Below are positions 1-64,000 of a stretch of DNA of 64,000 nucleotides, piece after piece. Both the position numbers and the translations under genes were made by a program. Source of the stretch: Pontibacter ummariensis. Lineage in GTDB: Bacteria > Bacteroidota > Bacteroidia > Cytophagales > Hymenobacteraceae. Every line of letters starts with the position of its first letter. The first letter of the stretch is position 1. The notes beneath the pieces were generated by a model. The model was not told the origin of the DNA and made no database searches. It saw nothing but the letters and a program-made list of their open reading frames with translations. The DNA is taken from assembly GCF_900188175.1 (NCBI RefSeq), contig NZ_FZOQ01000019.1, positions 1 to 64,000 of the forward strand, in the 5' to 3' direction.

Positions 1-818
1 CCTCCCCTGCGACTTGGCGCGGAGCAGCCCTGCTACCTGTTTTACCTAAAAACAGAAAGAGGCGCCCAAACGGGCACCCTTTTCTCTGCAATCAATCTTT
101 TCCCTGATTGTTACTTATACAATGTTTTAACGGTGAGCCTGGCTATATAGTATGAAAACAGCCGTTGCCCTTCTAATATTTCCCTCTACGCCAACTAAGT
201 TCACGCTTCCAGCCTTTCAGTTAAAGGATGTTCCCGTACGGCGTCAGTTGGTTGTGCTAAGGAGCGCTTGACTAGGTGATCGTGAGGGTGCCTTGAAACT
301 TCCTCATCCGGTAGAGACCTACTTTAAAGAGCTGCCTTTCCGTAAGCCTGTAGCCGTTTTGCGCTTTGATTCCTAACAGGAGGCATAAAAGTAAGTAAAT
401 TATTCCCTTGCAACGGTGAGCAATGAAACCTTTTTGCTTGCATCGCGTCAACATGTAAGATTCTGGAACGCACCGAAAGTTAAGAAGTGATCGGTGCAGA
501 TATATTAAGGACATTAGCCGGGGAACTTCAAGCTCCCTTGGCTGGTGTCTTTTTTAGTTCGTGGTGTAGCCAGAGTGGGAGTTGTAGCAAAGAGGAGAGG
601 CAAAGGTTAGGCATCGCGGGCGGTGCAAAGATTAAGGGCAGTACAGCATGCTTGCCGAGACAGGCGTAAGGGATGGCCTCGTTCGTCGGGAAGTAACTAA
701 GTAAAGGAGCCTCTTGTCGCAGATGCGTGTAGCGGGTGGCGTTTGCGGTTAGGCAAAACGCCGGAGAAACACTCTCGTTAGGCGTACGTGGCTCACAGAA
801 ACAGAAAACAAGAGCGAA
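1..818. other. Non-coding stretch, no supported gene
   Basis: I see no convincing gene here; the short open frames lack family resemblance. A GC-rich hairpin at about 60-82 (GGCGCCC/GGGCACC with one mismatch) followed by TTTT resembles a rho-independent terminator on the + strand. A second small hairpin (GGCGTTT/AAACGCC) lies near 737-761. Confidence 0.5.
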
Positions 819-1460
819 ATGGAATTCAAAACGTACAGAGAAGGAAACCTTTACTGCTATCTAAGTGTGGTGCCATCCTCCTTGGTGCCCACAACTCCAG
901 GTATCTCAGCCGGTGAAGGAGGGAGAAGTGTTTTAGGAACTTCAAGCGACAGGCTTAGCAGGTACCTGAGGTGGGCTGCCGGCCTGGCTGAGGGCAAGAC
1001 CTTTTGGGCCATTATTAGGGAAACGCCCGAAAGCACACGGCAGCTAGAGCAGTTCCAGCCGGAACGAATTGCCTGGAAGTATGATGTGGTGGCAAACGAT
1101 ACGGAAGGGCTGGGAGTAGATAAAGGATTTATACCAACCGATACTCCCTATACTCCCCTGCGATACGATCAAAGCCCTGCCAGTTTGCTTTGCCAGTTGG
1201 ATGACCTGTCTCTACTTTTGAACTTACCTGAAAACGCGCTGGGTGATAAGGACGCGCATGTAAGCCTGATTTCCCTGCAACAGAATGGGCAGGGCCTTTT
1301 AGAAGCACTCCGGCAGCACAAGACCCCACAATTGCACCAAATACTGGACGAGGAAGACCTTTTCCTAGATATCAAGGTTGGGAAAGAGCAGCAATTTTAT
1401 GATTCTTTTCTAGTGAAGGCTGGTCGCGATATAGATGATGTCTTCACAGAGGAACGCTAA
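819..1460 (+). CDS. Hypothetical protein, 213 aa
   Basis: I do not recognise the family. The frame is open for 213 codons with a balanced composition, no signal peptide and no membrane segment, so a soluble cytoplasmic protein is likely. The C-terminal half is acidic and Leu-rich and predicted helical. It stands alone, about 900 bases upstream of the two-component pair on the same strand. A short frame overlaps its last 26 bases. The coding call rests on length and composition only. Confidence 0.6.
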   Translation: MEFKTYREGNLYCYLSVVPSSLVPTTPGISAGEGGRSVLGTSSDRLSRYLRWAAGLAEGKTFWAIIRETPESTRQLEQFQPERIAWKYDVVANDTEGLGVDKGFIPTDTPYTPLRYDQSPASLLCQLDDLSLLLNLPENALGDKDAHVSLISLQQNGQGLLEALRQHKTPQLHQILDEEDLFLDIKVGKEQQFYDSFLVKAGRDIDDVFTEER

Positions 1461-1719
1461 CTTATACGGAACGTCTTCTGTAGGTTTAGAAAATAGCCTT
1501 AAATTCCCATACTGTGAAGCTCGTTTGCCCCTACTCCTGCTGTCTTCCTGCCACGTACCTCCCCAAGGCAAGAACAAAGATGCATCTGCAGACTACAAAT
1601 TCAAACATAACCCTGTTGTAGCGTCATTAAGTCAAAGAACATTCGAGTTGCAAAAAATGAATAAGGAGGAAGCTGCACTACGTAGGAAATGTTACAACAC
1701 TGATGCATTTTACCGGTGA
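1435..1719 (+). CDS. Doubtful 94-aa ORF with a lipobox-like stretch
   Basis: The frame overlaps the end of the preceding gene by 26 bases. An internal hydrophobic run ending in LLLLSSC resembles a lipoprotein signal (lipobox Cys), but about 30 residues of non-signal sequence come before it. It could be a lipoprotein whose real start was lost, or a chance frame. No family is recognised. Confidence 0.2.
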   Translation: MMSSQRNANLYGTSSVGLENSLKFPYCEARLPLLLLSSCHVPPQGKNKDASADYKFKHNPVVASLSQRTFELQKMNKEEAALRRKCYNTDAFYR

Positions 1720-2353
1720 AATCGGCCATTAATGGCCTTATCCTAAACTTTTAGTCTGCTGCTGCTCAAATTCCCTATGTTACAACATCGCTTTGACTAA
1801 CCTTTTATTTTTCAAGTGCTGTTTCCATTTTCACGCTCAGTTGATGAACTGTTTATAGCACATCTATGAGAACAGCTAGTCACTATGGAAGGTGTCTGGC
1901 AAAGGAAGGCGAAGGCTACTGCTATGCAGCACCTAATATGCCTTTTACATCTATAGTTTGAAGGTTCGGCCCTGCACACTTTCCCTATCCCGGCGCTCTG
2001 CTGCATGTGCTCTACAGTCATGGTTCTTAAAGACTTAAAAACAGGGAAACATGTATGACTATCCTTCGCCTTTCACATAAGCTCTTTGGTAATCAGGACA
2101 ACTACCTTAAGCCCCCTTACTTTAGTCCAGTACTTCCTGTTCAAAGAGTGGCTTCTCTTCCTATAGCCCCTGGTTTATAAGGCGGTGCATAAGGCGCTGA
2201 AAGCCAAAACTGCACAGTTGGTCTGGGCCAAAAGCAGGAACAGGGCTTTTTCTTGGATTATTTACGTCACTGTCCTCATCCCCTTCTATACTTTTCCTGT
2301 CATGAAGAGTCAAGTACAGACCGGATGAGGCTTCTTTACGCTACTAGGCAAAC
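1720..2353. other. Intergenic region before the two-component pair
   Basis: No gene is supported. A perfect 14-bp palindrome, GGCCATTAATGGCC, lies at 1724-1737 just after the doubtful ORF. The rest probably holds the promoter of the histidine kinase gene, but I cannot place it. Confidence 0.4.
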
Positions 2354-3145
2354 ATGTTTGATGTATTACTACTCATAACTGTTGGAACCCTTCTGCTTCT
2401 ACTGCTGGTCGTGGTTGTCGCCTTTCTGGTTTTAGCATACCGGAGAAACCGCTTACTACACCACGACGAAGTGAACAGGCTTGTTCAGGCTTACCAAAAG
2501 GAATTACTCAAAGCCCGCATAGAGATGCAGGAGCAAACCTTTCTTTCCATCGCCCAGGAAATACATGACAACGTAGGCCAGGTTATGGCCCTGGTACGGC
2601 TAAACCTGAGTACGCTTCCCTATTCTGTTGGAAGTGATAACGCTATCATGCAAAGGGTAACAACCTGTAAAGAACTAGTGGACCAGGCGATAGAGGACCT
2701 CCGTAACCTCTCGAAAAGGTTAAACTGCGAATATGCTTCCAGTCAAAGTCTTCCTGAGCTCCTAAAGTTTCAGTTAGGACTAATTCATAAGACTGGTGTG
2801 ATACACACGCAGTTTGAGATGCAGGGAGAAGAAAGGGGGTTAGATCCCGAGAAGAAGCTAATTGTTTTCCGTATCGCGCAGGAAGCACTAAGCAATGTTA
2901 TGCGACACGCGGAAGCCAGCTGTGTCAAACTGCGACTGATCTATTCTTGCGAGAAAATCGTACTCAGCATCTTGGATAACGGAAAGGGCTTTTGCGCTAA
3001 AGCCCCCTCCCTTATTGGTGCGCAAACCAAAGGAACAGGGACATTCAACATGTCTTACCGTGCAAAGCTTATCGGTGCCAAGCTTCGCATAAAAGGAAGG
3101 CCGGGCGCCGGAACCCTTGTTTTCTTAGAACTCCCTATAAACTGA
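2354..3145 (+). CDS. NarL/DegS-type sensor histidine kinase, minimal form
   Basis: It autophosphorylates on His and passes the phosphate to the response regulator encoded next. One hydrophobic segment fills residues 4-28, so it is anchored in the inner membrane with almost no periplasmic part. A coiled linker leads to a HisKA_3 dimerisation domain with EIHDNVGQ (His71). The GHKL ATPase domain follows, with an N-box near residues 175-187 (AQEALSNVMRHA) and a G-box LDNGKGF near 216. At 263 aa it lacks any sensor domain, so the signal is probably sensed in the membrane or through a partner. The regulator gene starts 6 bases after its stop, so the two form an operon. Confidence 0.92.
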   Translation: MFDVLLLITVGTLLLLLLVVVVAFLVLAYRRNRLLHHDEVNRLVQAYQKELLKARIEMQEQTFLSIAQEIHDNVGQVMALVRLNLSTLPYSVGSDNAIMQRVTTCKELVDQAIEDLRNLSKRLNCEYASSQSLPELLKFQLGLIHKTGVIHTQFEMQGEERGLDPEKKLIVFRIAQEALSNVMRHAEASCVKLRLIYSCEKIVLSILDNGKGFCAKAPSLIGAQTKGTGTFNMSYRAKLIGAKLRIKGRPGAGTLVFLELPIN

Positions 3146-3151
3146 AAGCCT

Positions 3152-3817
3152 ATGCAAACAAAAAACTTAACTAAAGTAGCACTTGTTGATGACCATACGT
3201 TATTCCGAAAGGGAATCCTTGGACTAATCAATGGATTTAGAGGCTACACCACCGTACTGGAAGCAGACAATGGAAAAGAATTCACCGAAAAGCTCACAGC
3301 TGAGAACACCCCCGACATCGTACTGCTGGACATTAGCATGCCTGTCATGGATGGCTTTGAAACAGCTGCTTGGTTGCAGGAGCACTACCCTCACATCAAG
3401 ATTCTGACGCTGTCCATGAACTATAATGACGAGACAGTGCTCAGAATGCTCAAGCGCGGAGTGGACGGGTATATTCTAAAGCATGCGGAGCCCTCTGAGC
3501 TGCGTACAGCGCTGGAAGCTCTCAGAAGTAATGGCACCTATTACTCCGACAGGGTAAGCGAAATATTGAAGAATGATCTGAAAGGTATTCGGCAGAGCCA
3601 GGTAGAGCTGACGGAGCAGGAGATAGCGTTTCTGCAACTTATCAGTGAAGAGCTTCCCTATAAGACCATTTCCTCTGTTTTGGACCTCGCACCCAGGTCC
3701 GTTGACACCATAAGAGACCACCTTTTCAAAAAGCTAAAAGTTCGCACCAAGACGGGCTTGGCCATCCAGGCCTTCAAGCGAGGATTACTTAAATGCAGCT
3801 GGCAGGATGCAGATTGA
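3152..3817 (+). CDS. LuxR/NarL-family response regulator
   Basis: A DNA-binding response regulator and partner of the upstream kinase. The receiver domain (about 7-125) has the acidic pair in VDDH (residues 13-14) and the phosphoacceptor Asp60 in LLDISMP. A LuxR-type helix-turn-helix covers about 150-215 (LTEQEIAFLQLISEELPYKT and the recognition helix near RSVDTIRDHLFKKLK). Length and layout are typical of the NarL/FixJ family. The target genes cannot be read from the sequence. Confidence 0.94.
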   Translation: MQTKNLTKVALVDDHTLFRKGILGLINGFRGYTTVLEADNGKEFTEKLTAENTPDIVLLDISMPVMDGFETAAWLQEHYPHIKILTLSMNYNDETVLRMLKRGVDGYILKHAEPSELRTALEALRSNGTYYSDRVSEILKNDLKGIRQSQVELTEQEIAFLQLISEELPYKTISSVLDLAPRSVDTIRDHLFKKLKVRTKTGLAIQAFKRGLLKCSWQDAD

Positions 3818-3849
3818 CAGTTATGAGCTGGTGGCGCCTGCCCCCAAGA

Positions 3850-3884
3850 AATGTTCCTGAGCCCGCGTTGGGATCAGGAACATT
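3850..3884 (+). terminator. Strong hairpin after the two-component operon
   Basis: An 11-bp perfect inverted repeat AATGTTCCTGA / TCAGGAACATT with a 13-base loop lies 33 bases after the regulator stop. There is no T-tract, so it may be a processing or stability element rather than a classical terminator. Its outer sequence is shared with the hairpin at 22812-22894. Confidence 0.5.
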
Positions 3885-3978
3885 GCCTGCTGATTTTAAG
3901 GCAAGGGCAGCTTATGTATCAAGTTTGTTCGGTACTGAGTGAGGTTGCGCCTGAACTCTGGTGCTCACCCGGTCTGGC

Positions 3979-4596
3979 TCAAATTTTGAACTGTCTTGTG
4001 ACTGTAGGTTTGATTTGCTCGACGGCCCCCTGCAGCAGCGTGTAGAAAGGCGGGGGCTCTTTTCTTCCTGCTGCGAATGAATCGTGCTCGGCCTTGCTGT
4101 AGCTTTGGGCGCTTACTTTAAGCCAGTCCACGCTGTACCCGGCTTGGCGGGACAAAAGGGAGAACAGAATCTTTAGGGTCCTGGTGTTCCCCTCCCGGAA
4201 AGGGTGTATGGCGTTTAACTCTTCCAGGAAATAGGCCGCTCTGCGCAGGAAGCTTTCTTTATCCAGCCCTTTCAGGTAGTGCTCATCCTTCAGCTGACCT
4301 AAAAGCTGGTTTCCGTAGGGTACAATAACGTTTGGGGTTGCGTGGTACGCGTTCCCCTTGGATATCTTGACACTTCGGATCTCACCTGCCCAAGGATAGA
4401 CGGTACCAAATGTTTCTCTATGGATGCGCTGCCAGAGCTCAAGGTTAATGACGGGTTGCTTCGGGAGTTTTGCCGAGAGCACGTTGACGTTAATCCTCCA
4501 ATGGTTCAGCTCCACGAAGGACAGCTTCTCTTTGTCTCGGATATCAAACCTGTTAATCAGAACATCGGTGTCAGGATAGCAGTAAACGTCATTCAT
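3979..4596 (-). CDS. Fic-domain toxin (AMPylase)
   Basis: Fic enzymes transfer AMP from ATP to Ser/Thr/Tyr hydroxyls of target proteins and often act as toxins. The signature HPFREGNTRT begins at His131, the catalytic base. The family consensus is HPFxxGNGRTxR; here Thr replaces the second Gly and Lys stands for the last Arg, a variant that occurs in the VbhT-like group. A flap-like strand around residues 70-95 precedes it. At 205 aa it is a Fic core with no appended domain. Its start overlaps the stop of the upstream gene (TAATG), which encodes a VbhA-like antitoxin, so it is a class I Fic toxin-antitoxin pair. Confidence 0.88.
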   Translation of the reverse strand: MNDVYCYPDTDVLINRFDIRDKEKLSFVELNHWRINVNVLSAKLPKQPVINLELWQRIHRETFGTVYPWAGEIRSVKISKGNAYHATPNVIVPYGNQLLGQLKDEHYLKGLDKESFLRRAAYFLEELNAIHPFREGNTRTLKILFSLLSRQAGYSVDWLKVSAQSYSKAEHDSFAAGRKEPPPFYTLLQGAVEQIKPTVTRQFKI

Positions 4597-5009
4597 TACA
4601 GGTACATGAGATTAAACAGCTCCAGTTGCTCCTCGGCAGTGATCTTGCCTTGTACGTAGAGTTTGTCCAGCTCGGCGGTGAATTCTGTAGGCTCCCATCC
4701 CTCACAGGCCGCGATATGGTTGGCCTGTTGAACCTGTCTGCTCCGCCCCATCTCTTCCTCCATGGGTACGACGCGGCCTCTTTTTCGGTAATCCTCCAGC
4801 AGCCCCTTTACTAAATGTACCCTGTCCGCCTGTCGCAGTCTCTCCAGGTTTTTCTGCAGGCCATTGAGGTACTCTAAAACTGTTTCGTAACCCTGCCTGT
4901 TGACAGCCTCAAACGCCTGTTTCACATACAGGTCGTCGGCGTTAGTAACCTGAAAATTTTCAATAGTGATTATGGTTCCGTCTTTTAAAGTTGCTTCTAG
5001 CCTGATCAT
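4596..5009 (-). CDS. VbhA-like antitoxin of the Fic toxin
   Basis: A small protein upstream of and overlapping the Fic gene. The C-terminal part carries CEGWEP followed by GKITAEEQ, matching the layout of VbhA-type Fic inhibitors, which insert a Glu into the ATP site. The family motif (S/T)xxxE(G/N) is only half kept: EG is present, but the Ser/Thr position is Ile. I chose the internal ATG at 5009, giving 137 aa. The longer frame, open to 5126, adds a basic region unlike the family. The N-terminal 60 residues are of unknown function. Confidence 0.7.
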   Translation of the reverse strand: MIRLEATLKDGTIITIENFQVTNADDLYVKQAFEAVNRQGYETVLEYLNGLQKNLERLRQADRVHLVKGLLEDYRKRGRVVPMEEEMGRSRQVQQANHIAACEGWEPTEFTAELDKLYVQGKITAEEQLELFNLMYL

Positions 5010-5420
5010 GTTCTTTCTACGTTCACTCCTTAATAAAAATAACGAAATAAACTTTCTTCCCCAAGCAATCCTGCTAGTACATCTGCTGGATAAATGAGAC
5101 ACAAGTAGCCTGTCTGAAGAAGACACAGGCTACACCGGGCTGCTAGTAGATACAGGAGCGCAGCCCTCTCCAAAACTGTTTGCTGACTAACTATGTGCTC
5201 TCGCCGCTAGCTTCGGAGCCCTTGCTTGTGCGGCCAGTTCTGTTATAGCACTGGAGCTAAACCAGAGGCTGGTTGTCACTTGTTGACTAAAACCACCCAC
5301 ATGATAGAAACGTATAATTAGTACATACTGTGTATGAGTTTTGTACAGACAGGTGACGAGCCTGAATCAAGCTTGTAGAAGCTTGCGGAAGCTAGTTCCG
5401 AGTGTTTGTTCAAGACGGAA

Positions 5421-5453
5421 AAGCCTGTTATAGTGAACATAGCAGGCTTTTTT
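5421..5453 (+). terminator. Rho-independent terminator
   Basis: The stem AAGCCTGTTATA / CATAGCAGGCTT pairs over about 12 positions with G-T wobbles and is followed by a T-run (TTTTTT). No gene on the + strand lies directly upstream, so it may end a small untranslated RNA from about 5340-5420 or serve the minus strand. Confidence 0.55.
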
Positions 5454-5853
5454 GTGTCTCGTGTCCCACTCCTCCTTGAAGTATGTACTAAGGCTGATCT
5501 CTCCAGTAACTTTAGGGGAAAGCAATGGTTAGAATTTAGTCATTAGAACAGATAATTCTAGCAGGTATTGCCAGCGGTTTTCTATCCTTTGGTTGTTGAT
5601 TTACACTTATTCCTCCTCTTCTGTTTGCCTGCATGGCCTACCTGATTTATCTCCCCCGTTGGTCGGAACCTGCAAAGATTTAAGAGCCGGTTTTGGCTTC
5701 TCACGATTTAAGTTCTGGCTATGTATAGTGAGATGAGTAGCCGGGGCAATAGAGGCACTGATACAAATGGAGTTTAAGGTTACCGGCATACCTACGCGCA
5801 GATCTTTACCTACGGCAGAACGTCGACAAGATGCCTATATGTTAATTCCTTAT

Positions 5854-5882
5854 AATTTACCTTATGTTAAATAAGGTAAATT
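5854..5882. repeat. Perfect 12-bp inverted repeat
   Basis: AATTTACCTTAT and ATAAGGTAAATT flank a 5-base spacer (GTTAA). It is AT-rich, symmetric and placed upstream of the CBASS genes, so it could be an operator. No adjacent regulator gene is evident. Confidence 0.5.
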
Positions 5883-6224
5883 GTCATGTACTGCTGACAG
5901 GTACTAACGATTGAGGAATGGAGCCTGCCAAGAACTGACAGAAAGGCGTGATTTATATTTAATATATACTTTTTCTTTTATTATACAAATAAAAGATTGT
6001 AAATATTTAATATTATACAAGATGGCAAAGTGTACCAGAAAAATCTGGTCAAATAATTGATTCCACTAATCTAAATGGTAGATACGTAAAGCATACCATT
6101 AGGTTATATAATATTATTATCTTCTTTTTCCCGAGTGCAAAGGTAGTAAAATATATTAATCTGCAAATGCTTTCGGCAGGAAATCAGCTCACCTGCTTTG
6201 TTGAGATGAGGTAAACTTTTAGCC

Positions 6225-6362
6225 ATGAGTAAAGAAACAAGCAGAAAAGCTGCTTCTGCTGCATCTAAAGTTTTGAGAGACGGACGTACTAGTGCGGCAA
6301 GCAAGACAGCTGCAGGAAGCGCTCTTTCTCAAAGAGAGAGCAAAGGCGGCAAGAAGAAGTAA
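6225..6362 (+). CDS. Small Ala/Ser/Lys-rich protein, 45 aa
   Basis: ATG to TAA gives 45 residues, starting MSKETSRKAASAASKVLRDG and ending in GGKKK. It is strongly basic, low in hydrophobic residues and has repeated AASK/TAAGSALSQ segments. I recognise the pattern of a common family of tiny basic proteins in bacteria whose function I do not know. It lies 89 bases before the CD-NTase gene but is separated from it by a strong terminator hairpin, so it is probably a separate transcription unit. Confidence 0.65.
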   Translation: MSKETSRKAASAASKVLRDGRTSAASKTAAGSALSQRESKGGKKK

Positions 6363-6395
6363 GTAGCACATTAGTGCACTTATGAGAATGTAAAT

Positions 6396-6430
6396 AACTG
6401 GGCAGAGCAAAATTCTGCCCAGTTATCTTT
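6396..6430 (+). terminator. Terminator between the small basic gene and the CBASS operon
   Basis: A perfect 11-bp stem AACTGGGCAGA / TCTGCCCAGTT with a 7-base loop is followed by ATCTTTTATT. It ends 22 bases before the CD-NTase start and isolates that operon from the gene upstream, or acts as an attenuator. Confidence 0.75.
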
Positions 6431-6451
6431 TATTACCTTATTGATTATTCC

Positions 6452-7411
6452 ATGTCCACATACAAGAACAACCACCTCCAGTTCGTGCTCGACACGCACA
6501 ACATTAACCGAGAAGAAGAGAAAGACCTCTTAGATAAATATAAAACTAAGCGGGACAAAGTTAAAGATGCTCTTTGTGAAGAGTATGGCAGTGATATAGT
6601 GAAGATCATCAATTCTGGGTCTTACAGTAAGTTCACAGCAATAAACACAAAGTTTGATCTGGATCTGTGTGTGCATTTTAAGAGAGAAAAGTTTAAAACC
6701 CTCAAAGAGATGCACGATTCAGTATATGAGTTCCTAAAGAAAGAGTACAAGAAAACCGATGATGACCTAGTAAAGGTCAGAAAGCAAAAAGTATCGGTTG
6801 GGTTAAAGTTTAACGTAGATGGAGATGATGTGCTTTTTGATGTCACACCTGGGCGGAAGCTGGCTTCAGACTCCAATTCTGATGAAAATGACATAAAACT
6901 CTATTTGAATATAGAGGATGACCCAACTTCCAAAAAAACAAACATTCATAAGCAACTGGAAAAAATCAGAGGTAGGACTAATGAAAGGGAGACTATAAAA
7001 CTAATCAAGGTGTGGAAGTTCAACCACGACCATGACCTAAAATCCTTCCTGGTGGAGCTATTGACCATGGAAGCTTTCGATCAGGCGGAAGATGTGCCAA
7101 GAGGGCTCTGGGCCAGGCTAAAAATGTCCTTAGAATTCATTAGGGACAATATCAAAACAATCTCGCTTAAGGATCCTGGTAACAGCAACAATAATGTGGC
7201 AGATAGCTTAACTTCAGAGAGAAAAGATGAGCTGCACGAAGAGATTGAGGAAATGCTGGAGAAGATCGAGAAGGATGAAAAGAAAATAGAATATTACTTC
7301 CCGGCTAACCCTAAATACCCAAAAGAGGAAGAGAAAAAGAGCAGTAGCAACTCCCAGTACGAGAGAAAAAGTGAAGCTACTACGAAGTTACCCCCTACAT
7401 CTTATGCATAA
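6452..7411 (+). CDS. CD-NTase (cGAS/DncV-like nucleotidyltransferase) of CBASS
   Basis: CD-NTases make cyclic oligonucleotides on phage infection to switch on a cell-killing effector. The polymerase-beta-type active site is present: GSYSKFT (Gly56-Ser57), DLDL (Asp69 and Asp71) and the third carboxylate Asp130 in LFDVTPGR. At 319 aa the length fits. The C-terminus is a long acidic and then disordered tail ending ...PTSYA; in type II CBASS the CD-NTase C-terminus is the group conjugated by the E1/E2 protein, and a small last residue suits this. It overlaps the next gene by 8 bases (ATGCATAA), so translation is coupled. The nucleotide product cannot be told from sequence. Confidence 0.88.
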   Translation: MSTYKNNHLQFVLDTHNINREEEKDLLDKYKTKRDKVKDALCEEYGSDIVKIINSGSYSKFTAINTKFDLDLCVHFKREKFKTLKEMHDSVYEFLKKEYKKTDDDLVKVRKQKVSVGLKFNVDGDDVLFDVTPGRKLASDSNSDENDIKLYLNIEDDPTSKKTNIHKQLEKIRGRTNERETIKLIKVWKFNHDHDLKSFLVELLTMEAFDQAEDVPRGLWARLKMSLEFIRDNIKTISLKDPGNSNNNVADSLTSERKDELHEEIEEMLEKIEKDEKKIEYYFPANPKYPKEEEKKSSSNSQYERKSEATTKLPPTSYA

Positions 7412-9539
7412 AAGTGACATTGAATTCTATAACAGCTATTTTGCGGGGCTGGAAAGATGTCGACTTGAACAAAATTTTAGGCTTCTTGATGAAGAGCCTT
7501 TTTACCACGGCCGAATCTGTATCGATACGGCCAAAGACCCGTTAGACTTTGAAGTGCTTCTGCCCGAAGATTACCCTTTTGGCGAAGCACACTTTTACTG
7601 CAGAACGATAAAAGGGTACAACCATCAAAATCTTACTGCCACAGAAACGCTTGGAGGAAATGCTTGCCTTAATACTCCGTTTGTAGACCACCTACATACC
7701 AGGCTCTCTTTGGATGTTGAAAAGCTATACCAGTGGATAGAGGATTTCTATATCAATGAAACCCGCCAAGAGTATGAATACCCTGCCTTCAAAACACAGG
7801 GCAAGGCTCACCTGCTTTTCTCCGAGACAGCAAATGATTTAACACCAGACAGATTTAGAGAGAACCTGTATGGGACCATGACCTATACGGTTCTTAACCA
7901 AAGGCTAACATCTAACGGAAAAGCGGAAACTTATACTCTGCTGGCTCAACAGTTAGGAGGAAAGGAATCCTCTTGGTCTAAAGCTTACAAGGGCGGTGAT
8001 CTCTATCAGGGTGTTTGGGTATTTGTGGCAAAGGAGCCGGTCGTAAGGCACCGGTTGAAGATGGATTCTTGGGAACAGCTCCGAGACTTACTTCCATCGT
8101 CATTCTCTGACTTCTTCTTAGACTTCTGTAAAAAGAGTGCCAGGTATACGCTTGGTCCTGATGGGTTACGAGAGTATTTTCTTTTGGCTTTGGGCTATGC
8201 AATCCCAACCTTAGACAATAAGCAAGAAGTCCATTGGGATCTCCTGTTGGTTCCAGTCAAAGACTTTAGGAGGACAGAGTTAAAGCGGCGCCCCAAGTAT
8301 ATCAAGAACCTCACTGAGCCCCTGTTCTGGGATGGGACAACGAACAGTAGTTACCAAAGATTCTTTGGCCGTGGAATGCTCAGTAAGGCTTTGGTGTTCA
8401 AGAACATTCTAATAATAGGTGCGGGAGCTATAGGCAGTTCGTTGTCAGAACTGCTTGTGCGAGGAGGTCTAACAAAACTGACTTTATCTGACAGTGATAC
8501 AGTTGAGCCTGGTAATGTTTGCAGGAGTAAATTAACCTTTAAGCACACGAATATAGCTAAGGTGCTGAATTTGCGTCTAAGCTTACTGGATATTTCTCCC
8601 TTCGTCGATATAGAGACAATCGCAGCGATACAGCCGACGAGTCCCAAAGGCAGATATTACGAGAACACAGCATCTGTATTAAACCAGTTTGACCTGATAT
8701 TCGATTGCTCTGCCGATAATCAGGTGCTACAAATGCTGTCCTACGGAAATGTAATTTCTCCCATCGTTAGTCTTTCCATTACAAATAAAGCAAGACACCT
8801 GCTGTGCTTATCTTCATGGGACAGCCCTCGGCTTATTGAGATGAAGTCTAGACTTCTAGATTGGCTTAAAGCGGATCATTATCCAACATTTAAGCCTGGC
8901 ACTGGATGCTGGCACTTTACATTCGAGGCTAGCTATCCTGAAATTAACGCGCTGCTTAATAAAGCACTAAATAATATCAACACGTCAACTTTGAACGGAC
9001 AGAAACCTGAAACATTTATTCTTTCTGCCGAAACCAATTCATCTATCAGCAAGTTGTCTTTCATAAAATATCAGCAACCAGAACTTGGGCTTAAACTTAA
9101 GGTATCTTCAGCCACTGTAGAAACAGTCCTAGCTAATTCTGATTCCTTCTTTCCAAATGAATATGGAGGTCTTTTGATGGGCTCCTACTCAGATGATCTT
9201 TCGGAGGCATTAATTTTTGATGTAATATTACCTTCCAAATTTAAAAGCTCACCCACATCTTTTGTCCCTGATACAGATGAGCTTAATAAGAAGCTGAATA
9301 AATACGGGAAAGAGCATGATTCAGGGGTTGAATATTTGGGTGAGTGGCACTCTCACCCTAAAGGCAGTGGTCAGTACTCACCTCAAGACTTTGCTTCTTT
9401 GAAAAAGGTAGCGGAGGCTGGAAGTGTGGCGGTAGCTAATCCCCTTTTACTAATCGCGTCAGGGTACAAAGGAGAGATGCAGCTTAGCTTCTATGTTTTC
9501 TCTAAAAATAAATTGTATAAATTTTCACCTTATAACTGA
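7404..9539 (+). CDS. CBASS E2-E1-JAB triple-fusion protein (Cap2+Cap3)
   Basis: One 711-aa protein carries three ubiquitin-pathway modules. Residues 1-140 are E2-like, with a candidate catalytic Cys88 in GGNACLNTPF. About 330-520 is a ThiF/E1 adenylation domain with the glycine-rich ILIIGAGAIGSS loop. About 580-711 is a JAB/JAMM metalloprotease with EWHSHP (His650, His652) and an Asp about ten residues on (YSPQD), plus an upstream Glu near 586. In type II CBASS, Cap2 (E2-E1) attaches the CD-NTase C-terminus to a target and Cap3 (JAB) removes it; usually they are separate genes. The start at 7404 was chosen over an in-frame start at 7371 because it overlaps the CD-NTase stop as ATGCATAA. Confidence 0.87.
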   Translation: MHKSDIEFYNSYFAGLERCRLEQNFRLLDEEPFYHGRICIDTAKDPLDFEVLLPEDYPFGEAHFYCRTIKGYNHQNLTATETLGGNACLNTPFVDHLHTRLSLDVEKLYQWIEDFYINETRQEYEYPAFKTQGKAHLLFSETANDLTPDRFRENLYGTMTYTVLNQRLTSNGKAETYTLLAQQLGGKESSWSKAYKGGDLYQGVWVFVAKEPVVRHRLKMDSWEQLRDLLPSSFSDFFLDFCKKSARYTLGPDGLREYFLLALGYAIPTLDNKQEVHWDLLLVPVKDFRRTELKRRPKYIKNLTEPLFWDGTTNSSYQRFFGRGMLSKALVFKNILIIGAGAIGSSLSELLVRGGLTKLTLSDSDTVEPGNVCRSKLTFKHTNIAKVLNLRLSLLDISPFVDIETIAAIQPTSPKGRYYENTASVLNQFDLIFDCSADNQVLQMLSYGNVISPIVSLSITNKARHLLCLSSWDSPRLIEMKSRLLDWLKADHYPTFKPGTGCWHFTFEASYPEINALLNKALNNINTSTLNGQKPETFILSAETNSSISKLSFIKYQQPELGLKLKVSSATVETVLANSDSFFPNEYGGLLMGSYSDDLSEALIFDVILPSKFKSSPTSFVPDTDELNKKLNKYGKEHDSGVEYLGEWHSHPKGSGQYSPQDFASLKKVAEAGSVAVANPLLLIASGYKGEMQLSFYVFSKNKLYKFSPYN

Positions 9540-9568
9540 TACTTTCGGCTATCAAAAGTTAAAATAAA

Positions 9569-10375
9569 ATGAAAAATTTAGTTCTTTTTGTTGTTCTAGT
9601 CATGATGTGTTTCTCTGTCCATGCTAAAGAACCTAATACTTCCATTGAAAACCGAGTTCAACAGTTAGAAACTTACAACCAAGAAATAATTCAAAAGAAA
9701 GTAGACAACCTGGAGAAAGAAGTACACCTGAAGCTACAGGAGAAGCAACAAGAGATCGATATACAGCTGACGGAAAAAAAGAATGAGATAGACGATAAGC
9801 TTACGCTCCTAAACACAGTAGCCGTAGTTGGTGGTCTCCTGTTAGCTCTTGGAATAGGAGGCTTAATTTACCAGTTCTTTTGGGGTATGAAAAAGCTCGC
9901 CGAAAACACTCTAAAGGAAAAACTTCAGACGTACCTGTTTGAAAACACTCAATCAATGATGGAGTTGGTGAACAGTCATAGGGTAGAAAGCAAAGTAAAG
10001 AAAGAGAAGCTCGTGAGGGTCGTTAGTGGATCTGATGATGAAACGGATCTCATGAAAACCTTGCTTAAACGAATGGGCTTTAAAAATATAGAGTGCACCA
10101 CCGTTGACATCTATATACCTTTTCCTCCGTCTGATCTGCTTATATTCTGTAACATTAGGAAAAACTTAGACACAGAAACAATTGTAAGTTACCTGGAAGA
10201 AAGCAATGCAGAAGATGTGTTTGTTTACTACGGAGGAAGGCTAGAACTTCCTCAAGATAAGTCTCACTTTAGCGAGAGGCTTAATTACGCTAACAGCAGA
10301 TTCACTGTTTATCATCAAATAGTAAACACACTCATATTTAAGGATATTTTGCAGGAGCAGGCACTAGATGCTTGA
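9569..10375 (+). CDS. Putative CBASS membrane effector
   Basis: A 268-aa protein in the effector position of the CBASS operon, 29 bases after the fusion gene. It has an N-terminal signal-like hydrophobic stretch (1-19), a Lys/Glu/Gln-rich coiled coil (about 27-80) and one transmembrane segment (about 83-106, VVGGLLLALGIGGLIY). A C-terminal alpha/beta domain (about 145-268) begins with a strand-loop-helix VRVVSGSDDETDLMK, and strands LLIFCN and VFVYYGG suggest a Rossmann or flavodoxin-like fold that could sense a cyclic nucleotide. Membrane disruption on ligand binding is inferred from context. I do not recognise a named Pfam family. Confidence 0.72.
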   Translation: MKNLVLFVVLVMMCFSVHAKEPNTSIENRVQQLETYNQEIIQKKVDNLEKEVHLKLQEKQQEIDIQLTEKKNEIDDKLTLLNTVAVVGGLLLALGIGGLIYQFFWGMKKLAENTLKEKLQTYLFENTQSMMELVNSHRVESKVKKEKLVRVVSGSDDETDLMKTLLKRMGFKNIECTTVDIYIPFPPSDLLIFCNIRKNLDTETIVSYLEESNAEDVFVYYGGRLELPQDKSHFSERLNYANSRFTVYHQIVNTLIFKDILQEQALDA

Positions 10376-10380
10376 TGCAT

Positions 10381-10424
10381 TTTTATCCGACATTTAACCG
10401 ACATTAAGGACTTTTATCCGACAT
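10381..10424. repeat. Short direct repeats of TTTTATCCGACAT
   Basis: Exact copies of TTTTATCCGACAT lie at 10381-10393 and 10412-10424, with a partial copy AACCGACAT at 10396-10404 between them. They fill the gap between the convergent CBASS effector and AlbA_2 genes. The role is unknown. Confidence 0.6.
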
Positions 10425-10425
10425 A

Positions 10426-11742
10426 CTAGCTTCTGTAAACATAGAGAGTGGCCTTCTTTTCCCCTTCTTTAGTAAGCAGCCCCTTTTCCACCAATTCGGT
10501 CAGGTCCCTTAGAGCGGTTCTGTCCGTCACGGCGAATCTCTCCTTGTACCTGCTGCTCCGAATCCTTCCCTCACCCTTCCAGTGCAGTAAAGCATCCTCC
10601 TGCCTTTCATTCAAATGGAATTCCTTCAGAAGCTCCTCTGTGTAGATGTCCTTGAAAAGCGTGACAGAAATACCGCCGGCGATGGTCTCTATGCGGGGCT
10701 CAGGAAGTCCGTGGCGTCGGCACTCCTCCATGACTTTCACAGTGCCCCTACCCCAAGCTTCGATCAGGCCACCCTTGAAGCAGACATCCGCCAGCACGGG
10801 GTTCTTGGGAAGAGACGGGTGCTTCCGCTTCAGGTCTTCTATCGACAGGTTATCCGGCAGTGTTCCCTCGTTCCAGACGGTGAGCCGGTCGCTATAGACA
10901 CTCACCTGGATGGGAGCTGTCATGTACGTGCGGTGCACAATGGCGTTGAGCAGGATCTCGCGGAGTGCCTCAAACGGATACTCAGAACCCTCTATGCGGT
11001 GAAGCCCCTGGTAGGAAACAGGGGCCGTGAGGTACTTCTTCTGTAGCAGTTCCAAGGTAAGGTCAGCCAGCTGAAAGGCATTTCCCTCCACTAAGTCTTG
11101 GAAGAGCAAGTCAGCGTCAGAACTTCCGAACCGGCCAATCTTCACATAAGCCGTGGGGAAGAATGCCCGCACATCTTTCCCGAATAGCAGCAGAGCCGCT
11201 CGCTTCAGGTCATCTCCCTTCAGCAGCCTCAGGTTTCTCAGGAGCTCCTGCATGCTGTCATCCGCCGCGGAAGGTAGACGCCTGCTGTTGCTGGCTCCCC
11301 TCTTGAAAGCCTCGATGCCGGTTTCGCCTATGTCCTGCAAAGTAGCGCTGGGTTCTACTACGTCGTCCCAGGTTTTGCCCGCCTTGCGGAGCAGGAACTC
11401 GTTTAGAGCGGCTCCGTTTAACTCCTGCTTCGTGCTGCCGCTCCTGAAATGGTACTTCCCGTGGTAAGAGATCGGCACATCATAGGGATGCACCACAATT
11501 TCGATAAAGTGCCTGCCACTCTCTTCATGAAGGTTCACGTCACAGAGGATGCCGAGATGATTCAACACCTTATTAGGAATGTCCTCCATCAGCTTTTTAT
11601 AGTCAGAGAGGCCGGTGACATGGCCGTCATCGTCCTTGCCAATGTAGATCCTGCCGCCCTTGGCGTTGGCAAAGCCGCAGATCCACTTCAGGTACTCGTC
11701 GCGCCAACTAACCTTCCACTCGATATTTTGACTCTCGGGCAT
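10426..11742 (-). CDS. AlbA_2 (Schlafen-like) ATP-binding regulator
   Basis: A 438-aa protein with an N-terminal AlbA_2/SLFN domain (about 1-120: NIEWK near the start, FANAKGGRIYIG, and FRSGSTKQELNG) and a central RecG-type/HATPase_c_4 region (about 220-370: EILLNAIVHRTY and the glycine-rich AWGRGTVKV). A C-terminal winged-helix segment ends it. Such proteins are annotated as putative transcriptional regulators or RecG-like helicases and occur often in defence islands. It is convergent with the CBASS operon. Function is inferred from the family only. Confidence 0.85.
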   Translation of the reverse strand: MPESQNIEWKVSWRDEYLKWICGFANAKGGRIYIGKDDDGHVTGLSDYKKLMEDIPNKVLNHLGILCDVNLHEESGRHFIEIVVHPYDVPISYHGKYHFRSGSTKQELNGAALNEFLLRKAGKTWDDVVEPSATLQDIGETGIEAFKRGASNSRRLPSAADDSMQELLRNLRLLKGDDLKRAALLLFGKDVRAFFPTAYVKIGRFGSSDADLLFQDLVEGNAFQLADLTLELLQKKYLTAPVSYQGLHRIEGSEYPFEALREILLNAIVHRTYMTAPIQVSVYSDRLTVWNEGTLPDNLSIEDLKRKHPSLPKNPVLADVCFKGGLIEAWGRGTVKVMEECRRHGLPEPRIETIAGGISVTLFKDIYTEELLKEFHLNERQEDALLHWKGEGRIRSSRYKERFAVTDRTALRDLTELVEKGLLTKEGEKKATLYVYRS

Positions 11743-12076
11743 TCAACTATCTGTTTTGTGAACTTCAAAAATAGTGGTTTACATCTATAAGCGCCAATGT
11801 GCTCTTTATAAATCAAACAGATGGCTTCTGCTGGTAAATAAGTTAAGGTTGTGAAATATTAATCTCAGTAATTGTCAAGTTTTATAACAGAAAAACTTGA
11901 CAAGGCAGTGTGAGTGAGTTTTGTTCCTGGCTTTAGAATGGAGGCTGAGTTATAGGGCATATTGAAAAAGCCACTGGTTTGCAGTCATAATAGAAGTAGT
12001 ACTATATATTCTCCTTCTTTTTTTATAAACTGCACTTATAAAATGACATCCCAGAAAACAAACCTTACCTTTTAAT

Positions 12077-15000
12077 ATGAGCCAAATCTCTACCGCTGCC
12101 GTTGAACAATTCATCAGCCGCTGGAAAGCCTCTGGCGCTTCGGAAAGAGCCAACTATCAGCTGTTTTTAACGGAGCTGTGCGAACTGCTGGGCGTGGAGA
12201 AGCCGATGCCGGCCACCGATAAGGTACACGAGGCGACTTATACTTTTGAGCGGCCGGTGGTGTTCGACGACGGTGAGGGCAAGACCAGCACCAACTTCAT
12301 CGACCTCTACAAAAAGGACTGCTTTGTGCTGGAGGCCAAGCAGGGCTCCGACAAGGCAGATATAAGCGAGGCGGAAAAGCTGGGCGCGGAGCGTGTAAAA
12401 ACAAAGACCGGCACTGCCACCCGCGACACCCGCACCTGGGAGCGTGAAATGAAAAAGGCAAAAGAGCAGGCCCTGCGTTATGCACGCTCTCTGCCGACTA
12501 CCGAAGGCTGGCCGCCCTTTCTGGCGGTGGTGGATGTGGGCTACTGCATCGATCTTTATGCCGACTTTGCGCGGCAGGGAAAGACCTATGTGCCGTTCCC
12601 CGATCCGCAGAACTACCGGATTACCTTAGCCGACTTTGAAAATGAGGAAGTGCGCGAACGCCTGCGCCTGCTCTTTACCGAACCGCTAGAACTAGATCCA
12701 AGCCGACGTGCCGCGCGTGTAACTAGGCAGCTGGCTGAGCGGCTGGCAAAGCTGGCGACATCGCTGGAGCAGACTGGCTACACACCGGAACAAGTATCAG
12801 GCTTTCTGATGCGTTGCCTGTTCACAATGTTTGCCGAAGACGTAGAGCTTTTGCCAAAGGACTCTTTTAAGGAGCTTTTGAAGTTGTACCGTCAGAACAT
12901 CCAGTACTTTCCTAGTGCACTAAAAGCCCTATGGGAGAGTATGGATAAAGGTGGTTTTGCACCTGCGTTACACAGAGAAATACCTCAGTTTAACGGCTAC
13001 TTGTTTAAAGACCCCGAGGCGCTGCCTATTACCGAAGCCCAATTAGATTTGCTTATACTTGCTGCTGAGGCCAACTGGGCCGATGTGGAGCCTGCCATTT
13101 TCGGTACGCTGCTGGAGCGAGCTTTGCAGCCGCGCGAGCGCCACAAGCTGGGTGCCCACTACACCCCCCGCGCCTACGTAGAGCGCTTGGTGATGCCCAC
13201 CGTGATTGAGCCGCTGCGCGAAGAGTGGGAAGCAGCCCGCACGGCCTCGGCCATACTCGAAGACAGCGGCGACGAAGCCGGAGCCCGCAAGGAGATCGAG
13301 AACTTTCACCGCCGGCTGTGCTCGGTGCGCGTGCTGGACCCGGCCTGCGGCAGCGGTAACTTCCTGTACGTCACCCTGGAGCACCTCAAAAGGCTGGAGG
13401 GCGAGGTAACCGAGTACCTGGAGCACTTCCCGGGGCAGCTGAAGATAGACATGACGGGCGGCTATACCGTAACACCGGCGCAGCTGCTGGGCCTGGAGGT
13501 AAACCCACGGGCAGCGGCCATCGCCGACGTGGTGCTCTGGATCGGCTACCTGCAATGGCACTTCCGGGCGCACGGCTCGGCCACCCGCCTGAGCAACCCC
13601 ATCCTGCGCGAGTACGGCAACATAAAGCAGCAGGACGCGGTGCTGAGCTACTCCGACCGCAAACCGCGCCTCGACGCCAACAAGCAGCCCGTTACCCGCT
13701 GGGACGGCCACAGCACCAAGCCGCACCCGGTTACCGGACAGGAAGTGCCAGACGAAACCGCCCGAACTATAGTTTACGATTACCTCGACCCCAAACCCGC
13801 CACCTGGCCCGAAGCCGATTTTATAGTTGGCAACCCGCCGTTTATTGGTGATAAAGCCATGCGCGGAGCTTTAGGAGATGGTTATGTAGATGCGCTTCGA
13901 AAAGCCTACAAAAGTATAGTTCCGGAGAGTGCCGACTTCGTGATGTTCTGGTGGCATAAAGCCGCTGAAATTGTTCGTGCTGATAAGGCAGAACGATTTG
14001 GCTTCATTACTACAAATAGTTTAAAGCAGACATTTAACCGCCGTGTAATTCAGGAACAATTAGATGCTTCTAATGCGCTTTCTATAGTTTACGCTATACC
14101 TGATCACCCTTGGGTAGATAGTGCTGATGGTGCAGCAGTAAGAATTGCTATGACTGTCGGAGACGCTGGAAAACAAGCTGGAAGATTGAGTAAAGTAGTT
14201 GTAGAGAAAGATAATGGAGATGAAAAAATTATTTCCTTTGATGAAAGTATAGCCAAGATTCATTCTGATTTATCCGTTGGAGCAGAAATAACATCTGCTG
14301 TATCGCTTAAGTCTAATCAGAGTATAAGCAGCTTTGGGATGATGTTGGCAGGCTCAGGTTTTATAGTTACACCTGATGAAGCTAAAGCTCTTGGCTTAGG
14401 TACCATTCCAGAACTTGAACAGAGAATTAGGCCTTACAGAAATGGTCGAGATTTAACATCAACTCCACGGGGAGTTATGCTGATTGATATGTTTCCTCTT
14501 TCAGAAGTCGAACTACGCACTAAATTTCCAGAAGTATATCAGCACCTAAGTATAAAAGTAAAGCCAGAGAGAGAACAGAACAATCGAAAGCGCCTAAAAG
14601 AGCAATGGTGGCTGTTTGGCGAATGTCGTCAAGGGTTAAGAGCCGCCTTAAAAGGATTACAGAAGTATATTTCAACTCCTGAAACAGCTAAACATAGATT
14701 CTTCGTCTCCCAAGACGCTTCAATTTTGCCTGATCATAAACTGGTAAATATTGCTTTGGAAGACGCTTATCATTTAGGGGTTTTATCAAGCAAGCATCAT
14801 GTTCTTTGGGCAATGGCAGCTGGTGGTAGATTAGGTGTAGGAAATGATTCTGTTTACAATAGCACCCGCTGTTTCCAAACCTTCCCCTTCCCTGCCGCCA
14901 CCGAAGCGCAGCAGGAGCAGATCCGAAGTATAGCCGAGGCCCTGGACGCGCACCGCAAGCAGCGGCAGGCGCAGCACCCCACGCTCACCATCACCGACAT

Positions 15001-15553
15001 GTATAATGTGCTGGAGAAACTGCGGTCGGGCGAGGCACTTACCCCCAAAGAGCAGAAAACCCACGAGCAGGGGCTGGTAAGTATACTTTTGCAGCTGCAC
15101 CAGGAGCTCGACGCCGCCGTGGCCGCCGCCTATGGCTGGCCCGCCAACCTTCCGGAAGAAGAAATACTCGAGCGCCTCGTGGCCCTGAACAAAGAACGCG
15201 CCGCCGAAGAAGCGCGCGGCCTCATCCGCTGGCTCCGCCCCGCCTACCAGAACCCGCAAGGCACCCAGCAAGGCGATTTAGGTATGGAAAGCAAAAAGAA
15301 AGGCAAAGCCGCCGCCGTGTCCGCCAAAGAGCAGCTGGCCTGGCCTAAGAACCTGTCGGAGCAGGCACAGGCCGTGCAACGCGCCCTGCAGCTGCACGAG
15401 CGCCCGGCCACCGCACAGGAGTTACTGCACCAGTTCAAGCCCGTGGCCAAAGCCCAGCAGCCCCAGCGTCTCCAGCAAATTAACAGCCTGCTGCAAACGC
15501 TTCATGGGTTGGGCTTATTGCGAAAAACAGAGCAGGAGCAGTATGTCAAATAG
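12077..15553 (+). CDS. Type IIG/IIL restriction-modification enzyme, single polypeptide
   Basis: A 1158-aa fusion. The N-terminal nuclease has a PD-(D/E)XK-type core, with FVLEAKQ near residues 83-89. A helical linker leads to an N6-adenine methyltransferase with motif [11 protein letters not shown] (about 420-429) and motif IV NPPF (about 587). A target-recognition region follows (about 620-930), then a helical C-terminus. MmeI-like enzymes with this order cut at a fixed distance from their site and protect the host by methylation, so the gene can act alone. Base composition changes inside the gene: about 13830-14870, the recognition region, is clearly AT-richer than its flanks, suggesting exchange of the specificity module. 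Confidence 0.88.
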
Positions 15554-15664
15554 TTTAGAAGAGGATTCTTTTACGTCTCCGTTGCTTATTGTCAGTAGCA
15601 CACTCGCAAGCAATTATGTGAGCTCCGATGCTGAGGAAGAAGACGGATTCTGTTTAAAGAGAAG

Positions 15665-15778
15665 ATGAAGCTGCTGACCACCGAACTGGCCACTCAGTTT
15701 GAAGAAAGCGCCTTGCTGGATAAGCGGATTCTGGGGAATCTAGAGGGAATTGGGTTTATGATGATTTATTTCAAATAG
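15665..15778 (+). pseudogene. Short gene remnant, possibly DUF2958-like start
   Basis: A 37-aa frame begins MKLLTTELATQFEE, which resembles the first residues of DUF2958 proteins found on mobile elements, and then stops. Nothing of the remaining family follows in any frame. It lies between the restriction enzyme and the reverse transcriptase. The identification is weak. Confidence 0.3.
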
Positions 15779-15829
15779 CTATGAACAACTTAAAAAAAAC
15801 TTCAGTTTGGATATTTCATTGATTATGAG

Positions 15830-17722
15830 TTGTGGTTAGAAGCCAAAAAGCTTCTAGATTTTCAAATCAATAACAAGAAAACAAATAGATATTACAACAC
15901 ATTAAATTTTTTCTATTTCGAATCTATTCTGGATAAGACGAAAAAGGTTGGAACGAAGACTTACTTCAAAGAGAAAGTCCATAATAATTTATTTTATGCT
16001 CTTGAGAAGGAGTTCTTTTTCTATAAGTATACCCTCCCTAAAGATGGTATTAGTCTAAGAAGATATTTTTTCTTCGGCTATCCTATGCAAGTTTTTTACT
16101 ACGCTGTTGGTATCTATTTATTAAAGGTGTCTCAACAGTTTTTAACAGATTATTCCAGAAAGAATCATCATTGCTTTTATGGAGGGAATTTAAAATTCGA
16201 AAAAGATAAGCTAAATATTAACTCAACGTCTACAACCTACTATAGTAGCTACAAGAAATTCAAAGAGAAATTAGATCAAGAGATAAGGAAGAATGCAAAC
16301 AGGACAATTATAAAGGTAGATATACAAAATTATTTCGATAACATATCAATGTATAAACTTCTAACAGAAATGTTAGATAGAGTAAAATTTAGCAATAAGC
16401 AACTTTATAATTTCGATAAATCAACTGTAGACTTAATAGACTTCTATTTTAAATTCCTTAATGAAGATAGAGATTGTCTACCACAAAGTGACAATAACGT
16501 TGTCTCAAGCTTCATAGGATATTTATATTTGACTTTAGGGGATTTATATATAGAAGATTCTATCAACGAATTAAGGAGATTATCCCCAAACTTCCTTAAA
16601 GAATATAAAATCATTCGATATGTTGATGACATACATGTGTCTCTTGATTTCTTTTCTCCAAAAGATGATGCTAAAGTGCATGCAGCAAGAGAAAGCAAGT
16701 TTATTTATGATTTACTAAATATAATTTCTGATAAATTTTATAAAAATTTAAACTTAAGATTTAATTCTAAAACTGAGATTTTTGATCTAAATAAAAAGAA
16801 GGACTTCAACTTACTTAAGAACTTAGTTGAGTCTTCCTCTGCAGAATACCCAGAGCCAAATACTAACACTGGCACGAGTATACCTGATAAAGGTCAGTTA
16901 ATCTTGGATACATTAGAAAGAATAAAGGCTTTAGATTTGTTGAATGTTATAGAAGGCAAGCATGAAATTGATTTAACTTATCTCAATGATATATATGATG
17001 ACAAAGTTCGTGCTTTCCTGCAGTCGCCACAGAATAGAATAAGGTTAGACGCAATATTTACAGACTTTAATTTTGATCTGTTTAGATTAAAAACCAAACC
17101 GCTAATTATTATTCTAGCTCTATCTAATAGCGCAACATTGAAATTTGAAAATTTCCTTGAGTCCAAATTGCACTTAACTACATTTGATAGAGACATTATC
17201 ATCAACTATTTGTGTCAGAATGGATTCAACAACAGAAGACTAATTACAAAGCTTTATAGTGACAGCCAGATAAAAGATATATTCAATGAAATTAAAGCTA
17301 AGAAAGTAGTCAATAATAAACTCCCTGGTTACTACAAGATAGAGTTTAGCAAATTAAAGAGGTTTAAAAATGAAATCAGTCTTATCGAGCAGATAAGGCT
17401 AAGGACTCATTATGAAAGAATAAATAATTACTCAATAAGCCTGAACCTGTTGTTAAATGAAATACACCTAATATGTAGCCTACTTGAATGCAAAGACATC
17501 AAGGGGTACGAAGTATCTGATGTCCGTGCGTTTCTTACAGCTGAAGGTGTAGAAAATAGCCAAGTCATAAAGATTGCTACATTATTTGACAGGCGTAATA
17601 ATAATCCAATATCACATTCAGGTAGTAACATAAGAATTGCAAGTTCTATTACAAAAGAAGAGTATTTCGGCTTCAAGAATAGTGTAGACAACGTACTGGG
17701 GTATCTACTAAGTAAGAATTGA
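15830..17722 (+). CDS. AbiA-like defence reverse transcriptase with C-terminal HEPN-like region
   Basis: A 630-aa reverse transcriptase. Motif A is IKVDIQNYFD (Asp164), motif B is the divergent LPQSDNNVVSSF near 217, and motif C is RYVDD (264-267). A long helical region follows. The C-terminus has RRNNNPISH (about 587-596), matching the Rx4-6H signature of HEPN nucleases, as in the AbiA C-terminal family. Length equals lactococcal AbiA (about 628 aa). AbiA-type proteins cause abortive infection. The annotated start is a TTG. If the eight-A run just after the ATG at 15781 had seven As, the frame would read MNNLKKLQFGYFIDYELW straight into this gene, so a frameshift, sequencing error or phase-variable start is likely. 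Composition is very AT-rich compared with the preceding gene. Confidence 0.82.
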   Translation: MWLEAKKLLDFQINNKKTNRYYNTLNFFYFESILDKTKKVGTKTYFKEKVHNNLFYALEKEFFFYKYTLPKDGISLRRYFFFGYPMQVFYYAVGIYLLKVSQQFLTDYSRKNHHCFYGGNLKFEKDKLNINSTSTTYYSSYKKFKEKLDQEIRKNANRTIIKVDIQNYFDNISMYKLLTEMLDRVKFSNKQLYNFDKSTVDLIDFYFKFLNEDRDCLPQSDNNVVSSFIGYLYLTLGDLYIEDSINELRRLSPNFLKEYKIIRYVDDIHVSLDFFSPKDDAKVHAARESKFIYDLLNIISDKFYKNLNLRFNSKTEIFDLNKKKDFNLLKNLVESSSAEYPEPNTNTGTSIPDKGQLILDTLERIKALDLLNVIEGKHEIDLTYLNDIYDDKVRAFLQSPQNRIRLDAIFTDFNFDLFRLKTKPLIIILALSNSATLKFENFLESKLHLTTFDRDIIINYLCQNGFNNRRLITKLYSDSQIKDIFNEIKAKKVVNNKLPGYYKIEFSKLKRFKNEISLIEQIRLRTHYERINNYSISLNLLLNEIHLICSLLECKDIKGYEVSDVRAFLTAEGVENSQVIKIATLFDRRNNNPISHSGSNIRIASSITKEEYFGFKNSVDNVLGYLLSKN

Positions 17723-17783
17723 TAATTGTATAAATAATATTGATAGCATAAATCAGCGACAAAAGTAAAAGTATAATTTCTCC

Positions 17784-17799
17784 TTAAAATGCATTTTAA
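17784..17799. promoter_or_regulatory. 16-bp perfect palindrome
   Basis: TTAAAATGCATTTTAA is fully self-complementary and lies between the reverse transcriptase stop and the next start (17857). It may be an operator or a weak terminator; no T-rich run follows. Confidence 0.35.
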
Positions 17800-17856
17800 A
17801 TAACAATGGATTCTCTACTCAAACCCTAATTTTTGGAATTAATTTTTAGTTAGAAA

Positions 17857-18174
17857 ATGGATAACAAAGACATTTTACCACCACTCAATTTCACAGAATC
17901 GGAGTTAGGTACAATTTTTTCATCGCTGTTGGAGAAGAATGACAAATTGAAAAAAGCAGTTGATGAGTTTGATGGTGATACTACACTACTAAAGCACCTA
18001 TATGAAGCTAAGAAAGGAATAGTAAAAACTGAACTCGAGAAGCAATATGAGAAAGCAAACTGGTTACAGATGTATATTAATGAGCTGAAAGAGACAAGAT
18101 CGTTGATAGGTAAAATTTCTAATTATTTTGATAAAAGAGATGGTACTATCACAGATTTAAATGAAGTTGTATAA
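17857..18174 (+). CDS. Small helical protein in the RT-nuclease cluster, 105 aa
   Basis: I do not recognise the family. The protein is acidic, rich in Lys/Glu/Leu and predicted almost wholly helical, with likely coiled coil around residues 22-95. It has no signal or membrane segment. It sits 134 bases after the reverse transcriptase and 63 bases before the nuclease gene on the same strand, with the same low GC, so the three probably came in together. A partner or regulatory role is a guess. Confidence 0.6.
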   Translation: MDNKDILPPLNFTESELGTIFSSLLEKNDKLKKAVDEFDGDTTLLKHLYEAKKGIVKTELEKQYEKANWLQMYINELKETRSLIGKISNYFDKRDGTITDLNEVV

Positions 18175-18237
18175 CCATATTCAACTTAAAATCAGGATAG
18201 AATAACTTATCTCAACTTCATTATCAAAAAACTACGC

Positions 18238-19668
18238 ATGCTATTTTCTGAAGAATATAATATACCAGTTACGGAACTTGATACATGGTTTGACCCTATA
18301 CTTGAGAGAGATGTTAAGCTCTTTATTGACCCGTTTCTAGTTTATCAAACTGAAAATCCATACTTCAAAAGTAGCTATAATAAAATTACTAACTTTTTTA
18401 ATATAGCGTTCGAAAGAGCAGCCGAAGCCGAAGAAACATCTTCTGATCTACGCTATAAGTCACTATTAAGAATGACTCTCTTTCCTGAGGTTAAAGAAAT
18501 TTGCTTGGGGTATGCCTCAAATAATACAGCAGGAGCAGGTGCAGGGCCAGGTTTCTCTAAAGCTATTGTTGGTGCAATTTACGATACTATCAGGCTTGGT
18601 CTAACTGACTTGAAGCATTTTGAGCGTATTGGCCTCTTTAATGAAGGGTTTGGTCCCGATAGGATAAGTGATATAACAGCAAATCTTATCAAAGAAGATT
18701 TAGTAACCTACACTCAGAAAATTTGTACTGACCTTAAGATTAAAATGCAGGAAGTCCTGTTAACAAATTATAAGTATGACTACACTTACGGAAGGTGGCA
18801 GGATAAGAATGTGATACTACCTTATAATTCTTATTATAAAAGAGGCGTTTTACTGGTTCCAAAAGAATTTCTAGGACGACTACCATCAATAAATACAGAT
18901 GACTTTTTTGATTATTGCTGGGATAACAATAGCGAGGAAATTCGTGAACAGTTTAGCATCAGTCTCAAAAGTGAAGTTGATAAAGCTAAAATAATTCAGA
19001 TTGCAAGAGAGAAACAAGAATGGGTTCGGGATTATGAAAGCTTTCTTGAAAATATGCGTCCGCTTGGTTATGATTTAGTTACAGATCCTAGAGGTGTTTA
19101 TAATTGGTATAAATCCACCAAAGAATTTGCGAAGAAGTTTCCTACAGTCATTTCAGCTACAGACAATCAGTCATTCAATAAAGCTATTAAAGTTATTGTA
19201 GATCAATTTACTCATTTTATTGAGAATAATTCTGGCTATAAATTATTGTGGGATACAAACTATAAAAGGCCAAAAACAGAAGAAGCAACACAGTTACTCT
19301 TTACTGGTATTACAAAACATTACTGCCAAGCAAATAACATAGATATTTCAAGAGAAGTTAACTTAGGAAGAGGCCCAGTAGATTTTAAGTTCTCAAAAGG
19401 TTACTCTAGCCGAGCTTTGCTTGAAGTGAAGCTTGCAAGAAATACTAAATATTTACATGGGCTTGAAAAGCAACTAATCAAATATCTTGAAGTGGAAGAA
19501 ATTACTTTGGGATATTTTATGATTGTATGCCACAATGAAGATGAAATGAAAAAAGCACAAGAGTTAGAACAAGTTGTTGCAGATCTACAAAGTAAGCACA
19601 GCCTTGAGCTTTCCTTAGTTATTATTGATGCTACACCATCAAAACCATCTGCATCAAATATTTTATAA
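18238..19668 (+). CDS. PD-(D/E)XK nuclease-domain protein, 476 aa
   Basis: The N-terminal two-thirds match no family I can name. The C-terminal part (about 345-450) has GRGPVDFKF followed about a dozen residues later by ALLEVKLA, the D...ExK pattern of restriction-endonuclease-fold nucleases, then helix and strand elements. Low GC and the same strand as the reverse transcriptase group suggest one unit. Nuclease-fold proteins of this size occur as effectors in phage defence. The metal-binding Asp is near residue 382, and the Glu and Lys near 395 and 397. Confidence 0.68.
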   Translation: MLFSEEYNIPVTELDTWFDPILERDVKLFIDPFLVYQTENPYFKSSYNKITNFFNIAFERAAEAEETSSDLRYKSLLRMTLFPEVKEICLGYASNNTAGAGAGPGFSKAIVGAIYDTIRLGLTDLKHFERIGLFNEGFGPDRISDITANLIKEDLVTYTQKICTDLKIKMQEVLLTNYKYDYTYGRWQDKNVILPYNSYYKRGVLLVPKEFLGRLPSINTDDFFDYCWDNNSEEIREQFSISLKSEVDKAKIIQIAREKQEWVRDYESFLENMRPLGYDLVTDPRGVYNWYKSTKEFAKKFPTVISATDNQSFNKAIKVIVDQFTHFIENNSGYKLLWDTNYKRPKTEEATQLLFTGITKHYCQANNIDISREVNLGRGPVDFKFSKGYSSRALLEVKLARNTKYLHGLEKQLIKYLEVEEITLGYFMIVCHNEDEMKKAQELEQVVADLQSKHSLELSLVIIDATPSKPSASNIL

Positions 19669-19673
19669 ATTAT

Positions 19674-19873
19674 ATGTCGTACATCATGCTGGCCGAGCTG
19701 AAGCTCAGCAAAAGCTGGAAAGACGATAGCAGCAAGTAAAGCTTCGGCTAATTTTACCCCATCCCCTACAACGAGGTGTATCAGAACGAGTTTCGAGTAA
19801 TGCGGAGACACTGCGCGTGGAAAAGCGATGCCTGCCATGTCATCTGGGAGGGAAGCCGATCAACAGTAACATG
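19674..19873 (+). pseudogene. Degraded fragment, possibly a SusD-type C-terminus
   Basis: Reading on from ATG 19674 through two internal TAA stops gives a continuous frame containing FYPIPYNEVYQNEF, which resembles the C-terminal PIPxNE segment of SusD/RagB lipoproteins. GC content jumps back up relative to the nuclease gene, so this may be the old plasmid backbone at the right edge of the inserted defence genes. The call is weak. Confidence 0.3.
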
Positions 19874-20917
19874 AACCAGCAGACCAACTTCAATCCAAAC
19901 TAACACAGAAATGCCCTGCAGGCTCCATTGATGGTTGAAGGAGGCGGCTGTTGTGAGCTATTCTTAATGACGTTGTCCGGGAGTGAGATCTTTTATTTGT
20001 TCTTTTTCCCTTTGTGGACGTTTATCCTGTCCAGCATGTAACTGCAAGGGCAGGGAAAGCGCCTCCCCTACCCGATGACTATACCATTTGGCTGCAGTCT
20101 CCCTTTAACTGGTGATTTCCGAAATCTCTGGTTGGGCAGAGGTAGTTTTACATATTTGTGCACTCATAACGTTTTACAAACGCACGTTTGAATAACGTTA
20201 CTGCCTGCCATAGTTAAGCAGGTAGGCAACCCCTCTCCGGCAAGATTTGCTCCCACCGTCCAGCATTCCGCCTAATGCTACTCATTCGCCTTAAAGCTTC
20301 CCGTCGCAGGTCACCCTTCAATCGGCTGCCCCTCTCCGCTACGCTGCGTTATGCGGCTGTCTGAACAGTGACTTTCTTACCCACCCAAATCTAGCGCCTC
20401 TCTGCTATAGCTTAACAAAGATCAAATAGTAGGCATGACTAGACATACTCAATAAACAACACCATACTTGGTCAACGAATAATCTGTGTTTTTACAGAAG
20501 GGAATGGAAGGTTGGCTATGTTATCCACTCTTTGTACTGCTGATACTCCTCCTCCCTCATCAGGCCATACATACACATCAAAGGGACCCTACACCGCTTA
20601 TCGTTGACGTGACTGGTTAAACCAACAAGAGTAGCACCGCTCGGAACCTTTAGCGGACATACCCCCATAAGGCCTACAAGCCACTCCTTTTAATCCCGAT
20701 GCATCGGGCTAAGTTCTATGGCCCCCGATGATAGCGGTAGGTGGCGTTGGCATGATTGAAGAAAACACATCTCCACCTCATCTAGCTTCTCTAACCTGTC
20801 CTTCTGTAAGTGTTCCAGTGTGGTTCCGGGTTTTGACTTTGATCTTATCAATAAAATTAACCTCAAACATTTAAGACAGAAGGGGAAAGAAAGTATGGCC
20901 GGCACTAACACTCAACG
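19874..20917. other. 1-kb region without genes
   Basis: No frame resembles a gene. An imperfect 34-bp palindrome lies at 20166-20200 (see repeat entry). A small hairpin (CATCGGG with CCCGATG) is near 20701-20731, beyond the stop of the downstream XRE gene. Confidence 0.5.
20166..20200. repeat. Imperfect 34-bp palindrome
   Basis: Arms TAACGTTTTACAAACG and CGTTTGAATAACGTTA pair at 14 of 16 positions around a 2-base centre. The size and shape recall recombinase or operator sites such as lox- or dif-like elements, but no recombinase gene is adjacent. Confidence 0.4.
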
Positions 20918-21271
20918 CTAAAGCTTTATGATACCATGCTTTACGAGAAGGGCCTCCAGCGCCTCAGACTTGTTGCGCTCCGCCTTCAGTTTTTCCTTCT
21001 CCGCCTGCAGCAGAGGCCAGCAGTCGCCGTTGGAGAGGTCTTGTGATACAAGCATTTCCCCTTTCCCTGTCAGTAGCCAATTTATGTCAAGTTCAGGAAA
21101 TGAAGAGGCAAGTTTAATACAGCCCTCCAATGTAGGTTGAGACTTATCGTTCTCTATACTGGACACCTGCCCTCTCCCTACTCCTATCACAGCACCAAGC
21201 TCCTCCCCACTCAGCTTTTTCGACTTTCTAAAGGCCTTGATTCGGCTTCCTAATGTAAGATGTTCGCTCAT
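20918..21271 (-). CDS. XRE-family helix-turn-helix regulator
   Basis: A 117-aa DNA-binding protein. The HTH (about 8-62) reads SRIKAFRKSKKLSGEELG, then VGRGQVSSIENDKSQPTLE, a textbook Cro/C1 layout. The C-terminal 40 residues form a charged coiled coil probably used for dimerisation. It is divergent from the 21405 gene, and the intervening 133 bases hold the likely operators: the sequence ATATATTTGT followed by CC or TC occurs at about 21286 and 21338. Confidence 0.88.
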   Translation of the reverse strand: MSEHLTLGSRIKAFRKSKKLSGEELGAVIGVGRGQVSSIENDKSQPTLEGCIKLASSFPELDINWLLTGKGEMLVSQDLSNGDCWPLLQAEKEKLKAERNKSEALEALLVKHGIIKL

Positions 21272-21315
21272 AGTTAACTATTCAATATATTTGTCCTTTA
21301 TTATTAAACTTTAAG

Positions 21316-21346
21316 TTGTATTGTTCAATTATGCTAGATATATTTG
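21316..21346 (+). promoter_or_regulatory. Bacteroidota-type promoter for the 21405 gene
   Basis: TTG at 21316-21318 and TATATTTG at 21339-21346 are 20 bases apart, matching the -33 TTTG and -7 TAnnTTTG consensus used by the Bacteroidota primary sigma factor. It lies 58 bases before the ATG and near the XRE repeats. Confidence 0.5.
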
Positions 21347-21404
21347 TTCTGTAATCACGAACAAAGATAGCAAAAGCAGGTAGAAAGCAAACAAAAGTGC
21401 AGTT

Positions 21405-21773
21405 ATGGAAACATCAGTACAGCGCAGAAACAGCAACTTGGTTGCTTCTTACACGATGACGTTCAAGTCTTTTAAGAAAGTTGAAGCAGACAAGCGCGTG
21501 AAGATGCGCGAAGTGAAGATCTACCGCAATAGTGTTTGGATTTACTGTGATGCTTATATGGAAGAGGAAAGAGAATTGCATGAGCAATGGGCAAAGAACT
21601 TCCTGCACGCAATGAAGATCAAGGACACAAAGGCGATAATGAAGGCACTAGACGAAATGTGTGGCCTAGACGGAACAACACCAGCTTATTTGAGACCATA
21701 CCGATTCTCTAGTAAAGCTAAACTCATGAAAAACAAAGAAGCCTCTTGTCATTCTCTGGTACTCATCGACTAG
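21405..21773 (+). CDS. Hypothetical protein, 122 aa
   Basis: I do not recognise the family. It is a charged soluble protein with a basic N-terminal half (KSFKKVEADKRVKMREVK) and a helical middle. It lies 82 bases upstream of the ArdC gene on the same strand and is divergent from the XRE regulator, a typical spot for small plasmid accessory genes. A DNA-related role is possible from its charge only. Confidence 0.6.
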   Translation: METSVQRRNSNLVASYTMTFKSFKKVEADKRVKMREVKIYRNSVWIYCDAYMEEERELHEQWAKNFLHAMKIKDTKAIMKALDEMCGLDGTTPAYLRPYRFSSKAKLMKNKEASCHSLVLID

Positions 21774-21855
21774 ACGCAGGACCTGGCAGACTAACTGAAC
21801 AGCAGGCAAAATATTAGCAGCAAACATAAATTATCCAACCATAAGTTTTACCGCT

Positions 21856-22800
21856 ATGAACGCATACCAGAGATTCAACCAGTTTGCAGAACAGGTGACA
21901 AACGAAGTAATTGAGCAGTTAGAGCAAGGGAAAGTGCTCTGGCAGAAGCCCTGGACCTCCTACGGCCTCCCAGAGAACTACCAGACCGGCCGACACTATG
22001 AGGGCTTTAATGCTTTTTACCTGAACTACATTACGGAGAAGAAGAATTTCACCGCGCCCTACTTTCTCACTTTTAAACAGGCGCAGGAACTTGGCGGCTA
22101 TGTGAGGAAAGGCGAGAAAGGCACCACCGTTATCTATTGGAAGATCTATGAAAAGAAAGCAGGAGAAACCCCTCCAGTGCAGGCAGAAGGGGAACAGCAG
22201 GCGCCAGAGCGAAAGTTTATCCCTTTTCTATGGACGGTGTTCAACATTGATCAGATTGAAGGTGTGGACTTTGACCTGCCAGCTGCTCAAGAAAGGACAG
22301 GGCAGCAGGTGATAGCAGCCTGCCAGCATGTTGTAGATCATTACCCCCTGCCAAGCCCACAGATCACATACGGAGGTCCGCATGCGTATTATGCACCCGG
22401 AAATGACATAGTGCGGCTGCCAGATCCTAAAAGCTTTGTTTCCTCCCAGGCGTACTACGCCACGCTGTTCCATGAGCTGATCCACTCCACCGGTCATCCC
22501 GATAGGCTCAACCGCTTCACGGACGAGGAGACGGCAAGCCGCTTTGGGGATGAGAACTATAGCAAAGAGGAACTCATTGCCGAGATGGGCGCCAGTTTCC
22601 TTAGTGCCTTCACAGGCATAAAAGAAGATGTGTTCCAGAATTCGGTCGCTTACCTACAGGGTTGGGCAAGCAGGTTCAGAGACGACAAGACCATGATCAT
22701 CTACACCAGCACAAAGGCTTTCAGGGCAGCCAGCTACCTACTCGACTTGAACGGGAAGGCAAGCAAAGAAGCGCTGCCTGCCATGGCCATGGCAGCTTAA
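21856..22800 (+). CDS. ArdC-like antirestriction protein
   Basis: ArdC proteins protect incoming plasmid DNA from host restriction. The N-terminal ssDNA-binding domain (about 1-130) contains WQKPWTSYGLPENYQTGRHY and the YVRKGEKGT motif. The C-terminal zincin-like metallopeptidase domain (about 140-300) has LFHELIHSTGH (HExxH, near residue 210) and a downstream Glu in EELIAEMGA that completes the metal site. At 314 aa it is full length. Its presence suits a conjugative plasmid, though I see no relaxase or transfer genes in this window. Confidence 0.93.
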   Translation: MNAYQRFNQFAEQVTNEVIEQLEQGKVLWQKPWTSYGLPENYQTGRHYEGFNAFYLNYITEKKNFTAPYFLTFKQAQELGGYVRKGEKGTTVIYWKIYEKKAGETPPVQAEGEQQAPERKFIPFLWTVFNIDQIEGVDFDLPAAQERTGQQVIAACQHVVDHYPLPSPQITYGGPHAYYAPGNDIVRLPDPKSFVSSQAYYATLFHELIHSTGHPDRLNRFTDEETASRFGDENYSKEELIAEMGASFLSAFTGIKEDVFQNSVAYLQGWASRFRDDKTMIIYTSTKAFRAASYLLDLNGKASKEALPAMAMAA

Positions 22801-22811
22801 AGGTAATAAGA

Positions 22812-22894
22812 AATGTCCTGGTGTAGAAGCTGTGGACTTAGGGATACTTCTCACGAGTTACGCATAAGTGCACAGCTTCTACACCAGGAACATT
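22812..22894 (+). terminator. Long-stem hairpin after ardC
   Basis: CCTGGTGTAGAAGCTGTG (22817-22834) and its exact complement (22871-22888) form an 18-bp perfect stem. The stem extends by AATGT/ACATT past a single bulge, around a 36-base loop. There is no T-run. The outer sequence resembles the hairpin at 3850-3884. It may end ardC transcription or be a structured element in its own right. Confidence 0.6.
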
Positions 22895-22900
22895 ACGAGA

Positions 22901-23156
22901 TTAAATTAATTCCTCATAAGCATAGTGCTTCTTGTCGATGACGATGATCGGCGCGTTCTAGCCCAGCTTGTCATTTCGCATCATCTGCAAGTCCATCTGC
23001 ACCGTGCACCGACTCACCCCTATCAATACCCTCGTACTCGTACAAGGCATCATAACAGGCATCAATTAGGTCCGACAGTGTCCATTTTCTGTACTTGTTG
23101 CATAGGCAGTTATCAAGCGTGCGGTAACGGATCAGGGCGTTTCGGTTGACAGGCAT
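22901..23156 (-). pseudogene. WYL-domain regulator, broken N-terminal fragment
   Basis: The start MPVNRNALIRYRTLDNCL is the typical N-terminus of Bacteroidota WYL regulators, with their HTH. After EGIDRG a single-base frameshift occurs. The next frame continues VQMDLQMMRNDKLG, then a TAG (22958-22960) where Tyr is expected, then NAPIIVIDKKHYAYEE. The rest of the roughly 330-aa family, including the WYL domain, is absent. So this is a dead remnant with three lesions. Confidence 0.75.
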
Positions 23157-23268
23157 TTGCTGCTAGCTGTATGGATAATTTTTCAGTAAGAGAAGATACC
23201 CAATAAGGTCTAATTTGTCTGGCAGTTAAAGATTAGGCTTAGAGCTGTTACAGTGCTGCACCGCCATC

Positions 23269-24789
23269 TTATGAATCAAGGGCTAGCGCAAACACGTCCC
23301 GGAAAGCCTGTTCCATTTTTTCAATTTCAGAATCAGTGAGCTTGGCAAAGTCTTTCCGACGGCGCTTTGGGAAAGTGCCCTTGTTCTGGTGAAGAAACAG
23401 GATCATCAGATTCAGCTCCCTGTCGGGCATATCCACAATTTGCTGCAGCTCCCTTTTCGCCTCATCATAGCGCTGGAGAAACGCGAGCTCCTGCGGCATG
23501 TCATGGGTAATGGTCGCCTGTATCGTTTGGGCAAGAAAAACACTCTGCCCCGTCAGGTCAGGATAGCGGAAATAACCTTCTACCTCTTCCCTGTTGGTCA
23601 CCTCTAACGCTCCGTTGGCTGCCTTCGTATACTGTGCCAGCAGCATCAAAGGCCTGGAGTAGTTCTCTAATGCCTTGTCGTAGTCCCGCATGTGGCTCAG
23701 CATGTGAGCCGACACCGGAATGATCAGTCCTTCCGGCACCACCCCGTCACGCACGAGCATGTCATGGATGAGAAAACGGTGCAACCTGCCATTGCCGTCT
23801 TCGAAAGGATGTATAAAGACAAAGCCAAAGGAGATGATGGCGGCTCTTACCAGTGCCGTAGCTCCCTCCGATTTGATGGCGGTTTCTTTCAGTCCCTCCA
23901 TCAGCGAAGGCACAAACATCGGCGGTGGACAGATATAGTGGACCAACTCCACGTAGTTTGGGAGTGTCTGCCCTATATAGTTCTGAAAATCACGGTAACC
24001 GGAGGCCACAAAACGGGGATCGACAATGGCATTTTGTAGTTTCGTCAGGTTTTCTTCACCCAGCAATTGCTCGCTTGCTTCCCTCCCTGCCATGGCCAGC
24101 AGCGCCATAAACCGCTCCATTCTTTCCGGGGTAGGCTTCTCTTTCTCTATTTCATAGGAGGAGCGGGTTTCCTTGCTATACAGGTAATGTATCGCTCTGC
24201 TGAAAGTCTCCAGGTCATAGCTTTCTTTCAACTGAGCCACCTGCTGCCTTAGGTCATGCTGAAGTACTTCCGCGAGTGAACTTGTTTTCCGAACGACAGG
24301 ACAAAAAGCAGCCGTACCCAATAAGTTATCATTGATGCGCCACTTCCGGACTTTTATCACCCTGCCGGTAAAGTATTTTTCCTCTTCCAGCAGATCAACA
24401 TAGTTTCCCCCTACAGCCTCAGTGAGCGCTACCTGCCTGCCGGTCAGAAACTCATACAGAAAACCTATTTTCCGTGCATACTTGCCCGTCGGGGAGCCTG
24501 CCACAAACGCTGAGATTTCTTCTGCTGAAACATGATCGAAAACAGCTTTCAAGAAGGGTAGGTTGAGATCATCGTACTTTAAGGAGAACTCCAGGTGTGC
24601 CATCACGGTGTCAGCCGCCGGGGCATACTTCGGCCCATAAACCTGGTTTACCTCACCCGCCGGTGTCAACTCCAACCTGGCATTCTGCCCGATATACGAG
24701 CGGTGCGACAGCACAAAACGTGTCAACCCGAAATGTTCCTGAAGCCATAGGCTACCGGCTGATTGCAATCTCATAAGCCTTTTTACCAT
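23269..24789 (-). CDS. Fic-family protein with N-terminal inhibitory segment
   Basis: A 506-aa Fic protein. The active-site loop is HPFEDGNGRLHRF (catalytic His near residue 340), which keeps the GNGR core. An N-terminal segment with ETRSSYEIEKEKP resembles the class II inhibitory helix (S/T)xxxE, where a Glu blocks ATP binding. The C-terminal 130 residues are helical. I chose the ATG at 24789 (MVKRLMRLQ) because the longer frame to 24816 would run into a palindromic operator. AMPylation of an unknown target is inferred. Confidence 0.85.
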   Translation of the reverse strand: MVKRLMRLQSAGSLWLQEHFGLTRFVLSHRSYIGQNARLELTPAGEVNQVYGPKYAPAADTVMAHLEFSLKYDDLNLPFLKAVFDHVSAEEISAFVAGSPTGKYARKIGFLYEFLTGRQVALTEAVGGNYVDLLEEEKYFTGRVIKVRKWRINDNLLGTAAFCPVVRKTSSLAEVLQHDLRQQVAQLKESYDLETFSRAIHYLYSKETRSSYEIEKEKPTPERMERFMALLAMAGREASEQLLGEENLTKLQNAIVDPRFVASGYRDFQNYIGQTLPNYVELVHYICPPPMFVPSLMEGLKETAIKSEGATALVRAAIISFGFVFIHPFEDGNGRLHRFLIHDMLVRDGVVPEGLIIPVSAHMLSHMRDYDKALENYSRPLMLLAQYTKAANGALEVTNREEVEGYFRYPDLTGQSVFLAQTIQATITHDMPQELAFLQRYDEAKRELQQIVDMPDRELNLMILFLHQNKGTFPKRRRKDFAKLTDSEIEKMEQAFRDVFALALDS

Positions 24790-24804
24790 AATTCGATTAA
24801 AGTT

Positions 24805-24935
24805 ACTGTAAAACAATTACAGTATCATACTTATACTGTAAAACAATTATGCCATAGGAAAAGGCGACACTAAACGGATTAGGCAGTACAGTAAAATGGC
24901 TGAAATCAGATTGATTTGCTGTAAAACATTTACAG
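24805..24935. promoter_or_regulatory. CTGTAA-N5-TTACAG operator cluster upstream of fic
   Basis: Two palindromes share the symmetry CTGTAA-N5-TTACAG: ACTGTAAAACAATTACAGT at 24805-24823 and CTGTAAAACATTTACAG at 24919-24935. A half copy ACTGTAAAACAATTA lies at 24835-24849, exactly 30 bases from the first. The first site begins 15 bases upstream of the Fic start, so binding there would block expression. The binding protein is not identifiable here. Confidence 0.65.
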
Positions 24936-25139
24936 TTATACTATTACATGCTAAACAAGTGCAAGGGATACACGTAAGCTTCCTTCCCCTTCCCGATATG
25001 GTGTGGCAGCAGAGAAGAGTCGCTTGTATTGATAGCTGCAGATGCTACAGCTGGGGAGTAGCAATAGCAAATCAGAAAGTAAATTCTCCTGCGCAACAAG
25101 GCTAGGCAGCACACTCCTTTCTTTGTATCATCACAAAAA

Positions 25140-25481
25140 AACAGCTACAACTATGAGATAGGGATTCCAGTTGGCTGGAGATATGAGGTACCAGCGGATA
25201 ATTCTGTGAGTCTTATCGCACTGCGGCAGAAGCAAGATGAAAGGGACATACCGAGGGAGAACTTTAACGTGAATATCCTGCACCTAGAGGAAACGGATTT
25301 AGAGCGGTCATACAAGCAGTTCCTTGAGAGCACAGGGCAAGCAAATGACTTTAACATCATCAAACAGGGCGACACATTGATCAATGGAAGGGAATACAGG
25401 TACCTAGTGGAAAAGAACAAGATAAGCCAGGATAATATGAGCAATTACGTCCTGTTCGCCAATGACGGGAGTGTAATCTAA
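25140..25481 (+). pseudogene. Truncated PsbP/DUF1795-like protein, cut by the IS element
   Basis: The open frame reads YEIGIPVGWRYEVPADNSV near its start and ends VLFANDGSVI, where the stop is formed at the IS end. The pattern resembles small PsbP-like/DUF1795 proteins (about 150 aa), here missing the extreme N-terminus (no ATG in frame) and the last third. No matching C-terminal part is found on the other side of the IS element. Confidence 0.5.
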
Positions 25482-26958
25482 ACTGTGTGCCTGTTGCACA
25501 ACATTCGTGTACCTTCTGATTCCTGTTTCTTTTTCCATGGCTGCCTCCTGGTTTGACCAAAAACAGAAGCAAAAAAAGTTCGCCTGCTCGGACCTGGGCA
25601 GCACCATGACGGCTGTCTGGCTTCTTTTTGGGGTAAAGTACAGCAATTTTTGCAGGTTGTAGGCAGCGGCGGCCACCGGCATCCCATTGTGGGCTAGCTC
25701 CAGCCCGTGGGTGTTGACCTTTCGCATACCCATGTGGTTTAACAGCGTCCCCAGCACCGGCTCCACCGTGGCCTGCCGCAGGCGTTAATGGACAGTCCCT
25801 GCAGTCCTGGCGCGAGGTCCGGTAAAGCCTGTACTGGGCCTGACCGCCCTTGGTCTTGCTGATTTGCTGGCAAAAAATAGCCTTCTTGCCCACAGGGCAC
25901 AGGAAGAAGTCCCCTTCCTTCTCATAGGTAAAGCCCTCGGGGGCGCCCCTGTACTTGCCGTTGGGCGGGATAAAGGCGGCAATGCCCTCCCGCTCCAGCA
26001 GGGCGTAGTTCTGGCCCGAGGAGTAGCCCGTGTCGGCCAGCAGCGAAGTGCACCTCAAGCCCAGCCGGTAGAACCGCCGGGTGAGCCCAACGAGCAGGTC
26101 TGGTAGGCAGCGGCTGTCCTTGCGGTCGGCGTGGTCGGCCATCACATGCGTGATCACGTGGCGGGAAGCGTCGACTGAAAGCTGCATGTGGTAGCAGAGC
26201 TTGCGGGACTTGCCCGGGTTGACGGCGATGCGGGCGTCGGGGTCCACGGGTGAGTAGTGGGTCTTGTTGGAAGTGTACTTGGCCCCCTTGTTGGAGCCGA
26301 CCGGACGCAGGTTTTGCTCTGCGTGCCACTTGTGGTGAAGGGTACGGAGTCCGTGCAGTTGCTGCTGGCTGGCCGTGAGGGTACGCTGCTCTGGGCGGGC
26401 CTTCTCGCGCATGGCCCGGCGGTCAGCGCTGCTGAAGGTTCTCACCTGCTGCAGGCGAGCCTCAAGCTGCTCGGTAGGAACCTTCAGCTCCAGTAAGCCC
26501 ATTGAGGCGTTGGCCTTAATCAGGGCCGAATCGACTACTTGGGTATGGCCCGAGGCCATGCCGGATTCAACGCACATCGAGAGCACGCGCGTGAAGGCCT
26601 CTTCAAAAACAGAAGTTGGCAACAGCTGCCGGTTACGGGATACGGTCGAGTGCCAAGGCAGCGGCTCGTCTAACTGGTAATCGAGGAAGTAGAGCAGGTC
26701 CAGCCGGAGGCTGCAGTGCTCGATGAGACGGCGATCAGAATCGATGTTCTCCAGGTAGCTTACCAGACAAAACTTGAAGAACACCACCGGGTCGATTGAC
26801 TGCTGACCGCAGCGACCGTAGTAGGGAGCCGTCAGCTCGTAGAGAAAATTAAGGTCAAGCCTGTCCTTGAGCCGTCGGTAGAAGTTGTGTCCCGGCACAT
26901 GCGCCGAGAGCGAGAAGCGCAGTTCCCGCTCGTCTTCGAAAGTTTTCCTTCCCTGCAT
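25404..26958 (-). pseudogene. IS1182-family transposase, frameshifted
   Basis: The N-terminal part (MQGRKTFEDERELRFSLS, then the VDSALIKANAS catalytic region and ADTGYSSGQNY) is a standard IS1182 DDE transposase. After CRDCPL, at about 25785, the frame is lost. The family C-terminus (VEPVLGTLLNHMGMRKVNTH, then YNLQKLLYF) continues in another frame from about 25766 down. That frame has no stop inside the element and reads out through the terminal repeat. The element is therefore probably inactive unless frameshifting is used. Confidence 0.82.
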
Positions 26959-27029
26959 CCCACCATAGATTTAGTGCTAGCTCTTTTTACGGCTAGCTTC
27001 AGACAGTTGTGCAACAGGCACACAGTTTA
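25479..27029 (-). mobile_element. IS1182-family insertion sequence, 1.55 kb
   Basis: Perfect terminal inverted repeats begin AACTGTGTGCCTGTTGCACA (25481-25500) and are mirrored at 27008-27027; the repeat is 22 bp and can be extended to 24 bp. One transposase gene fills it on the minus strand. I find no clear target-site duplication, and the genes on the two sides are unrelated, so a deletion or rearrangement followed insertion. Confidence 0.85.
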
Positions 27030-27299
27030 CTTTACAGCCTCGCCATCAATTTCGAGCAGCCGTTGTACAAGGTTCAGACCATAGCTGACATTCTTTGCGT
27101 GACCAAACCCACGGTCAACAATTGGACTCACAAACGCGGTGGTTACCTGAGGGCTTTTGAACTTCCCGGCATCGCGAAGTTCGTTTTGGAAGAAGACTTC
27201 TGTCGAAAGTATGAGGAGGTGTTTGGCCGTACCCTTATAGTTGATGACCAATTCCGCGAGAAGTATCAGTACACTCCTAATTCAAAGAAGCTGCGCTAG
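27028..27299 (+). pseudogene. Helix-turn-helix (excisionase/MerR-like) protein, 5' end lost to the IS
   Basis: The reading frame holds YKVQTIADILCVTKPTVNNW, a classic HTH, and then a helical tail to the stop at 27299. The frame enters the IS inverted repeat, so the native start has been removed. Expression could only come from within the IS. About 85 residues of the original protein remain. Confidence 0.55.
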
Positions 27300-27334
27300 G
27301 CCTTGCAAGGTCAGTTATAGTCCGCAGTACATTC

Positions 27335-28234
27335 CTAAATCCGGTCGATTTGTGATGTGTACTCATTAGCTGCTTCCTTTGCCTGTTGCAGCATATTTCT
27401 CAGCACGGAGCTGTTGTCGTTCTTTCGCCATGTCACATAGAGGTTCATTTGATAGGGCAGCATGATAAAGCGCACATTTGGCAACTCACTGTAAGAGTAA
27501 GAGAACGGAAGGATTGTCACGCCAAGCCCCTTCGATACCAGCCCAAGCACCATCCCTCCAAAGTCCGATTCAATGCGCACATCGGGGGTAAGGTTATTGT
27601 CCTCAAAAATCTGCCTCAGGCTTGCAGTATAGAAGGTTGTCTGCGCTAGATTTGACAAGATAAACTTCTCGCCCTTCAAGTCGTGAAGCCCCGTAAAGCT
27701 CTTCTCGTTGAGTCGGTGGTCGTCAGATACGACAAGGGCAAAAGGTTCTGAGTAAAGATATTCTGAATGCAAGGCGGGGTTTTCAGCGGGGTCACGCCTG
27801 AAAGCTATATCCATCTGGTAACTCAGTAGCATCTGCTCAAAGCTGATGTCGGTTGGTTCTACTAACTCCACTTTTAGTTCAGGCATGGTGCGGGATATAC
27901 TGGCAATCAAGTTAGGCATGAAGCCGTAGGCGGTAGACCCCGGATAACCGATGCGTACCAATCCGGATGCTCCCTCATGTATCTTCCTCGCCTGCAGATG
28001 GGTGCGATTTATCTCGTCGAGTAGCGGCAGCCATTGGTCTCTGAGGAATGCGCCAGCCTCGGTTAACTTTACGTTCCGTTTATTTCTTTCGAAGAGTTTA
28101 ATCCCTAGCTCATCCTCTAAAGCTTTGATTTGCCTGCTGAGTGCAGACTGCGTGATGAACATCCGCTCGGCCGTATGCCAAAAATGCAGCTCTTGCGCCA
28201 GCGCCAGAAAGTACTTTATCTGCTGTAACTCCAT
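27335..28234 (-). CDS. LysR-family transcriptional regulator
   Basis: A 299-aa LysR regulator. The winged HTH is at about 2-60 (MELQQIKYFLALAQELHF, then TQSALSRQIKALEDELG). The substrate-binding periplasmic-protein-like domain runs from about 90 to the end. It is divergent from the small membrane-protein gene at 28321; LysR regulators usually control the divergent neighbour. The inducer is unknown. Confidence 0.93.
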   Translation of the reverse strand: MELQQIKYFLALAQELHFWHTAERMFITQSALSRQIKALEDELGIKLFERNKRNVKLTEAGAFLRDQWLPLLDEINRTHLQARKIHEGASGLVRIGYPGSTAYGFMPNLIASISRTMPELKVELVEPTDISFEQMLLSYQMDIAFRRDPAENPALHSEYLYSEPFALVVSDDHRLNEKSFTGLHDLKGEKFILSNLAQTTFYTASLRQIFEDNNLTPDVRIESDFGGMVLGLVSKGLGVTILPFSYSYSELPNVRFIMLPYQMNLYVTWRKNDNSSVLRNMLQQAKEAANEYTSQIDRI

Positions 28235-28320
28235 GTACTATGATTCATCTTTAGCATTAGTCATCCCAATATTAGCATTTTTTTGCCCATGCGGATTCAT
28301 TTCCTTTGCAGTTATAGAAA

Positions 28321-28590
28321 ATGATTAATGCAATGATGTCAATGCGGAAATACATACTGGAAGGGATAGGTTGGGTAGGAGCGGTCTTTGCTCTTTTGGC
28401 TTTCAGCCTGAACAGCCTAAATTTTATCAGCAGCCAGTCATTTCAATATTTGGGGATGCAGATTTTTGGTTGCTCTTTAATGGCCTTGTACGCAGCATCA
28501 AAGAAAGCACACGCGAGCTGGGTGCTCAACGCCATCTTTCTGTTGATTGCTGTTATTGCTCTGGTTAGAGTCTATATAGTGCAGTCTTGA
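28321..28590 (+). CDS. Small CBU_0592-like membrane protein
   Basis: An 89-aa protein with three hydrophobic segments (about 14-32, 38-57, 66-86) beginning ILEGIGWVGAVFALLAFSLN. The layout matches the CBU_0592 family of small membrane proteins, whose function is unknown. It is divergent from LysR with 86 bases between, so it may be the regulated target. A nearer start (MMSMRK) at 28333 is also possible. Confidence 0.7.
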   Translation: MINAMMSMRKYILEGIGWVGAVFALLAFSLNSLNFISSQSFQYLGMQIFGCSLMALYAASKKAHASWVLNAIFLLIAVIALVRVYIVQS

Positions 28591-28798
28591 AGATAGTTGG
28601 AGTCCGCAGGGGAGTCGCAATGGTATCCCAGTCTACGTTTCTGATGTCCTGGTCAACGTCATAGATTTCCTCCAGTTCATATCTTAGCAACGTATAGTCT
28701 GGCTGCTTCTCTCTAGCCAAAGAGTTTGTGGTACTATCATCCTTGGATTGGCACCCTGCTAACAGTAGGAGAATAAGGAGGGGTTGAATTAGTTTCAT
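28565..28798 (-). CDS. Short lipoprotein, possibly truncated DUF6624 protein
   Basis: The signal ends in LLLLAGC, a lipobox, so it is a lipoprotein. The mature part contains LRYELEEIYDVDQDIR, like the start of DUF6624 proteins, which are about twice as long. After this, the sequence departs from the family and stops after 77 aa. Truncation or frameshift is likely. Its 3' end overlaps the end of the convergent membrane-protein gene by 26 bases. Confidence 0.55.
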   Translation of the reverse strand: MKLIQPLLILLLLAGCQSKDDSTTNSLAREKQPDYTLLRYELEEIYDVDQDIRNVDWDTIATPLRTPTIFKTALYRL

Positions 28799-29067
28799 GT
28801 TTTATCAAGGAAGCGCTAAGGATTAACATTACCGAAAGCTATATTAGATTTAGGGTTGCTGCGCGTTGATTTTATCTGATTTCTACTTGCTGGCTTGTCT
28901 TCGAATTAACAGTGGTAACTATAGTCAAACCATTTAAGTCCATTGACAAATAAAGCTTCCCGGGCTATTAGGCCATTGTAAAGTTCGTTTTCAAGTTACA
29001 ACTTCTTCCAATAACTCCATCCGTGGTCGGAACTTCAGTGCCTGGTGAGGCGGTGGTTATATTCTGG

Positions 29068-29133
29068 CTCTAACTGCCAGCCAAAGAGTTGACGTGCATC
29101 CGATTACACTGTACACTCCTGGCTGGCCACTAA
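29068..29133 (-). repeat. attC-like site of the hydrolase cassette (degenerate)
   Basis: The left core CTCTAAC (29068-29074) and inner arms CCAGCCA (29077-29083) / TGGCTGG (29120-29126) are clear. The right core is degraded (CACTAAGC instead of GTTNNN). Confidence 0.5.
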
Positions 29134-29140
29134 GCAATCT

Positions 29141-30868
29141 TCATCTGTCGGTATCTTGAGGTGCAAAAAACTGTAAGGCTGTGTTATTAAACTCGAAGGG
29201 TATTTCCTGCGGAGCATAGTGAGAGGCATCTTTAAATATTTCCAGTTTTGCTCCTTTAATATTCTCCGCTATCGCTCTGGTGTGCGATTCCAGGATCACA
29301 TCGTGCTCACCTGCCATCACCAAAACAGGTACCTTGATAGCCTGCATGTCCTTAAAACTCATGTGCGGTTCTTTTAACAGCAAGCGAAGGCGCCTTGCCT
29401 GATTCAGCGATTGCTCATCCTCCTTCCCCTTCAATTCCCCAAGCTGCCTGTTGAACAGCTCCAGAAGGCCGCTCTCTATAGCCGTTTCGTCTGGAAAAAG
29501 ATTGGCGCCCATAACGGCTATCTTTTTCACATAGACAGGATAGTTCAAGGCCATCTTCAGCGCCGTGTTGCCGCCGTCGCTCCACCCAAGTATATTTACC
29601 TGCTTCAGGTGCAGGGAGTCCAGCAGTAGCTTCATGTCCGATGCGAATAACTCATAGGTAAGTTCAACTGTAACCTCATCCCGGCTCTTCCCGTGGGCGC
29701 GCGTATCGACGGCAATGACTCTGAAGTTCTTCGAAAGCGCTGCTATCTGCTGCGAAAAAGCGGAGAGAGACTGACCGTTGCCATGGAGCAGCAAGAGAGG
29801 TTCTCCCTGCCCGTAGGTTTCGTAGTAAAGACTTGCGCCGTTCACGTTCACAAACTGCCCGTTCACCAGGCTGTCTCCATCATGATTTTTGTCCGACAGG
29901 GCTACAGGGTTCTCCATCGAAAGAAACCTTAGGAATTTCAGGCTATCAGGCAGCACATATTCTTCAGGGCCTGTCTCTGTTGCTGTGCTTTTGTTTCTAC
30001 CCCTGTAGGAATCAGCTGTGAGATAAAAGCTTAGGTGTCCTGGGCTCACTTCTTTCCACTTGCCCTGGCTCTTGTCGCGGAAGAGGATGGCATGAGTAGG
30101 GACCGGGACTGCTGAAATGCCAAAAGATTTCCTGTTGCCTTCTATAGCTTCGCTTTTCAGCCATTGAATGGTGACAGCCACTTTATCCAGCCCTTCCAGA
30201 AAAATATGATACTTGCTAAGGTCAACCTTCACCCAGCCTTTTGGCTCCGTTACGTCAAACACAATATCCTCCTTCAGCAGGGACTGGTCTGGCAACCCAT
30301 CGCTTACACTGTATATGTTCAAACGGAACTTGACATACTTGAACCTGTTGAACACGACATACATGTTAAAATCCCTTAAGAGAACCTCCTCGTCCAGCTT
30401 TATGACAGTGCCCTGTTCTTTTGCGAGTTCATCGGATACAAGATTACTTTCGGTAAACATGTTGGCCGCCATCAACGTGGCGCTCCCCGTCCTGCCGAAG
30501 GTCCTCGTTTTTACCTTGCGTGCCTTTACGGTAACTTGCTTTAAGTTAATTTGGGCAGGCGGCAGACTTATCTGCAGGTGTCCTTGTTTGAAGGCTGAGA
30601 CAGTAGTTTCTACATTTTTATAACCGACGCAGGAAACAATAACCTGTTCCTCATCAGAAACTGCTGTGGTTGGGACATTAAAGCTAAACTTACCAGTCTC
30701 GTCGGCTACAGTACCAAGTCCTTTGCCTTTTATACCTATTGTGGCAAAAGGTACAGGCTTGTTTTGAAATCTGTCAACAACTTCCCCGCTTAAGAGCAGG
30801 TTTTGACCGGCAGCTGAGGCATGTAGTAGTAACAGTAACAGATAAAGGAGCAGTTTAGATGCTTTCAT
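29141..30868 (-). CDS. Secreted CarboxypepD_reg plus alpha/beta-hydrolase fusion
   Basis: A 575-aa exported protein. A signal peptide (1-21, ending ASAAG) is followed by a carboxypeptidase-regulatory-like Ig fold (about 25-115), common in Bacteroidota surface proteins. A middle beta-rich region of unknown family follows (about 120-300). A C-terminal alpha/beta hydrolase (about 340-575) has the oxyanion region LLLLHGNGQS, nucleophile GWSDGG (Ser near 430), acid GEHD and His in DASHYAP. So it is probably an esterase or peptidase at the cell surface; the substrate is unknown. It appears to be the leftmost large gene of the cassette array. Confidence 0.85.
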   Translation of the reverse strand: MKASKLLLYLLLLLLHASAAGQNLLLSGEVVDRFQNKPVPFATIGIKGKGLGTVADETGKFSFNVPTTAVSDEEQVIVSCVGYKNVETTVSAFKQGHLQISLPPAQINLKQVTVKARKVKTRTFGRTGSATLMAANMFTESNLVSDELAKEQGTVIKLDEEVLLRDFNMYVVFNRFKYVKFRLNIYSVSDGLPDQSLLKEDIVFDVTEPKGWVKVDLSKYHIFLEGLDKVAVTIQWLKSEAIEGNRKSFGISAVPVPTHAILFRDKSQGKWKEVSPGHLSFYLTADSYRGRNKSTATETGPEEYVLPDSLKFLRFLSMENPVALSDKNHDGDSLVNGQFVNVNGASLYYETYGQGEPLLLLHGNGQSLSAFSQQIAALSKNFRVIAVDTRAHGKSRDEVTVELTYELFASDMKLLLDSLHLKQVNILGWSDGGNTALKMALNYPVYVKKIAVMGANLFPDETAIESGLLELFNRQLGELKGKEDEQSLNQARRLRLLLKEPHMSFKDMQAIKVPVLVMAGEHDVILESHTRAIAENIKGAKLEIFKDASHYAPQEIPFEFNNTALQFFAPQDTDR

Positions 30869-30899
30869 GAATCAGTTTAGCAGTAGACCAAGATCTGAA

Positions 30900-30956
30900 G
30901 GGTTAGTATATGCAGAGCCCCGGGCGGAGCAAGGGGTTTGTGTATACAGTGTTAGC
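30900..30956 (-). repeat. attC-like site of the GNAT cassette
   Basis: The right core GTTAGC at 30951-30956 matches the GCTAA(G) core at the start of this cassette (31524). Inner arms GTATA/TATAC are present. The left core is degraded. Confidence 0.5.
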
Positions 30957-30967
30957 CGCTGCTATTT

Positions 30968-31489
30968 TTACTTTAATTGTAGTTTCATCATTATGTCTGT
31001 CTGCTCGTCATACCCTAGTTTGAAGATGTGCCTATCGAATTCCACAAAACCATTTTTCTCATAAAATCGAAGGGCTCTTGGGTTCTCTTCCCAAACTCCT
31101 AGCCATACATAATCCACTCCTTTTTGTCTGGAAATCTCCATTGCTTTTTCGTAAAGGATTTGTCCAACTTTTTTTCCGTGGAATTCTTTTAAAACATAAA
31201 TTCGTTCGATTTCGAGGGTATTTTCGTCCTTTATCTCTGTTTGTGATTGCCCAAAGTTGATTTTTAAATAGCCAATTACCCAGTTTTCAAAAAGAGCAAA
31301 ATAAAATTCAGAGTTCTTGTTAGTCAATTCGGCTTCTAGTTTCTCTGTTGAAAACCCATTTTCTAAATACACTCTCATATTCTCCTCACTGTTGCCAGAA
31401 GAAAACGTTTCGGAAAATGTCTGTCTGCCGATCCTTTGTAATTGGTCTAACTCGTTTACCGTTACTCTTCTTATTTCAATATTTTCCAT
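30968..31489 (-). CDS. GNAT-family N-acetyltransferase (PaiA-like)
   Basis: A 173-aa acetyltransferase using acetyl-CoA. It resembles PaiA-like spermidine/spermine acetyltransferases. The beta4 strand and pyrophosphate loop EIERIYVLKEFHGKKVGQIL (about 93-112) carry the variant of the Q/RxxGxG/A motif, and a C-terminal ALRFYEKNGF is conserved. GNAT genes are frequent integron cassette cargo. The substrate is unknown. Confidence 0.87.
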   Translation of the reverse strand: MENIEIRRVTVNELDQLQRIGRQTFSETFSSGNSEENMRVYLENGFSTEKLEAELTNKNSEFYFALFENWVIGYLKINFGQSQTEIKDENTLEIERIYVLKEFHGKKVGQILYEKAMEISRQKGVDYVWLGVWEENPRALRFYEKNGFVEFDRHIFKLGYDEQTDIMMKLQLK

Positions 31490-31523
31490 TCTTGTTTAGA
31501 TGTTCTTTCTAATTTTGTTTGCA

Positions 31524-31588
31524 GCTAAGGGTTTTTGTACAGCCGATGTGTGAGGCGTAGTCAAACATGAAGGCTGATCCAGATTAGC
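31524..31588 (-). repeat. attC-like site of the zinc-peptidase cassette
   Basis: Cores GCTAAG (31524-31529) and ATTAGC (31583-31588) bound an imperfect hairpin with CAGCC/GGCTG inner arms. The right core TTAGC matches the GCTAAC that starts this cassette at 32689. Confidence 0.6.
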
Positions 31589-31592
31589 AGGA

Positions 31593-32657
31593 TTAGTTCT
31601 TTTCTTTTGCGCCTGATTCTACTTGCTTCAGATAGGCGATGGCCTTCTCAGAGAAAACATAGGGGTTAGCTTTGTCTTTCTTCGCTGCCTTGTTGTAGAG
31701 GTAAACAAACTGGAAAGGGTCCTGAATGTTCTTAATCAACTTCCTTGTCAAGCCATTTCTTTCAATGACTTCGCTCATGTAAAAGCCGGGTATGTGACCG
31801 CTTGAACCGATAAGCTTTCCCATGTCTTTGGCAGTGTATTCCTTCTCTCCTGTTGCCATTTCAGTTATGGCAGCGTCAATCATAGGCAGAGCTTTCTCCC
31901 CTGTCATCAGAAAGTACTCCCCAAATCGCATGTTCTCTGGAAAGCCAGTGGACATAGTAAACCTCTTATCGATAAGGTCAGGACCGCCTTCATTAAGAAT
32001 CCTGTTAAGCAGCATCAGCAGTCCTTTGTCTTTTTCGGCGACCTCATACTGCTTAGTCTTACGAAGCACATGGTGTAGTTCGTGACCTGCCAGTGCGCCA
32101 TACTTAGCCTTGTCAAAGTTGTAGGCAGCCCACAGGGTGAAAACAATGTTCCCGCTCTGGGCCACAGCATCATTCTCCATGGCAATAAAGTGCAGCTTGG
32201 TCTCTGGGCTTTTCCCCTGAAGCTTCTTCGGTAGCATCAGATAGGCGTTCTCATACATGGACTTGATGTAGGCATCCTTACTTGAAGACAATTTGTCCAA
32301 ATAATCTAAGAGTTCTGACTCATGCGCTTTGTACTGATAAATCACATAGGTGAGATAGTAACGGCGAGGGTCCTTTAACTTTCTCTGAAGGGTACTGTCA
32401 TTCTGAGGCATGTACACAATCTCCATCTCCTTCCGGTACTTCTCAAGATAAGCATCGCTAAAGTTCTGGTTTTTGATGTATAACCTGTTGCCATTCAGCT
32501 CCAGGAAGTTCTTCCAAGTGTCCGATTTTATTGTGTATCCTTGTTTGAGGCTGTCTGCCAGCTCGAAATAGCGAACTGCCGCTGTCTCATCAATGGTTTG
32601 AGCCTTTAGGCAGTGGCATACAGCAAAAAATACTATAAGGGTAAGTAAGTTTTTCAT
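31593..32657 (-). CDS. Secreted putative zinc peptidase (DUF5700-like)
   Basis: A 354-aa exported protein with signal peptide MKNLLTLIVFFAVCHCLKAQ. A GHELHHVL motif (near residue 200) is an HExxH metal site, and a Glu-rich region downstream could supply the third ligand. It matches the layout of DUF5700 putative zinc-dependent peptidases. I chose the ATG at 32657 because the 24 extra residues of the longer frame would hide the signal peptide. A cassette gene lying between two attC sites. Confidence 0.78.
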   Translation of the reverse strand: MKNLLTLIVFFAVCHCLKAQTIDETAAVRYFELADSLKQGYTIKSDTWKNFLELNGNRLYIKNQNFSDAYLEKYRKEMEIVYMPQNDSTLQRKLKDPRRYYLTYVIYQYKAHESELLDYLDKLSSSKDAYIKSMYENAYLMLPKKLQGKSPETKLHFIAMENDAVAQSGNIVFTLWAAYNFDKAKYGALAGHELHHVLRKTKQYEVAEKDKGLLMLLNRILNEGGPDLIDKRFTMSTGFPENMRFGEYFLMTGEKALPMIDAAITEMATGEKEYTAKDMGKLIGSSGHIPGFYMSEVIERNGLTRKLIKNIQDPFQFVYLYNKAAKKDKANPYVFSEKAIAYLKQVESGAKEKN

Positions 32658-32688
32658 GTGTAAGATTATAAGTTTGTTTTCTATTTCT

Positions 32689-33416
32689 GCTAACGTTCCG
32701 CAAGCTGGGTGTTGGGCAACTAAGAGCACCTCAATTTCCAGTTGCTGGTAAGTTTATAAATAGCTGTGATGCCTGAATTTCCAGCTTATGCCCAATAACC
32801 TGTTTGCCTTGTGTGTGCCCAGCATGGCACGAGTTATATTTCGAAAGGAATATACTCAGATTACCCAGAGGGTGCAAGTCCCTTATCGGCAAGTTGGTGA
32901 AGCCGATTAGCAAGCCGCAAGGGCGTTACCTGTGAGGGTTGGTCTGAAGGAAGCGGGACTGCAAACACCTGAACTGACGAATACTCTTGAGCACGGGAGT
33001 GCGAAGAGAGTATTCGTAGTGCTGCATAAGAGGCATGGTAGCGCGGGTAAGCAAGCACATCTTTGCGATGCCCCTGGCCAACAAACGGCTCTTTATAGAA
33101 GCAGCAGGGTTAGGTGGAAGGATAAGTGTCTTACCTGGGGAGGGCTTGGGTTAGGTTCGGTACTCCTATGAACCAAGCAGTCAGCAGAAGCCATAGTAGC
33201 CGCCTGGAAACGAGCCGTAAGCACTGCGGAGGTCTCACAGGGCGGCGAAGGGCTGAACGTCAAGTTGCCCGAAATTCAATAAGGAGGTTCAAACGGTGGA
33301 GTTTGCTAGCCTTATCCCAAACTAAGGCGAGGGCATGGCTGGTGTGAAGAGCGGCTGTGTGGTGTGAGAGGCTCACCGTGGGCGAATTTGCTCACGGCAG
33401 CCTACGCGATTAGGGG
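32689..33416 (-). repeat. Long attC site interrupted by a group II intron
   Basis: The left core GCTAAC is at 32689-32694. The right core is split: exon GT ending at 32812 and TAGG starting at 33411 rejoin as GTTAGG. That matches the CCTAAC core at 35084 which starts the AraC-LysE cassette. Without the intron the site is about 130 bp, with inner arms AAGCTGG / CCAGCTT. Confidence 0.72.
32813..33410 (+). mobile_element. ORF-less group II intron inserted in an attC core
   Basis: It begins with the group II consensus GTGTG followed by CCCAGCATGG. Typical domain I text follows (GTGCAAGTCCC, AGCCGATTAGCAAGCCGCAA, GGTCTGAAGGAAGC), and the 3' part has a domain V-like hairpin (GTGTGGTGTGAGAGGCTCAC) and a terminal stem ending CTACGCGAT. 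At about 598 nt it lacks the reverse transcriptase/maturase normally in domain IV, so splicing or movement would need a protein supplied in trans. The insertion point lies inside the attC core, the known habit of group IIC-attC introns. Confidence 0.75.
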
Positions 33417-33517
33417 CAGTATTTTTTATATTTTGGCAAAAACTGCTCATTAAACAATTGGCTGTTATTTAATGCAAATGTTGACTTCAGTTTCAAGTAA
33501 TAAACGTAGGTAAATTT

Positions 33518-34348
33518 ATGACTGGAAACAAAAGGCAAGAAAGTATTCCTGTACATCATTTGACTAGCTCTTCCTTTCTTGTTTTTACAATAGAAAACAC
33601 GAACGACGAGACCTTTAACGGGCTTCACCGGCATGACTTTTTTGAACTGATTTGGTTTACCAAATCTGATACGAATGAAAGCGTTGAAATAGACTTCACG
33701 CCTCATCGGTTTAATGACAATGAAATCTGCCTCTTGACGCCGGGGCAGGTCTTTCAGATGGAAAAGAGCAAGCAGCAGGGTTTTGTATTGGCTTTCGCAA
33801 AAGACCTTTTCCATGAGTTGACCGGCAATCGTTCCTTTTTCACCGATGTTGGCCGCCCAATCAGTTTAGGTCAGGACTCCCTGAACGCTATTCAAAGTTT
33901 GCTTCCACTTATCATTAACGAGTACAATGGGCAAAAAAGAATAGCGCTTCTGAAGTCATACCTCCAAGCCTTTCTTTTCCATGTCCTAACCACAGTGGAT
34001 GCTTTGCATGAAGCAGGCGACAGCCGACTCAATAAGTTATTTCAACTAATTGACACACACTTTCTCCAGCAGCGTGAGACAGCTTTTTATGCCGGCCACC
34101 TTAACACCAGCGCGAAATACCTTAACTCAATTCTGAAAAGAGAACGTAGTGTCACAATAAAAGAACTTGTCTCCCAGCGTTTGGTACTAGAGGCGAAACG
34201 CGAGATTTATTTTGGCGAGCTGACCCTTAAAGAAATTGCCTTTAAACTTGGGTTTAGTGACCCCGCTTATTTTTCGAGGTTCTTCAAGGTTCAAACCGGC
34301 AAAAGTGCTGAACATTTTAAAGCCTCTATTCAACGCCTCCATCTTTGA
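33518..34348 (+). CDS. AraC-family transcriptional regulator (LysE cassette)
   Basis: A 276-aa regulator with an N-terminal cupin-like sensing domain (HRHDFFELIWF near residue 38) and a C-terminal AraC double HTH (about 180-270; ERSVTIKELVSQRLVLEAKR and EIAFKLGFSDPAYFSRFFK). It lies opposite to the other cassettes, 72 bases before the exporter gene on the same strand, and probably controls it. The two share one cassette bounded by the intron-split attC and the 35084 attC. Confidence 0.92.
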   Translation: MTGNKRQESIPVHHLTSSSFLVFTIENTNDETFNGLHRHDFFELIWFTKSDTNESVEIDFTPHRFNDNEICLLTPGQVFQMEKSKQQGFVLAFAKDLFHELTGNRSFFTDVGRPISLGQDSLNAIQSLLPLIINEYNGQKRIALLKSYLQAFLFHVLTTVDALHEAGDSRLNKLFQLIDTHFLQQRETAFYAGHLNTSAKYLNSILKRERSVTIKELVSQRLVLEAKREIYFGELTLKEIAFKLGFSDPAYFSRFFKVQTGKSAEHFKASIQRLHL

Positions 34349-34420
34349 ATGTGCAGTTTGTACAAGACAATCTGCACTTCATCCATTCCTGGGCGCTTAT
34401 CTTATTCGCATCTTTGTATT

Positions 34421-35050
34421 ATGGAACTGAACCTATTACTATCCTTTTTGCTGGCGTCCATGCTTTTAACCATCCTGCCGGGGCCAGATAATATTTTTGT
34501 TTTGACAGAAAGCCTGACAAAGGGTAAGCGTGACGGGCTGGCTACGGCATTTGGCCTTTCGTTAGGAGTGCTGGTACATACGGTTGCAGCAGCCACTGGT
34601 CTGTCCCTTATCATTCAGCAATCGGTGATTGCCTTCTCGGTAATTAAATACGCCGGTGCTGCTTACCTGTTTTATTTGGCATTCAAAGGATACAAAGAAA
34701 CACGGCCTGGTATTACCCTTCATACGAAAGGGGAAGAACAACAGCAGAAGCTCTCTTTAGTGATTAAGAAAGGTTTTTTTATGAATGTACTGAATCCTAA
34801 AGTGGCGCTGTTTTTCATTGCATTCCTTCCACAGTTTGTCAGCAAGGATGGTTTCGCCATTACAGCCCAAATGATGGTGCTTGGTGTTGTCTTTATGGTG
34901 CAGGCAATGCTCACTTTTGGCGTCATCAGCCTATTGGCTTCAAAGCTTACGACGTATGTGAATAGTCCGAGATTCTGGCGGATTACAAAATGGAGTAAGA
35001 TAGGCGTTTTATCAGTTTTGGGGCTGACGTTAGCTATCTCTAAAAAATAG
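34421..35050 (+). CDS. LysE/RhtB-family amino-acid exporter
   Basis: A 209-aa inner-membrane exporter with about six hydrophobic segments. The N-terminal motif ILPGPDNIFV (near residue 20) is the family signature GPxxxxV. The start at 34421 (MELNLLL) was chosen over a frame open to 34349 because it gives the normal family N-terminus. It is encoded with the AraC regulator as a regulator-efflux pair. The substrate, an amino acid or analogue, is unknown. Confidence 0.9.
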   Translation: MELNLLLSFLLASMLLTILPGPDNIFVLTESLTKGKRDGLATAFGLSLGVLVHTVAAATGLSLIIQQSVIAFSVIKYAGAAYLFYLAFKGYKETRPGITLHTKGEEQQQKLSLVIKKGFFMNVLNPKVALFFIAFLPQFVSKDGFAITAQMMVLGVVFMVQAMLTFGVISLLASKLTTYVNSPRFWRITKWSKIGVLSVLGLTLAISKK

Positions 35051-35083
35051 TGAGAGCACCGAAAGCTGTCTAAAGTATAGTGT

Positions 35084-35146
35084 CCTAACGGATATGTGCA
35101 GCCGAAGCACGTGGCGTAGCAAGGGTTACGGCTGCACCGGGTTACC
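35084..35146 (-). repeat. attC site of the MazEF cassette
   Basis: Cores CCTAAC (35084-35089) and GTTACC (35141-35146) bound inner arms GTGCAGCCG (35096-35104) / CGGCTGCAC (35129-35137). Length is 63 bp. The right core matches exactly the GGTAAC at 35802 that starts this cassette. Confidence 0.82.
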
Positions 35147-35161
35147 TATCGTCTTTTTTTA

Positions 35162-35485
35162 TTAGTCCACAAAGGTTTCTTTTATCACACTTTTACAGGA
35201 AGCTACTTCTGAAGGGTTCAGGTTTCCTAACACTTTAACAATGCGGACTTTGTCAATAGTCCTTATCTGGTCAATTACTACCCACCCCACTTGATTATTG
35301 TGCTTCACTTTCACACGAGTAGGATAACTACGGCTCTTGGTAGTCATCGGTGCGATAACTACTGTTCTTAGGTTATGATTAATCTCATTGGGGGATATCA
35401 CGACACAAGGCCTTGTTTTCTGTATTTCACTTCCTACAGTAGGGTCCAGATTCACCAGGACTATCTCATATTGGCTTATTTCCAT
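35162..35485 (-). CDS. mazF: MazF/PemK-type toxin endoribonuclease
   Basis: MazF toxins cut mRNA at short sequences and stop growth. This 107-aa protein has the family N-terminus YEIVLVNLDPTVGSEIQKTR, the KTRPCVVIS loop with the catalytic Arg, and the APMTTKSR segment with a conserved Thr. Its start overlaps the antitoxin end by 10 bases. A toxin-antitoxin pair in a cassette is a common feature of sedentary integron arrays, where it stabilises the array. Confidence 0.93.
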   Translation of the reverse strand: MEISQYEIVLVNLDPTVGSEIQKTRPCVVISPNEINHNLRTVVIAPMTTKSRSYPTRVKVKHNNQVGWVVIDQIRTIDKVRIVKVLGNLNPSEVASCKSVIKETFVD

Positions 35486-35721
35486 TCGTCAAAGCTTTCA
35501 TCACCAAACACATCATCCAGTAATAGCTGGTCATCACCGTTCTCGTGCATTTTCCTGAAGGCCTTGTCCCAACCCTTCCTTGGATGCTCGACTGGTTTTA
35601 AAATAATCTGACCTTTTTCCAGTATCAGCTCAACTTTATCTTTAATGTTATACCTATCCAGAATGGACTTAGTCAGCCGTAGTCCCTTGGAATTCCCTAT
35701 TTGAATGATTGATACTTCCAT
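35476..35721 (-). CDS. mazE: MazE/AbrB-type antitoxin
   Basis: An 81-aa antitoxin. The N-terminal AbrB/SpoVT swapped-hairpin DNA-binding domain reads IIQIGNSKGLRLTKSIL, and the acidic C-terminus (DDVFGDESFDEWK) would wrap the toxin. It autoregulates the pair in known systems. It lies upstream of and overlaps mazF by 10 bases. Confidence 0.93.
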   Translation of the reverse strand: MEVSIIQIGNSKGLRLTKSILDRYNIKDKVELILEKGQIILKPVEHPRKGWDKAFRKMHENGDDQLLLDDVFGDESFDEWK

Positions 35722-35801
35722 ATGATTTTTATTTAACGTAATTACAAAGTTATTACATTAACGCTCATTTACAAGACAAAGTTCGATAGATTACTATGAT
35801 A

Positions 35802-35849
35802 GGTAACGGTTGGGCTATGGTGCGTTTATGCACTATAGCTGGTGTTGTG
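35802..35849 (-). repeat. attC site of the third Fic cassette
   Basis: Cores GGTAAC (35802-35807) and GTTGTG (35844-35849) bound inner arms GGCTAT / ATAGCT with TGC/GCA above. At 48 bp it is short. The stop of the Fic gene (35826) lies inside the site. The right core differs by one base from the core that starts the cassette (TACAAC at 37068). Confidence 0.72.
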
Positions 35850-36947
35850 CTTTCGTGCTTTTTCCTTGTTCTCTAGTACTTCCATTAACCGCTGGTTTAG
35901 GTAGAGTTTTTCTTTTCCTACCTTAGTTGCCCTTAAAAAACCTTCATGCTCAAGCGCTATCAGATAATTCCCCACAGTCTTTGGTGTTCCCATGTTCGCG
36001 TCGATCAGAAACTGGCGTTTAGTATAGGGCAGTCTGAACAAGATTTCTATCAGCTCTTTTGAGTATACTTTGGGCAGTTTCTCCTTAATTTCTTCCGAAG
36101 TGGCCTCCATAACAGCCATGATCTCCCCTAGTTTTTTAAGTCCGCTGGTAGCTGTTTTTTCGATCATGTCCAGCATGTAGAGTATCCAGCCCTCCCAGTC
36201 TTCAGCTTCCGTAACGGCTCTTAGCTTCTGATAATAAGCCGCCTTATGATGGATGATATACTCACTTAAGTATAGCGCAGGCACATCCAACAATTTCTCC
36301 ATTTTCAGGTAGAGTAGAAGCAGGATTCTCCCTGTACGTCCGTTGCCATCAATGAACGGGTGTATAGCCTCGAACTGGTAGTGCATTACGCCCATTTTGA
36401 TGAGCGGGTCCAGGGTGCTTTCCTCATTAATGAAGCGCTCCAGGTTTGCCAGTTTCTCGCGAATTACTGCTTCCCCTGCCGGCGGCGTGTAGATCACTTC
36501 GCCCTGCGTGTTGGATAAGGTCGTGCCCGGTGTGGCTCTGGTACCCGATGTATTCTGCTTTATGCATTGCATGATCTCCACACAGAGGTTTGTTGTGATG
36601 AAAGGCCGCTCTTTAAGCTTTTCCAAGCCGTACCACAAAGCCTCTTTGTAGCTTATCACCTCTTTTGCTGCCGTAGATTCATACTTCTTTTCGGCAACCA
36701 CCGATTTATAGAGATCATCATTGGTGGTGATAATGTTCTCTATTTCGGAGCTTGCCTTGGCCTCCTGCAAATGGATAGTGTCCAGGAAAAGGCTTGGGTT
36801 GGGCAGGTTGATAATAGCGCCATTCAACTGCGCTAAGGCCCTGCTTGCCTTAACGTTCTTTCGCATGACTTCCTTTGTTTCCAGGTCTATCTCCGGAGGA
36901 AGCAGGGGTAAATCATTATACGGTTTTTCTCTGTGAAATGGAGCCAT
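35826..36947 (-). CDS. Fic-family protein, class II, with C-terminal winged helix
   Basis: A 373-aa Fic protein with the full active loop HPFIDGNGRTGR (His near 195). An N-terminal segment ASSEIENIITT (about 65-75) is the class II inhibitory motif (S/T)xxxE(G/N). The C-terminal 80 residues look like a winged helix (RQFLIDANMGTPKTVGNYLI), so it may bind DNA and regulate itself. It is the third Fic protein in the window and is not closely similar to the others. It is cassette cargo between attC sites at 35802 and 37068. Confidence 0.9.
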   Translation of the reverse strand: MAPFHREKPYNDLPLLPPEIDLETKEVMRKNVKASRALAQLNGAIINLPNPSLFLDTIHLQEAKASSEIENIITTNDDLYKSVVAEKKYESTAAKEVISYKEALWYGLEKLKERPFITTNLCVEIMQCIKQNTSGTRATPGTTLSNTQGEVIYTPPAGEAVIREKLANLERFINEESTLDPLIKMGVMHYQFEAIHPFIDGNGRTGRILLLLYLKMEKLLDVPALYLSEYIIHHKAAYYQKLRAVTEAEDWEGWILYMLDMIEKTATSGLKKLGEIMAVMEATSEEIKEKLPKVYSKELIEILFRLPYTKRQFLIDANMGTPKTVGNYLIALEHEGFLRATKVGKEKLYLNQRLMEVLENKEKARKHNTSYSA

Positions 36948-37067
36948 AACGAGGGTAACAGTTACGCTTGTTCTAAAAACAAAGGTAAAAATAGCAATTA
37001 ATTACACCTGTTGTCTGTTCATAGGTAATTATTACTCCTGTGGGTTCATTTAGTACATTGCATGAAG

Positions 37068-37119
37068 TACAACGGACTGGGCTTTACGGTGGCATTGCTA
37101 CCGTAAAGGTGTAGTTGAC
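37068..37119 (-). repeat. attC site of the 37130 lipoprotein cassette
   Basis: Cores TACAAC (37068-37073) and GTTGAC (37114-37119) bound a perfect inner stem CTTTACGGT / ACCGTAAAG (37082-37090, 37100-37108). The right core matches exactly the GTCAAC at 37758 that starts this cassette. Confidence 0.83.
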
Positions 37120-37129
37120 AAGATTAATT

Positions 37130-37744
37130 TTAACAAGGGAACCAGTCGTCTGTCCTAATTAACTTCCCATTCTGAAACATTAACAGCCAATGTCCATCTG
37201 AAAGACCTTTAGACGGCGGTAGTGCTATGGCGTCAACTTCACCTATTTCATAGACATCCATCTTCTCAATGTCCTTTGCAGCATTGGGAAAACGCGTCTT
37301 TATTTCTTCCAAGGTAGTAGAGGAGTTTAGCTTCAAGTCATTGCTGTGAAGAAACAGACCCTTGCTTTTCCGAAAGTCGACACTTTGGAAATCCAAAGAA
37401 TCCCCGAACTGCTCAAAATGATAACCGCTGTAATAAGCAAGTTTTGATTCTTCACTCCTGAAATCAGATGAGCAGGTTTCATCCCAATTTATTGAATTAA
37501 CACTGTCTGGCTTTCCCAGTAGTCCATTAATATTTTGTACTGTAGTTGTTAAAGGAAACTTCCCGTTGATGCGGACACTCTTCCAGTCTAAATATTCAAC
37601 ATTTTTCCCTGTCACAACAGCTTGAGCTACAGGGTTAGAGGATTCTATAGGTAAAGCGTTTTCTTGTTGTTCGGCTTCGGTACTGTGTGTATTACAACTC
37701 AAAATTGAAACCAGTAAGATTGGTAGTAAAAGTTTGTTTTCCAT
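37130..37744 (-). CDS. Lipoprotein of unknown function
   Basis: A 204-aa protein with lipobox LLVSILSC, so it is anchored in a membrane. I chose the ATG at 37744 (MENKLLLPI), because the six extra residues upstream add a second Met only. The mature part has alternating strands and short helices and no recognised family; it contains a SmpA/BamE-like helix-turn segment (NGLLGKPDSV). Cassette cargo. Confidence 0.7.
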   Translation of the reverse strand: MENKLLLPILLVSILSCNTHSTEAEQQENALPIESSNPVAQAVVTGKNVEYLDWKSVRINGKFPLTTTVQNINGLLGKPDSVNSINWDETCSSDFRSEESKLAYYSGYHFEQFGDSLDFQSVDFRKSKGLFLHSNDLKLNSSTTLEEIKTRFPNAAKDIEKMDVYEIGEVDAIALPPSKGLSDGHWLLMFQNGKLIRTDDWFPC

Positions 37745-37757
37745 GCTTTTTATTTTT

Positions 37758-37821
37758 GTCAACGTTACTCGTGCAGCCGAAGCCCGAAGCGAAGTGAGGG
37801 TTAAGGCTGAACTGTGTTGTA
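37758..37821 (-). repeat. attC site of the BamE-like cassette
   Basis: Cores GTCAAC (37758-37763) and GTTGTA (37816-37821) bound inner arms CAGCC / GGCTG. Length is 64 bp. The right core matches exactly the TACAAC at 38225 that starts this cassette. Confidence 0.8.
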
Positions 37822-37832
37822 AAATAGTTTTT

Positions 37833-38210
37833 TTACCCTTGCCATACTTGGTAATCGACTACTCTACCTTCTGCATCAAATTTTATAATCAGACTTCCCG
37901 TGTTGATTCCATTTTTGGAATAGCCTAAATAGTATCTGAATGTAGAATTAGTTTTTGATTCTGGTTCACCAAGTAATTCGATAATCTCACTCTTACTTTT
38001 TCCAACAAGCTTATGGTTATTTCTTAAGCTATTCATCATATCCCAGCGAAGGGACCAATTAGCTTCACTATTTAAGTCTGCTGTTTTCCATTTTGTAGAG
38101 TCGAATCGTTCGTGTGGAATATTTCCTTTCATCAGAAGGACAAGTATAACTACAACTCCGACTATCAAAGCTGTAATTTTTACACTCTTATACTTCTGAA
38201 GGAAATTCAT
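37833..38210 (-). CDS. Membrane-anchored BamE/SmpA-like small protein
   Basis: A 125-aa protein with one N-terminal transmembrane segment (about 12-28, ITALIVGVVVILVLLM) and an outside domain. HKLVGKSKSEIIELLGEPES and a following strand pair match the helix-turn-strand layout of BamE/SmpA-like modules. Its role is unknown; the family module often mediates protein contacts in the envelope. Cassette cargo. Confidence 0.7.
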   Translation of the reverse strand: MNFLQKYKSVKITALIVGVVVILVLLMKGNIPHERFDSTKWKTADLNSEANWSLRWDMMNSLRNNHKLVGKSKSEIIELLGEPESKTNSTFRYYLGYSKNGINTGSLIIKFDAEGRVVDYQVWQG

Positions 38211-38224
38211 ACTTTGAAATTATT

Positions 38225-38288
38225 TACAACGTTTTGTGCATAGTATGGGCAAGGCGTAGCCACAGCCTAAACTATGAACCGTGTTGTA
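38225..38288 (-). repeat. attC site of the NTR-like cassette
   Basis: Cores TACAAC (38225-38230) and GTTGTA (38283-38288) are perfect complements, with inner arms CATAGT (38239-38244) / ACTATG (38271-38276). The right core matches exactly the TACAAC at 38934 that starts this cassette. The stop of the upstream gene (38272) lies inside the site. Confidence 0.83.
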
Positions 38289-38922
38289 CTTTGTCTTTTT
38301 TCCTTCTTAGACTTGTGAAGACAGAGAGAATTAAAAGCATGGCTAAAGCCAATGATATCCCGAGCAGCCAATTATTCGTGTTGCTTAGCTCTTCTGTAGC
38401 ATTGCTCAATTCATTTATTTTTGCTTTTGCCACTCCTAACTCTCGTTCTGCTACGCTTTTTTCAATGATTAAAGCTGTACCCTTTTCTTCACCATAGTCC
38501 TTAGTCAATCGTCTAAGTTCTTCTAACTCATTTTCATTGACTTCTTCTATCGGGGCTGTTCTAGAGCATATGTTAGTTGACAGTTTACCATTATCGCTGT
38601 AGGCATAGATGAGGTACTTTTTACCGACTTCAAAGGTATAGTCACAAGAGCCGTGGCTAATCTTTTCAAAAGTCCGCAACCTATACTTTGGATGATAGTT
38701 GCCTTTTAGGGGTTCAATCACCTGAATGGTGTAATAGGTATAGCTCAGCCCACTTGCCAAGTAAAGCTTATCAGGTGATGATTCCAGTACTTCGCCCACA
38801 AATACCTGATAAGCCCCTTTCCAATTCTCTTCTATGTTAGCAGAAGGTCCGATGCATTGGCATGCAAAGGACTTGCTGGCAAGCAACAAACAGATTATGG
38901 AAATGGAGAAAAATTTACTCAT
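38272..38922 (-). CDS. Secreted TIMP/NTR-like domain protein with C-terminal anchor
   Basis: A 216-aa protein. The signal peptide ends SKSFAC, and the mature protein starts CQCIG, the N-terminal CxC of TIMP/netrin-like folds. The domain (about 21-130) has SCDYTFEVGKKYLIYAY and NICSRT, matching conserved Cys positions. A coiled coil (about 130-185) and a transmembrane segment (about 187-205) follow. So it is a periplasmic or surface NTR domain on a membrane tether. Function in bacteria is unknown. Cassette cargo. Confidence 0.78.
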   Translation of the reverse strand: MSKFFSISIICLLLASKSFACQCIGPSANIEENWKGAYQVFVGEVLESSPDKLYLASGLSYTYYTIQVIEPLKGNYHPKYRLRTFEKISHGSCDYTFEVGKKYLIYAYSDNGKLSTNICSRTAPIEEVNENELEELRRLTKDYGEEKGTALIIEKSVAERELGVAKAKINELSNATEELSNTNNWLLGISLALAMLLILSVFTSLRRKKDKVQHGS

Positions 38923-38933
38923 TTAAGATGTAG

Positions 38934-38985
38934 TACAACGGATTAGGCCATAAGGCGGCGCAGCTGGCTTATGGGTGTGGTTAGC
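38934..38985 (-). repeat. attC site of the frameshifted cassette
   Basis: Cores TACAAC (38934-38939) and GTTAGC (38980-38985) bound inner arms CCATAAG (38948-38954) / CTTATGG (38968-38974). Length is 52 bp. The right core matches the GCTAAC at 39602-39607 that starts this cassette. Confidence 0.8.
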
Positions 38986-39002
38986 ACAGTGTCGTTTTTC
39001 TT

Positions 39003-39586
39003 CTATTTTACAAAGTAGTTGAACTGAATTGGGTGCACCTGTCCATGCAGAGTTACTTTTGCCTCGAAAGTATTAATTCCTTTCTTTGGTGCTTTGGCTC
39101 TATAAAGGTACCTAATTCCGTAATCTCCCTCTTCCTGCTTAACTGTATAGGCTTCTTCATTTTTTATACTTATAGATGCGTTTTTTATGTCAGCAGGATT
39201 CAGGTAAACAGAAGCCTCAAAAGGAGCCGACGCCGACGCAGTATCATTGTTAAAGCTTACTGATAAGTCTTCTTTTCTATAGTCATACTTGAAGACTTCC
39301 TTCTTTTCATAACCTCTATCCTCACCTTGGGCAAGCCTATAAAAGACATCCCAATTCAATGGGCTGTTTACCAGTTCCACAGATTCGCTTACCTTGTCTC
39401 TTCTTGTAAATATCAGTTTCCCGTTTTCATCTTAACCTCAACCACAGAACTGTCAGCCATCATTTCTTTTAATAATTCTTCAGAGGAGCCTTCATAGAAC
39501 TCTACATTCCTGTTGGGCCTTAAAAGGTAAAACAAGAGTAGCGACAAAAAACCTACAAAGACAATCGCAATTATTACCTTCTTCAT
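39003..39586 (-). pseudogene. Frameshifted single-pass membrane protein of unknown family
   Basis: The start MKKVIIAIVFVGFLSLLLFY gives a membrane anchor, then about 35 residues to a TGA. One base earlier or later near 39420-39428 (a CCC/TTTT run) restores the frame, giving LIFTRRDKVSESVELVNSPL and the remaining 125 aa to 39003. The C-terminal part is a beta-rich domain with no recognised family. This is either a real frameshift or a sequencing error. It was a complete cassette gene. Confidence 0.65.
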
Positions 39587-39606
39587 CAATTATCTATATG
39601 TGCTAA

Positions 39607-39720
39607 CTACTGGCTAATAGGAGTACCTACTCCTACTATCTGCACTATGTATGGAAGTCCTCCTGCCTGCTCTTTTAACAGTTTTGATGCTTTTAGTACT
39701 GTTTTAGTGACTTCCTCCAT
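39607..39720 (-). CDS. Very small ORF at the array end
   Basis: A 37-aa frame (MEEVTKTVLKASKLLKEQAG to VGVGTPISQ) that stays open upstream without ATG for about 18 more codons. The stop touches the last recognisable attC core (GCTAAC, 39602-39607). It may be the tail of a lost cassette gene. No family is recognised. Confidence 0.3.
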   Translation of the reverse strand: MEEVTKTVLKASKLLKEQAGGLPYIVQIVGVGTPISQ

Positions 39721-39786
39721 AGTATCTTGCTTATTCAATATAAGAAATACTATGAAAAATCCAGCTTCTTTCACTTTATTTCAGGT

Positions 39787-40887
39787 ACACCAGGCTTAAA
39801 GGTGAGAGTGGATTCAACCCTAACTTGTTCAAACTTCGCTTTACCACCTTCTACATAGCTCATGGACTCTATTTATTGGTCTAAATCACCTTAATATGGC
39901 AATACTAAGGATAAACTCCCATCATTGATAGTCCAATTCCTTTAATCGTAGTTACCCGTATATAAGCGGGTAATAACACGGATAAACAGGGATACCAGTC
40001 TATAAAGTATATGTTCCAGAAGCTAAACTGAATCAGTTCAGTAATTAATATAGCTTGCAACTGCTCAGAAGATGAAGCATTCAGTCCAATTCGATGATGG
40101 GAGGTAGAACAGGGTTAGAAGAGGCTCTCTACCCCTATAAAAAGGAAAAGGGCAGCGGTTAAGCTACCCTTTCTTGTTGGCAACATCCCCACGTGCTTGC
40201 CAACTTCCATGTGTGTCTTAAAGTCTCCGCTTCTTTTGTCTATGTTGGTTCATCGGTACTTTAAGCCCAGCTTTAACAAATCAGTCTTATGATACAGTTA
40301 AACTAAAAGAGGTCGCTCCACAAACTAGAGGCTACAGTACTCCTGTACTTTCGCCTGATCTCCTCCCTCAAAAGTTCTACACCTAGCCTACCTGTACACG
40401 ATGTGACCACCAACAGACTTGAGGTTACGAAAGTACTCATCTTCATCATTTAGACAAAATAAAAGCAACTGCCGAAGCTATGAGCACACTTACACAAAGT
40501 TTGGGAATAATCTCGTATAGTAAGCTTCAATACAGCCTAGATAAGAAGCCAGCAAATTTTTTAAACTTCTGTTTGCACGCCTTTTTATCAATTCTGAATA
40601 CATACCCCTTTTTCTAGCCGTTCCAAATGGGACTATCTGTATTATGGTCTGGTTTCTTGATCTTCTCCTGACCTGCCTTCTTCTCAATCATTGTCACCTT
40701 CCATCTTGCCATGTAGGTCTTCGACCAATACCAGAGAACAGCAGACGCTTATATGAAAGAGATGCAATCCTATCTGCTTTTATTAAGCTCAACGACAATG
40801 GGTGTAGGCTTCCTGGCTGGCCCATGTGCTCTCTTCAAATAAAGTGCTTTCCGCTTACTGTCCCGTCCGCTCTTACAGCAGGGATGA
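39787..40887. other. 1.1-kb region without genes beyond the cassette array
   Basis: This is the side where an integron integrase gene would be expected, but no frame looks like one. A terminator-like hairpin lies at 40148-40174. The rest has no feature I can support. Confidence 0.5.
40148..40174 (+). terminator. Rho-independent terminator
   Basis: AAGGGCAGC / GCTACCCTT form a stem with one mismatch and a GGTTAA loop, followed by TCTT. No + strand gene is directly upstream, and as it is near-symmetric it may serve the minus strand. Confidence 0.5.
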
Positions 40888-41829
40888 TTATGATATAACA
40901 GCTTTTGAAGGGGATACTCCTTTGATTTTCTTAAAGCTTTTGCTGAAGGCGGCCAGGTCGGTGAAGTTCAGGGTGTAGGCGATCTCGCTCCAGCTTAAGC
41001 CCTGTTTCCTCAGCCCTACGCTCTCCCCTATTCTTTTCCTAAGCAGGTAGTTGTAGGGGCTGTCACCGAAGCACTGCCGAAACAGCCTATAGAACCTGAA
41101 CTCGGACAGGCAGCAGGCCTCCGCCACCTGCTTCATGCTCAGGTCCGTGAAAAGACTGTCGTCCAGCACCTCCTTGCCCAGGAGTAAGCGGCGGAACAGT
41201 TCCTTTCGAGTGGACAGCCTGGAGGTCTTCAGATTGTAATAGGAGCTGATCGCCTCTCTGTTCTCCTGCACAAGGAGGGTGATAAGCTCATAAATAACCT
41301 CTATGGCAGGCCTTTCAATTTTGTGTGAGGCAGATGCGTAAACAAGGTTATTTAAAAGGCTCTGTAGCTGCTTGCCAGCCACAGCCTCCCTTAAAAACAG
41401 ATCTGGCGTTAACAAATACCTGCTAATGTTATGATAGCTGTCAAGCTCATCTGGATTTAGCATCTGCAGTAACACCTCATTCACAAGCTTCACATCCACA
41501 TCAACGCACACGCTCCATGTCATTGCATTTTGTATCCCAACATCGAGGGTGTCCACGGAATCGTTGACAAGAAAGTATTTTCCATCTGAAACACTATAGT
41601 GCTTTCCCTGCAGCCAATAACTCTCCTTTCCTTCTGCCGCAAACTTTAAGCCCAGTCCACGAGGTCGGACCTCATCCTCAAAAGAGGTGAAACAAGAACT
41701 CATAACCCGGTTCTCGCTTGTTGTCCGCTTCAAACTATGATAGTTTGTCGCATCCACATGTACTACCTCACAACTACTACTATAGGCTGTGGCACCCGCC
41801 CGAAAAGGAATTTGTACTCCTGTATTCAT
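40888..41829 (-). CDS. AraC-family regulator, paralogue A
   Basis: A 313-aa regulator with an N-terminal sensing domain of about 190 residues and a C-terminal AraC HTH (about 205-310). The region FRRLLLGKEVLDDSLFTDLS and CLSEFRFYRLFRQCFG is nearly identical to the regulator at 50167, also 313 aa. The pair flanks the SusC/SusD operon, so both probably control nutrient genes. It reads in the same direction as the operon and lies downstream of it. Confidence 0.92.
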   Translation of the reverse strand: MNTGVQIPFRAGATAYSSSCEVVHVDATNYHSLKRTTSENRVMSSCFTSFEDEVRPRGLGLKFAAEGKESYWLQGKHYSVSDGKYFLVNDSVDTLDVGIQNAMTWSVCVDVDVKLVNEVLLQMLNPDELDSYHNISRYLLTPDLFLREAVAGKQLQSLLNNLVYASASHKIERPAIEVIYELITLLVQENREAISSYYNLKTSRLSTRKELFRRLLLGKEVLDDSLFTDLSMKQVAEACCLSEFRFYRLFRQCFGDSPYNYLLRKRIGESVGLRKQGLSWSEIAYTLNFTDLAAFSKSFKKIKGVSPSKAVIS

Positions 41830-42432
41830 TGATACTCTAAACTGATAAGCTAAATATAAAAAGAGTTAACTACAGGCAGCATACTCTGAGGTAAAACAGC
41901 AGGATAATACAAGATAGCACTGCAGAAAGATGCCTTCCTTTGTAATGTAGAACGAAAGGAATCTGTAGCTCCATAAGCAGTACTCAATACTTTCTTGAAA
42001 AGGAGTCTTAGCGTTTGAGGCCGGTTCCTTCTGTTATATGTACTATAAAGCATTTAAAAAAGAAGATAGCAATTTCTTAGCCTGCACACTTTGCTGCCTC
42101 TTCTAGGCAAGTGTAGCCGTAGTGGTCCCTCCAGGGTTACTGTTTGTTTAAAGTGAGATGAAAATATCAGTTTCCACTGCGGCTACACCTGTTCCTTTAA
42201 CCCTTAACCTATGACTTCTAAGTGTTTCTTTAAGCACAACACCAGCAAATCAATCTCTTTGAACCAGTAACTTTGCACAAAGGCAGGGAAAACCAGTTTT
42301 AAAACCAGCATTCATTTTCGAGAGCTTAAAGTTTGACTCCTTAGCCCTGACAAGAAGCACCCAAAGGCTTAACCTACTTCCTGTCCTTGGGGAACCTGAA
42401 ATTAATTATTCCTTTCATACTGGCTTCAGAAG
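41830..42432. other. Region upstream of AraC paralogue A
   Basis: No gene is seen. On the minus strand CTTGTATTATCCTGCTG (41898-41914) resembles the CTTGTAnAATnCTGCCT motif found upstream of susC and of the PDZ-hydrolase gene, and may be an operator for the AraC pair. Confidence 0.4.
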
Positions 42433-43188
42433 TTAACTCTGTGGGAAAGAGTTGTAGTAATTAATCAGCCTGACAGCATCTTCCCTTTTTTTCAACTTCA
42501 GCTTATTGCTCTTAGCGTAGCGTTTCATATCATCCTGGTAAGTCCCAAAGAGGTTATAAATGTCCTTGTCTTTGACTTCAACTACCTGGCTGTTGCTCTC
42601 CATACAGAGCGTTTCTTTCTTCCTGAAGCCAGACCTCTTGCTGCCTACATCCATAATGGGGGAGTAGTTTGGCTTTTCCCTTATCAATTCAATCCGCACA
42701 AGTAACTGTGCTCTTGCCCCTGAGGTGAGTATCTCGTAAAACCCAGTGTGAGTATCAGAAGGCCCCCCCAGGCTTTTACTGTTTATGAAACGGGTCTTAG
42801 GGGCTGTGTTACCCTCTTTCAGCTCGAACTGCCTGACGTAATTTCCACTCAGTACTTTTGTCCCCTCTTGTGTGGCAAGCTCAAGCACGTTGTTTTTAAT
42901 GTCATACTTGATCAAAACATTGGCTAATTCGTGTCCAGAGCTGGTCAATATGGTTCCCTCACTCCAGTCGTCCCGTAAGTACACGGCTGCTTCTACAGCA
43001 CCTGCTTTTTCACTGATCTCCTGAATGTTATCGTACATAACTATTCCCACCTGCTGCATTTTAGCAATATCCACTGGAGGTGTAACGAGCATGGGAGCCC
43101 CCCTTTGGGCGTGCGCCCATGCTGTGAACAGCACCGGGATGATAGTGAGCATTATTTTGATTCCTCCATTTTTCATAGTCGTGTTCAC
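42433..43188 (-). CDS. Secreted hypothetical protein, 251 aa
   Basis: The signal peptide ends TAWAHAQ, so it is exported. The mature protein is rich in beta strands, with no family I recognise. It follows the SusCD operon on the same strand but is separated from it by the terminator at 43227-43255, so it may be expressed less or separately. A start four codons inside (MKNGG) is also possible. Confidence 0.7.
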   Translation of the reverse strand: MNTTMKNGGIKIMLTIIPVLFTAWAHAQRGAPMLVTPPVDIAKMQQVGIVMYDNIQEISEKAGAVEAAVYLRDDWSEGTILTSSGHELANVLIKYDIKNNVLELATQEGTKVLSGNYVRQFELKEGNTAPKTRFINSKSLGGPSDTHTGFYEILTSGARAQLLVRIELIREKPNYSPIMDVGSKRSGFRKKETLCMESNSQVVEVKDKDIYNLFGTYQDDMKRYAKSNKLKLKKREDAVRLINYYNSFPQS

Positions 43189-43226
43189 GGGTTAAAGGCT
43201 AAAAGCTTTGCAGTTGTTAAGGAAGA

Positions 43227-43255
43227 GAAAAAGGGAGTGTTAGGCTCCCTTTTTA
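43227..43255 (-). terminator. Terminator after the SusCD operon
   Basis: AAGGGAG / CTCCCTT flank a 7-base loop, with A-runs before and T-runs after, so it can act in both directions. It lies 13 bases beyond the stop of the Lipid_bd lipoprotein gene. Confidence 0.75.
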
Positions 43256-43267
43256 CTAGTATCATAT

Positions 43268-43798
43268 TTAGTCTTTGTAATCGTCTTCTGGGAAACCAGT
43301 TCTTCTGTGACCAGATACATGATAGGTAGTACCTGGGTCATCGCTAAACTCAACCCGGAAGTAAATACTGTCTGTCTTTACTTTAGATCTGGATAAGCCG
43401 CTTCCGATGAATACCTTTCCGTCCTGGATGGTCACATTGCCATCAACTGGCTTTGCGTCCTCATCCAGCGCCGTGTTCACAGCCTCATTCACCGCAAAAG
43501 ATAGTTTGCTCATGTCCAGGCCGGACCTAACCTTGTAGTTTTTAAAATTGCCCCGGTCATCGACCCATATTTGGCTCGCTGTGTTAGCTGCTGTGTTGTA
43601 TGTTAAGAGAGGGGTATAGCCCACATGCTCTACGTCTTCAAACACGCCCGGGCTTGTTTCCACCTTGTAGGTCACCCACCATTCTCCTGATACAGGGTAA
43701 GTGGCTGTATATGTCACTTCAGGGTCCTCCTTCTCACAGGAGCTCAGCGCGCCCAGCAACAAGAAAAGGGAAAGACCAGGTATAAGTTTAAGTTTCAT
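43268..43798 (-). CDS. Lipid_bd-family lipoprotein
   Basis: A 176-aa lipoprotein with lipobox LGALSSC. The mature part, with YPVSGEWWVTY near its start and YNTAANTASQIWV, matches the Lipid_bd (PF12888) pattern of Bacteroidota proteins encoded with SusC/SusD pairs. It is the fourth gene of the operon, 23 bases after the previous one. A role in binding or handling the transported ligand at the outer membrane is inferred. Confidence 0.82.
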   Translation of the reverse strand: MKLKLIPGLSLFLLLGALSSCEKEDPEVTYTATYPVSGEWWVTYKVETSPGVFEDVEHVGYTPLLTYNTAANTASQIWVDDRGNFKNYKVRSGLDMSKLSFAVNEAVNTALDEDAKPVDGNVTIQDGKVFIGSGLSRSKVKTDSIYFRVEFSDDPGTTYHVSGHRRTGFPEDDYKD

Positions 43799-43821
43799 GG
43801 TGTTGTCTCTATGTGTTCTAC

Positions 43822-44457
43822 TTATTGTTTCTGCCAGATTCTTTCTCTACCCATGATGCCATAGTCTAGCAGGTTCACTTTTAGGGTCATTTTGCCGTTA
43901 CTGTCAATTTTCCCAGTACCACTCACAGTACCATAAACACTAAGAGCTGATTCTGGCAAGACAAGGTTCTCTCCGTCTGTGGTAAGGATATAAGCACCAA
44001 TGGTGCTCCCTCCCCAAACGTTAGGCTGTAGGTATAAACCTGGCGCCAGCTTTTTAACAGTGACCTTGGGAGATCCGGAACTGTAAACATAGTCCCCCGA
44101 GATGTCTACGCCTTCCTGCTCAGCAGCTGACAACACCGCCACAGTTCGCGTCACCTTACTGCTGAAGCCGTCTTTGTTTGTTGCTGTGTAGGTGATATCG
44201 TACACCCCTGGGGTATGGATGTCCACTGTGCCGGCTGCTGTTACTTCTATTTCATCCCCTTCTTCTGTGGCTGTGACGCCTGCCTCGTTGTAAGCCTCTC
44301 CCACGACCAGCGACATATACTGCTCTCCCTTCATCGTAAAGTCTGGGAAGTAAGTAGTTCTTGACAGCCCTTCCGAATCAAGTTCTTTCTCGCAGCCGCA
44401 AAAGAAGAAAGCTGAGAACAATAGAAGCAGTAAACAGGAAATATTTGTTCTTTTCAT
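43822..44457 (-). CDS. DUF5011-type lipoprotein with Ig-like domain
   Basis: A 211-aa lipoprotein (lipobox FFFCGC). After the Cys comes an Ig-like domain with VGEAYNEAGVTATEEGD and YDITYTATNKDGFSSK, typical of DUF5011 surface proteins. The second half resembles BT_2262-like proteins encoded beside SusD. The ATG at 44457 (MKRTN) was chosen because the longer frame overlaps susD and hides the signal. It probably helps ligand capture on the cell surface. Confidence 0.82.
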   Translation of the reverse strand: MKRTNISCLLLLLFSAFFFCGCEKELDSEGLSRTTYFPDFTMKGEQYMSLVVGEAYNEAGVTATEEGDEIEVTAAGTVDIHTPGVYDITYTATNKDGFSSKVTRTVAVLSAAEQEGVDISGDYVYSSGSPKVTVKKLAPGLYLQPNVWGGSTIGAYILTTDGENLVLPESALSVYGTVSGTGKIDSNGKMTLKVNLLDYGIMGRERIWQKQ

Positions 44458-44476
44458 AAGCAATGCTTTGTTTGAG

Positions 44477-45949
44477 TTATTTAACATCCCACCAAACAGG
44501 TTTCGTAATCGGTTCAGGTGTCTGTGGTGCGTTCGGGTTGCGCTGTACTTCATCCTGGGGCCACGGCAACCGGGTTGGGAAAAGCTTCCCAGACGTGATA
44601 CCCTCTACAGGATAAGTAAACTCCCCCGGCTGATAAGCAGCATTTGTGGCAGCGACCTCGCTGGTTTCCGGATACCCTGTTCTGTTTCGTTCCAGGAAAG
44701 CCTCCAGGCCCTGGTAAGTGCCCGCGAAGGAAGCCCATTTCTGCACGATGATCGTCTCTAACCTGTCCTCGAATGAACCGTTTGCCGGATATGGATACAG
44801 ATTCATCCTCTCGGAGCCGATCTGCTCAAAAGCAGCATCTACCCCTTTGCTGTAAAGAGCAGCCGCATCTCCTGTACCGAAGCCACGTAAAGCGGCCTCC
44901 GCCTGCAGAAAATAGCTCTCTGCCTCAGAGATGAAATACACAGGGGCTGTGGGCAGGATCAAGGCTCTTGAGACAGTAGCAGGCACCAACTGTGAGGTTG
45001 ATATGCCGGATGTCCCCTGTACCATCGCCTTTTGTCCTCCGGAACCCGGCAAATATACTTTGTCCAGGCGGGGGTCATTGTTAACCTGCAGGAACGAAAA
45101 GAAAGTATTACTTGCTTTCAGGTTCTGGTTTGAGTTCAAAGCGGTAGTCTGATCCATTTCATACAGCGGGTTCCGCTTGCTGGTCGCGTCCGTAAAAATG
45201 GCCATGTCCGCAGCTTCGTCTAAGAACTCAGCCCCTGATGCATATAGTGCTTTTATGCCGGCCTCTGCCACTTGTGGGCGCGCGTAGACCTGGCGCATGT
45301 AAATCTTCAGTTTCAGGGTATTGGCAAAGCGTACCCACTGCTGCATGTCTCCGTTGAAGACTACGTCTCCCTTACCTAGCTTGGCATCCACGCCACCGCT
45401 AACCGGTAGCGCCAGCGCTTTATCGATTCTTACTACCAGGGAGTCATACACTGCTTGACCGTCACGGAAAGCAGGACTTAGGTTTTGCTTTGTCTCACCC
45501 TGCCCCGCCTCATCGAACGGAATCCGATCATAGAGGTCGACCAGCACCTGGTAGTTGTAAGCTTCCATCACGGTTGCCATCAGGTAGGCGTTCCATTCTT
45601 TAGCAGCAGCGGCCTTTTCCTTTACAAACCTGTAGTCGTTTAAGGCACCCGCATATTGCTCTGTCCACCTGTTGTTGAAGGAGGTAGGCTGGATGTTAAA
45701 CTGGTCTATGCTAATATACTGGCTGGAGCCATTGTTCTGGGTGTAGTACTGGGACCAGATTCCTCCCAGTATGGCATATTCTCCACCTACGGCACTTGCA
45801 GTAGAGGTAATTGCCGCAGGCAGCACATACTCTACCGGAGCGACCACCGGGTTATTAGGATCTTCATTCACATCCAGAAACTCTTTGTCGCAGGACGAGG
45901 TGGAGAGTAGCGCAAGCGCTACCCCTATAGTTAAAAATGTCTTCTTCAT
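44477..45949 (-). CDS. susD: SusD/RagB-family nutrient-binding lipoprotein
   Basis: A 490-aa outer-membrane lipoprotein (signal ending LLSTSSC). FLDVNEDPNNP follows the anchor, and the helical TPR-like body has the SusD-like_2 pattern (WSQYYTQNN, then YNYQVLVDLYDRIPF). SusD proteins sit over the SusC barrel as a lid and bind the substrate. The gene lies 33 bases after susC. The lack of glycoside hydrolases nearby leaves the substrate open; this subclass often handles peptides. Confidence 0.95.
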   Translation of the reverse strand: MKKTFLTIGVALALLSTSSCDKEFLDVNEDPNNPVVAPVEYVLPAAITSTASAVGGEYAILGGIWSQYYTQNNGSSQYISIDQFNIQPTSFNNRWTEQYAGALNDYRFVKEKAAAAKEWNAYLMATVMEAYNYQVLVDLYDRIPFDEAGQGETKQNLSPAFRDGQAVYDSLVVRIDKALALPVSGGVDAKLGKGDVVFNGDMQQWVRFANTLKLKIYMRQVYARPQVAEAGIKALYASGAEFLDEAADMAIFTDATSKRNPLYEMDQTTALNSNQNLKASNTFFSFLQVNNDPRLDKVYLPGSGGQKAMVQGTSGISTSQLVPATVSRALILPTAPVYFISEAESYFLQAEAALRGFGTGDAAALYSKGVDAAFEQIGSERMNLYPYPANGSFEDRLETIIVQKWASFAGTYQGLEAFLERNRTGYPETSEVAATNAAYQPGEFTYPVEGITSGKLFPTRLPWPQDEVQRNPNAPQTPEPITKPVWWDVK

Positions 45950-45982
45950 AATGATGCTTATTAGTCTGGTAAGTGATTCCGG

Positions 45983-48900
45983 TTAAAAACCGACTTTGAG
46001 GCTGACTCCGAAGCTCCTGGTGGTAGGGCCGGAGGCAAACTCTCCGACTTCGCTTGTCAGATCGTTTCCAAATGTGGTGGACTCGGGGTCAATGATGTTG
46101 TTGTTCTCCGGAGTCCACATCAACAGGTTTCTACCCACCAGGCTGATGTTTACAGAACTGAAAGGGGTTTTTGCTATAAGAGCGGAAGGCAGGCTATAGC
46201 CAAGTACCACTTCCCTCAGCTTCACAAAGCTCCGGTCCCGCAGGTGCTCCCGCTCGACAGGAGGGTTATAGCTATCGTTCCAGTAGTTGGCAACGTTCTC
46301 CATGTCGATGGCGGTCGTATTTTCCCTCGTGATCAAGTTGCCGTTCTCATCCTGATCGATCTTTCCATCTCCGTCTGCGTCCACACCTACCACTGAGTTG
46401 GGCACGATAAAGGGCTGGCGGTCATTGTAGAGTGTGTTCGTGGTGTTACCAACAAATTGGGTCAGACGCTGCGTATAGGAGTAAAACAGGCCACCCTGCC
46501 TGTAATCAAGGCCCACCGAAAGGTTGACACCTTTGTAATCGAAGGTATTGTACAAGCCCATCAGGTATTTGGCCTGTGCATTGCCCAGGATCTCTTTCTG
46601 CGTCGTCTGCAATGGGAAACCAGTGGACTCATTCACAATGATATGCCCTTCAGCATCCTTCAGGTAACCCGGCCCTTTAAATACGCCAAGCGGTTGGCCT
46701 TCAATAGCCACGAAGTCCGTGTCATAGTTATCCGAGAGTAGCACTTGCTCCAGCCCATCTCGCAGCTTTAACACTTTGTTGCGGTTATTGGAGAAGGTAT
46801 AGCGCACATCCCAGCGGAAGTCATTGGTTTGCAACGGGGTAGCACTTAGCAACAGCTCCAGGCCCTTGTTCTCCACCTTTCCGATGTTCATTACCTGAGT
46901 GGTGTAGCCTGAAGAGGCGGCAATAGGCACTTCCAGAATCTGATCTGTCGTGGTTCGGTTATAGTAAGCCACATCCACATTGATGCGGTTTCTTAAAAAG
47001 CTTAAACTCGCCCCGACCTCATATTCGGAAGTGATCTCCGGCTGAAGTAAGCCGTTGCCGATCTTGTTGTCTAACTCATATGCGTTTCTGCCGTCGATCG
47101 GGAACAGAATGTTACCGAAGCCTAAGCCAATATCACCCGGTATAAGCACAGAACTAATACTATAGGGCTCTGCATCGTTGCCTGTCTGCCCCCATGCCGC
47201 TCTCAGCTTACCATAGGAGAGGACGCTTGGTAGGAATTCCGGGAATACCTCAGAAAACACAAAGCTGGTGTTGACCCCTGGATAGAAGAACGAGTTGTTG
47301 TTCTTAGGCAAGGTGGAGGACCAGTCATTGCGGGCGTTCAGGCTTAAGAACAGGTAGTCTCTGTAAGAGAACTCTGCCTGCGCATAGGCTCCGTACAGCC
47401 TTCTGAGGGACTCTGTGGTAGACACGGTGGCAGGGTCCGAGGAGTTAGACAGGTTGTAATAGCCTGGTATGCTCAGGTTTGTTATGTAGGCAAAGTTCTC
47501 CTTGCTGTACCGCTCGTTCACGTTATACCCCAGGATGCCGTTTAAGTGCAGGTCTTCCGTTAAGTCGTTATTCGAGGAAAGGATAAAGTCTGCATTCAGC
47601 TCGCGCGCAAACCTTGTTCGTTCGTTTACGCGACCGGGGGAATTGGTACCACCACCTGCTAACACGGGGCTGTCTTCTGCCAGGGTATAGGCAGCGATCC
47701 AGTCTTTCAGCTGCCCGTTCGAGATGTCACCGCCTCCGCGCGCCGTTGCCGTCAGCCAGTCCCTCAGTTTGTAATTGATACTAACGTTACCGTAGATGCG
47801 GTTTTCCTCATAATCGTTGCCGTTCGCTGAAAGTACATAGTAAGGGTTCTGTGCATATCCTGTAAAGAAGTTATCTAGGTTATTAAACTTATTATGTATG
47901 TCCTTAAAATCCACGATGCTTATGTCCCTGGGAATCTGGATCAGTTCCTGGAACAGAGTGGCACCGCCGCCGTCCCCCTGCCCAGTGGTAACAACCGATG
48001 CATCCTTGCGGGCAAAGTTTATGCTTGAAGAAGCGGACAGTCTCTTCCCCTGTGTTGACCCCCTGAAGGAGAGGGTGTTTCGTTTGTAGGAGTCCGCATC
48101 AGTGGGAACAATACCGTCTTCAGTGGCATTGCCGTACGATAGGTAATAGGAAGACTTTTCGGTGCCCCCGCTGATAGCCAAGGTATTCAGGAAAGACGTA
48201 CCTGTCTCGTAGAAGTCTCTCAGGTTACTCTCCTGTGCTTTAAAAAGCTTCAGCTGCTGGGAGTTGTCCACCACGTTGCCCCACAGGTGCTCTTTGCCAT
48301 GCAGTTTGGGCCCCCAGCTACCGTTCTCGTTGGTCAGGAACTCGCCGCTCCAACCCTGTCCAAAGGTGTTCTGCAGCTGTGGCAGGAACGCAGGCGCAGA
48401 AACAGTAGCAGAAGTTGTGAAATCAACGCTCAACTTCTCTCCGACTTTTCCCTTTTTCGTGGTAATTAGAATGACACCGTTTGCAGCCCTCGATCCATAT
48501 AGGGACGTAGCCGAAGCCCCCTTCAGGATAGAGATAGAGGCGATATCATCGGGGTTAATGTCGTTTGCGCGGTTACCAAAGTCCTGTGTTCGGTCCACCG
48601 ATCCTTCCTTACCAGCCTGGAAGTTCCCGGCACCGTTGTCAATCGGCACACCGTCCACCACATAGAGGGGGTTGTTGTTACCGCCAATAGACGAGTAACC
48701 CCGCAGGATTACTTTCGTGGAGGCACCCGGCGCGCCCGAGGCGGTGGAAATGTTCACGCCGGCCACTTTTCCCTGTAGGGCGTTCATCGGGCTGGAAGCC
48801 CTGGCTTTCGTGATTTCCGCTGCCTGTACTGTGCTTGCGGCATAGCCAAGAGACTTCTCCTCCCTTTCCACGCCCAGAGCAGTAACAATCACTTCCTGAA

Positions 48901-49207
48901 GCTGCTTGGTGTCCGATCCTAAAGCCACATCGACCGTGGAAGCCTCCCCCACCACTTTCTCAACGCTAGCGTACCCAATAAACCGGAATTGCAGCGTTGC
49001 CCCGGTTGCAGGAATGTTGATTGTATAACTTCCGTCACCGTCTGTAGCTGTTCCTATGGTAGTTCCTTTTACCACCACACTTACTCCGGGTAAGGGTTGG
49101 CCTGTTTCCGCCTCCGTCACCCTTCCTGAAACAGCCCGGTTCTGTGCCCAGGCCTGGCTGATAAGCGCCAGGAACAGAACCAGGTTCAATAAAATAGTTT
49201 TTCTCAT
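45983..49207 (-). CDS. susC: SusC/RagA-family TonB-linked outer-membrane protein
   Basis: A 1074-aa TonB-dependent transporter. It has a signal peptide (ending SQAWAQ), a CarboxypepD_reg-like domain (about 23-100), the TonB-box/plug region (EVIVTALGVEREEKSLGY, near residue 104), plug motif SIGGNNNPLYVVDGVPID, and a long beta-barrel to the C-terminus ending in aromatic/Phe (VGF). It imports the ligand held by SusD using the proton gradient via TonB. First gene of a four-gene operon read on the minus strand. Confidence 0.96.
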   Translation of the reverse strand: MRKTILLNLVLFLALISQAWAQNRAVSGRVTEAETGQPLPGVSVVVKGTTIGTATDGDGSYTINIPATGATLQFRFIGYASVEKVVGEASTVDVALGSDTKQLQEVIVTALGVEREEKSLGYAASTVQAAEITKARASSPMNALQGKVAGVNISTASGAPGASTKVILRGYSSIGGNNNPLYVVDGVPIDNGAGNFQAGKEGSVDRTQDFGNRANDINPDDIASISILKGASATSLYGSRAANGVILITTKKGKVGEKLSVDFTTSATVSAPAFLPQLQNTFGQGWSGEFLTNENGSWGPKLHGKEHLWGNVVDNSQQLKLFKAQESNLRDFYETGTSFLNTLAISGGTEKSSYYLSYGNATEDGIVPTDADSYKRNTLSFRGSTQGKRLSASSSINFARKDASVVTTGQGDGGGATLFQELIQIPRDISIVDFKDIHNKFNNLDNFFTGYAQNPYYVLSANGNDYEENRIYGNVSINYKLRDWLTATARGGGDISNGQLKDWIAAYTLAEDSPVLAGGGTNSPGRVNERTRFARELNADFILSSNNDLTEDLHLNGILGYNVNERYSKENFAYITNLSIPGYYNLSNSSDPATVSTTESLRRLYGAYAQAEFSYRDYLFLSLNARNDWSSTLPKNNNSFFYPGVNTSFVFSEVFPEFLPSVLSYGKLRAAWGQTGNDAEPYSISSVLIPGDIGLGFGNILFPIDGRNAYELDNKIGNGLLQPEITSEYEVGASLSFLRNRINVDVAYYNRTTTDQILEVPIAASSGYTTQVMNIGKVENKGLELLLSATPLQTNDFRWDVRYTFSNNRNKVLKLRDGLEQVLLSDNYDTDFVAIEGQPLGVFKGPGYLKDAEGHIIVNESTGFPLQTTQKEILGNAQAKYLMGLYNTFDYKGVNLSVGLDYRQGGLFYSYTQRLTQFVGNTTNTLYNDRQPFIVPNSVVGVDADGDGKIDQDENGNLITRENTTAIDMENVANYWNDSYNPPVEREHLRDRSFVKLREVVLGYSLPSALIAKTPFSSVNISLVGRNLLMWTPENNNIIDPESTTFGNDLTSEVGEFASGPTTRSFGVSLKVGF

Positions 49208-50166
49208 AGAACTAGTTTAGGATAAATAATTATTGATTAATTGGTAATTACATGCTGCTTCGGCATCGAAACACCGATTTAGGGACAGTCAGACAGGGCT
49301 TTGTGCATGGACGATTCCCACTTCCATGAAACTAAAGGAGAAGGAACGCTGACCTTAAAAGATGGGATAAACACCCCGCAGTGAGGCTGAGAGAACTACT
49401 ACTTAAATATTATCTACTTTATTTACCACGTTAATTTTCTAACCAATTTAACTCTGTGGCTCAGCTGTTCACTGCGGAGGTGTTATTCCATTTTATTTTA
49501 TGTCGTGTTTGGATCGTGAAGCCCGGTAAAGCCAATCGCTTTTCCGCTCTATTTACACCTGCAAAGAAACCGGTCTTTTTTAGAGGAATCTTGTACAATC
49601 CTGCCTATTATAATATCCAGCTAAAATTGTAAGGTGTCCTGATATGAAGAGGTGCCTGGCCAGGACGGCCACACATGTTACAGCAGAGGGTGTATCTTGC
49701 TAAATCAAGTTTAGTCCAATAATGGCTAGTAGATAAAAACGCATTCTTCATCTAGGAAAAATACCTGTCCCTATAAATGGTTTTGTGGCTTCCGGAAATA
49801 TAGGGTAATTCACAAACTGCCTCTTTCTGTTAAACGATCAGGACGCTTTAAGTAGCCTGTCCTACTTTCTTGTAAAGACTGACGCTTGCCTGTCAAGAGC
49901 CATCAGAGCTTAACTAGCAAACAGGAGCACGGGCAATCTATCAAAAGGACTGAACCCGCATCAGGGCCCCAATATTGGCAAGCGCTTCTACAATACCTGA
50001 AGCAGGCACAGAAACAAGGCCAGGGTAGCGTAAAGGCGCCGGGGTTGTTTAGAAAAGCCTGTTTTTAATATCGGAGCCAGGGGGTTCCCAGGAGGAAGTA
50101 TCGGTGAGCTTAAACTGAAAACAGGTTCTCTCCAATAGGGAGGCACCGCTACATGCTTGTAATTAT
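49208..50166. other. SusC upstream region
   Basis: No gene is supported in 960 bases between divergent susC and AraC paralogue B. CTTGTACAATCCTGCCTATTA with its extension lies at 49590-49610, matching repeats before the 54270 gene. A long untranslated leader for susC is likely. The short + frame at 49886-50068 looks like chance. Confidence 0.5.
49590..49610 (+). promoter_or_regulatory. CTTGTAnAATnCTGCCT motif upstream of susC
   Basis: CTTGTACAATCCTGCCT resembles two direct repeats at 54062 and 54175 and a diverged copy at 41898-41914 (minus strand). As copies lie near genes flanked by the AraC pair, it is a candidate regulator site or promoter element. Confidence 0.4.
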
Positions 50167-51108
50167 ATGGAGGATAAAGTGAGACAGAACAAAACAACTT
50201 CCGGGAACTCCCTTTACAGCGGAAACTGTGAGATTCTGCATGTGAACGACAACAACTGCAACATACTCGAAAAGATTAAGAGCGAAAACTGCATTATGAG
50301 CACCCTCTCTACCTCACTCGAGTCTGAGTTGCGCCCAAAGGGGCTTGCGCTCAAGTTCACTGCCGAGGGCTTAGAAACCTACTGGTTTCAAAAGAAACAC
50401 TTCCATGTCTCCAGCGGAAAGTACCTTCTGGTCAATGAGACCATTCCTGCCATGGATGTGGTCATCAAAGGGGTGCCTACCTGGGGTATGTGCGTTGATA
50501 TTGACATGCAACTTGTAAACGATGCCCTGTACCAGTTGCTATACCCCGACGATCTGGACGGGTATAACAGCATAAGCCGTTTCTTGCTCTCGCCCGAGCT
50601 ATTCGTGCGGGAAGCTGTCGCGGGTGCTCAGCTCAAAAGCCTCTTAAATAAGTTTATCTCCATCTCTGTCTCAAAGGAGTACAAGGCACCAGGGCTGGAG
50701 CTAATTTACGAGCTCATAACATTGCTTATACAGGAGAACAGAGAAATGGTCAGCTCCTATTATAGCCTTCAGACGTCAAAGTTATCTACCCGTCAGGAGC
50801 TGTTCCGCCGCTTACTCCTGGGCAAGGAGGTACTGGATGACAGCCTTTTCACGGACCTGAGCATGAAGCAGGTGGCGGAGGCCTGCTGCCTGTCCGAGTT
50901 CAGGTTTTACAGGTTATTCAAGCAGTGCTTTGGCCATAGCCCCTACAACTACCTGTTTAAGAAAAGAATCGAGAAGAGCATGGAAATGAAGAAGCAGGGC
51001 TTAAGCTGGAGCGAGATCGCCTACACCCTAAACTTCACCGACCTGGCCGCCTTCAGCAAAAGCTTTAAGAAAATCAAAGGACTTCCCCCCTCAAGGTACC
51101 CGCTTTAA
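50167..51108 (+). CDS. AraC-family regulator, paralogue B
   Basis: A 313-aa AraC regulator, same length and layout as the gene at 40888. The HTH half is almost identical (FRRLLLGKEVLDDSLFTDLS; LSWSEIAYTLNFTDLAAFSK) while the N-terminal sensing half differs more, which suggests the same DNA target but different signals. It is divergent from susC, the classic position for a regulator of that operon. Confidence 0.93.
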   Translation: MEDKVRQNKTTSGNSLYSGNCEILHVNDNNCNILEKIKSENCIMSTLSTSLESELRPKGLALKFTAEGLETYWFQKKHFHVSSGKYLLVNETIPAMDVVIKGVPTWGMCVDIDMQLVNDALYQLLYPDDLDGYNSISRFLLSPELFVREAVAGAQLKSLLNKFISISVSKEYKAPGLELIYELITLLIQENREMVSSYYSLQTSKLSTRQELFRRLLLGKEVLDDSLFTDLSMKQVAEACCLSEFRFYRLFKQCFGHSPYNYLFKKRIEKSMEMKKQGLSWSEIAYTLNFTDLAAFSKSFKKIKGLPPSRYPL

Positions 51109-51142
51109 CCCTTGACACTCCATGTGGAAGAGAGAGAAGGTT

Positions 51143-51202
51143 GTGCGCTTGCCGTCGCATGAGACGCTGGCTCCGCCATGCAAGAAAGGACAGCAAGCGC
51201 AC
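51143..51202 (+). terminator. Hairpin between AraC paralogue B and the receptor gene
   Basis: GTGCGCTTGC (51143-51152) and GCAAGCGCAC (51193-51202) form a perfect 10-bp stem with a 40-base loop. It lies between convergent genes and may end both transcripts, though no T-run is adjacent. Confidence 0.45.
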
Positions 51203-51321
51203 TACCCATCACAAAAGGCAAGATTATGAACACAGAAAAAATCATATCCGCATAAAACCTTTTTCGCCCGAACCTGTCTTTTTTAGTTACAATTTATCAA
51301 CTAACCTTCTTGCTCCTATCT

Positions 51322-53802
51322 CTACTGGCCACCTGCCCTGTTTAACTCCTCCAGGTGGGACTTTCGGCTTTTCATTTTAAAGTCCTGGCCACGCTGGAAA
51401 TTGTACCGGAGGTCTATTTTGATGCTTCTGGCCATAAAGTAGTTCACAAATGAAAAAGTGTTGCCATGGTAACTGGCATCTCCCTGGATCTCTCTTGTCC
51501 TAAAGATGTCTGTACCGCCCAGGGTCACATCCAGTTTCTCATTCAAAAAGGATCTCTTCAGCCCCGCGTCCAGCCACCATTGTGCTTTAAAACGATAAAT
51601 ACCATAGGTGGAAGGAGAACTGTAGTTAGCCGAGGCTTGTAAGGAAAGCCCCAGTGGGAGTAACACATGATGGGATGACTGCGCCGTAAATATAAACTGC
51701 TGGTTCTCGATCACTTTGTCTTTCAAAAGAAGTCTGTTATTTTGATGACCTGCCACTATGTTGTTGCTCACCTCCCAGCTTGGAAAAATTTTAACAGGGG
51801 CTATCAGGGTAGCGCTAAAGTTTTCTGCTTTGTCTATGTTTCGCTCTTTATATACAGTCGTATTATCCTCTGAGCGCTGCTCCGGTACTTCCGCAAAGAA
51901 GTCCTTTGTCTGCGCGTAACCCAGCATTAGGCTATAGGTGCTGTTTAAGGTTTGTGTAACCTGAAAGGAGTTGGTGTATTGTGGTCTCAGGTCAGGATTT
52001 CCCTCTGCCCAGCTATAGGGATCCAAATAAAAGATGAACGGGTTAAGCGCGCGGTAGTTGGGCCGATCCACTCTCCGACTGTAATTATAGGTTACCTGGT
52101 AGTGCTCACTGACCTTTTGTGTCAGAAAGAAGCTGGGGAACAAGTCAAAGTATCTTTTTTTGATGGCTTCACCTTCTCCTACAGGCTTCCCTTTTCCGGA
52201 AGTTTGCTCACCACGCAGCCCTGCCTGCAGGGTCCACTTCTCCCCTATCCCAACGTTAAAGTTGACATAGCCTGCGAAGATGCGCTCTGTGTAGCGGTAA
52301 TGGTTGCTCCTTTCTTTATCCAGTTGCTCTCTTTCATTAGTTACGATATAAAAGTCCAGCTCATTACCCGATACTACATGGCTTGCTTTAACGCCCAGCT
52401 CCAGCTTCCCTTTCGCCAATAACCGTCTCTCAAAATCCACCTTTGCAGAGTAAATGTCATAATAGCCCGGATTGTGCGTTCTTAGCAGTTCTTCTGCTTT
52501 AGCATCGCTACCCATATCAACATAACGGTTCTCGTACCGGGCATCTGTCCCGTTGCTCAGCTTTATGTAGTCTACGTTCGCGCTCAGGTTAGTCCCTAGT
52601 GAATCAAGTAAGCCGCTATAGTGCAGGTTGAAAGCTCCGCTAGTGTGCTTCACATCATTAAAGTTGCCCGCCTTTACAAAAACGTGCTCACCTTTCTGCT
52701 CATCGTCTAAATAGGAATCCGAAAGAAATTGGCGGTCTGTATCGCTATAGCTGAGGCTGGCGCTGGCGCCAAGACTGTGCCGTTCGTTCAGCTCATAATC
52801 GGTACCCAAACGCAACATTGGCGTCTGCATTGTCATTTTTTCGTTCCGCAGCTGGTGAAAACGGGCGTTCGCTCCATTTTCATGGAATTCCCGGATCATC
52901 ACGCCTTCCCGCAAGCGCGGCCGCTCCGCCATATCGGCACTCATGTAGGAGTTCCAGCCGCCCTTTTTATAGTTCAGGTTGGCACCCACCGAATAGCCAG
53001 AAGCCTTATTGTACTGGTAGCCCGCATACACGCTGCCGTTCATTCCCAGGCTGGTGTTTTGTTTGAGCCTTATGTTAATAAGGCCGGAGCTTCCGGCTGC
53101 CTCATACTTTGCCGAAGGGTTTGTAATAACCTCTATGCTTTTAACGTTTTCAGCTGACATGGCCTCCAGCATGCTTTGAAGCTCCTTGCCTGTCAGGTAA
53201 GAGGGCCTGCCGTCGATCATGACCCTTACGCCTGCCTTCCCGTTTAGCTGAATATTTCCTTCCTGGTCCAGCCAAACGCCCGGGGATCTTTCCAGCACTT
53301 CATAGGCCGTACTCCCGGCAGCCAGAGCTGTCCCCTCCACACTCACCACTATTTTGTCAGCTTCAACCATCACGCTCGGCCGGAGCGCTTTTATTGTTAC
53401 CTCGCCCAGTTCAGTTGCATTTAGTGCCAGCGCAAGGGGCCCTACACTCACTTCCTTACTGTCTGCAGTTACTTCTACGGGTACTGTCTGCTGCCGGTAT
53501 CCCAGGAAACTTACCTGCAGTATGTACTCCCCCAGGCCTACGTTGTTCAAAGCAAAACGGCCTTCATTGTCTGTCATGGTCCCCTTCACCTGCCTGCCCG
53601 TACCAGGATGCACAAGGACGACAGTAGCAAAAGCTATTGGTTCCCTGGTGTCTGCATCAAGCACGTTTCCTTTTACAAGAGCACTCCCTTCCAGGGAGCT
53701 GCCTGTGGATGGTTGCTGATAGGCGAAAGCAAGGTTGCCAGACGGTTGCAAAAAGAACGGGCCACAACAAGCCAATAAAAGCACAAGCACACTTTTTCTC
53801 AT
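51322..53802 (-). CDS. TonB-type outer-membrane receptor (OMP_b-brl_3 family)
   Basis: An 826-aa outer-membrane protein. It has a signal peptide, a CarboxypepD_reg domain (about 40-120, VKGNVLDADTREPIAFATVV), a short plug (about 125-215, including GKAGVRVMIDGRPSYLTGKEL) and a beta-barrel of the OMP_b-brl_3 type to the C-terminus. Proteins of this type are thought to take up or sense peptides or metals, with or without TonB. It stands alone, convergent with AraC paralogue B. Confidence 0.92.
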   Translation of the reverse strand: MRKSVLVLLLACCGPFFLQPSGNLAFAYQQPSTGSSLEGSALVKGNVLDADTREPIAFATVVLVHPGTGRQVKGTMTDNEGRFALNNVGLGEYILQVSFLGYRQQTVPVEVTADSKEVSVGPLALALNATELGEVTIKALRPSVMVEADKIVVSVEGTALAAGSTAYEVLERSPGVWLDQEGNIQLNGKAGVRVMIDGRPSYLTGKELQSMLEAMSAENVKSIEVITNPSAKYEAAGSSGLINIRLKQNTSLGMNGSVYAGYQYNKASGYSVGANLNYKKGGWNSYMSADMAERPRLREGVMIREFHENGANARFHQLRNEKMTMQTPMLRLGTDYELNERHSLGASASLSYSDTDRQFLSDSYLDDEQKGEHVFVKAGNFNDVKHTSGAFNLHYSGLLDSLGTNLSANVDYIKLSNGTDARYENRYVDMGSDAKAEELLRTHNPGYYDIYSAKVDFERRLLAKGKLELGVKASHVVSGNELDFYIVTNEREQLDKERSNHYRYTERIFAGYVNFNVGIGEKWTLQAGLRGEQTSGKGKPVGEGEAIKKRYFDLFPSFFLTQKVSEHYQVTYNYSRRVDRPNYRALNPFIFYLDPYSWAEGNPDLRPQYTNSFQVTQTLNSTYSLMLGYAQTKDFFAEVPEQRSEDNTTVYKERNIDKAENFSATLIAPVKIFPSWEVSNNIVAGHQNNRLLLKDKVIENQQFIFTAQSSHHVLLPLGLSLQASANYSSPSTYGIYRFKAQWWLDAGLKRSFLNEKLDVTLGGTDIFRTREIQGDASYHGNTFSFVNYFMARSIKIDLRYNFQRGQDFKMKSRKSHLEELNRAGGQ

Positions 53803-54269
53803 ATAAAGCTGAGGAACTACAGGTTAAGTTAAACAGTGTCGGGTATGTAATGACGGTATCTTCCGTATGACCTTATTCCATCTCAAGTCCTATTCATGGC
53901 ACAGCCGTTTAGTGCCATGAGCTCTAAACCCTGTGGAGCAGGCACTCTGCAGATATAGCTCATGCGGCCTGCCTTGACTGTGTATGACCGAGCTTGCCGC
54001 TGCTACCGGGAAGCGCCCGCTTTACATAGACTCAAAGTAACTACTCTGCCCCTATTGGTTACTTGTAAAATACTGCCTTTTTACTAGCCGCTGGGGGATT
54101 GGTACCAGCTCTAAGCCTAGCGCAATTCCTAAGCTTACCCACATTTGCAGAATCTGTACTGCCTTGTTTGGTCACTTGTAAATTCCTGCCTTTTTTAGTT
54201 TCCCTCTGGCTTTAAAGCGCAATGCTCGCTTTTTTGCACTTACAATTTAATCCATCACTCACGCGATAA
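53803..54269. other. Region between divergent receptor and hydrolase genes
   Basis: About 470 bases without a gene. It holds two direct repeats (next entry) and a TTACAATTTAATCCATCA segment just before the hydrolase start that resembles one at 51289-51306. Confidence 0.5.
54056..54196 (+). promoter_or_regulatory. Two 28-bp direct repeats upstream of the PDZ hydrolase
   Basis: The repeats share TTGGT, then ACTTGTAAA, then CTGCCTTTTT: copy 1 at 54056-54083 and copy 2 at 54169-54196, 113 bases apart. They match the motif before susC. They could be AraC operators or duplicated promoters. Confidence 0.55.
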
Positions 54270-55640
54270 ATGAAACTAAGCTACGCACTCCTCTTCCTGT
54301 TTTGTGTGTTTTCTGCCTTCAAAGCTGAGGCACAAGACCTGAAACGACGGGCCTATCTAGGCCTCCATGCAACCTCGTTACCCGACTCTTTGGCTAAAAG
54401 GCATGGGCTTAGCAATGGCTTACTTGTGGCAGGCGTTGCGCCAAAGTCTACTGCTGAAACAATGGGAATCAGGAAAGGAGATGTTCTACTGTCCATAAAC
54501 AAAAGGCAACTAAACAAAACAAGCGATCTCACAGAGCTTGCGAAGACACTTTATCCAGGCCAGGCACTGGCAACACAACTAGTTCAGAATGGCAAGAGAA
54601 ACAGCATCAAGGGCACTGCTATTGCCAGGCCGCTGGAGGTAGCCCCCAACACAGAGGTTGTCTTTAGCCAGGTCCCTTTCCAGGATGGGCTGTTGCGGAC
54701 CATAACCTATAAGCCTAGAAAAGAAGGGAAGCATCCGGCGATCCTGTTTATTCCTGGATTCCCCTGCCGCTCTATTGATGATTATGGCAGTTCTTCTTAC
54801 AGTCAACTTGTGAAGGGCTGGAGTGAGTTGGGATACATCGTGATGCTGGTAGAGAAGCCAGGCCTGGGAGACAATGTGAATACACCAGACTGCTTACAAA
54901 TCGATCTTTACGCTGAGATAGAGGCTTTCGAACAGGGGCTTAAGGGGCTGCAGAACCTCCCTGAGGTAGACAAAGAGAACGTGTTTATCTTCGGGCACTC
55001 CATGGGAGGAATCATCGCCCCTGTGCTCACTCAAAAGTATCAGCTGAAAGGCGTGATGGTATACGGCAGCCCATACCGCCCCTGGTTTGAGTTCGCAGCT
55101 GACATGTTCCGCTTCCAGAAACCGGTTACAGGCACAGACTACGTCGCACATGAGGAAACAATGAGGCACCTACACCACGTCCTGTATCGCTTTTTTGTGC
55201 TAGGGCAGCACCCTGATACCATCGCTACCGCTGACCCTGCTTATAAGAAAATTCTTCAGGAGGAGTTCCAGCATACCGGTGGCGATATGTTTTGGTCACG
55301 AGACTACCGCTACTGGCAGGAAATTGACGAACTCAACCTCACGAAGGCATGGGCGGAGACCGATGAAGCTGTGCTATCTATTTGGGGCGAGTACGATTTT
55401 GAAGTTGTCCATGCGGAAGATCACAAACGCATCGTAGAGGTTGTAAACCACTATCATCCAGGTAACGCCACTTTTTTAACTATGCCAAAAACAAACCATT
55501 CTTTAATAGAGGTTTCGGGTATGGCAGAAGGTGTTAAACAAATGAGCAAACGTGACTTACAGTACAATAAATCTCACTTCAACACCAAAATTGTGACAGA
55601 CACAGATCAGTGGATGCGTGCCGTCATGACGACGAAGTGA
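54270..55640 (+). CDS. Secreted PDZ plus alpha/beta-hydrolase protein
   Basis: A 456-aa exported protein with signal peptide ending KAEAQ. A PDZ domain (about 35-105; GLLVAGVAPKSTAETMGIRK and GDVLLSINKRQ) is followed by a serine hydrolase domain (about 150-456), with IPGFPCR oxyanion loop, nucleophile FGHSMGG (Ser near 243), an acid in the GEYDFEV region and His in TNHSLIE. It is probably a periplasmic esterase or peptidase. Repeats upstream link it to the SusCD regulon. Confidence 0.85.
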   Translation: MKLSYALLFLFCVFSAFKAEAQDLKRRAYLGLHATSLPDSLAKRHGLSNGLLVAGVAPKSTAETMGIRKGDVLLSINKRQLNKTSDLTELAKTLYPGQALATQLVQNGKRNSIKGTAIARPLEVAPNTEVVFSQVPFQDGLLRTITYKPRKEGKHPAILFIPGFPCRSIDDYGSSSYSQLVKGWSELGYIVMLVEKPGLGDNVNTPDCLQIDLYAEIEAFEQGLKGLQNLPEVDKENVFIFGHSMGGIIAPVLTQKYQLKGVMVYGSPYRPWFEFAADMFRFQKPVTGTDYVAHEETMRHLHHVLYRFFVLGQHPDTIATADPAYKKILQEEFQHTGGDMFWSRDYRYWQEIDELNLTKAWAETDEAVLSIWGEYDFEVVHAEDHKRIVEVVNHYHPGNATFLTMPKTNHSLIEVSGMAEGVKQMSKRDLQYNKSHFNTKIVTDTDQWMRAVMTTK

Positions 55641-55992
55641 CCATTACGTTTGGCATGGCTTTCTCTCCCTACAGTTGATGCCTAAACCTCATAGCCGCCA
55701 TATGGTGGAGTTGACACAGGACTTGTTCCTACCTCTGCGTACCTTTACCCTAACCACCCTTAACCGAACCTGCGCTGGTAGCAGGCTTACTTTAGCACTG
55801 GATTAGGCCTACTTACAAAATGGTGGCAAGGAAAAACACCAACTATGAGGGAGAAAGGGATGAAAGAGGCTTAAACAGTGCCTGAGTGCATTTTCAGGAA
55901 GACGACCATGCCAAGCACCTTAGAGGAACGCTCAAAAGTGAAAAGAGGTCTGCAGGGGACGACTTAGCTGCCAAACTCAAAGGCCTTGGCAG
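55641..55992. other. Intergenic region, no supported feature
   Basis: About 350 bases with no gene. A CTGCCAA/TTGGCAG hairpin near 55968-55995 lies at the 3' end of the convergent GNAT gene and may terminate it. Confidence 0.4.
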
Positions 55993-56472
55993 TCAGGTTA
56001 AAGTTTTTAAATCTTTTTCCAAAACTATCATGTGCTTACACTGGATTCCGTTCTCAAAAATTAGCTCATCGTAGTGCTTGAGGAAGAAGTCCTTTTCTAC
56101 ACTTTTGATCTCAAACCCTTCTTTTTGATACAGAGCAAGTTGCCCAATACTTGAATTGCCGGTTCCTATTCTTAAGTTTTTATATCCGCTTTCCCGACTG
56201 ATTGTAGCTGCATGTTTAAGCAAGGCCTTGCCAATCCCCTTTCCCTGGTCCGTTTCTTTTATGGCAATGTTTTTAATTTCAATAGTGGAAGAATCAACTT
56301 CCTTCAATACCATTACGCCTATTAGCTCAGAATTTACCTTAGCTATATAACAAGCTCCTGATTCCAAATATGCATTGATATGTGCTTTAGAGGGGTCAGC
56401 CAGTTCAAGTAAATCAAATGGGGTTTGTTGGCTGTCAGTTAGAGGTTCTATTTGTAGCGATAACTCTGCCAA
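55993..56472 (-). CDS. GNAT-family N-acetyltransferase
   Basis: A 159-aa acetyltransferase. Strand beta4 and the acetyl-CoA loop read IEIKNIAIKETDQGKGIGKA, with the QGKGIG pyrophosphate loop (Q/RxxGxG/A). A C-terminal YQKEGFEIKSVEKDFF follows the family pattern. The substrate is unknown. It is alone on the minus strand next to an IS110 remnant. Confidence 0.88.
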   Translation of the reverse strand: MAELSLQIEPLTDSQQTPFDLLELADPSKAHINAYLESGACYIAKVNSELIGVMVLKEVDSSTIEIKNIAIKETDQGKGIGKALLKHAATISRESGYKNLRIGTGNSSIGQLALYQKEGFEIKSVEKDFFLKHYDELIFENGIQCKHMIVLEKDLKTLT

Positions 56473-56587
56473 GGGGTCAACTTTATTTTGGTACTGTGTC
56501 CTTTAAAATCCTGACTAACGTTTATTATTCAGGCCGTTGCAAAGCCTATTTCTTCAGGTCTAAGGTCCAATTTAACTATGTTTTTCC

Positions 56588-56938
56588 TTATCCGCTGTAC
56601 CAGCTGAAGCTTTCTTTTTCACCGAGGAACAGGTACTGGGTGGGCGGGTTGTAGGGAACACGGTAAGTGAGCATGTGCCAGATGATCACCGCCAGCTTGC
56701 GAGCCGTGACACTCACGGCTGCCAGCCTTCCCTTACGGAAAGCCAACCTTTTGAGGAAGTCCGACAGGTGCGTCTCCTTTAGGTTGCCGATGACATTGGC
56801 CGCGTTCCGCAGGGCGATCTTAAAGTGGTTGCTGCCCTTCGGAGTATGGGAGCTGAGTACTCTGCCGCCGCTCACCTTCGTATTGGGGCAGTTGTGAGAT
56901 GGATTATGTTCGATACCTGCCCCTGCGTTGCCAGACAT
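56588..56938 (-). pseudogene. IS110-family transposase, C-terminal fragment
   Basis: The segment NTKVSGGRVLSSHTPKGSNH and AARKLAVIIWHMLTY-like text match the C-terminal Transposase_20 domain of IS110 transposases. The N-terminal DEDD domain is missing, and the first 17 residues of the frame do not fit the family. A dead remnant; no IS ends are seen. Confidence 0.75.
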
Positions 56939-57027
56939 TCATCTTCTCTTGTCTACAGTTTGCTTACACCCCCTTAGGCTTTACAATCACAGCCTCATTC
57001 TTTCAGAAGCTGACGGAGTCTGCATGT

Positions 57028-57100
57028 GCATTATAATGCGCTATCTATTGGTTTTTAGACAAAGATTAGTTTTTTTACCTAAAAAGGGCAGTATAATGCA
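57028..57100. promoter_or_regulatory. Operator of the hip locus
   Basis: GCATTATAATGC (57028-57039) is a perfect 12-bp palindrome. A related half-site GTATAATGC overlaps the hipB start (57091-57099). HipB-type proteins repress their own operon by binding two palindromes, so this is the likely target. Confidence 0.5.
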
Positions 57101-57305
57101 CCAACAACTAGGAGAAGTGGTTAAAGAGCGAAGGAGCTCACTGCATCTGACGCAAGAAGACTTGGCTGACATGGCCGGCGTAGCGGTACGTACGCTAAAA
57201 GCTATTGAGGTTGGAAAGGGCAATCCTTCTCTCAGCACCCTGCAGAAGCTCGCGGAGGTGCTGGGAATGGAGATACGGTTAGAAATCAAAAAGCTGAACA
57301 AGTAA
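57096..57305 (+). CDS. hipB: HipB-like XRE antitoxin
   Basis: A 69-aa HTH protein with LGEVVKERRSSLHLTQEDLA and VAVRTLKAIEVGKGNPSLST. The ATG at 57096 gives the standard HipB size; the open frame upstream to 56928 is non-homologous. It starts the hipB-hipS-hipT order, four bases before hipS. It represses the operon in known systems. Confidence 0.88.
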   Translation: MHQQLGEVVKERRSSLHLTQEDLADMAGVAVRTLKAIEVGKGNPSLSTLQKLAEVLGMEIRLEIKKLNK

Positions 57306-57309
57306 AACT

Positions 57310-57636
57310 ATGAGGACGGCAGAGGTGTTCCGAAACAGGGCGCTAGCAGGTTTACTAACAGAGGTAAGCCCAAAGGAATATGTTTTCCGCTACGAAGACG
57401 CTGACTTATCGCTACTAGCTATAAGCCTGACCCTTCCGAAAACGCAACAAGAGTACCGGAGCCCTTACTTGTTCCCTTTCTTTTTCAATATCCTTGCGGA
57501 AGGAGTTAACCGAAACCTACAGAGCCGGCAGTTACGGATTGATGAACACGATTATTTTGGTCTTCTGGTCGCAACAGCACAGTATGACACCATCGGGGCC
57601 GTTACACTCAAACCAAAACAAGAGAGAAACGCATGA
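57310..57636 (+). CDS. hipS: HipS-like protein (HipA N-terminal subdomain)
   Basis: A 108-aa protein matching the HipA_N/couple_hipA domain: VFRNRALAGLLTEVSPKEYV and SPYLFPFFFNILAEGVNR. In HipBST systems this part is a separate protein that acts as antitoxin to the kinase HipT. It overlaps the hipT start by 4 bases (ATGA), consistent with coupling. Confidence 0.83.
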   Translation: MRTAEVFRNRALAGLLTEVSPKEYVFRYEDADLSLLAISLTLPKTQQEYRSPYLFPFFFNILAEGVNRNLQSRQLRIDEHDYFGLLVATAQYDTIGAVTLKPKQERNA

Positions 57637-58669
57637 GCCTACCGGAGATCAACCGTTGCCCGGGCACATTAACCCCGGGCTACCATTCTTATAGTCCTGC
57701 CTGCGGAGGGTTTTTGATGGCAAGAAAGCAGGCCATATCCTCCCCTATCTGCCTGCGCAGGAAAGCGAGGAGGACGCTGCCAGGTTCATGGAGAACCGGA
57801 AGCGGATATCTATCTCCGGGGTACAGGAAGAGCTTTCACTGCTACTGGAAAAAAATCAACTGCGCCTTACGGTCGCGGGCAAACAGGGACAGTATTTACT
57901 CAAGCCCATTCCAAGGGACGTAAAGCGGCCGGACCAGGTATCGGCTAATGAGCACTTGACAATGCAGGTGGCGCACCAGGTGTATAAGATACAATTGGCT
58001 GGAAATGCCCTTATCCTCTTTCAAAACGGCGAACCGGCCTACATTACCAAGCGCTTCGACCATAAGCTTGACGGCACCAAACATAGCCAGGAGGACTTTG
58101 CCTCACTAGCTGGGAGAACCAGCTATACCGCCGGCAGAGGCTTCAAGTATGAAGGCAGCTATGAAGATGTCGCCCTCATCATCAAAGAAACAGTGCCGGT
58201 CTACCAGGTGGAACTCGAAAAGCTGTTTACGTTAGTTCTGTTTAATTACCTTTTTCCCAATGGGGATACTCTCCTTAAGAACTTCTCCTTTATAGATACC
58301 TCCTATGGTGACTATGTCCTTAGCCCGGCCTACGATCTCATCTGTACGCGCCTGCACGTAGAGGATACCAACTTTGCCCTTAAGGACGGTCTTTTCTATG
58401 ATGAGCACGAGACGGAAAGCTTTAAGGCGAGCAGCTTCTGCGCTTATAATGACTTCTACGCCTTTGCACTGAGAATAGGCATCAAGGAGACACGAGCAGT
58501 AAGAATACTCCATGCCTTCCAACAAGACTATCCGGCTGCTCATGACTTAAATGACCGCTCCTTCTTGAGAGACGAGGTGAAGGAGGAGTACAGAAAGTAT
58601 TATATGCAGCGACTGGAAGTGCTTAACTACTCCATGACAGGAAAGCTACCACAGGAGCGTAAACTTTGA
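57633..58669 (+). pseudogene. hipT: HipT-like Ser/Thr kinase toxin, frameshifted
   Basis: HipT phosphorylates a tRNA synthetase and stops growth. The N-terminal part (MSLPEINRCPGTLTPGYHSY, then SPAC) is in the hipS-coupled frame. The rest (LRRVFDGKKAGHILPYLPAQ onward) is in another frame and runs to 58669. Adding one 4-base CTGC unit in the CCTGCCTGC run at 57696-57704 would restore one continuous gene. Kinase residues are intact: SISGVQ loop, LLKP, NGDTLLKNF (catalytic Asp) and SPAYDLICT (metal Asp). A shorter protein from the ATG at 57788 would lack the N-terminal part only. Confidence 0.75.
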
Positions 58670-58757
58670 ACGTAAGAAGCTGTTCCTGCCTTGCTTGAAA
58701 GATACAAGTAAACATCGAGGGGCTGAAGAAGTATCTGGAGCGGTCCCTATCCACTTT

Positions 58758-58876
58758 CACTACTTTCATTACATTCATTAACCTCACGCGACTACTATAG
58801 TAATTACCTTCGTGAAACGCATGAAACACATTACAGGCATGGAGGTCATATACTCCATTAGTCTCATGTCATTCAT
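58758..58876. repeat. 9-bp phased repeat array 1 (about 14 units)
   Basis: CAT or CAC triplets occur every 9 bases at 58758, 58767, 58776 and 58785. After a gap of two degenerate units and a one-base slip, CGT/CAT triplets recur at 58811, 58820, 58829, 58838, 58847, 58856, 58865 and 58874. A typical unit is CATTAACNT or CATGAAANN. Likely partition-complex binding site. Confidence 0.75.
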
Positions 58877-59360
58877 TAACCTAAGGAAACAGCCTGTTTT
58901 ACCCTCCGGACGTTCCGTATGCTTACCCATACCTGGTTGTGCAAATCTTGCTCGGTATGTGTGTCGTTTGTTTTTCTTATGACACCTCTCCCTTTTACTA
59001 AGCAACACCTACTACTGGTAAGCTCTGCACAGGAGACGGTCCGACAGGGCAGTTTTCCCAAGCCCATGCTTCAGCCTCCCCTGTCCCTGCTTGTTATTTA
59101 CCCCACAACCTTGAGCTGGCCGAAGGGTCTGTTCCCTTTGACAAGCCCTGTTGCTCCCTCGAAAACAAGGCCACGCCTAATGTTGATTGCTCCTCCCCTT
59201 CCCTTTCGACCGTATCTGCCATGTCCATAAGACAGTACAGGTAGCAGCTACGTAATTCTTCATTAGCCAGGCTCTCGATTCCCTTTTAAGAAACCATGCC
59301 CGGAATTCCTACCCCGAAGCATAAGTGAAAGAAGTCAATAGAAAAGGGAGTTGACTCACT

Positions 59361-59579
59361 AATGATCCTCATAAACCTCATCACATCCGTTATACTCATG
59401 ACCCAGATGAATTTCATGGCCGGCATTATGTTAATGAGCCTCATGATCCTAACGACTCTATTGTGTTTGATGAACACCATGAACATCGTGAAGTCAATGT
59501 CCGTCGTGACGACAACTATCCTAATGAAATCAATCAATACCATGAAAAGAATGATTATAACGAGCTCCATCAGGGTAAT
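59361..59579. repeat. 9-bp phased repeat array 2 (25 units)
   Basis: From 59361 to 59577 every ninth position starts NAT, CGT or AAC (CAT at 59370, 59379, 59397, 59415, 59424, 59442, 59478, 59541, 59568). Units are degenerate and in mixed direct/inverted sense. The period also makes every third codon Met/Ile/Val in one reading frame, which explains chance ORFs on both strands. It is the longest array, so it is the best centromere candidate. Confidence 0.78.
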
Positions 59580-60004
59580 GAAGGCGTACTTGGGGTTGAA
59601 GACCCGCTGTCCACAAGTAAACTGTTAAGGCTATACCATAGCTTATTTGTGTGTCTTTCCTACAACACTAGTCTTTCAATGGGATCCGGATCAGAACAAA
59701 AAGCGAAAGCGTGAAGCTCATATTGCATGCTGGTATCAAGAGGGATTAAGCGGCGCTTTTTACGCGGCTACTACGATGCCTCTCTCCTTCCGTTGTACAC
59801 CGCTTTAAAGCCCTGTTATGGCACTGTTCTGGTTCGATCGTAGCAGCCTAAGCAAACCACAAAAACAGCGCTTGGCAACCCAGGATTGGCCACTTCCCCT
59901 ATTACGATATATGATCAAGGGTTTTCCTCATAACTGGCACTGTGGAGATGCTTGGCAAGAACTTACAATAGCTTTTCCATCCTCCATACACTTTAAAACG
60001 GTTC

Positions 60005-60098
60005 CATTAACTTCATTGCCTTCATTAACCTATTTAAATGCATTACCTTCATACCCAACATTAAACACATTATACTACCAGGCTTTCATGAGGTTAAT
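60005..60098. repeat. 9-bp phased repeat array 3 (about 10 units)
   Basis: CAT occurs at 60005, 60014, 60023, 60041, 60050, 60059 and 60068, all in 9-base phase, then after a one-base slip at 60087 and AAT at 60096. Units such as CATTAACTT, CATTAACCT and CATTACCTT give the clearest consensus, CATTAACCT. Confidence 0.78.
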
Positions 60099-60351
60099 GA
60101 CAGGGGCGACTAAAAAAGAAGGCCCATGTCAACGCTCTGTGTTTTCTTTAGTTAGCATGCAAAAAGATGGCTTAGAACCTTGAAAGGCTCTTTCGTTCAG
60201 TTTATGCTTCCGGATAGGAGAAGAGAACCTTCACAGTTGCCCCTCGATCCTCAGTAGAGGAACTGGGTTGAATCTCCCCGAAAGGTTTTAGGGACCGGGT
60301 ATGTACCTGCGCGCTCAGAGTGGCGAGAGTGTAACAAATCTTCTTGACACG

Positions 60352-60401
60352 AATTAGCCTCACTAGGTTAACAAGGTTAATTAACGTAGTGAGGCTAATT
60401 C
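60352..60401. repeat. 9-bp phased array 4 within a 15-bp inverted repeat
   Basis: GAATTAGCCTCACTA (60351-60365) and TAGTGAGGCTAATTC (60387-60401) are exact complements. Within it, AAT, CAC, AAC and AAT lie 9 bases apart at 60352, 60361, 60370 and 60379, then 60397. Position just after the RHH stop suggests a terminator or a mirrored binding site. Confidence 0.65.
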
Positions 60402-60426
60402 AACAAATGGCACTTATGCCTAATCC

Positions 60427-60885
60427 TTACTCTTCTTTCCGGCGCTTGGCAGCGCCCTCTTTCCTGTAATCCCAGGGCCTTTTCAGGGCCTTCAACTTCT
60501 TGCGCTCTTTTACCGGTAGGGGTGTAGTGGTCGAAGTCCTATCCTTCAGATAATCCTCTAGCGCGTTCTCTAATATTTCACGCAGCGATGTCCTGTCCCA
60601 ATACTCCACGCGTTTGGCCTTTAAGTAAAGATCAGCCCTGAGGATGGTCGAAAAGGGTAGGAGCACGTCTGCCGCGTTTAGGTAGTCATCTTCACTTATC
60701 CCACTGGCGTCACTTTGTGCTTTTGGCGCGGGGGCTTCTGCCGGCACCTCTGCCTTCACTTCAGGTTCTGCCTTAACCTCTGGCTCGGCTTTTACTTTGT
60801 CCTTCGAGTAAATCAGCTCGCTAAGGGACTTGCCTGTTCCTGTTTTAAGTCCAGACGTTAAGTTCAGTTTCTCTTTTTTTGCCAT
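60427..60885 (-). CDS. Ribbon-helix-helix centromere-binding partition protein
   Basis: A 152-aa partner of ParA. A basic N-terminus and a KAEPEV-repeat acidic/proline linker (about 30-65) lead to an RHH domain (about 75-120): strand STILRADLYLKAKRV, then helix SLREILENALEDYLKDR. A basic tail ends it. Type Ib partition proteins (ParG, Omega, pCXC100 ParB) share this design: a flexible N-terminus contacts ParA, and RHH dimers bind short tandem DNA repeats. It lies 98 bases downstream of parA, and that gap carries 9-bp units. Confidence 0.85.
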   Translation of the reverse strand: MAKKEKLNLTSGLKTGTGKSLSELIYSKDKVKAEPEVKAEPEVKAEVPAEAPAPKAQSDASGISEDDYLNAADVLLPFSTILRADLYLKAKRVEYWDRTSLREILENALEDYLKDRTSTTTPLPVKERKKLKALKRPWDYRKEGAAKRRKEE

Positions 60886-60915
60886 GGTTGCCTCTGTTTA
60901 CACTTGTTTGTTATT

Positions 60916-60981
60916 CATTAGAGGAATTAGGTTAATGATAGGGGCGTAGTTCATTAACCTAATTATTTAAATTAATGTAAC
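60916..60981. repeat. 9-bp phased repeat array 5 (upstream of the RHH gene)
   Basis: Units at 60916 (CAT), 60925 and 60934 (AAT), 60952 (CAT), 60961, 60970 (AAT) and 60979 (AAC) share one 9-base phase. Both AGGTTAATG and its complement CATTAACCT occur, so inverted units are mixed. Being directly before the RHH start, it could autoregulate it. Confidence 0.7.
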
Positions 60982-60983
60982 GA

Positions 60984-61742
60984 TCAGGTTCTTTCCAAGA
61001 CTTCCTCGGTAAGTTTTTTGTAATCTGTAGCACCATTTGCACTTGGCTCATAGGAAAAGATATCCTGTGCCTGCACAATCGCCACGTTTAGGGCGGTGTT
61101 TTCCCTGATCGTAGTGTCCAACAGCTTGCTGCCCAGCTCAACGCTCAGGTGGCTGTACACATCCCGATCAATTATCTTGTTACTAGACTTATTAAACCGA
61201 GTCAGGAATGCCCCCACAAACTCAAGTCCCTCATTGAACTGGCTGATAGTGGCTGCCGACTCCAGGATCGTCTTGACCCCCTGAATGGAGAAGAAGTCTG
61301 CTTGAAGGGGGATAAGGTAGTAGTTGGTAAAAAGCAGGGCGTTGATCGTCAGTACGCCTAAGGCGGGAGGGGTGTCGATGACGATGTAATCGTAAGCATG
61401 CACCTGGGGCAAGTCCAGCCTTTTTTTAAGGACAAACTCAGAGAACTTCTCCTTGGCGATCTGGATCTCGAACTGGTTGAGCTCAAAGCTGGCCCCGATC
61501 ATGTCTATACCGATTGAGGTTTTCAACAAGGCCTGGTCAAAGGATGCCTCCCCAACCAGAACATGGCCTATAGTAAACTCTAGCTCTTCCCTGTGCAGAG
61601 CCAGGGTCAGGTTAGCCTGCGAATCCAGGTCGATAAGCAGGACTTTGTTGCCCAGGTCCCTTAAGGCCCCGGCGATGTTAAGGGCCGATGTGCTTTTTGC
61701 TACCCCGCCTTTGTGATTGACTAAAGAGATGATTTTTGCCAT
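60984..61742 (-). CDS. parA: ParA-family partition ATPase
   Basis: A 252-aa Walker ATPase that segregates the plasmid by forming gradients on the nucleoid. It has a deviant Walker A NHKGGVAKST (residues 9-18), with Ala in place of the usual Gly before Lys; the signature lysine in HKGG is kept. Walker A' and B follow (VLLIDLDSQANLT, and YIVIDTPPALG near 125). The short N-terminus with no HTH identifies type Ib, which relies on a separate small DNA-binding partner, here the RHH protein. Confidence 0.93.
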   Translation of the reverse strand: MAKIISLVNHKGGVAKSTSALNIAGALRDLGNKVLLIDLDSQANLTLALHREELEFTIGHVLVGEASFDQALLKTSIGIDMIGASFELNQFEIQIAKEKFSEFVLKKRLDLPQVHAYDYIVIDTPPALGVLTINALLFTNYYLIPLQADFFSIQGVKTILESAATISQFNEGLEFVGAFLTRFNKSSNKIIDRDVYSHLSVELGSKLLDTTIRENTALNVAIVQAQDIFSYEPSANGATDYKKLTEEVLERT

Positions 61743-61750
61743 AGTGGTAC

Positions 61751-61825
61751 AATGATACTGATTAGTTTAATCAGCACAAATAGGCTAATTATTATTATTA
61801 GGTTAATGAATGTCATGATGTAATA
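61751..61825. repeat. 9-bp phased repeat array 6 (parA promoter region)
   Basis: AAT or GAT triplets at 61751, 61760 and 61769, then 61787, 61805 (AAT) and 61814 (CAT) keep the 9-base phase with one one-base slip. AGGTTAATG occurs again. It lies just upstream of the parA start and would suit operator function for the RHH protein. Confidence 0.65.
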
Positions 61826-61862
61826 GTAAACAGCTGATTGTCTGCTGCCTACCTAAGGGATC

Positions 61863-62927
61863 TTATAGGGCTAACTTCCCCTGCTCTGAGGACTCCTTAG
61901 CAGCCCACTTCAACAGGTGCCCGAAATGCTTTTTTAACAGCGTCATGGACCAGGCACCTGCCGTGACAGGGGGTTGCCGCCTTTCATGAAGTTTGTTGGT
62001 AACAATATCCAAGTTCAGCTGCTTCATCACCGGCCATAGCTCCTCCTGTGGGACTTTATCCACAACCTCACTAGCCTGTTCCGGGCTAAGGCCATAGGTA
62101 AGCGTAAGCCGGTTGTATGCGGTCTCTTTCTTACCTTCATATTTGGGTAAGAGCTTCCCGGATTCGGCAGGGGAGAGCTGCGCCCCCTCTGAAATCTTCT
62201 TCCTGGAGTTTGCTGACTTGATGTCGGTGAAGCGTACACCAATCACTTTCTTGCCGGATTTGAGCAACTCCATGTTAAAGGTAAGGGGGTTACCTGCTTC
62301 AGCTGACACCTCCTTCACTTCTGCTACCGCCGGCTCCAGTACGTACCGTTTGAAATCGTTCCACTGCGTGTACTTATCCGGCTTACCTTCTTCCTGCTTC
62401 ACCAGGATCGTCTTCAGGTTATCAATGGAGTCTTCGTACCTGGTAAGCGACTCATAGCTCCGCAGCAGCCAGTACAGCTTATAGGAATGTCCGGACTTAA
62501 GCTTAAGCAGGATTTCCAGCTCGCCGAGTGTAAACCCTTTCTTTAACTGTATCAGGTAAGGCTGAATCTTCCGTCCCCACTCCCCACGGATCAGGTTCTG
62601 CCCAACCTTCATCTCCATGTTATCGAACAAACCGCAGCTGTCATAGTCATAAGGGCCTGCATCAACTTTAAGAAGATTGATTCTCCGCTTATCCAGGCTT
62701 TTGACAGCCTCGTGGAGCAGCTTGTACATCTTCCCAGACCCTCCAGTGCCTATAACGTCGCTTATCTTAATATTAACTTCCCCAAGCTTTTGGGCATCTT
62801 TGGGGATTGTCTCAAGGAGCTTTGTAAAGACCTTAGCCTCTAAATGGGTGAAGGCTAAGTCAGAGCGCACCAGGTTGTTATGCTGGGCTACTGTCAGAAT
62901 GTTATCAACCTTCTTTAGTCTTTTCAT
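61863..62927 (-). CDS. rep: Rep_3-family replication initiator
   Basis: A 354-aa initiator with the two-winged-helix layout of RepB/Pi/RepE proteins: VAQHNNLVRSDLAFTHLEAK at the start, KLKSGHSYKLYWLLRSYES in the first winged helix, and a second domain around FKRYVLEPAVAEVKE. It binds iterons and opens the origin. I chose the ATG at 62927 (MKRLKK) because the longer frame to 63032 contains an iteron. It lies next to parA in the same direction. Confidence 0.93.
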   Translation of the reverse strand: MKRLKKVDNILTVAQHNNLVRSDLAFTHLEAKVFTKLLETIPKDAQKLGEVNIKISDVIGTGGSGKMYKLLHEAVKSLDKRRINLLKVDAGPYDYDSCGLFDNMEMKVGQNLIRGEWGRKIQPYLIQLKKGFTLGELEILLKLKSGHSYKLYWLLRSYESLTRYEDSIDNLKTILVKQEEGKPDKYTQWNDFKRYVLEPAVAEVKEVSAEAGNPLTFNMELLKSGKKVIGVRFTDIKSANSRKKISEGAQLSPAESGKLLPKYEGKKETAYNRLTLTYGLSPEQASEVVDKVPQEELWPVMKQLNLDIVTNKLHERRQPPVTAGAWSMTLLKKHFGHLLKWAAKESSEQGKLAL

Positions 62928-63012
62928 TCCATTTATATATCTTGATGGGTAAATATATAAAATAAAAACAGAATAAAGAGAGAAGGTGCTCTTTATTCTG
63001 TTTTTTTCGTAT

Positions 63013-63134
63013 CGTACTTTTCTCTGTATCATTCGTACCTTTCTCTGCCTGAGACGTACTTTTCTCTGTTTACAAACGTACTTTTCTCTGCATAGACACG
63101 TACTTTTCTCTGTATATAACCGTACTTTCCTCTG
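63013..63134. repeat. Iteron cluster 1 (six direct repeats), replication origin
   Basis: Six copies of CGTACTTTTCTCTG, two with single-base variants, begin at 63013, 63034, 63055, 63077, 63099 and 63121, spaced 21-22 bases. This is two helical turns, the classic spacing for Rep_3 iterons. They lie just upstream of rep, so they also cover its promoter. Confidence 0.92.
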
Positions 63135-63140
63135 TTTTAC

Positions 63141-63378
63141 CTACTGTACTCTACTTTGTATCAAGTACTTACAGCGCCTTGAATTAATAGAATAATAGAA
63201 TAAAAAGAAAGGAGGAATAGACTCCACTTTTAAGAAGTCTTGGTTTAAGAGTGAGGAAGTTAGGAGAAAAGGTGACATAAATGTGTCGCGCCCCGACAAC
63301 CGCTTCTCATTCTTGCGCAAAGAGTCCTTCAACTTTCCAGCTTTAACTTCCAAAAAGAACAAACATATCTGGCAGGAA
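63141..63378. other. AT-rich region between the iteron clusters
   Basis: No gene. The part around 63185-63215 (AATAATAGAATAAAAAGAAA) is very AT-rich and beside the iterons, so it is a good candidate for the unwinding site. I did not find a clear DnaA box. Confidence 0.45.
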
Positions 63379-63539
63379 CGTACTTTTCTCTGTTTTATAA
63401 AGAGAAAAGTACGTTTTGAGGCCATATAGATAGTTTTTCGAATATATAAGATGGCTTATAAAGAGAAAAGTACGATACGCCTGTTTGGGAAAACAGAGAA
63501 AAGTACGATTGCCTGAAAAGGAAAACAGAGAAAAGTACG
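63379..63539. repeat. Iteron cluster 2, mostly inverted
   Basis: One forward copy CGTACTTTTCTCTG (63379-63392) faces reverse copies at 63400-63413, 63461-63474, 63494-63507 and 63526-63539, two of them with AAGAG instead of CAGAG. Spacing is uneven (61, 33 and 32 bases). Secondary inverted clusters usually work in copy-number control through pairing (handcuffing). Confidence 0.82.
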
Positions 63540-64000
63540 ATAGGCCTGAAGTGATAGTCTGCAAAGACCGGAATATACGGTATACAGCCCCCTTTTATCC
63601 ATTAAAAGGGGGTAAAAAGACAGAAAACTGTGTGACCTTTACCCGAAATGGACAGCTGGGATAAGGTAGGGTTGCAGTATGTGAGAAAGTAGCGCACCTT
63701 TCTCTTTATTGCTCATTCTTTCTCGTCAACCTTCGTGAGGTTCATCACTGCTATGAGTTTAATATGCTTCATTAACTTCATGAGTGTTATTAAACTCATA
63801 GGAAAACAAAGTAGCGTTGTGATTAGTGTTTGGCTGTAAGGAGTTTAGATGCGAAAGGCTTCTGGTGTACATCGTAAGTCCTATCAAGGAATCAATAAAG
63901 CTATCTTGTTACAGGCTGGAGCGACAACCTGCAGTTGGCAGCAGGAGGCGCAGGCGATCGCCACAAGCTGTTTTACACTTAGAACATACTCCCAAGTATC
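63540..64000. other. Region downstream of the iterons
   Basis: No gene is supported. The seventh phased repeat array lies at 63734-63799. A near-palindrome AAAAGGGGG-type element near 63588-63612 (CCCCCTTTTATCC / TTAAAAGGGGG) has no clear role. Confidence 0.45.
63734..63799. repeat. 9-bp phased repeat array 7 (8 units)
   Basis: CGT at 63734, CAT at 63743, TAT at 63752, AAT at 63761, CAT at 63770 and 63779, TAT at 63788 and CAT at 63797 keep exact 9-base phase. Units TTCATTAAC and TTCATGAGT match the others. It lies beyond the origin, 2 kb from parA. Confidence 0.7.

What the first reader, a model, noticed from the sequence alone, without database searches (positions are those of the whole stretch)
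58758..63799. Seven dispersed arrays of degenerate 9-bp tandem repeats around parA-RHH and rep
Phased units of consensus CATTAACCT (CATNANNNN) occur in seven clusters, more than 60 units in about 5 kb, including both par promoter regions and beyond the origin. RHH partition proteins bind short tandem repeats (Omega 7-bp heptads, TP228 ParG boxes on an 8-bp period, pCXC100 uninterrupted 9-nt repeats). What is unusual is the number of clusters, mixed orientation and wide spacing, which would make a multi-site centromere for one replicon.
Basis: partly seen in the sequence, partly recalled or inferred. Interest (0 to 1): 0.8.

Follow-up and report, generated by a model that had tools for sequence, protein, structure and literature searches.

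The report
Plasmid centromere of nine-base palindrome arrays
A bacterial plasmid carries at least nine clusters of a short repeating DNA mark, spaced exactly nine bases apart, that most likely form the handle by which two neighbouring partition proteins pull plasmid copies into daughter cells; related plasmids carry the same kind of handle with other marks and, in some, an eight-base spacing.

Summary
Seven clusters (80 nine-base cells) lie at 58757-63804, and each passes a leave-one-out test. Two more lie outside the window on the same 107-kb contig (101878-101913 and 106853-106897). The unit is a palindromic core, T-(C/A)-A-T-(T/G)-A, plus a 3-bp spacer of little preference, so 'mixed orientation' is largely the symmetry of the core. 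The best explanation is a type Ib-like partition system: parA (60984-61742), a small downstream putative ribbon-helix-helix (RHH) gene (60427-60885), and arrays in both par promoter regions, beyond the origin, and in a 1.7-kb stretch after the RHH gene. The strongest evidence is comparative. Lattices of period 9 or 8 lie upstream of parA in 27 of 41 non-redundant systems, against 5 of 77 distant parA genes. Models learned there predict a second array at the parA-RHH junction in 8 of 30 systems. Core and period differ between clades. Binding and function are not shown, and the RHH fold is only weakly supported. It is a new variant of a known kind: palindromic 9/8-bp lattices, with an unusually large and dispersed set of arrays in this plasmid.

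The parts
58757..58890 (.). array 1: 4 + 10 cells of the 9-bp lattice, one break
   Evidence: 25.9 + 55.8 bits; leave-one-out 59.0 vs null max 10.6
59360..59584 (.). array 2: 25 uninterrupted 9-bp cells
   Evidence: 132.6 bits; leave-one-out 105.2 vs null max 16.1
60004..60103 (.). array 3: 8 + 2 cells
   Evidence: 45.3 + 16.2 bits; leave-one-out 35.0 vs null max 11.6
60342..60413. array 4: 8 cells just after the RHH stop codon; contains a perfect 15-bp inverted repeat, 60351-60365 / 60387-60401 (read from the sequence)
   Evidence: 38.2 bits; leave-one-out 28.7 vs null max 11.4
60427..60885 (-). 152-aa putative ribbon-helix-helix centromere-binding protein
   Evidence: relatives follow parA on the same strand in 36 of 36 loci where both ORFs were read, 43 loci examined; weak RHH profile matches of the family; no Pfam hit of its own
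60915..60986 (.). array 5: 3 + 4 cells in the parA-RHH gap (RHH promoter region)
   Evidence: 20.2 + 24.7 bits; leave-one-out 31.5 vs null max 10.4; junction arrays in relatives
60984..61742 (-). ParA ATPase, 252 aa
   Evidence: Pfam AAA_31 E 5.7e-45
61750..61821 (.). array 6: 8 cells immediately upstream of parA
   Evidence: 42.3 bits; leave-one-out 27.7 vs null max 9.6; counterparts upstream of parA in relatives
61863..63032 (-). Rep3-type replication initiator
   Evidence: Pfam Rep3_N 9.3e-20, Rep3_C 9.9e-11
63013..63550 (.). 22-bp iterons CGTACTTTTCTCTGT..., blocks in both orientations (63013-63135 and 63462-63550); origin, not part of the lattice
   Evidence: Tandem Repeats Finder and sequence
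63733..63804 (.). array 7: 8 cells beyond the iterons
   Evidence: 40.8 bits; leave-one-out 31.0 vs null max 10.7

Best explanation
The arrays are the centromere and operators of a type Ib-like ParA partition system on a plasmid. SHOWN: phased 9-bp palindromic lattices around parA, the small downstream gene and rep; the same architecture, with other cores and sometimes period 8, upstream of parA in relatives; near-confinement of the motif to this contig. INFERRED: a dimer of the 152-aa RHH protein binds each palindromic core through its two-stranded ribbon. Neighbouring dimers 9 bp apart (about 309 degrees, or -51 degrees per step) would build a left-handed protein helix of about seven dimers per turn on each array. 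Arrays at 61750-61821 and 60915-60986 would also repress parA and rhh. [quoted passage not shown] Arrays outside the par region (63733-63804, 101878-101913, 106853-106897) would be extra anchoring or operator sites.
For: Seven clusters are real, and period 9 beats periods 6-12. All 11 places of the best pattern in the genome are on this contig. The RHH ORF follows parA on the same strand in 36 of 36 loci where both were read, redundant copies included (43 loci examined). Upstream of parA, lag 9 is the top lag in 27 of 41 non-redundant systems (z 1.5-15.3) and lag 8 in 5 of 41 (z 1.8-8.8). Lattice fits exceed the maximum of 164 shuffle fits in 27 of 41 (22 at period 9, 5 at period 8), with median palindromy r 0.86 against a null mean of 0.45; 22 of the 27 exceed the null's 95% point. 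Controls above the same threshold: 5 of 77 distant parA genes, and at period 9 17 of a random 160 upstreams of other ORFs. Models learned only upstream of parA find a junction array in 8 of 30 systems; no array passes in 32 parA bodies. Motif similarity follows RHH similarity overall (Mantel r 0.316, 1 of 9999 permutations as high). Co-resident systems have lattices that do not cross-match: 0 of 28 ordered pairs above half the self score. The two remote arrays lie between or after ORFs, not inside the listed ones.
Against: Nothing here shows binding. Both AlphaFold models are poor and give a long helix instead of ribbon-helix-helix. The motif-RHH correlation rests on 7 of 231 pairs: without pairs of at least 60% RHH-domain identity it is 0.011. 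In 14 of 41 systems the upstream fit does not pass, and the window's own parA-upstream region alone does not (55 vs 62.4); 5 of the 27 that pass are not clearly palindromic. Of 160 other-ORF upstreams in the same loci 17 pass at period 9, 2 at 8, 5 at 7 and 9 at 10, so the single-region test has background. The co-resident result is compatible with chance, since only 9% of other pairs cross-match. Two further junction hits used the window model, and for the window itself that test is circular.
Confidence: 0.8

Rival explanations
1. The arrays are mainly operators: the RHH protein is a plasmid-wide repressor that coordinates par, rep-region and transfer genes, and only one array (or none) acts as centromere.
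For: Arrays 5 and 6 sit in par promoter regions and array 7 beyond the origin. The remote array 101878-101913 fills most of the gap between an ORF ending at 101874 and one starting at 101934, which I read as TraN-like and TraG-like. In pSM19035 each parS overlaps a promoter (PMC5016525).
Against: The largest arrays (58757-60103, 49 cells) lie in a 1.76-kb stretch downstream of the RHH gene whose longest listed ORF has 121 aa (none of these ORFs was searched), not at an obvious promoter of a long gene.
Confidence: 0.13
2. The arrays bind another plasmid protein (for example Rep or the HTH protein of the HipA module) or a host nucleoid protein, and their neighbourhood to parA is incidental.
For: Some arrays flank rep and the origin; the binding protein is not proven.
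Against: Rep has its own unrelated 22-bp iterons. Lattices recur upstream of parA in 27 of 41 systems, with core and period changing between systems, which a host protein would not explain. Rep was not detected by tblastn in several lattice-bearing loci, for example L071, L085 and L089.
Confidence: 0.05
3. The signal is a by-product of AT-rich low-complexity DNA or decayed coding sequence, in which lag 9 is favoured as a multiple of three.
For: Lag or period 9 is favoured in controls too: 13 of 79 distant parA upstreams have top lag 9, and 17 of 160 other upstreams pass the fit threshold at period 9.
Against: Dinucleotide shuffles, period comparison and leave-one-out; period-8 systems; palindromic cores; near-confinement to one contig.
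Confidence: 0.02

Closest known systems
pSM19035 delta-omega (type Ib ParABS, heptad parS)
   Same: Small RHH protein with a flexible tail plus ParA; several separate arrays of 9, 7 and 10 iterons overlapping promoters; direct and inverted repeats bound alike because the dimer is pseudo-symmetric (PMC5016525, section 6 read). At least four contiguous heptads are needed for full ParA activation (PMC9499535, passages read); six of the seven arrays here have a block of eight or more cells.
   Different: Period 9 (8 in some relatives) instead of 7; a near-palindromic 6-bp core; parA and rhh adjacent, where pSM19035 transcribes its genes separately; at least nine clusters here.
pCXC100 ParAB (type Ib)
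   Different: The review says direct repeats only; here the core is palindromic and the arrays are dispersed. Sequences were not compared.
TP228 ParF-ParG
   Same: RHH protein with N-terminal tail; repeats in the centromere and more repeats between it and the genes (review).
   Different: In TP228 repeats are separated by AT-rich regions in one continuous centromere; here a strict 9-bp lattice in many clusters.
SegA-SegB of Sulfolobales
   Same: ParA-like ATPase plus RHH protein; palindromic sites both upstream of the operon and scattered over the replicon (PMC12284271, passages read).
   Different: SegB motif is a 13-bp palindrome at discrete sites; here tandem 6+3 cells.

Membership tests
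Type Ib ParABS | ParA ATPase without an N-terminal DNA-binding domain (feature recalled) | tested here: met
   252 aa, AAA_31 from residue 3; Walker-type motif KGGVAKS read from the sequence
Type Ib ParABS | small centromere-binding protein encoded with parA | tested here: met
   152 aa; RHH ORF after parA on the same strand in 36 of 36 loci where both ORFs were read
Type Ib ParABS | C-terminal ribbon-helix-helix domain | tested here: inconclusive
   PDB profile hits to RHH proteins 9kkd 0.019, 2kel 0.026, 4aai 0.14, 7by2 0.72, ranked below three designed-repeat rows that I judge spurious; PHROG Arc-like repressor 4.8e-4 in 2 of 12 members; Pfam RHH_3 in 2 of 24 members at best 0.03; AlphaFold poor and not RHH-like
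Type Ib ParABS | flexible N-terminal tail with an arginine finger for ParA | tested here: inconclusive
   no secondary structure before residue 65 in a low-confidence model; the arginine finger was not tested
Type Ib ParABS | repeat centromere upstream of the par operon | tested here: met
   repeats at 61750-61821 and in relatives; that they act as centromere is not tested
Type Ib ParABS | protein binds the repeats, represses its operon, stabilises the plasmid | not testable with these tools
   needs EMSA/footprint, reporter and stability assays
pSM19035 omega subfamily | 7-bp heptad repeats | tested here: not met
   period 7 gives 87.6 bits against 388.8 for period 9
pCXC100 ParB subfamily | only direct repeats | tested here: not met
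   palindromic core T(C/A)AT(T/G)A
SegAB | 13-bp palindromic SegB sites | tested here: not met
   6-bp core repeated every 9 bp
Type Ia ParABS (HTH ParB) | ParB-domain centromere-binding protein | tested here: not met
   no ParB family among the matches of 12 members in Pfam or NCBIfam

The most novel reading that the evidence does not exclude
This is a clear case of an undescribed family of partition systems in Hymenobacteraceae plasmids whose centromere is a symmetric lattice, with core sequence and even spacing (9 or 8 bp) re-tuned between lineages, so that co-resident plasmids carry mutually non-matching lattices. In the window plasmid it has grown into a distributed network of at least nine arrays over 48 kb, reaching the transfer genes, that would organise the whole plasmid like a miniature chromosome and couple partition to transfer.
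Probability: 0.3. Interest if true: 0.7.

Novelty: new variant of a known kind. Interest (0 to 1): 0.52.

Why it matters
It would give a natural series of centromeres with the same protein family but different core sequence and different spacing, so that how an RHH protein reads DNA, how dimers stack and how plasmid incompatibility evolves could be tested by swapping arrays. It would also give a way to recognise unannotated partition loci: the matched gene is called hypothetical protein in all 12 plasmid records, and the window's member has no Pfam match. None of the titles and abstract openings listed points to such a system in Bacteroidota; these lists were capped (for example 30 of 80 papers, 12 of 841) and most subscription papers are not held, so this is weak evidence of absence.

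Tried and rejected
AlphaFold of the full protein and of the domain gave low-confidence helices from four-sequence alignments, so no fold search was run on them. IMG/VR scans with RHH proteins found one relative in five scans. A ParA scan of genome contigs returned mostly distant ParA genes, which were then used as controls. BLASTN of 58700-63850 against plasmids found nothing. A motif-RHH correlation beyond close relatives was tested and not found. The alternative that the arrays are Rep iterons was rejected because the iterons are 22 bp and unrelated.

Rows dropped: 9 of 86 loci without a readable parA-RHH pair; 36 of 77 pairs as redundant at 90% ParA identity; L162, L102 and L111 left out of the distant-parA set of 80. 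The other-ORF control is a random 160 of a larger, uncounted set. Of the places listed only those fetched (80 stretches) were counted. Eight further stretches were looked at but not added. Searches used a fixed background, under which 59 of 77 pairs pass the 62.4 threshold, so their sets differ slightly.
Full report
WHAT IS THERE. The window is bases 1-64000 of contig C78 (107,269 bp) in a 5.97-Mb genome of 80 contigs. The end of the window carries, all on the minus strand, a Rep3 initiator gene (61863-63032), a parA gene (60984-61742) and a 152-aa gene (60427-60885). Iterons of 22 bp lie upstream of rep. Next to the finding lies a HipA-type module. ORFs that I read as TraN-like and TraG-like occur near 101-104 kb (not searched against a library), so C78 is probably a plasmid; its ends do not overlap, so closure is not shown.

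THE REPEATS. Lag-9 self-similarity is significant over 58740-63810 (z 7.5), and lags 18 and 27 rank next. Its starting matrix favoured TNATNA; one search repeated the training from random starts and found the same core. The core is its own reverse complement at the level of the consensus, so plus-strand and minus-strand units of an array mostly fall on one register (site list; model). The seven clusters hold 80 cells; the longest, 59360-59584, has 25 without a break. Two more arrays that the model had not seen lie at 101878-101913 (24.3 bits) and 106853-106897 (31.0 bits), while 12 shuffles of the contig peaked at 13.5-20.4 bits. The first lies in the 59-bp gap between ORFs ending at 101874 and starting at 101934; the second lies after an ORF ending at 106745, with no ORF of 90 aa or more over it. 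Three consecutive cores with at most one mismatch occur at 11 places in the genome, all on C78; with at most two mismatches at 36 places, 24 on C78; the reversed control pattern gave 14.

STATISTICS WITHOUT CIRCULARITY. De novo training at periods 6-12 on the same clusters gave 388.8 bits at period 9; the next, period 12, gave 179.7. Training on six clusters and scoring the seventh gave 27.7-105.2 bits, against maxima of 9.6-16.1 in 300 dinucleotide shuffles per cluster. All seven pass.

RELATIVES. Relatives of the 152-aa protein were found in 65 of 200 genomes of the same family, the own genome included; in 12 records of a plasmid collection, all Hymenobacter, at a permissive E-value limit of 1; and in 4 of 296 genomes spread over the phylum, the own genome and one family member among them. 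In 36 of 36 loci in which both ORFs could be read (43 examined, redundant copies included) the gene directly follows parA (gap -11 to 180 bp). A wider set gave 77 pairs from 86 loci, 41 of them non-redundant, the window counted. In the 300 bp upstream of parA the top lag among 5-15 was 9 in 27 of 41 and 8 in 5 of 41; some of these are weak (z from 1.5). Fitted lattices exceeded the maximum of 164 fits to shuffled upstreams in 27 of 41: 22 at period 9 and 5 at period 8. Their palindromy was above the null (median r 0.86; null mean 0.45, 95% point 0.72; 22 of 27 above that point), though the null fits are weaker lattices and so not a perfect match. The five below that point are L069, L073, L089, L094 and L216; two of them have period 8. 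Cores differ between clades, for example TMATKW, ASWWST, TAMKTR and TAWWTA at period 9 and WAYGTW at period 8. On a ParA tree the period-8 label needs two changes (shuffled mean 4.9). These results are the main reason to tie the arrays to the par operon.

CONTROLS. With the same threshold, 5 of 77 distant parA upstreams pass at period 9 and none at 8. Of a random 160 upstreams of other ORFs in the same loci, 17 pass at period 9, 2 at 8, 5 at 7 and 9 at 10. A stricter test asks whether a model learned only upstream of parA finds arrays elsewhere in the operon. The junction of parA and the RHH gene exceeds all 200 shuffles in 8 of 30 such systems (L062, L063, L078, L086, L091, L094, L096, L236). 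With the window model it also does so in L059 and, circularly, in the window itself (10 of 32 in all). The parA body does so in 0 of 32. The rest of the RHH gene plus 150 bp does so in 2 of 32 (L210 and, circularly, the window). For the window the leave-one-out score of its junction array was 31.5 against 10.4. In L062, L063 and L078 the junction array lies inside the coding sequence for the poorly conserved N-terminal part of the RHH protein.

WHOLE-CONTIG VIEW. Nine relative contigs were scanned, seven with their own model. The strongest array of each of the seven lies at parA or the junction. Weaker remote segments above the shuffle maximum also occur, for example two of 26.4 bits in G003:C2 (shuffle maximum 18.7) and one of 25.1 in NZ_CP141186.1 (maximum 15.6), and some barely above it in G131, G048 and G196. 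G131:C48 (42% identity in the RHH protein), the nearest relative with a readable operon, has five clusters within 4.6 kb under the window model, two of them before rep. No cluster was found with the window model in G048:C15. Many strong clusters are thus a trait of the window and its near relative more than of the family.

WHAT FAILED OR SPEAKS AGAINST. The RHH fold is not confirmed: profile matches are borderline and both AlphaFold models are poor. Motif similarity follows RHH similarity only through close relatives: Mantel r is 0.316 over 22 period-9 systems, but 0.011 once 7 of 231 pairs with at least 60% identity are removed. Systems in one genome never cross-match (0 of 28 ordered pairs, nine genomes), but only 9% of other pairs do, so this is weak. 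Fourteen of 41 upstreams do not pass, the window's own among them (55 against 62.4).

MECHANISM. By analogy with type Ib systems (review section read), the small protein should bind the repeats as a dimer, repress the operon, and activate ParA through its tail. For omega of pSM19035 at least four contiguous repeats are required for full activity (passages read). In the window, arrays 1, 2, 3, 4, 6 and 7 have eight or more contiguous cells in their main block. A 9-bp step turns B-DNA by about 309 degrees, so successive dimers would wind as a left-handed helix with about seven per turn; this is geometry, not a result.

COMPARISON AND VERDICT. The system works like a type Ib ParABS and meets the gene-order, ATPase and repeat-position features; the fold is inconclusive and all functional features are untested. 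It is not an omega system (period) and not a pCXC100-like direct-repeat centromere (palindromic core). I file it as a new variant of a known kind. The titles and abstract openings seen showed no report on RHH partition systems of Bacteroidota plasmids; the lists were capped and subscription papers are mostly not held.

Noticed in passing
window 56928-58669 (+): A HipA-type module split into an ORF that I read as an HTH protein, a Couple_hipA ORF (57310-57636) and a HipA_C ORF (57788-58669), resembling the tripartite HipBST order (recalled) next to the centromere region.
   Followed up: partly
L251 (G000:C59:144000-155000), parA ORF at 5921-6817, RHH-like ORF at 5540-5863, minus strand: A second parA plus RHH-like gene on another contig of the same genome, with its own period-9 fit upstream of parA (65.1 bits; 31-38 at periods 7, 8 and 10).
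   Followed up: partly
L252, L253, L254 (three contigs of genome G408): RHH-like proteins after parA in another family of the phylum have a long QSD/QPE-type repetitive linker whose coding DNA holds the lag-9 maximum of the stretch; whether this is a DNA array or only a protein repeat is open.
   Followed up: no
L062 4195-4266; L078 8816-8932: The second array lies inside the coding sequence of the RHH protein's N-terminal part, so the tail seems to tolerate embedded DNA sites.
   Followed up: partly
L198 (IMG/VR contig of 43,497 bp): A contig of the same length as G048:C15, with the same RHH protein, is catalogued as viral though it carries a parA-RHH pair; perhaps a phage-plasmid.
   Followed up: no
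L058 (G113:C34): The closest RHH relative (66-67% identity) has an in-frame stop and only fragmentary parA matches beside it, yet keeps three lattice arrays.
   Followed up: no
L111 (contig of a MAG titled Acidobacteria bacterium): An RHH relative after parA outside Bacteroidota; no significant lattice upstream.
   Followed up: partly
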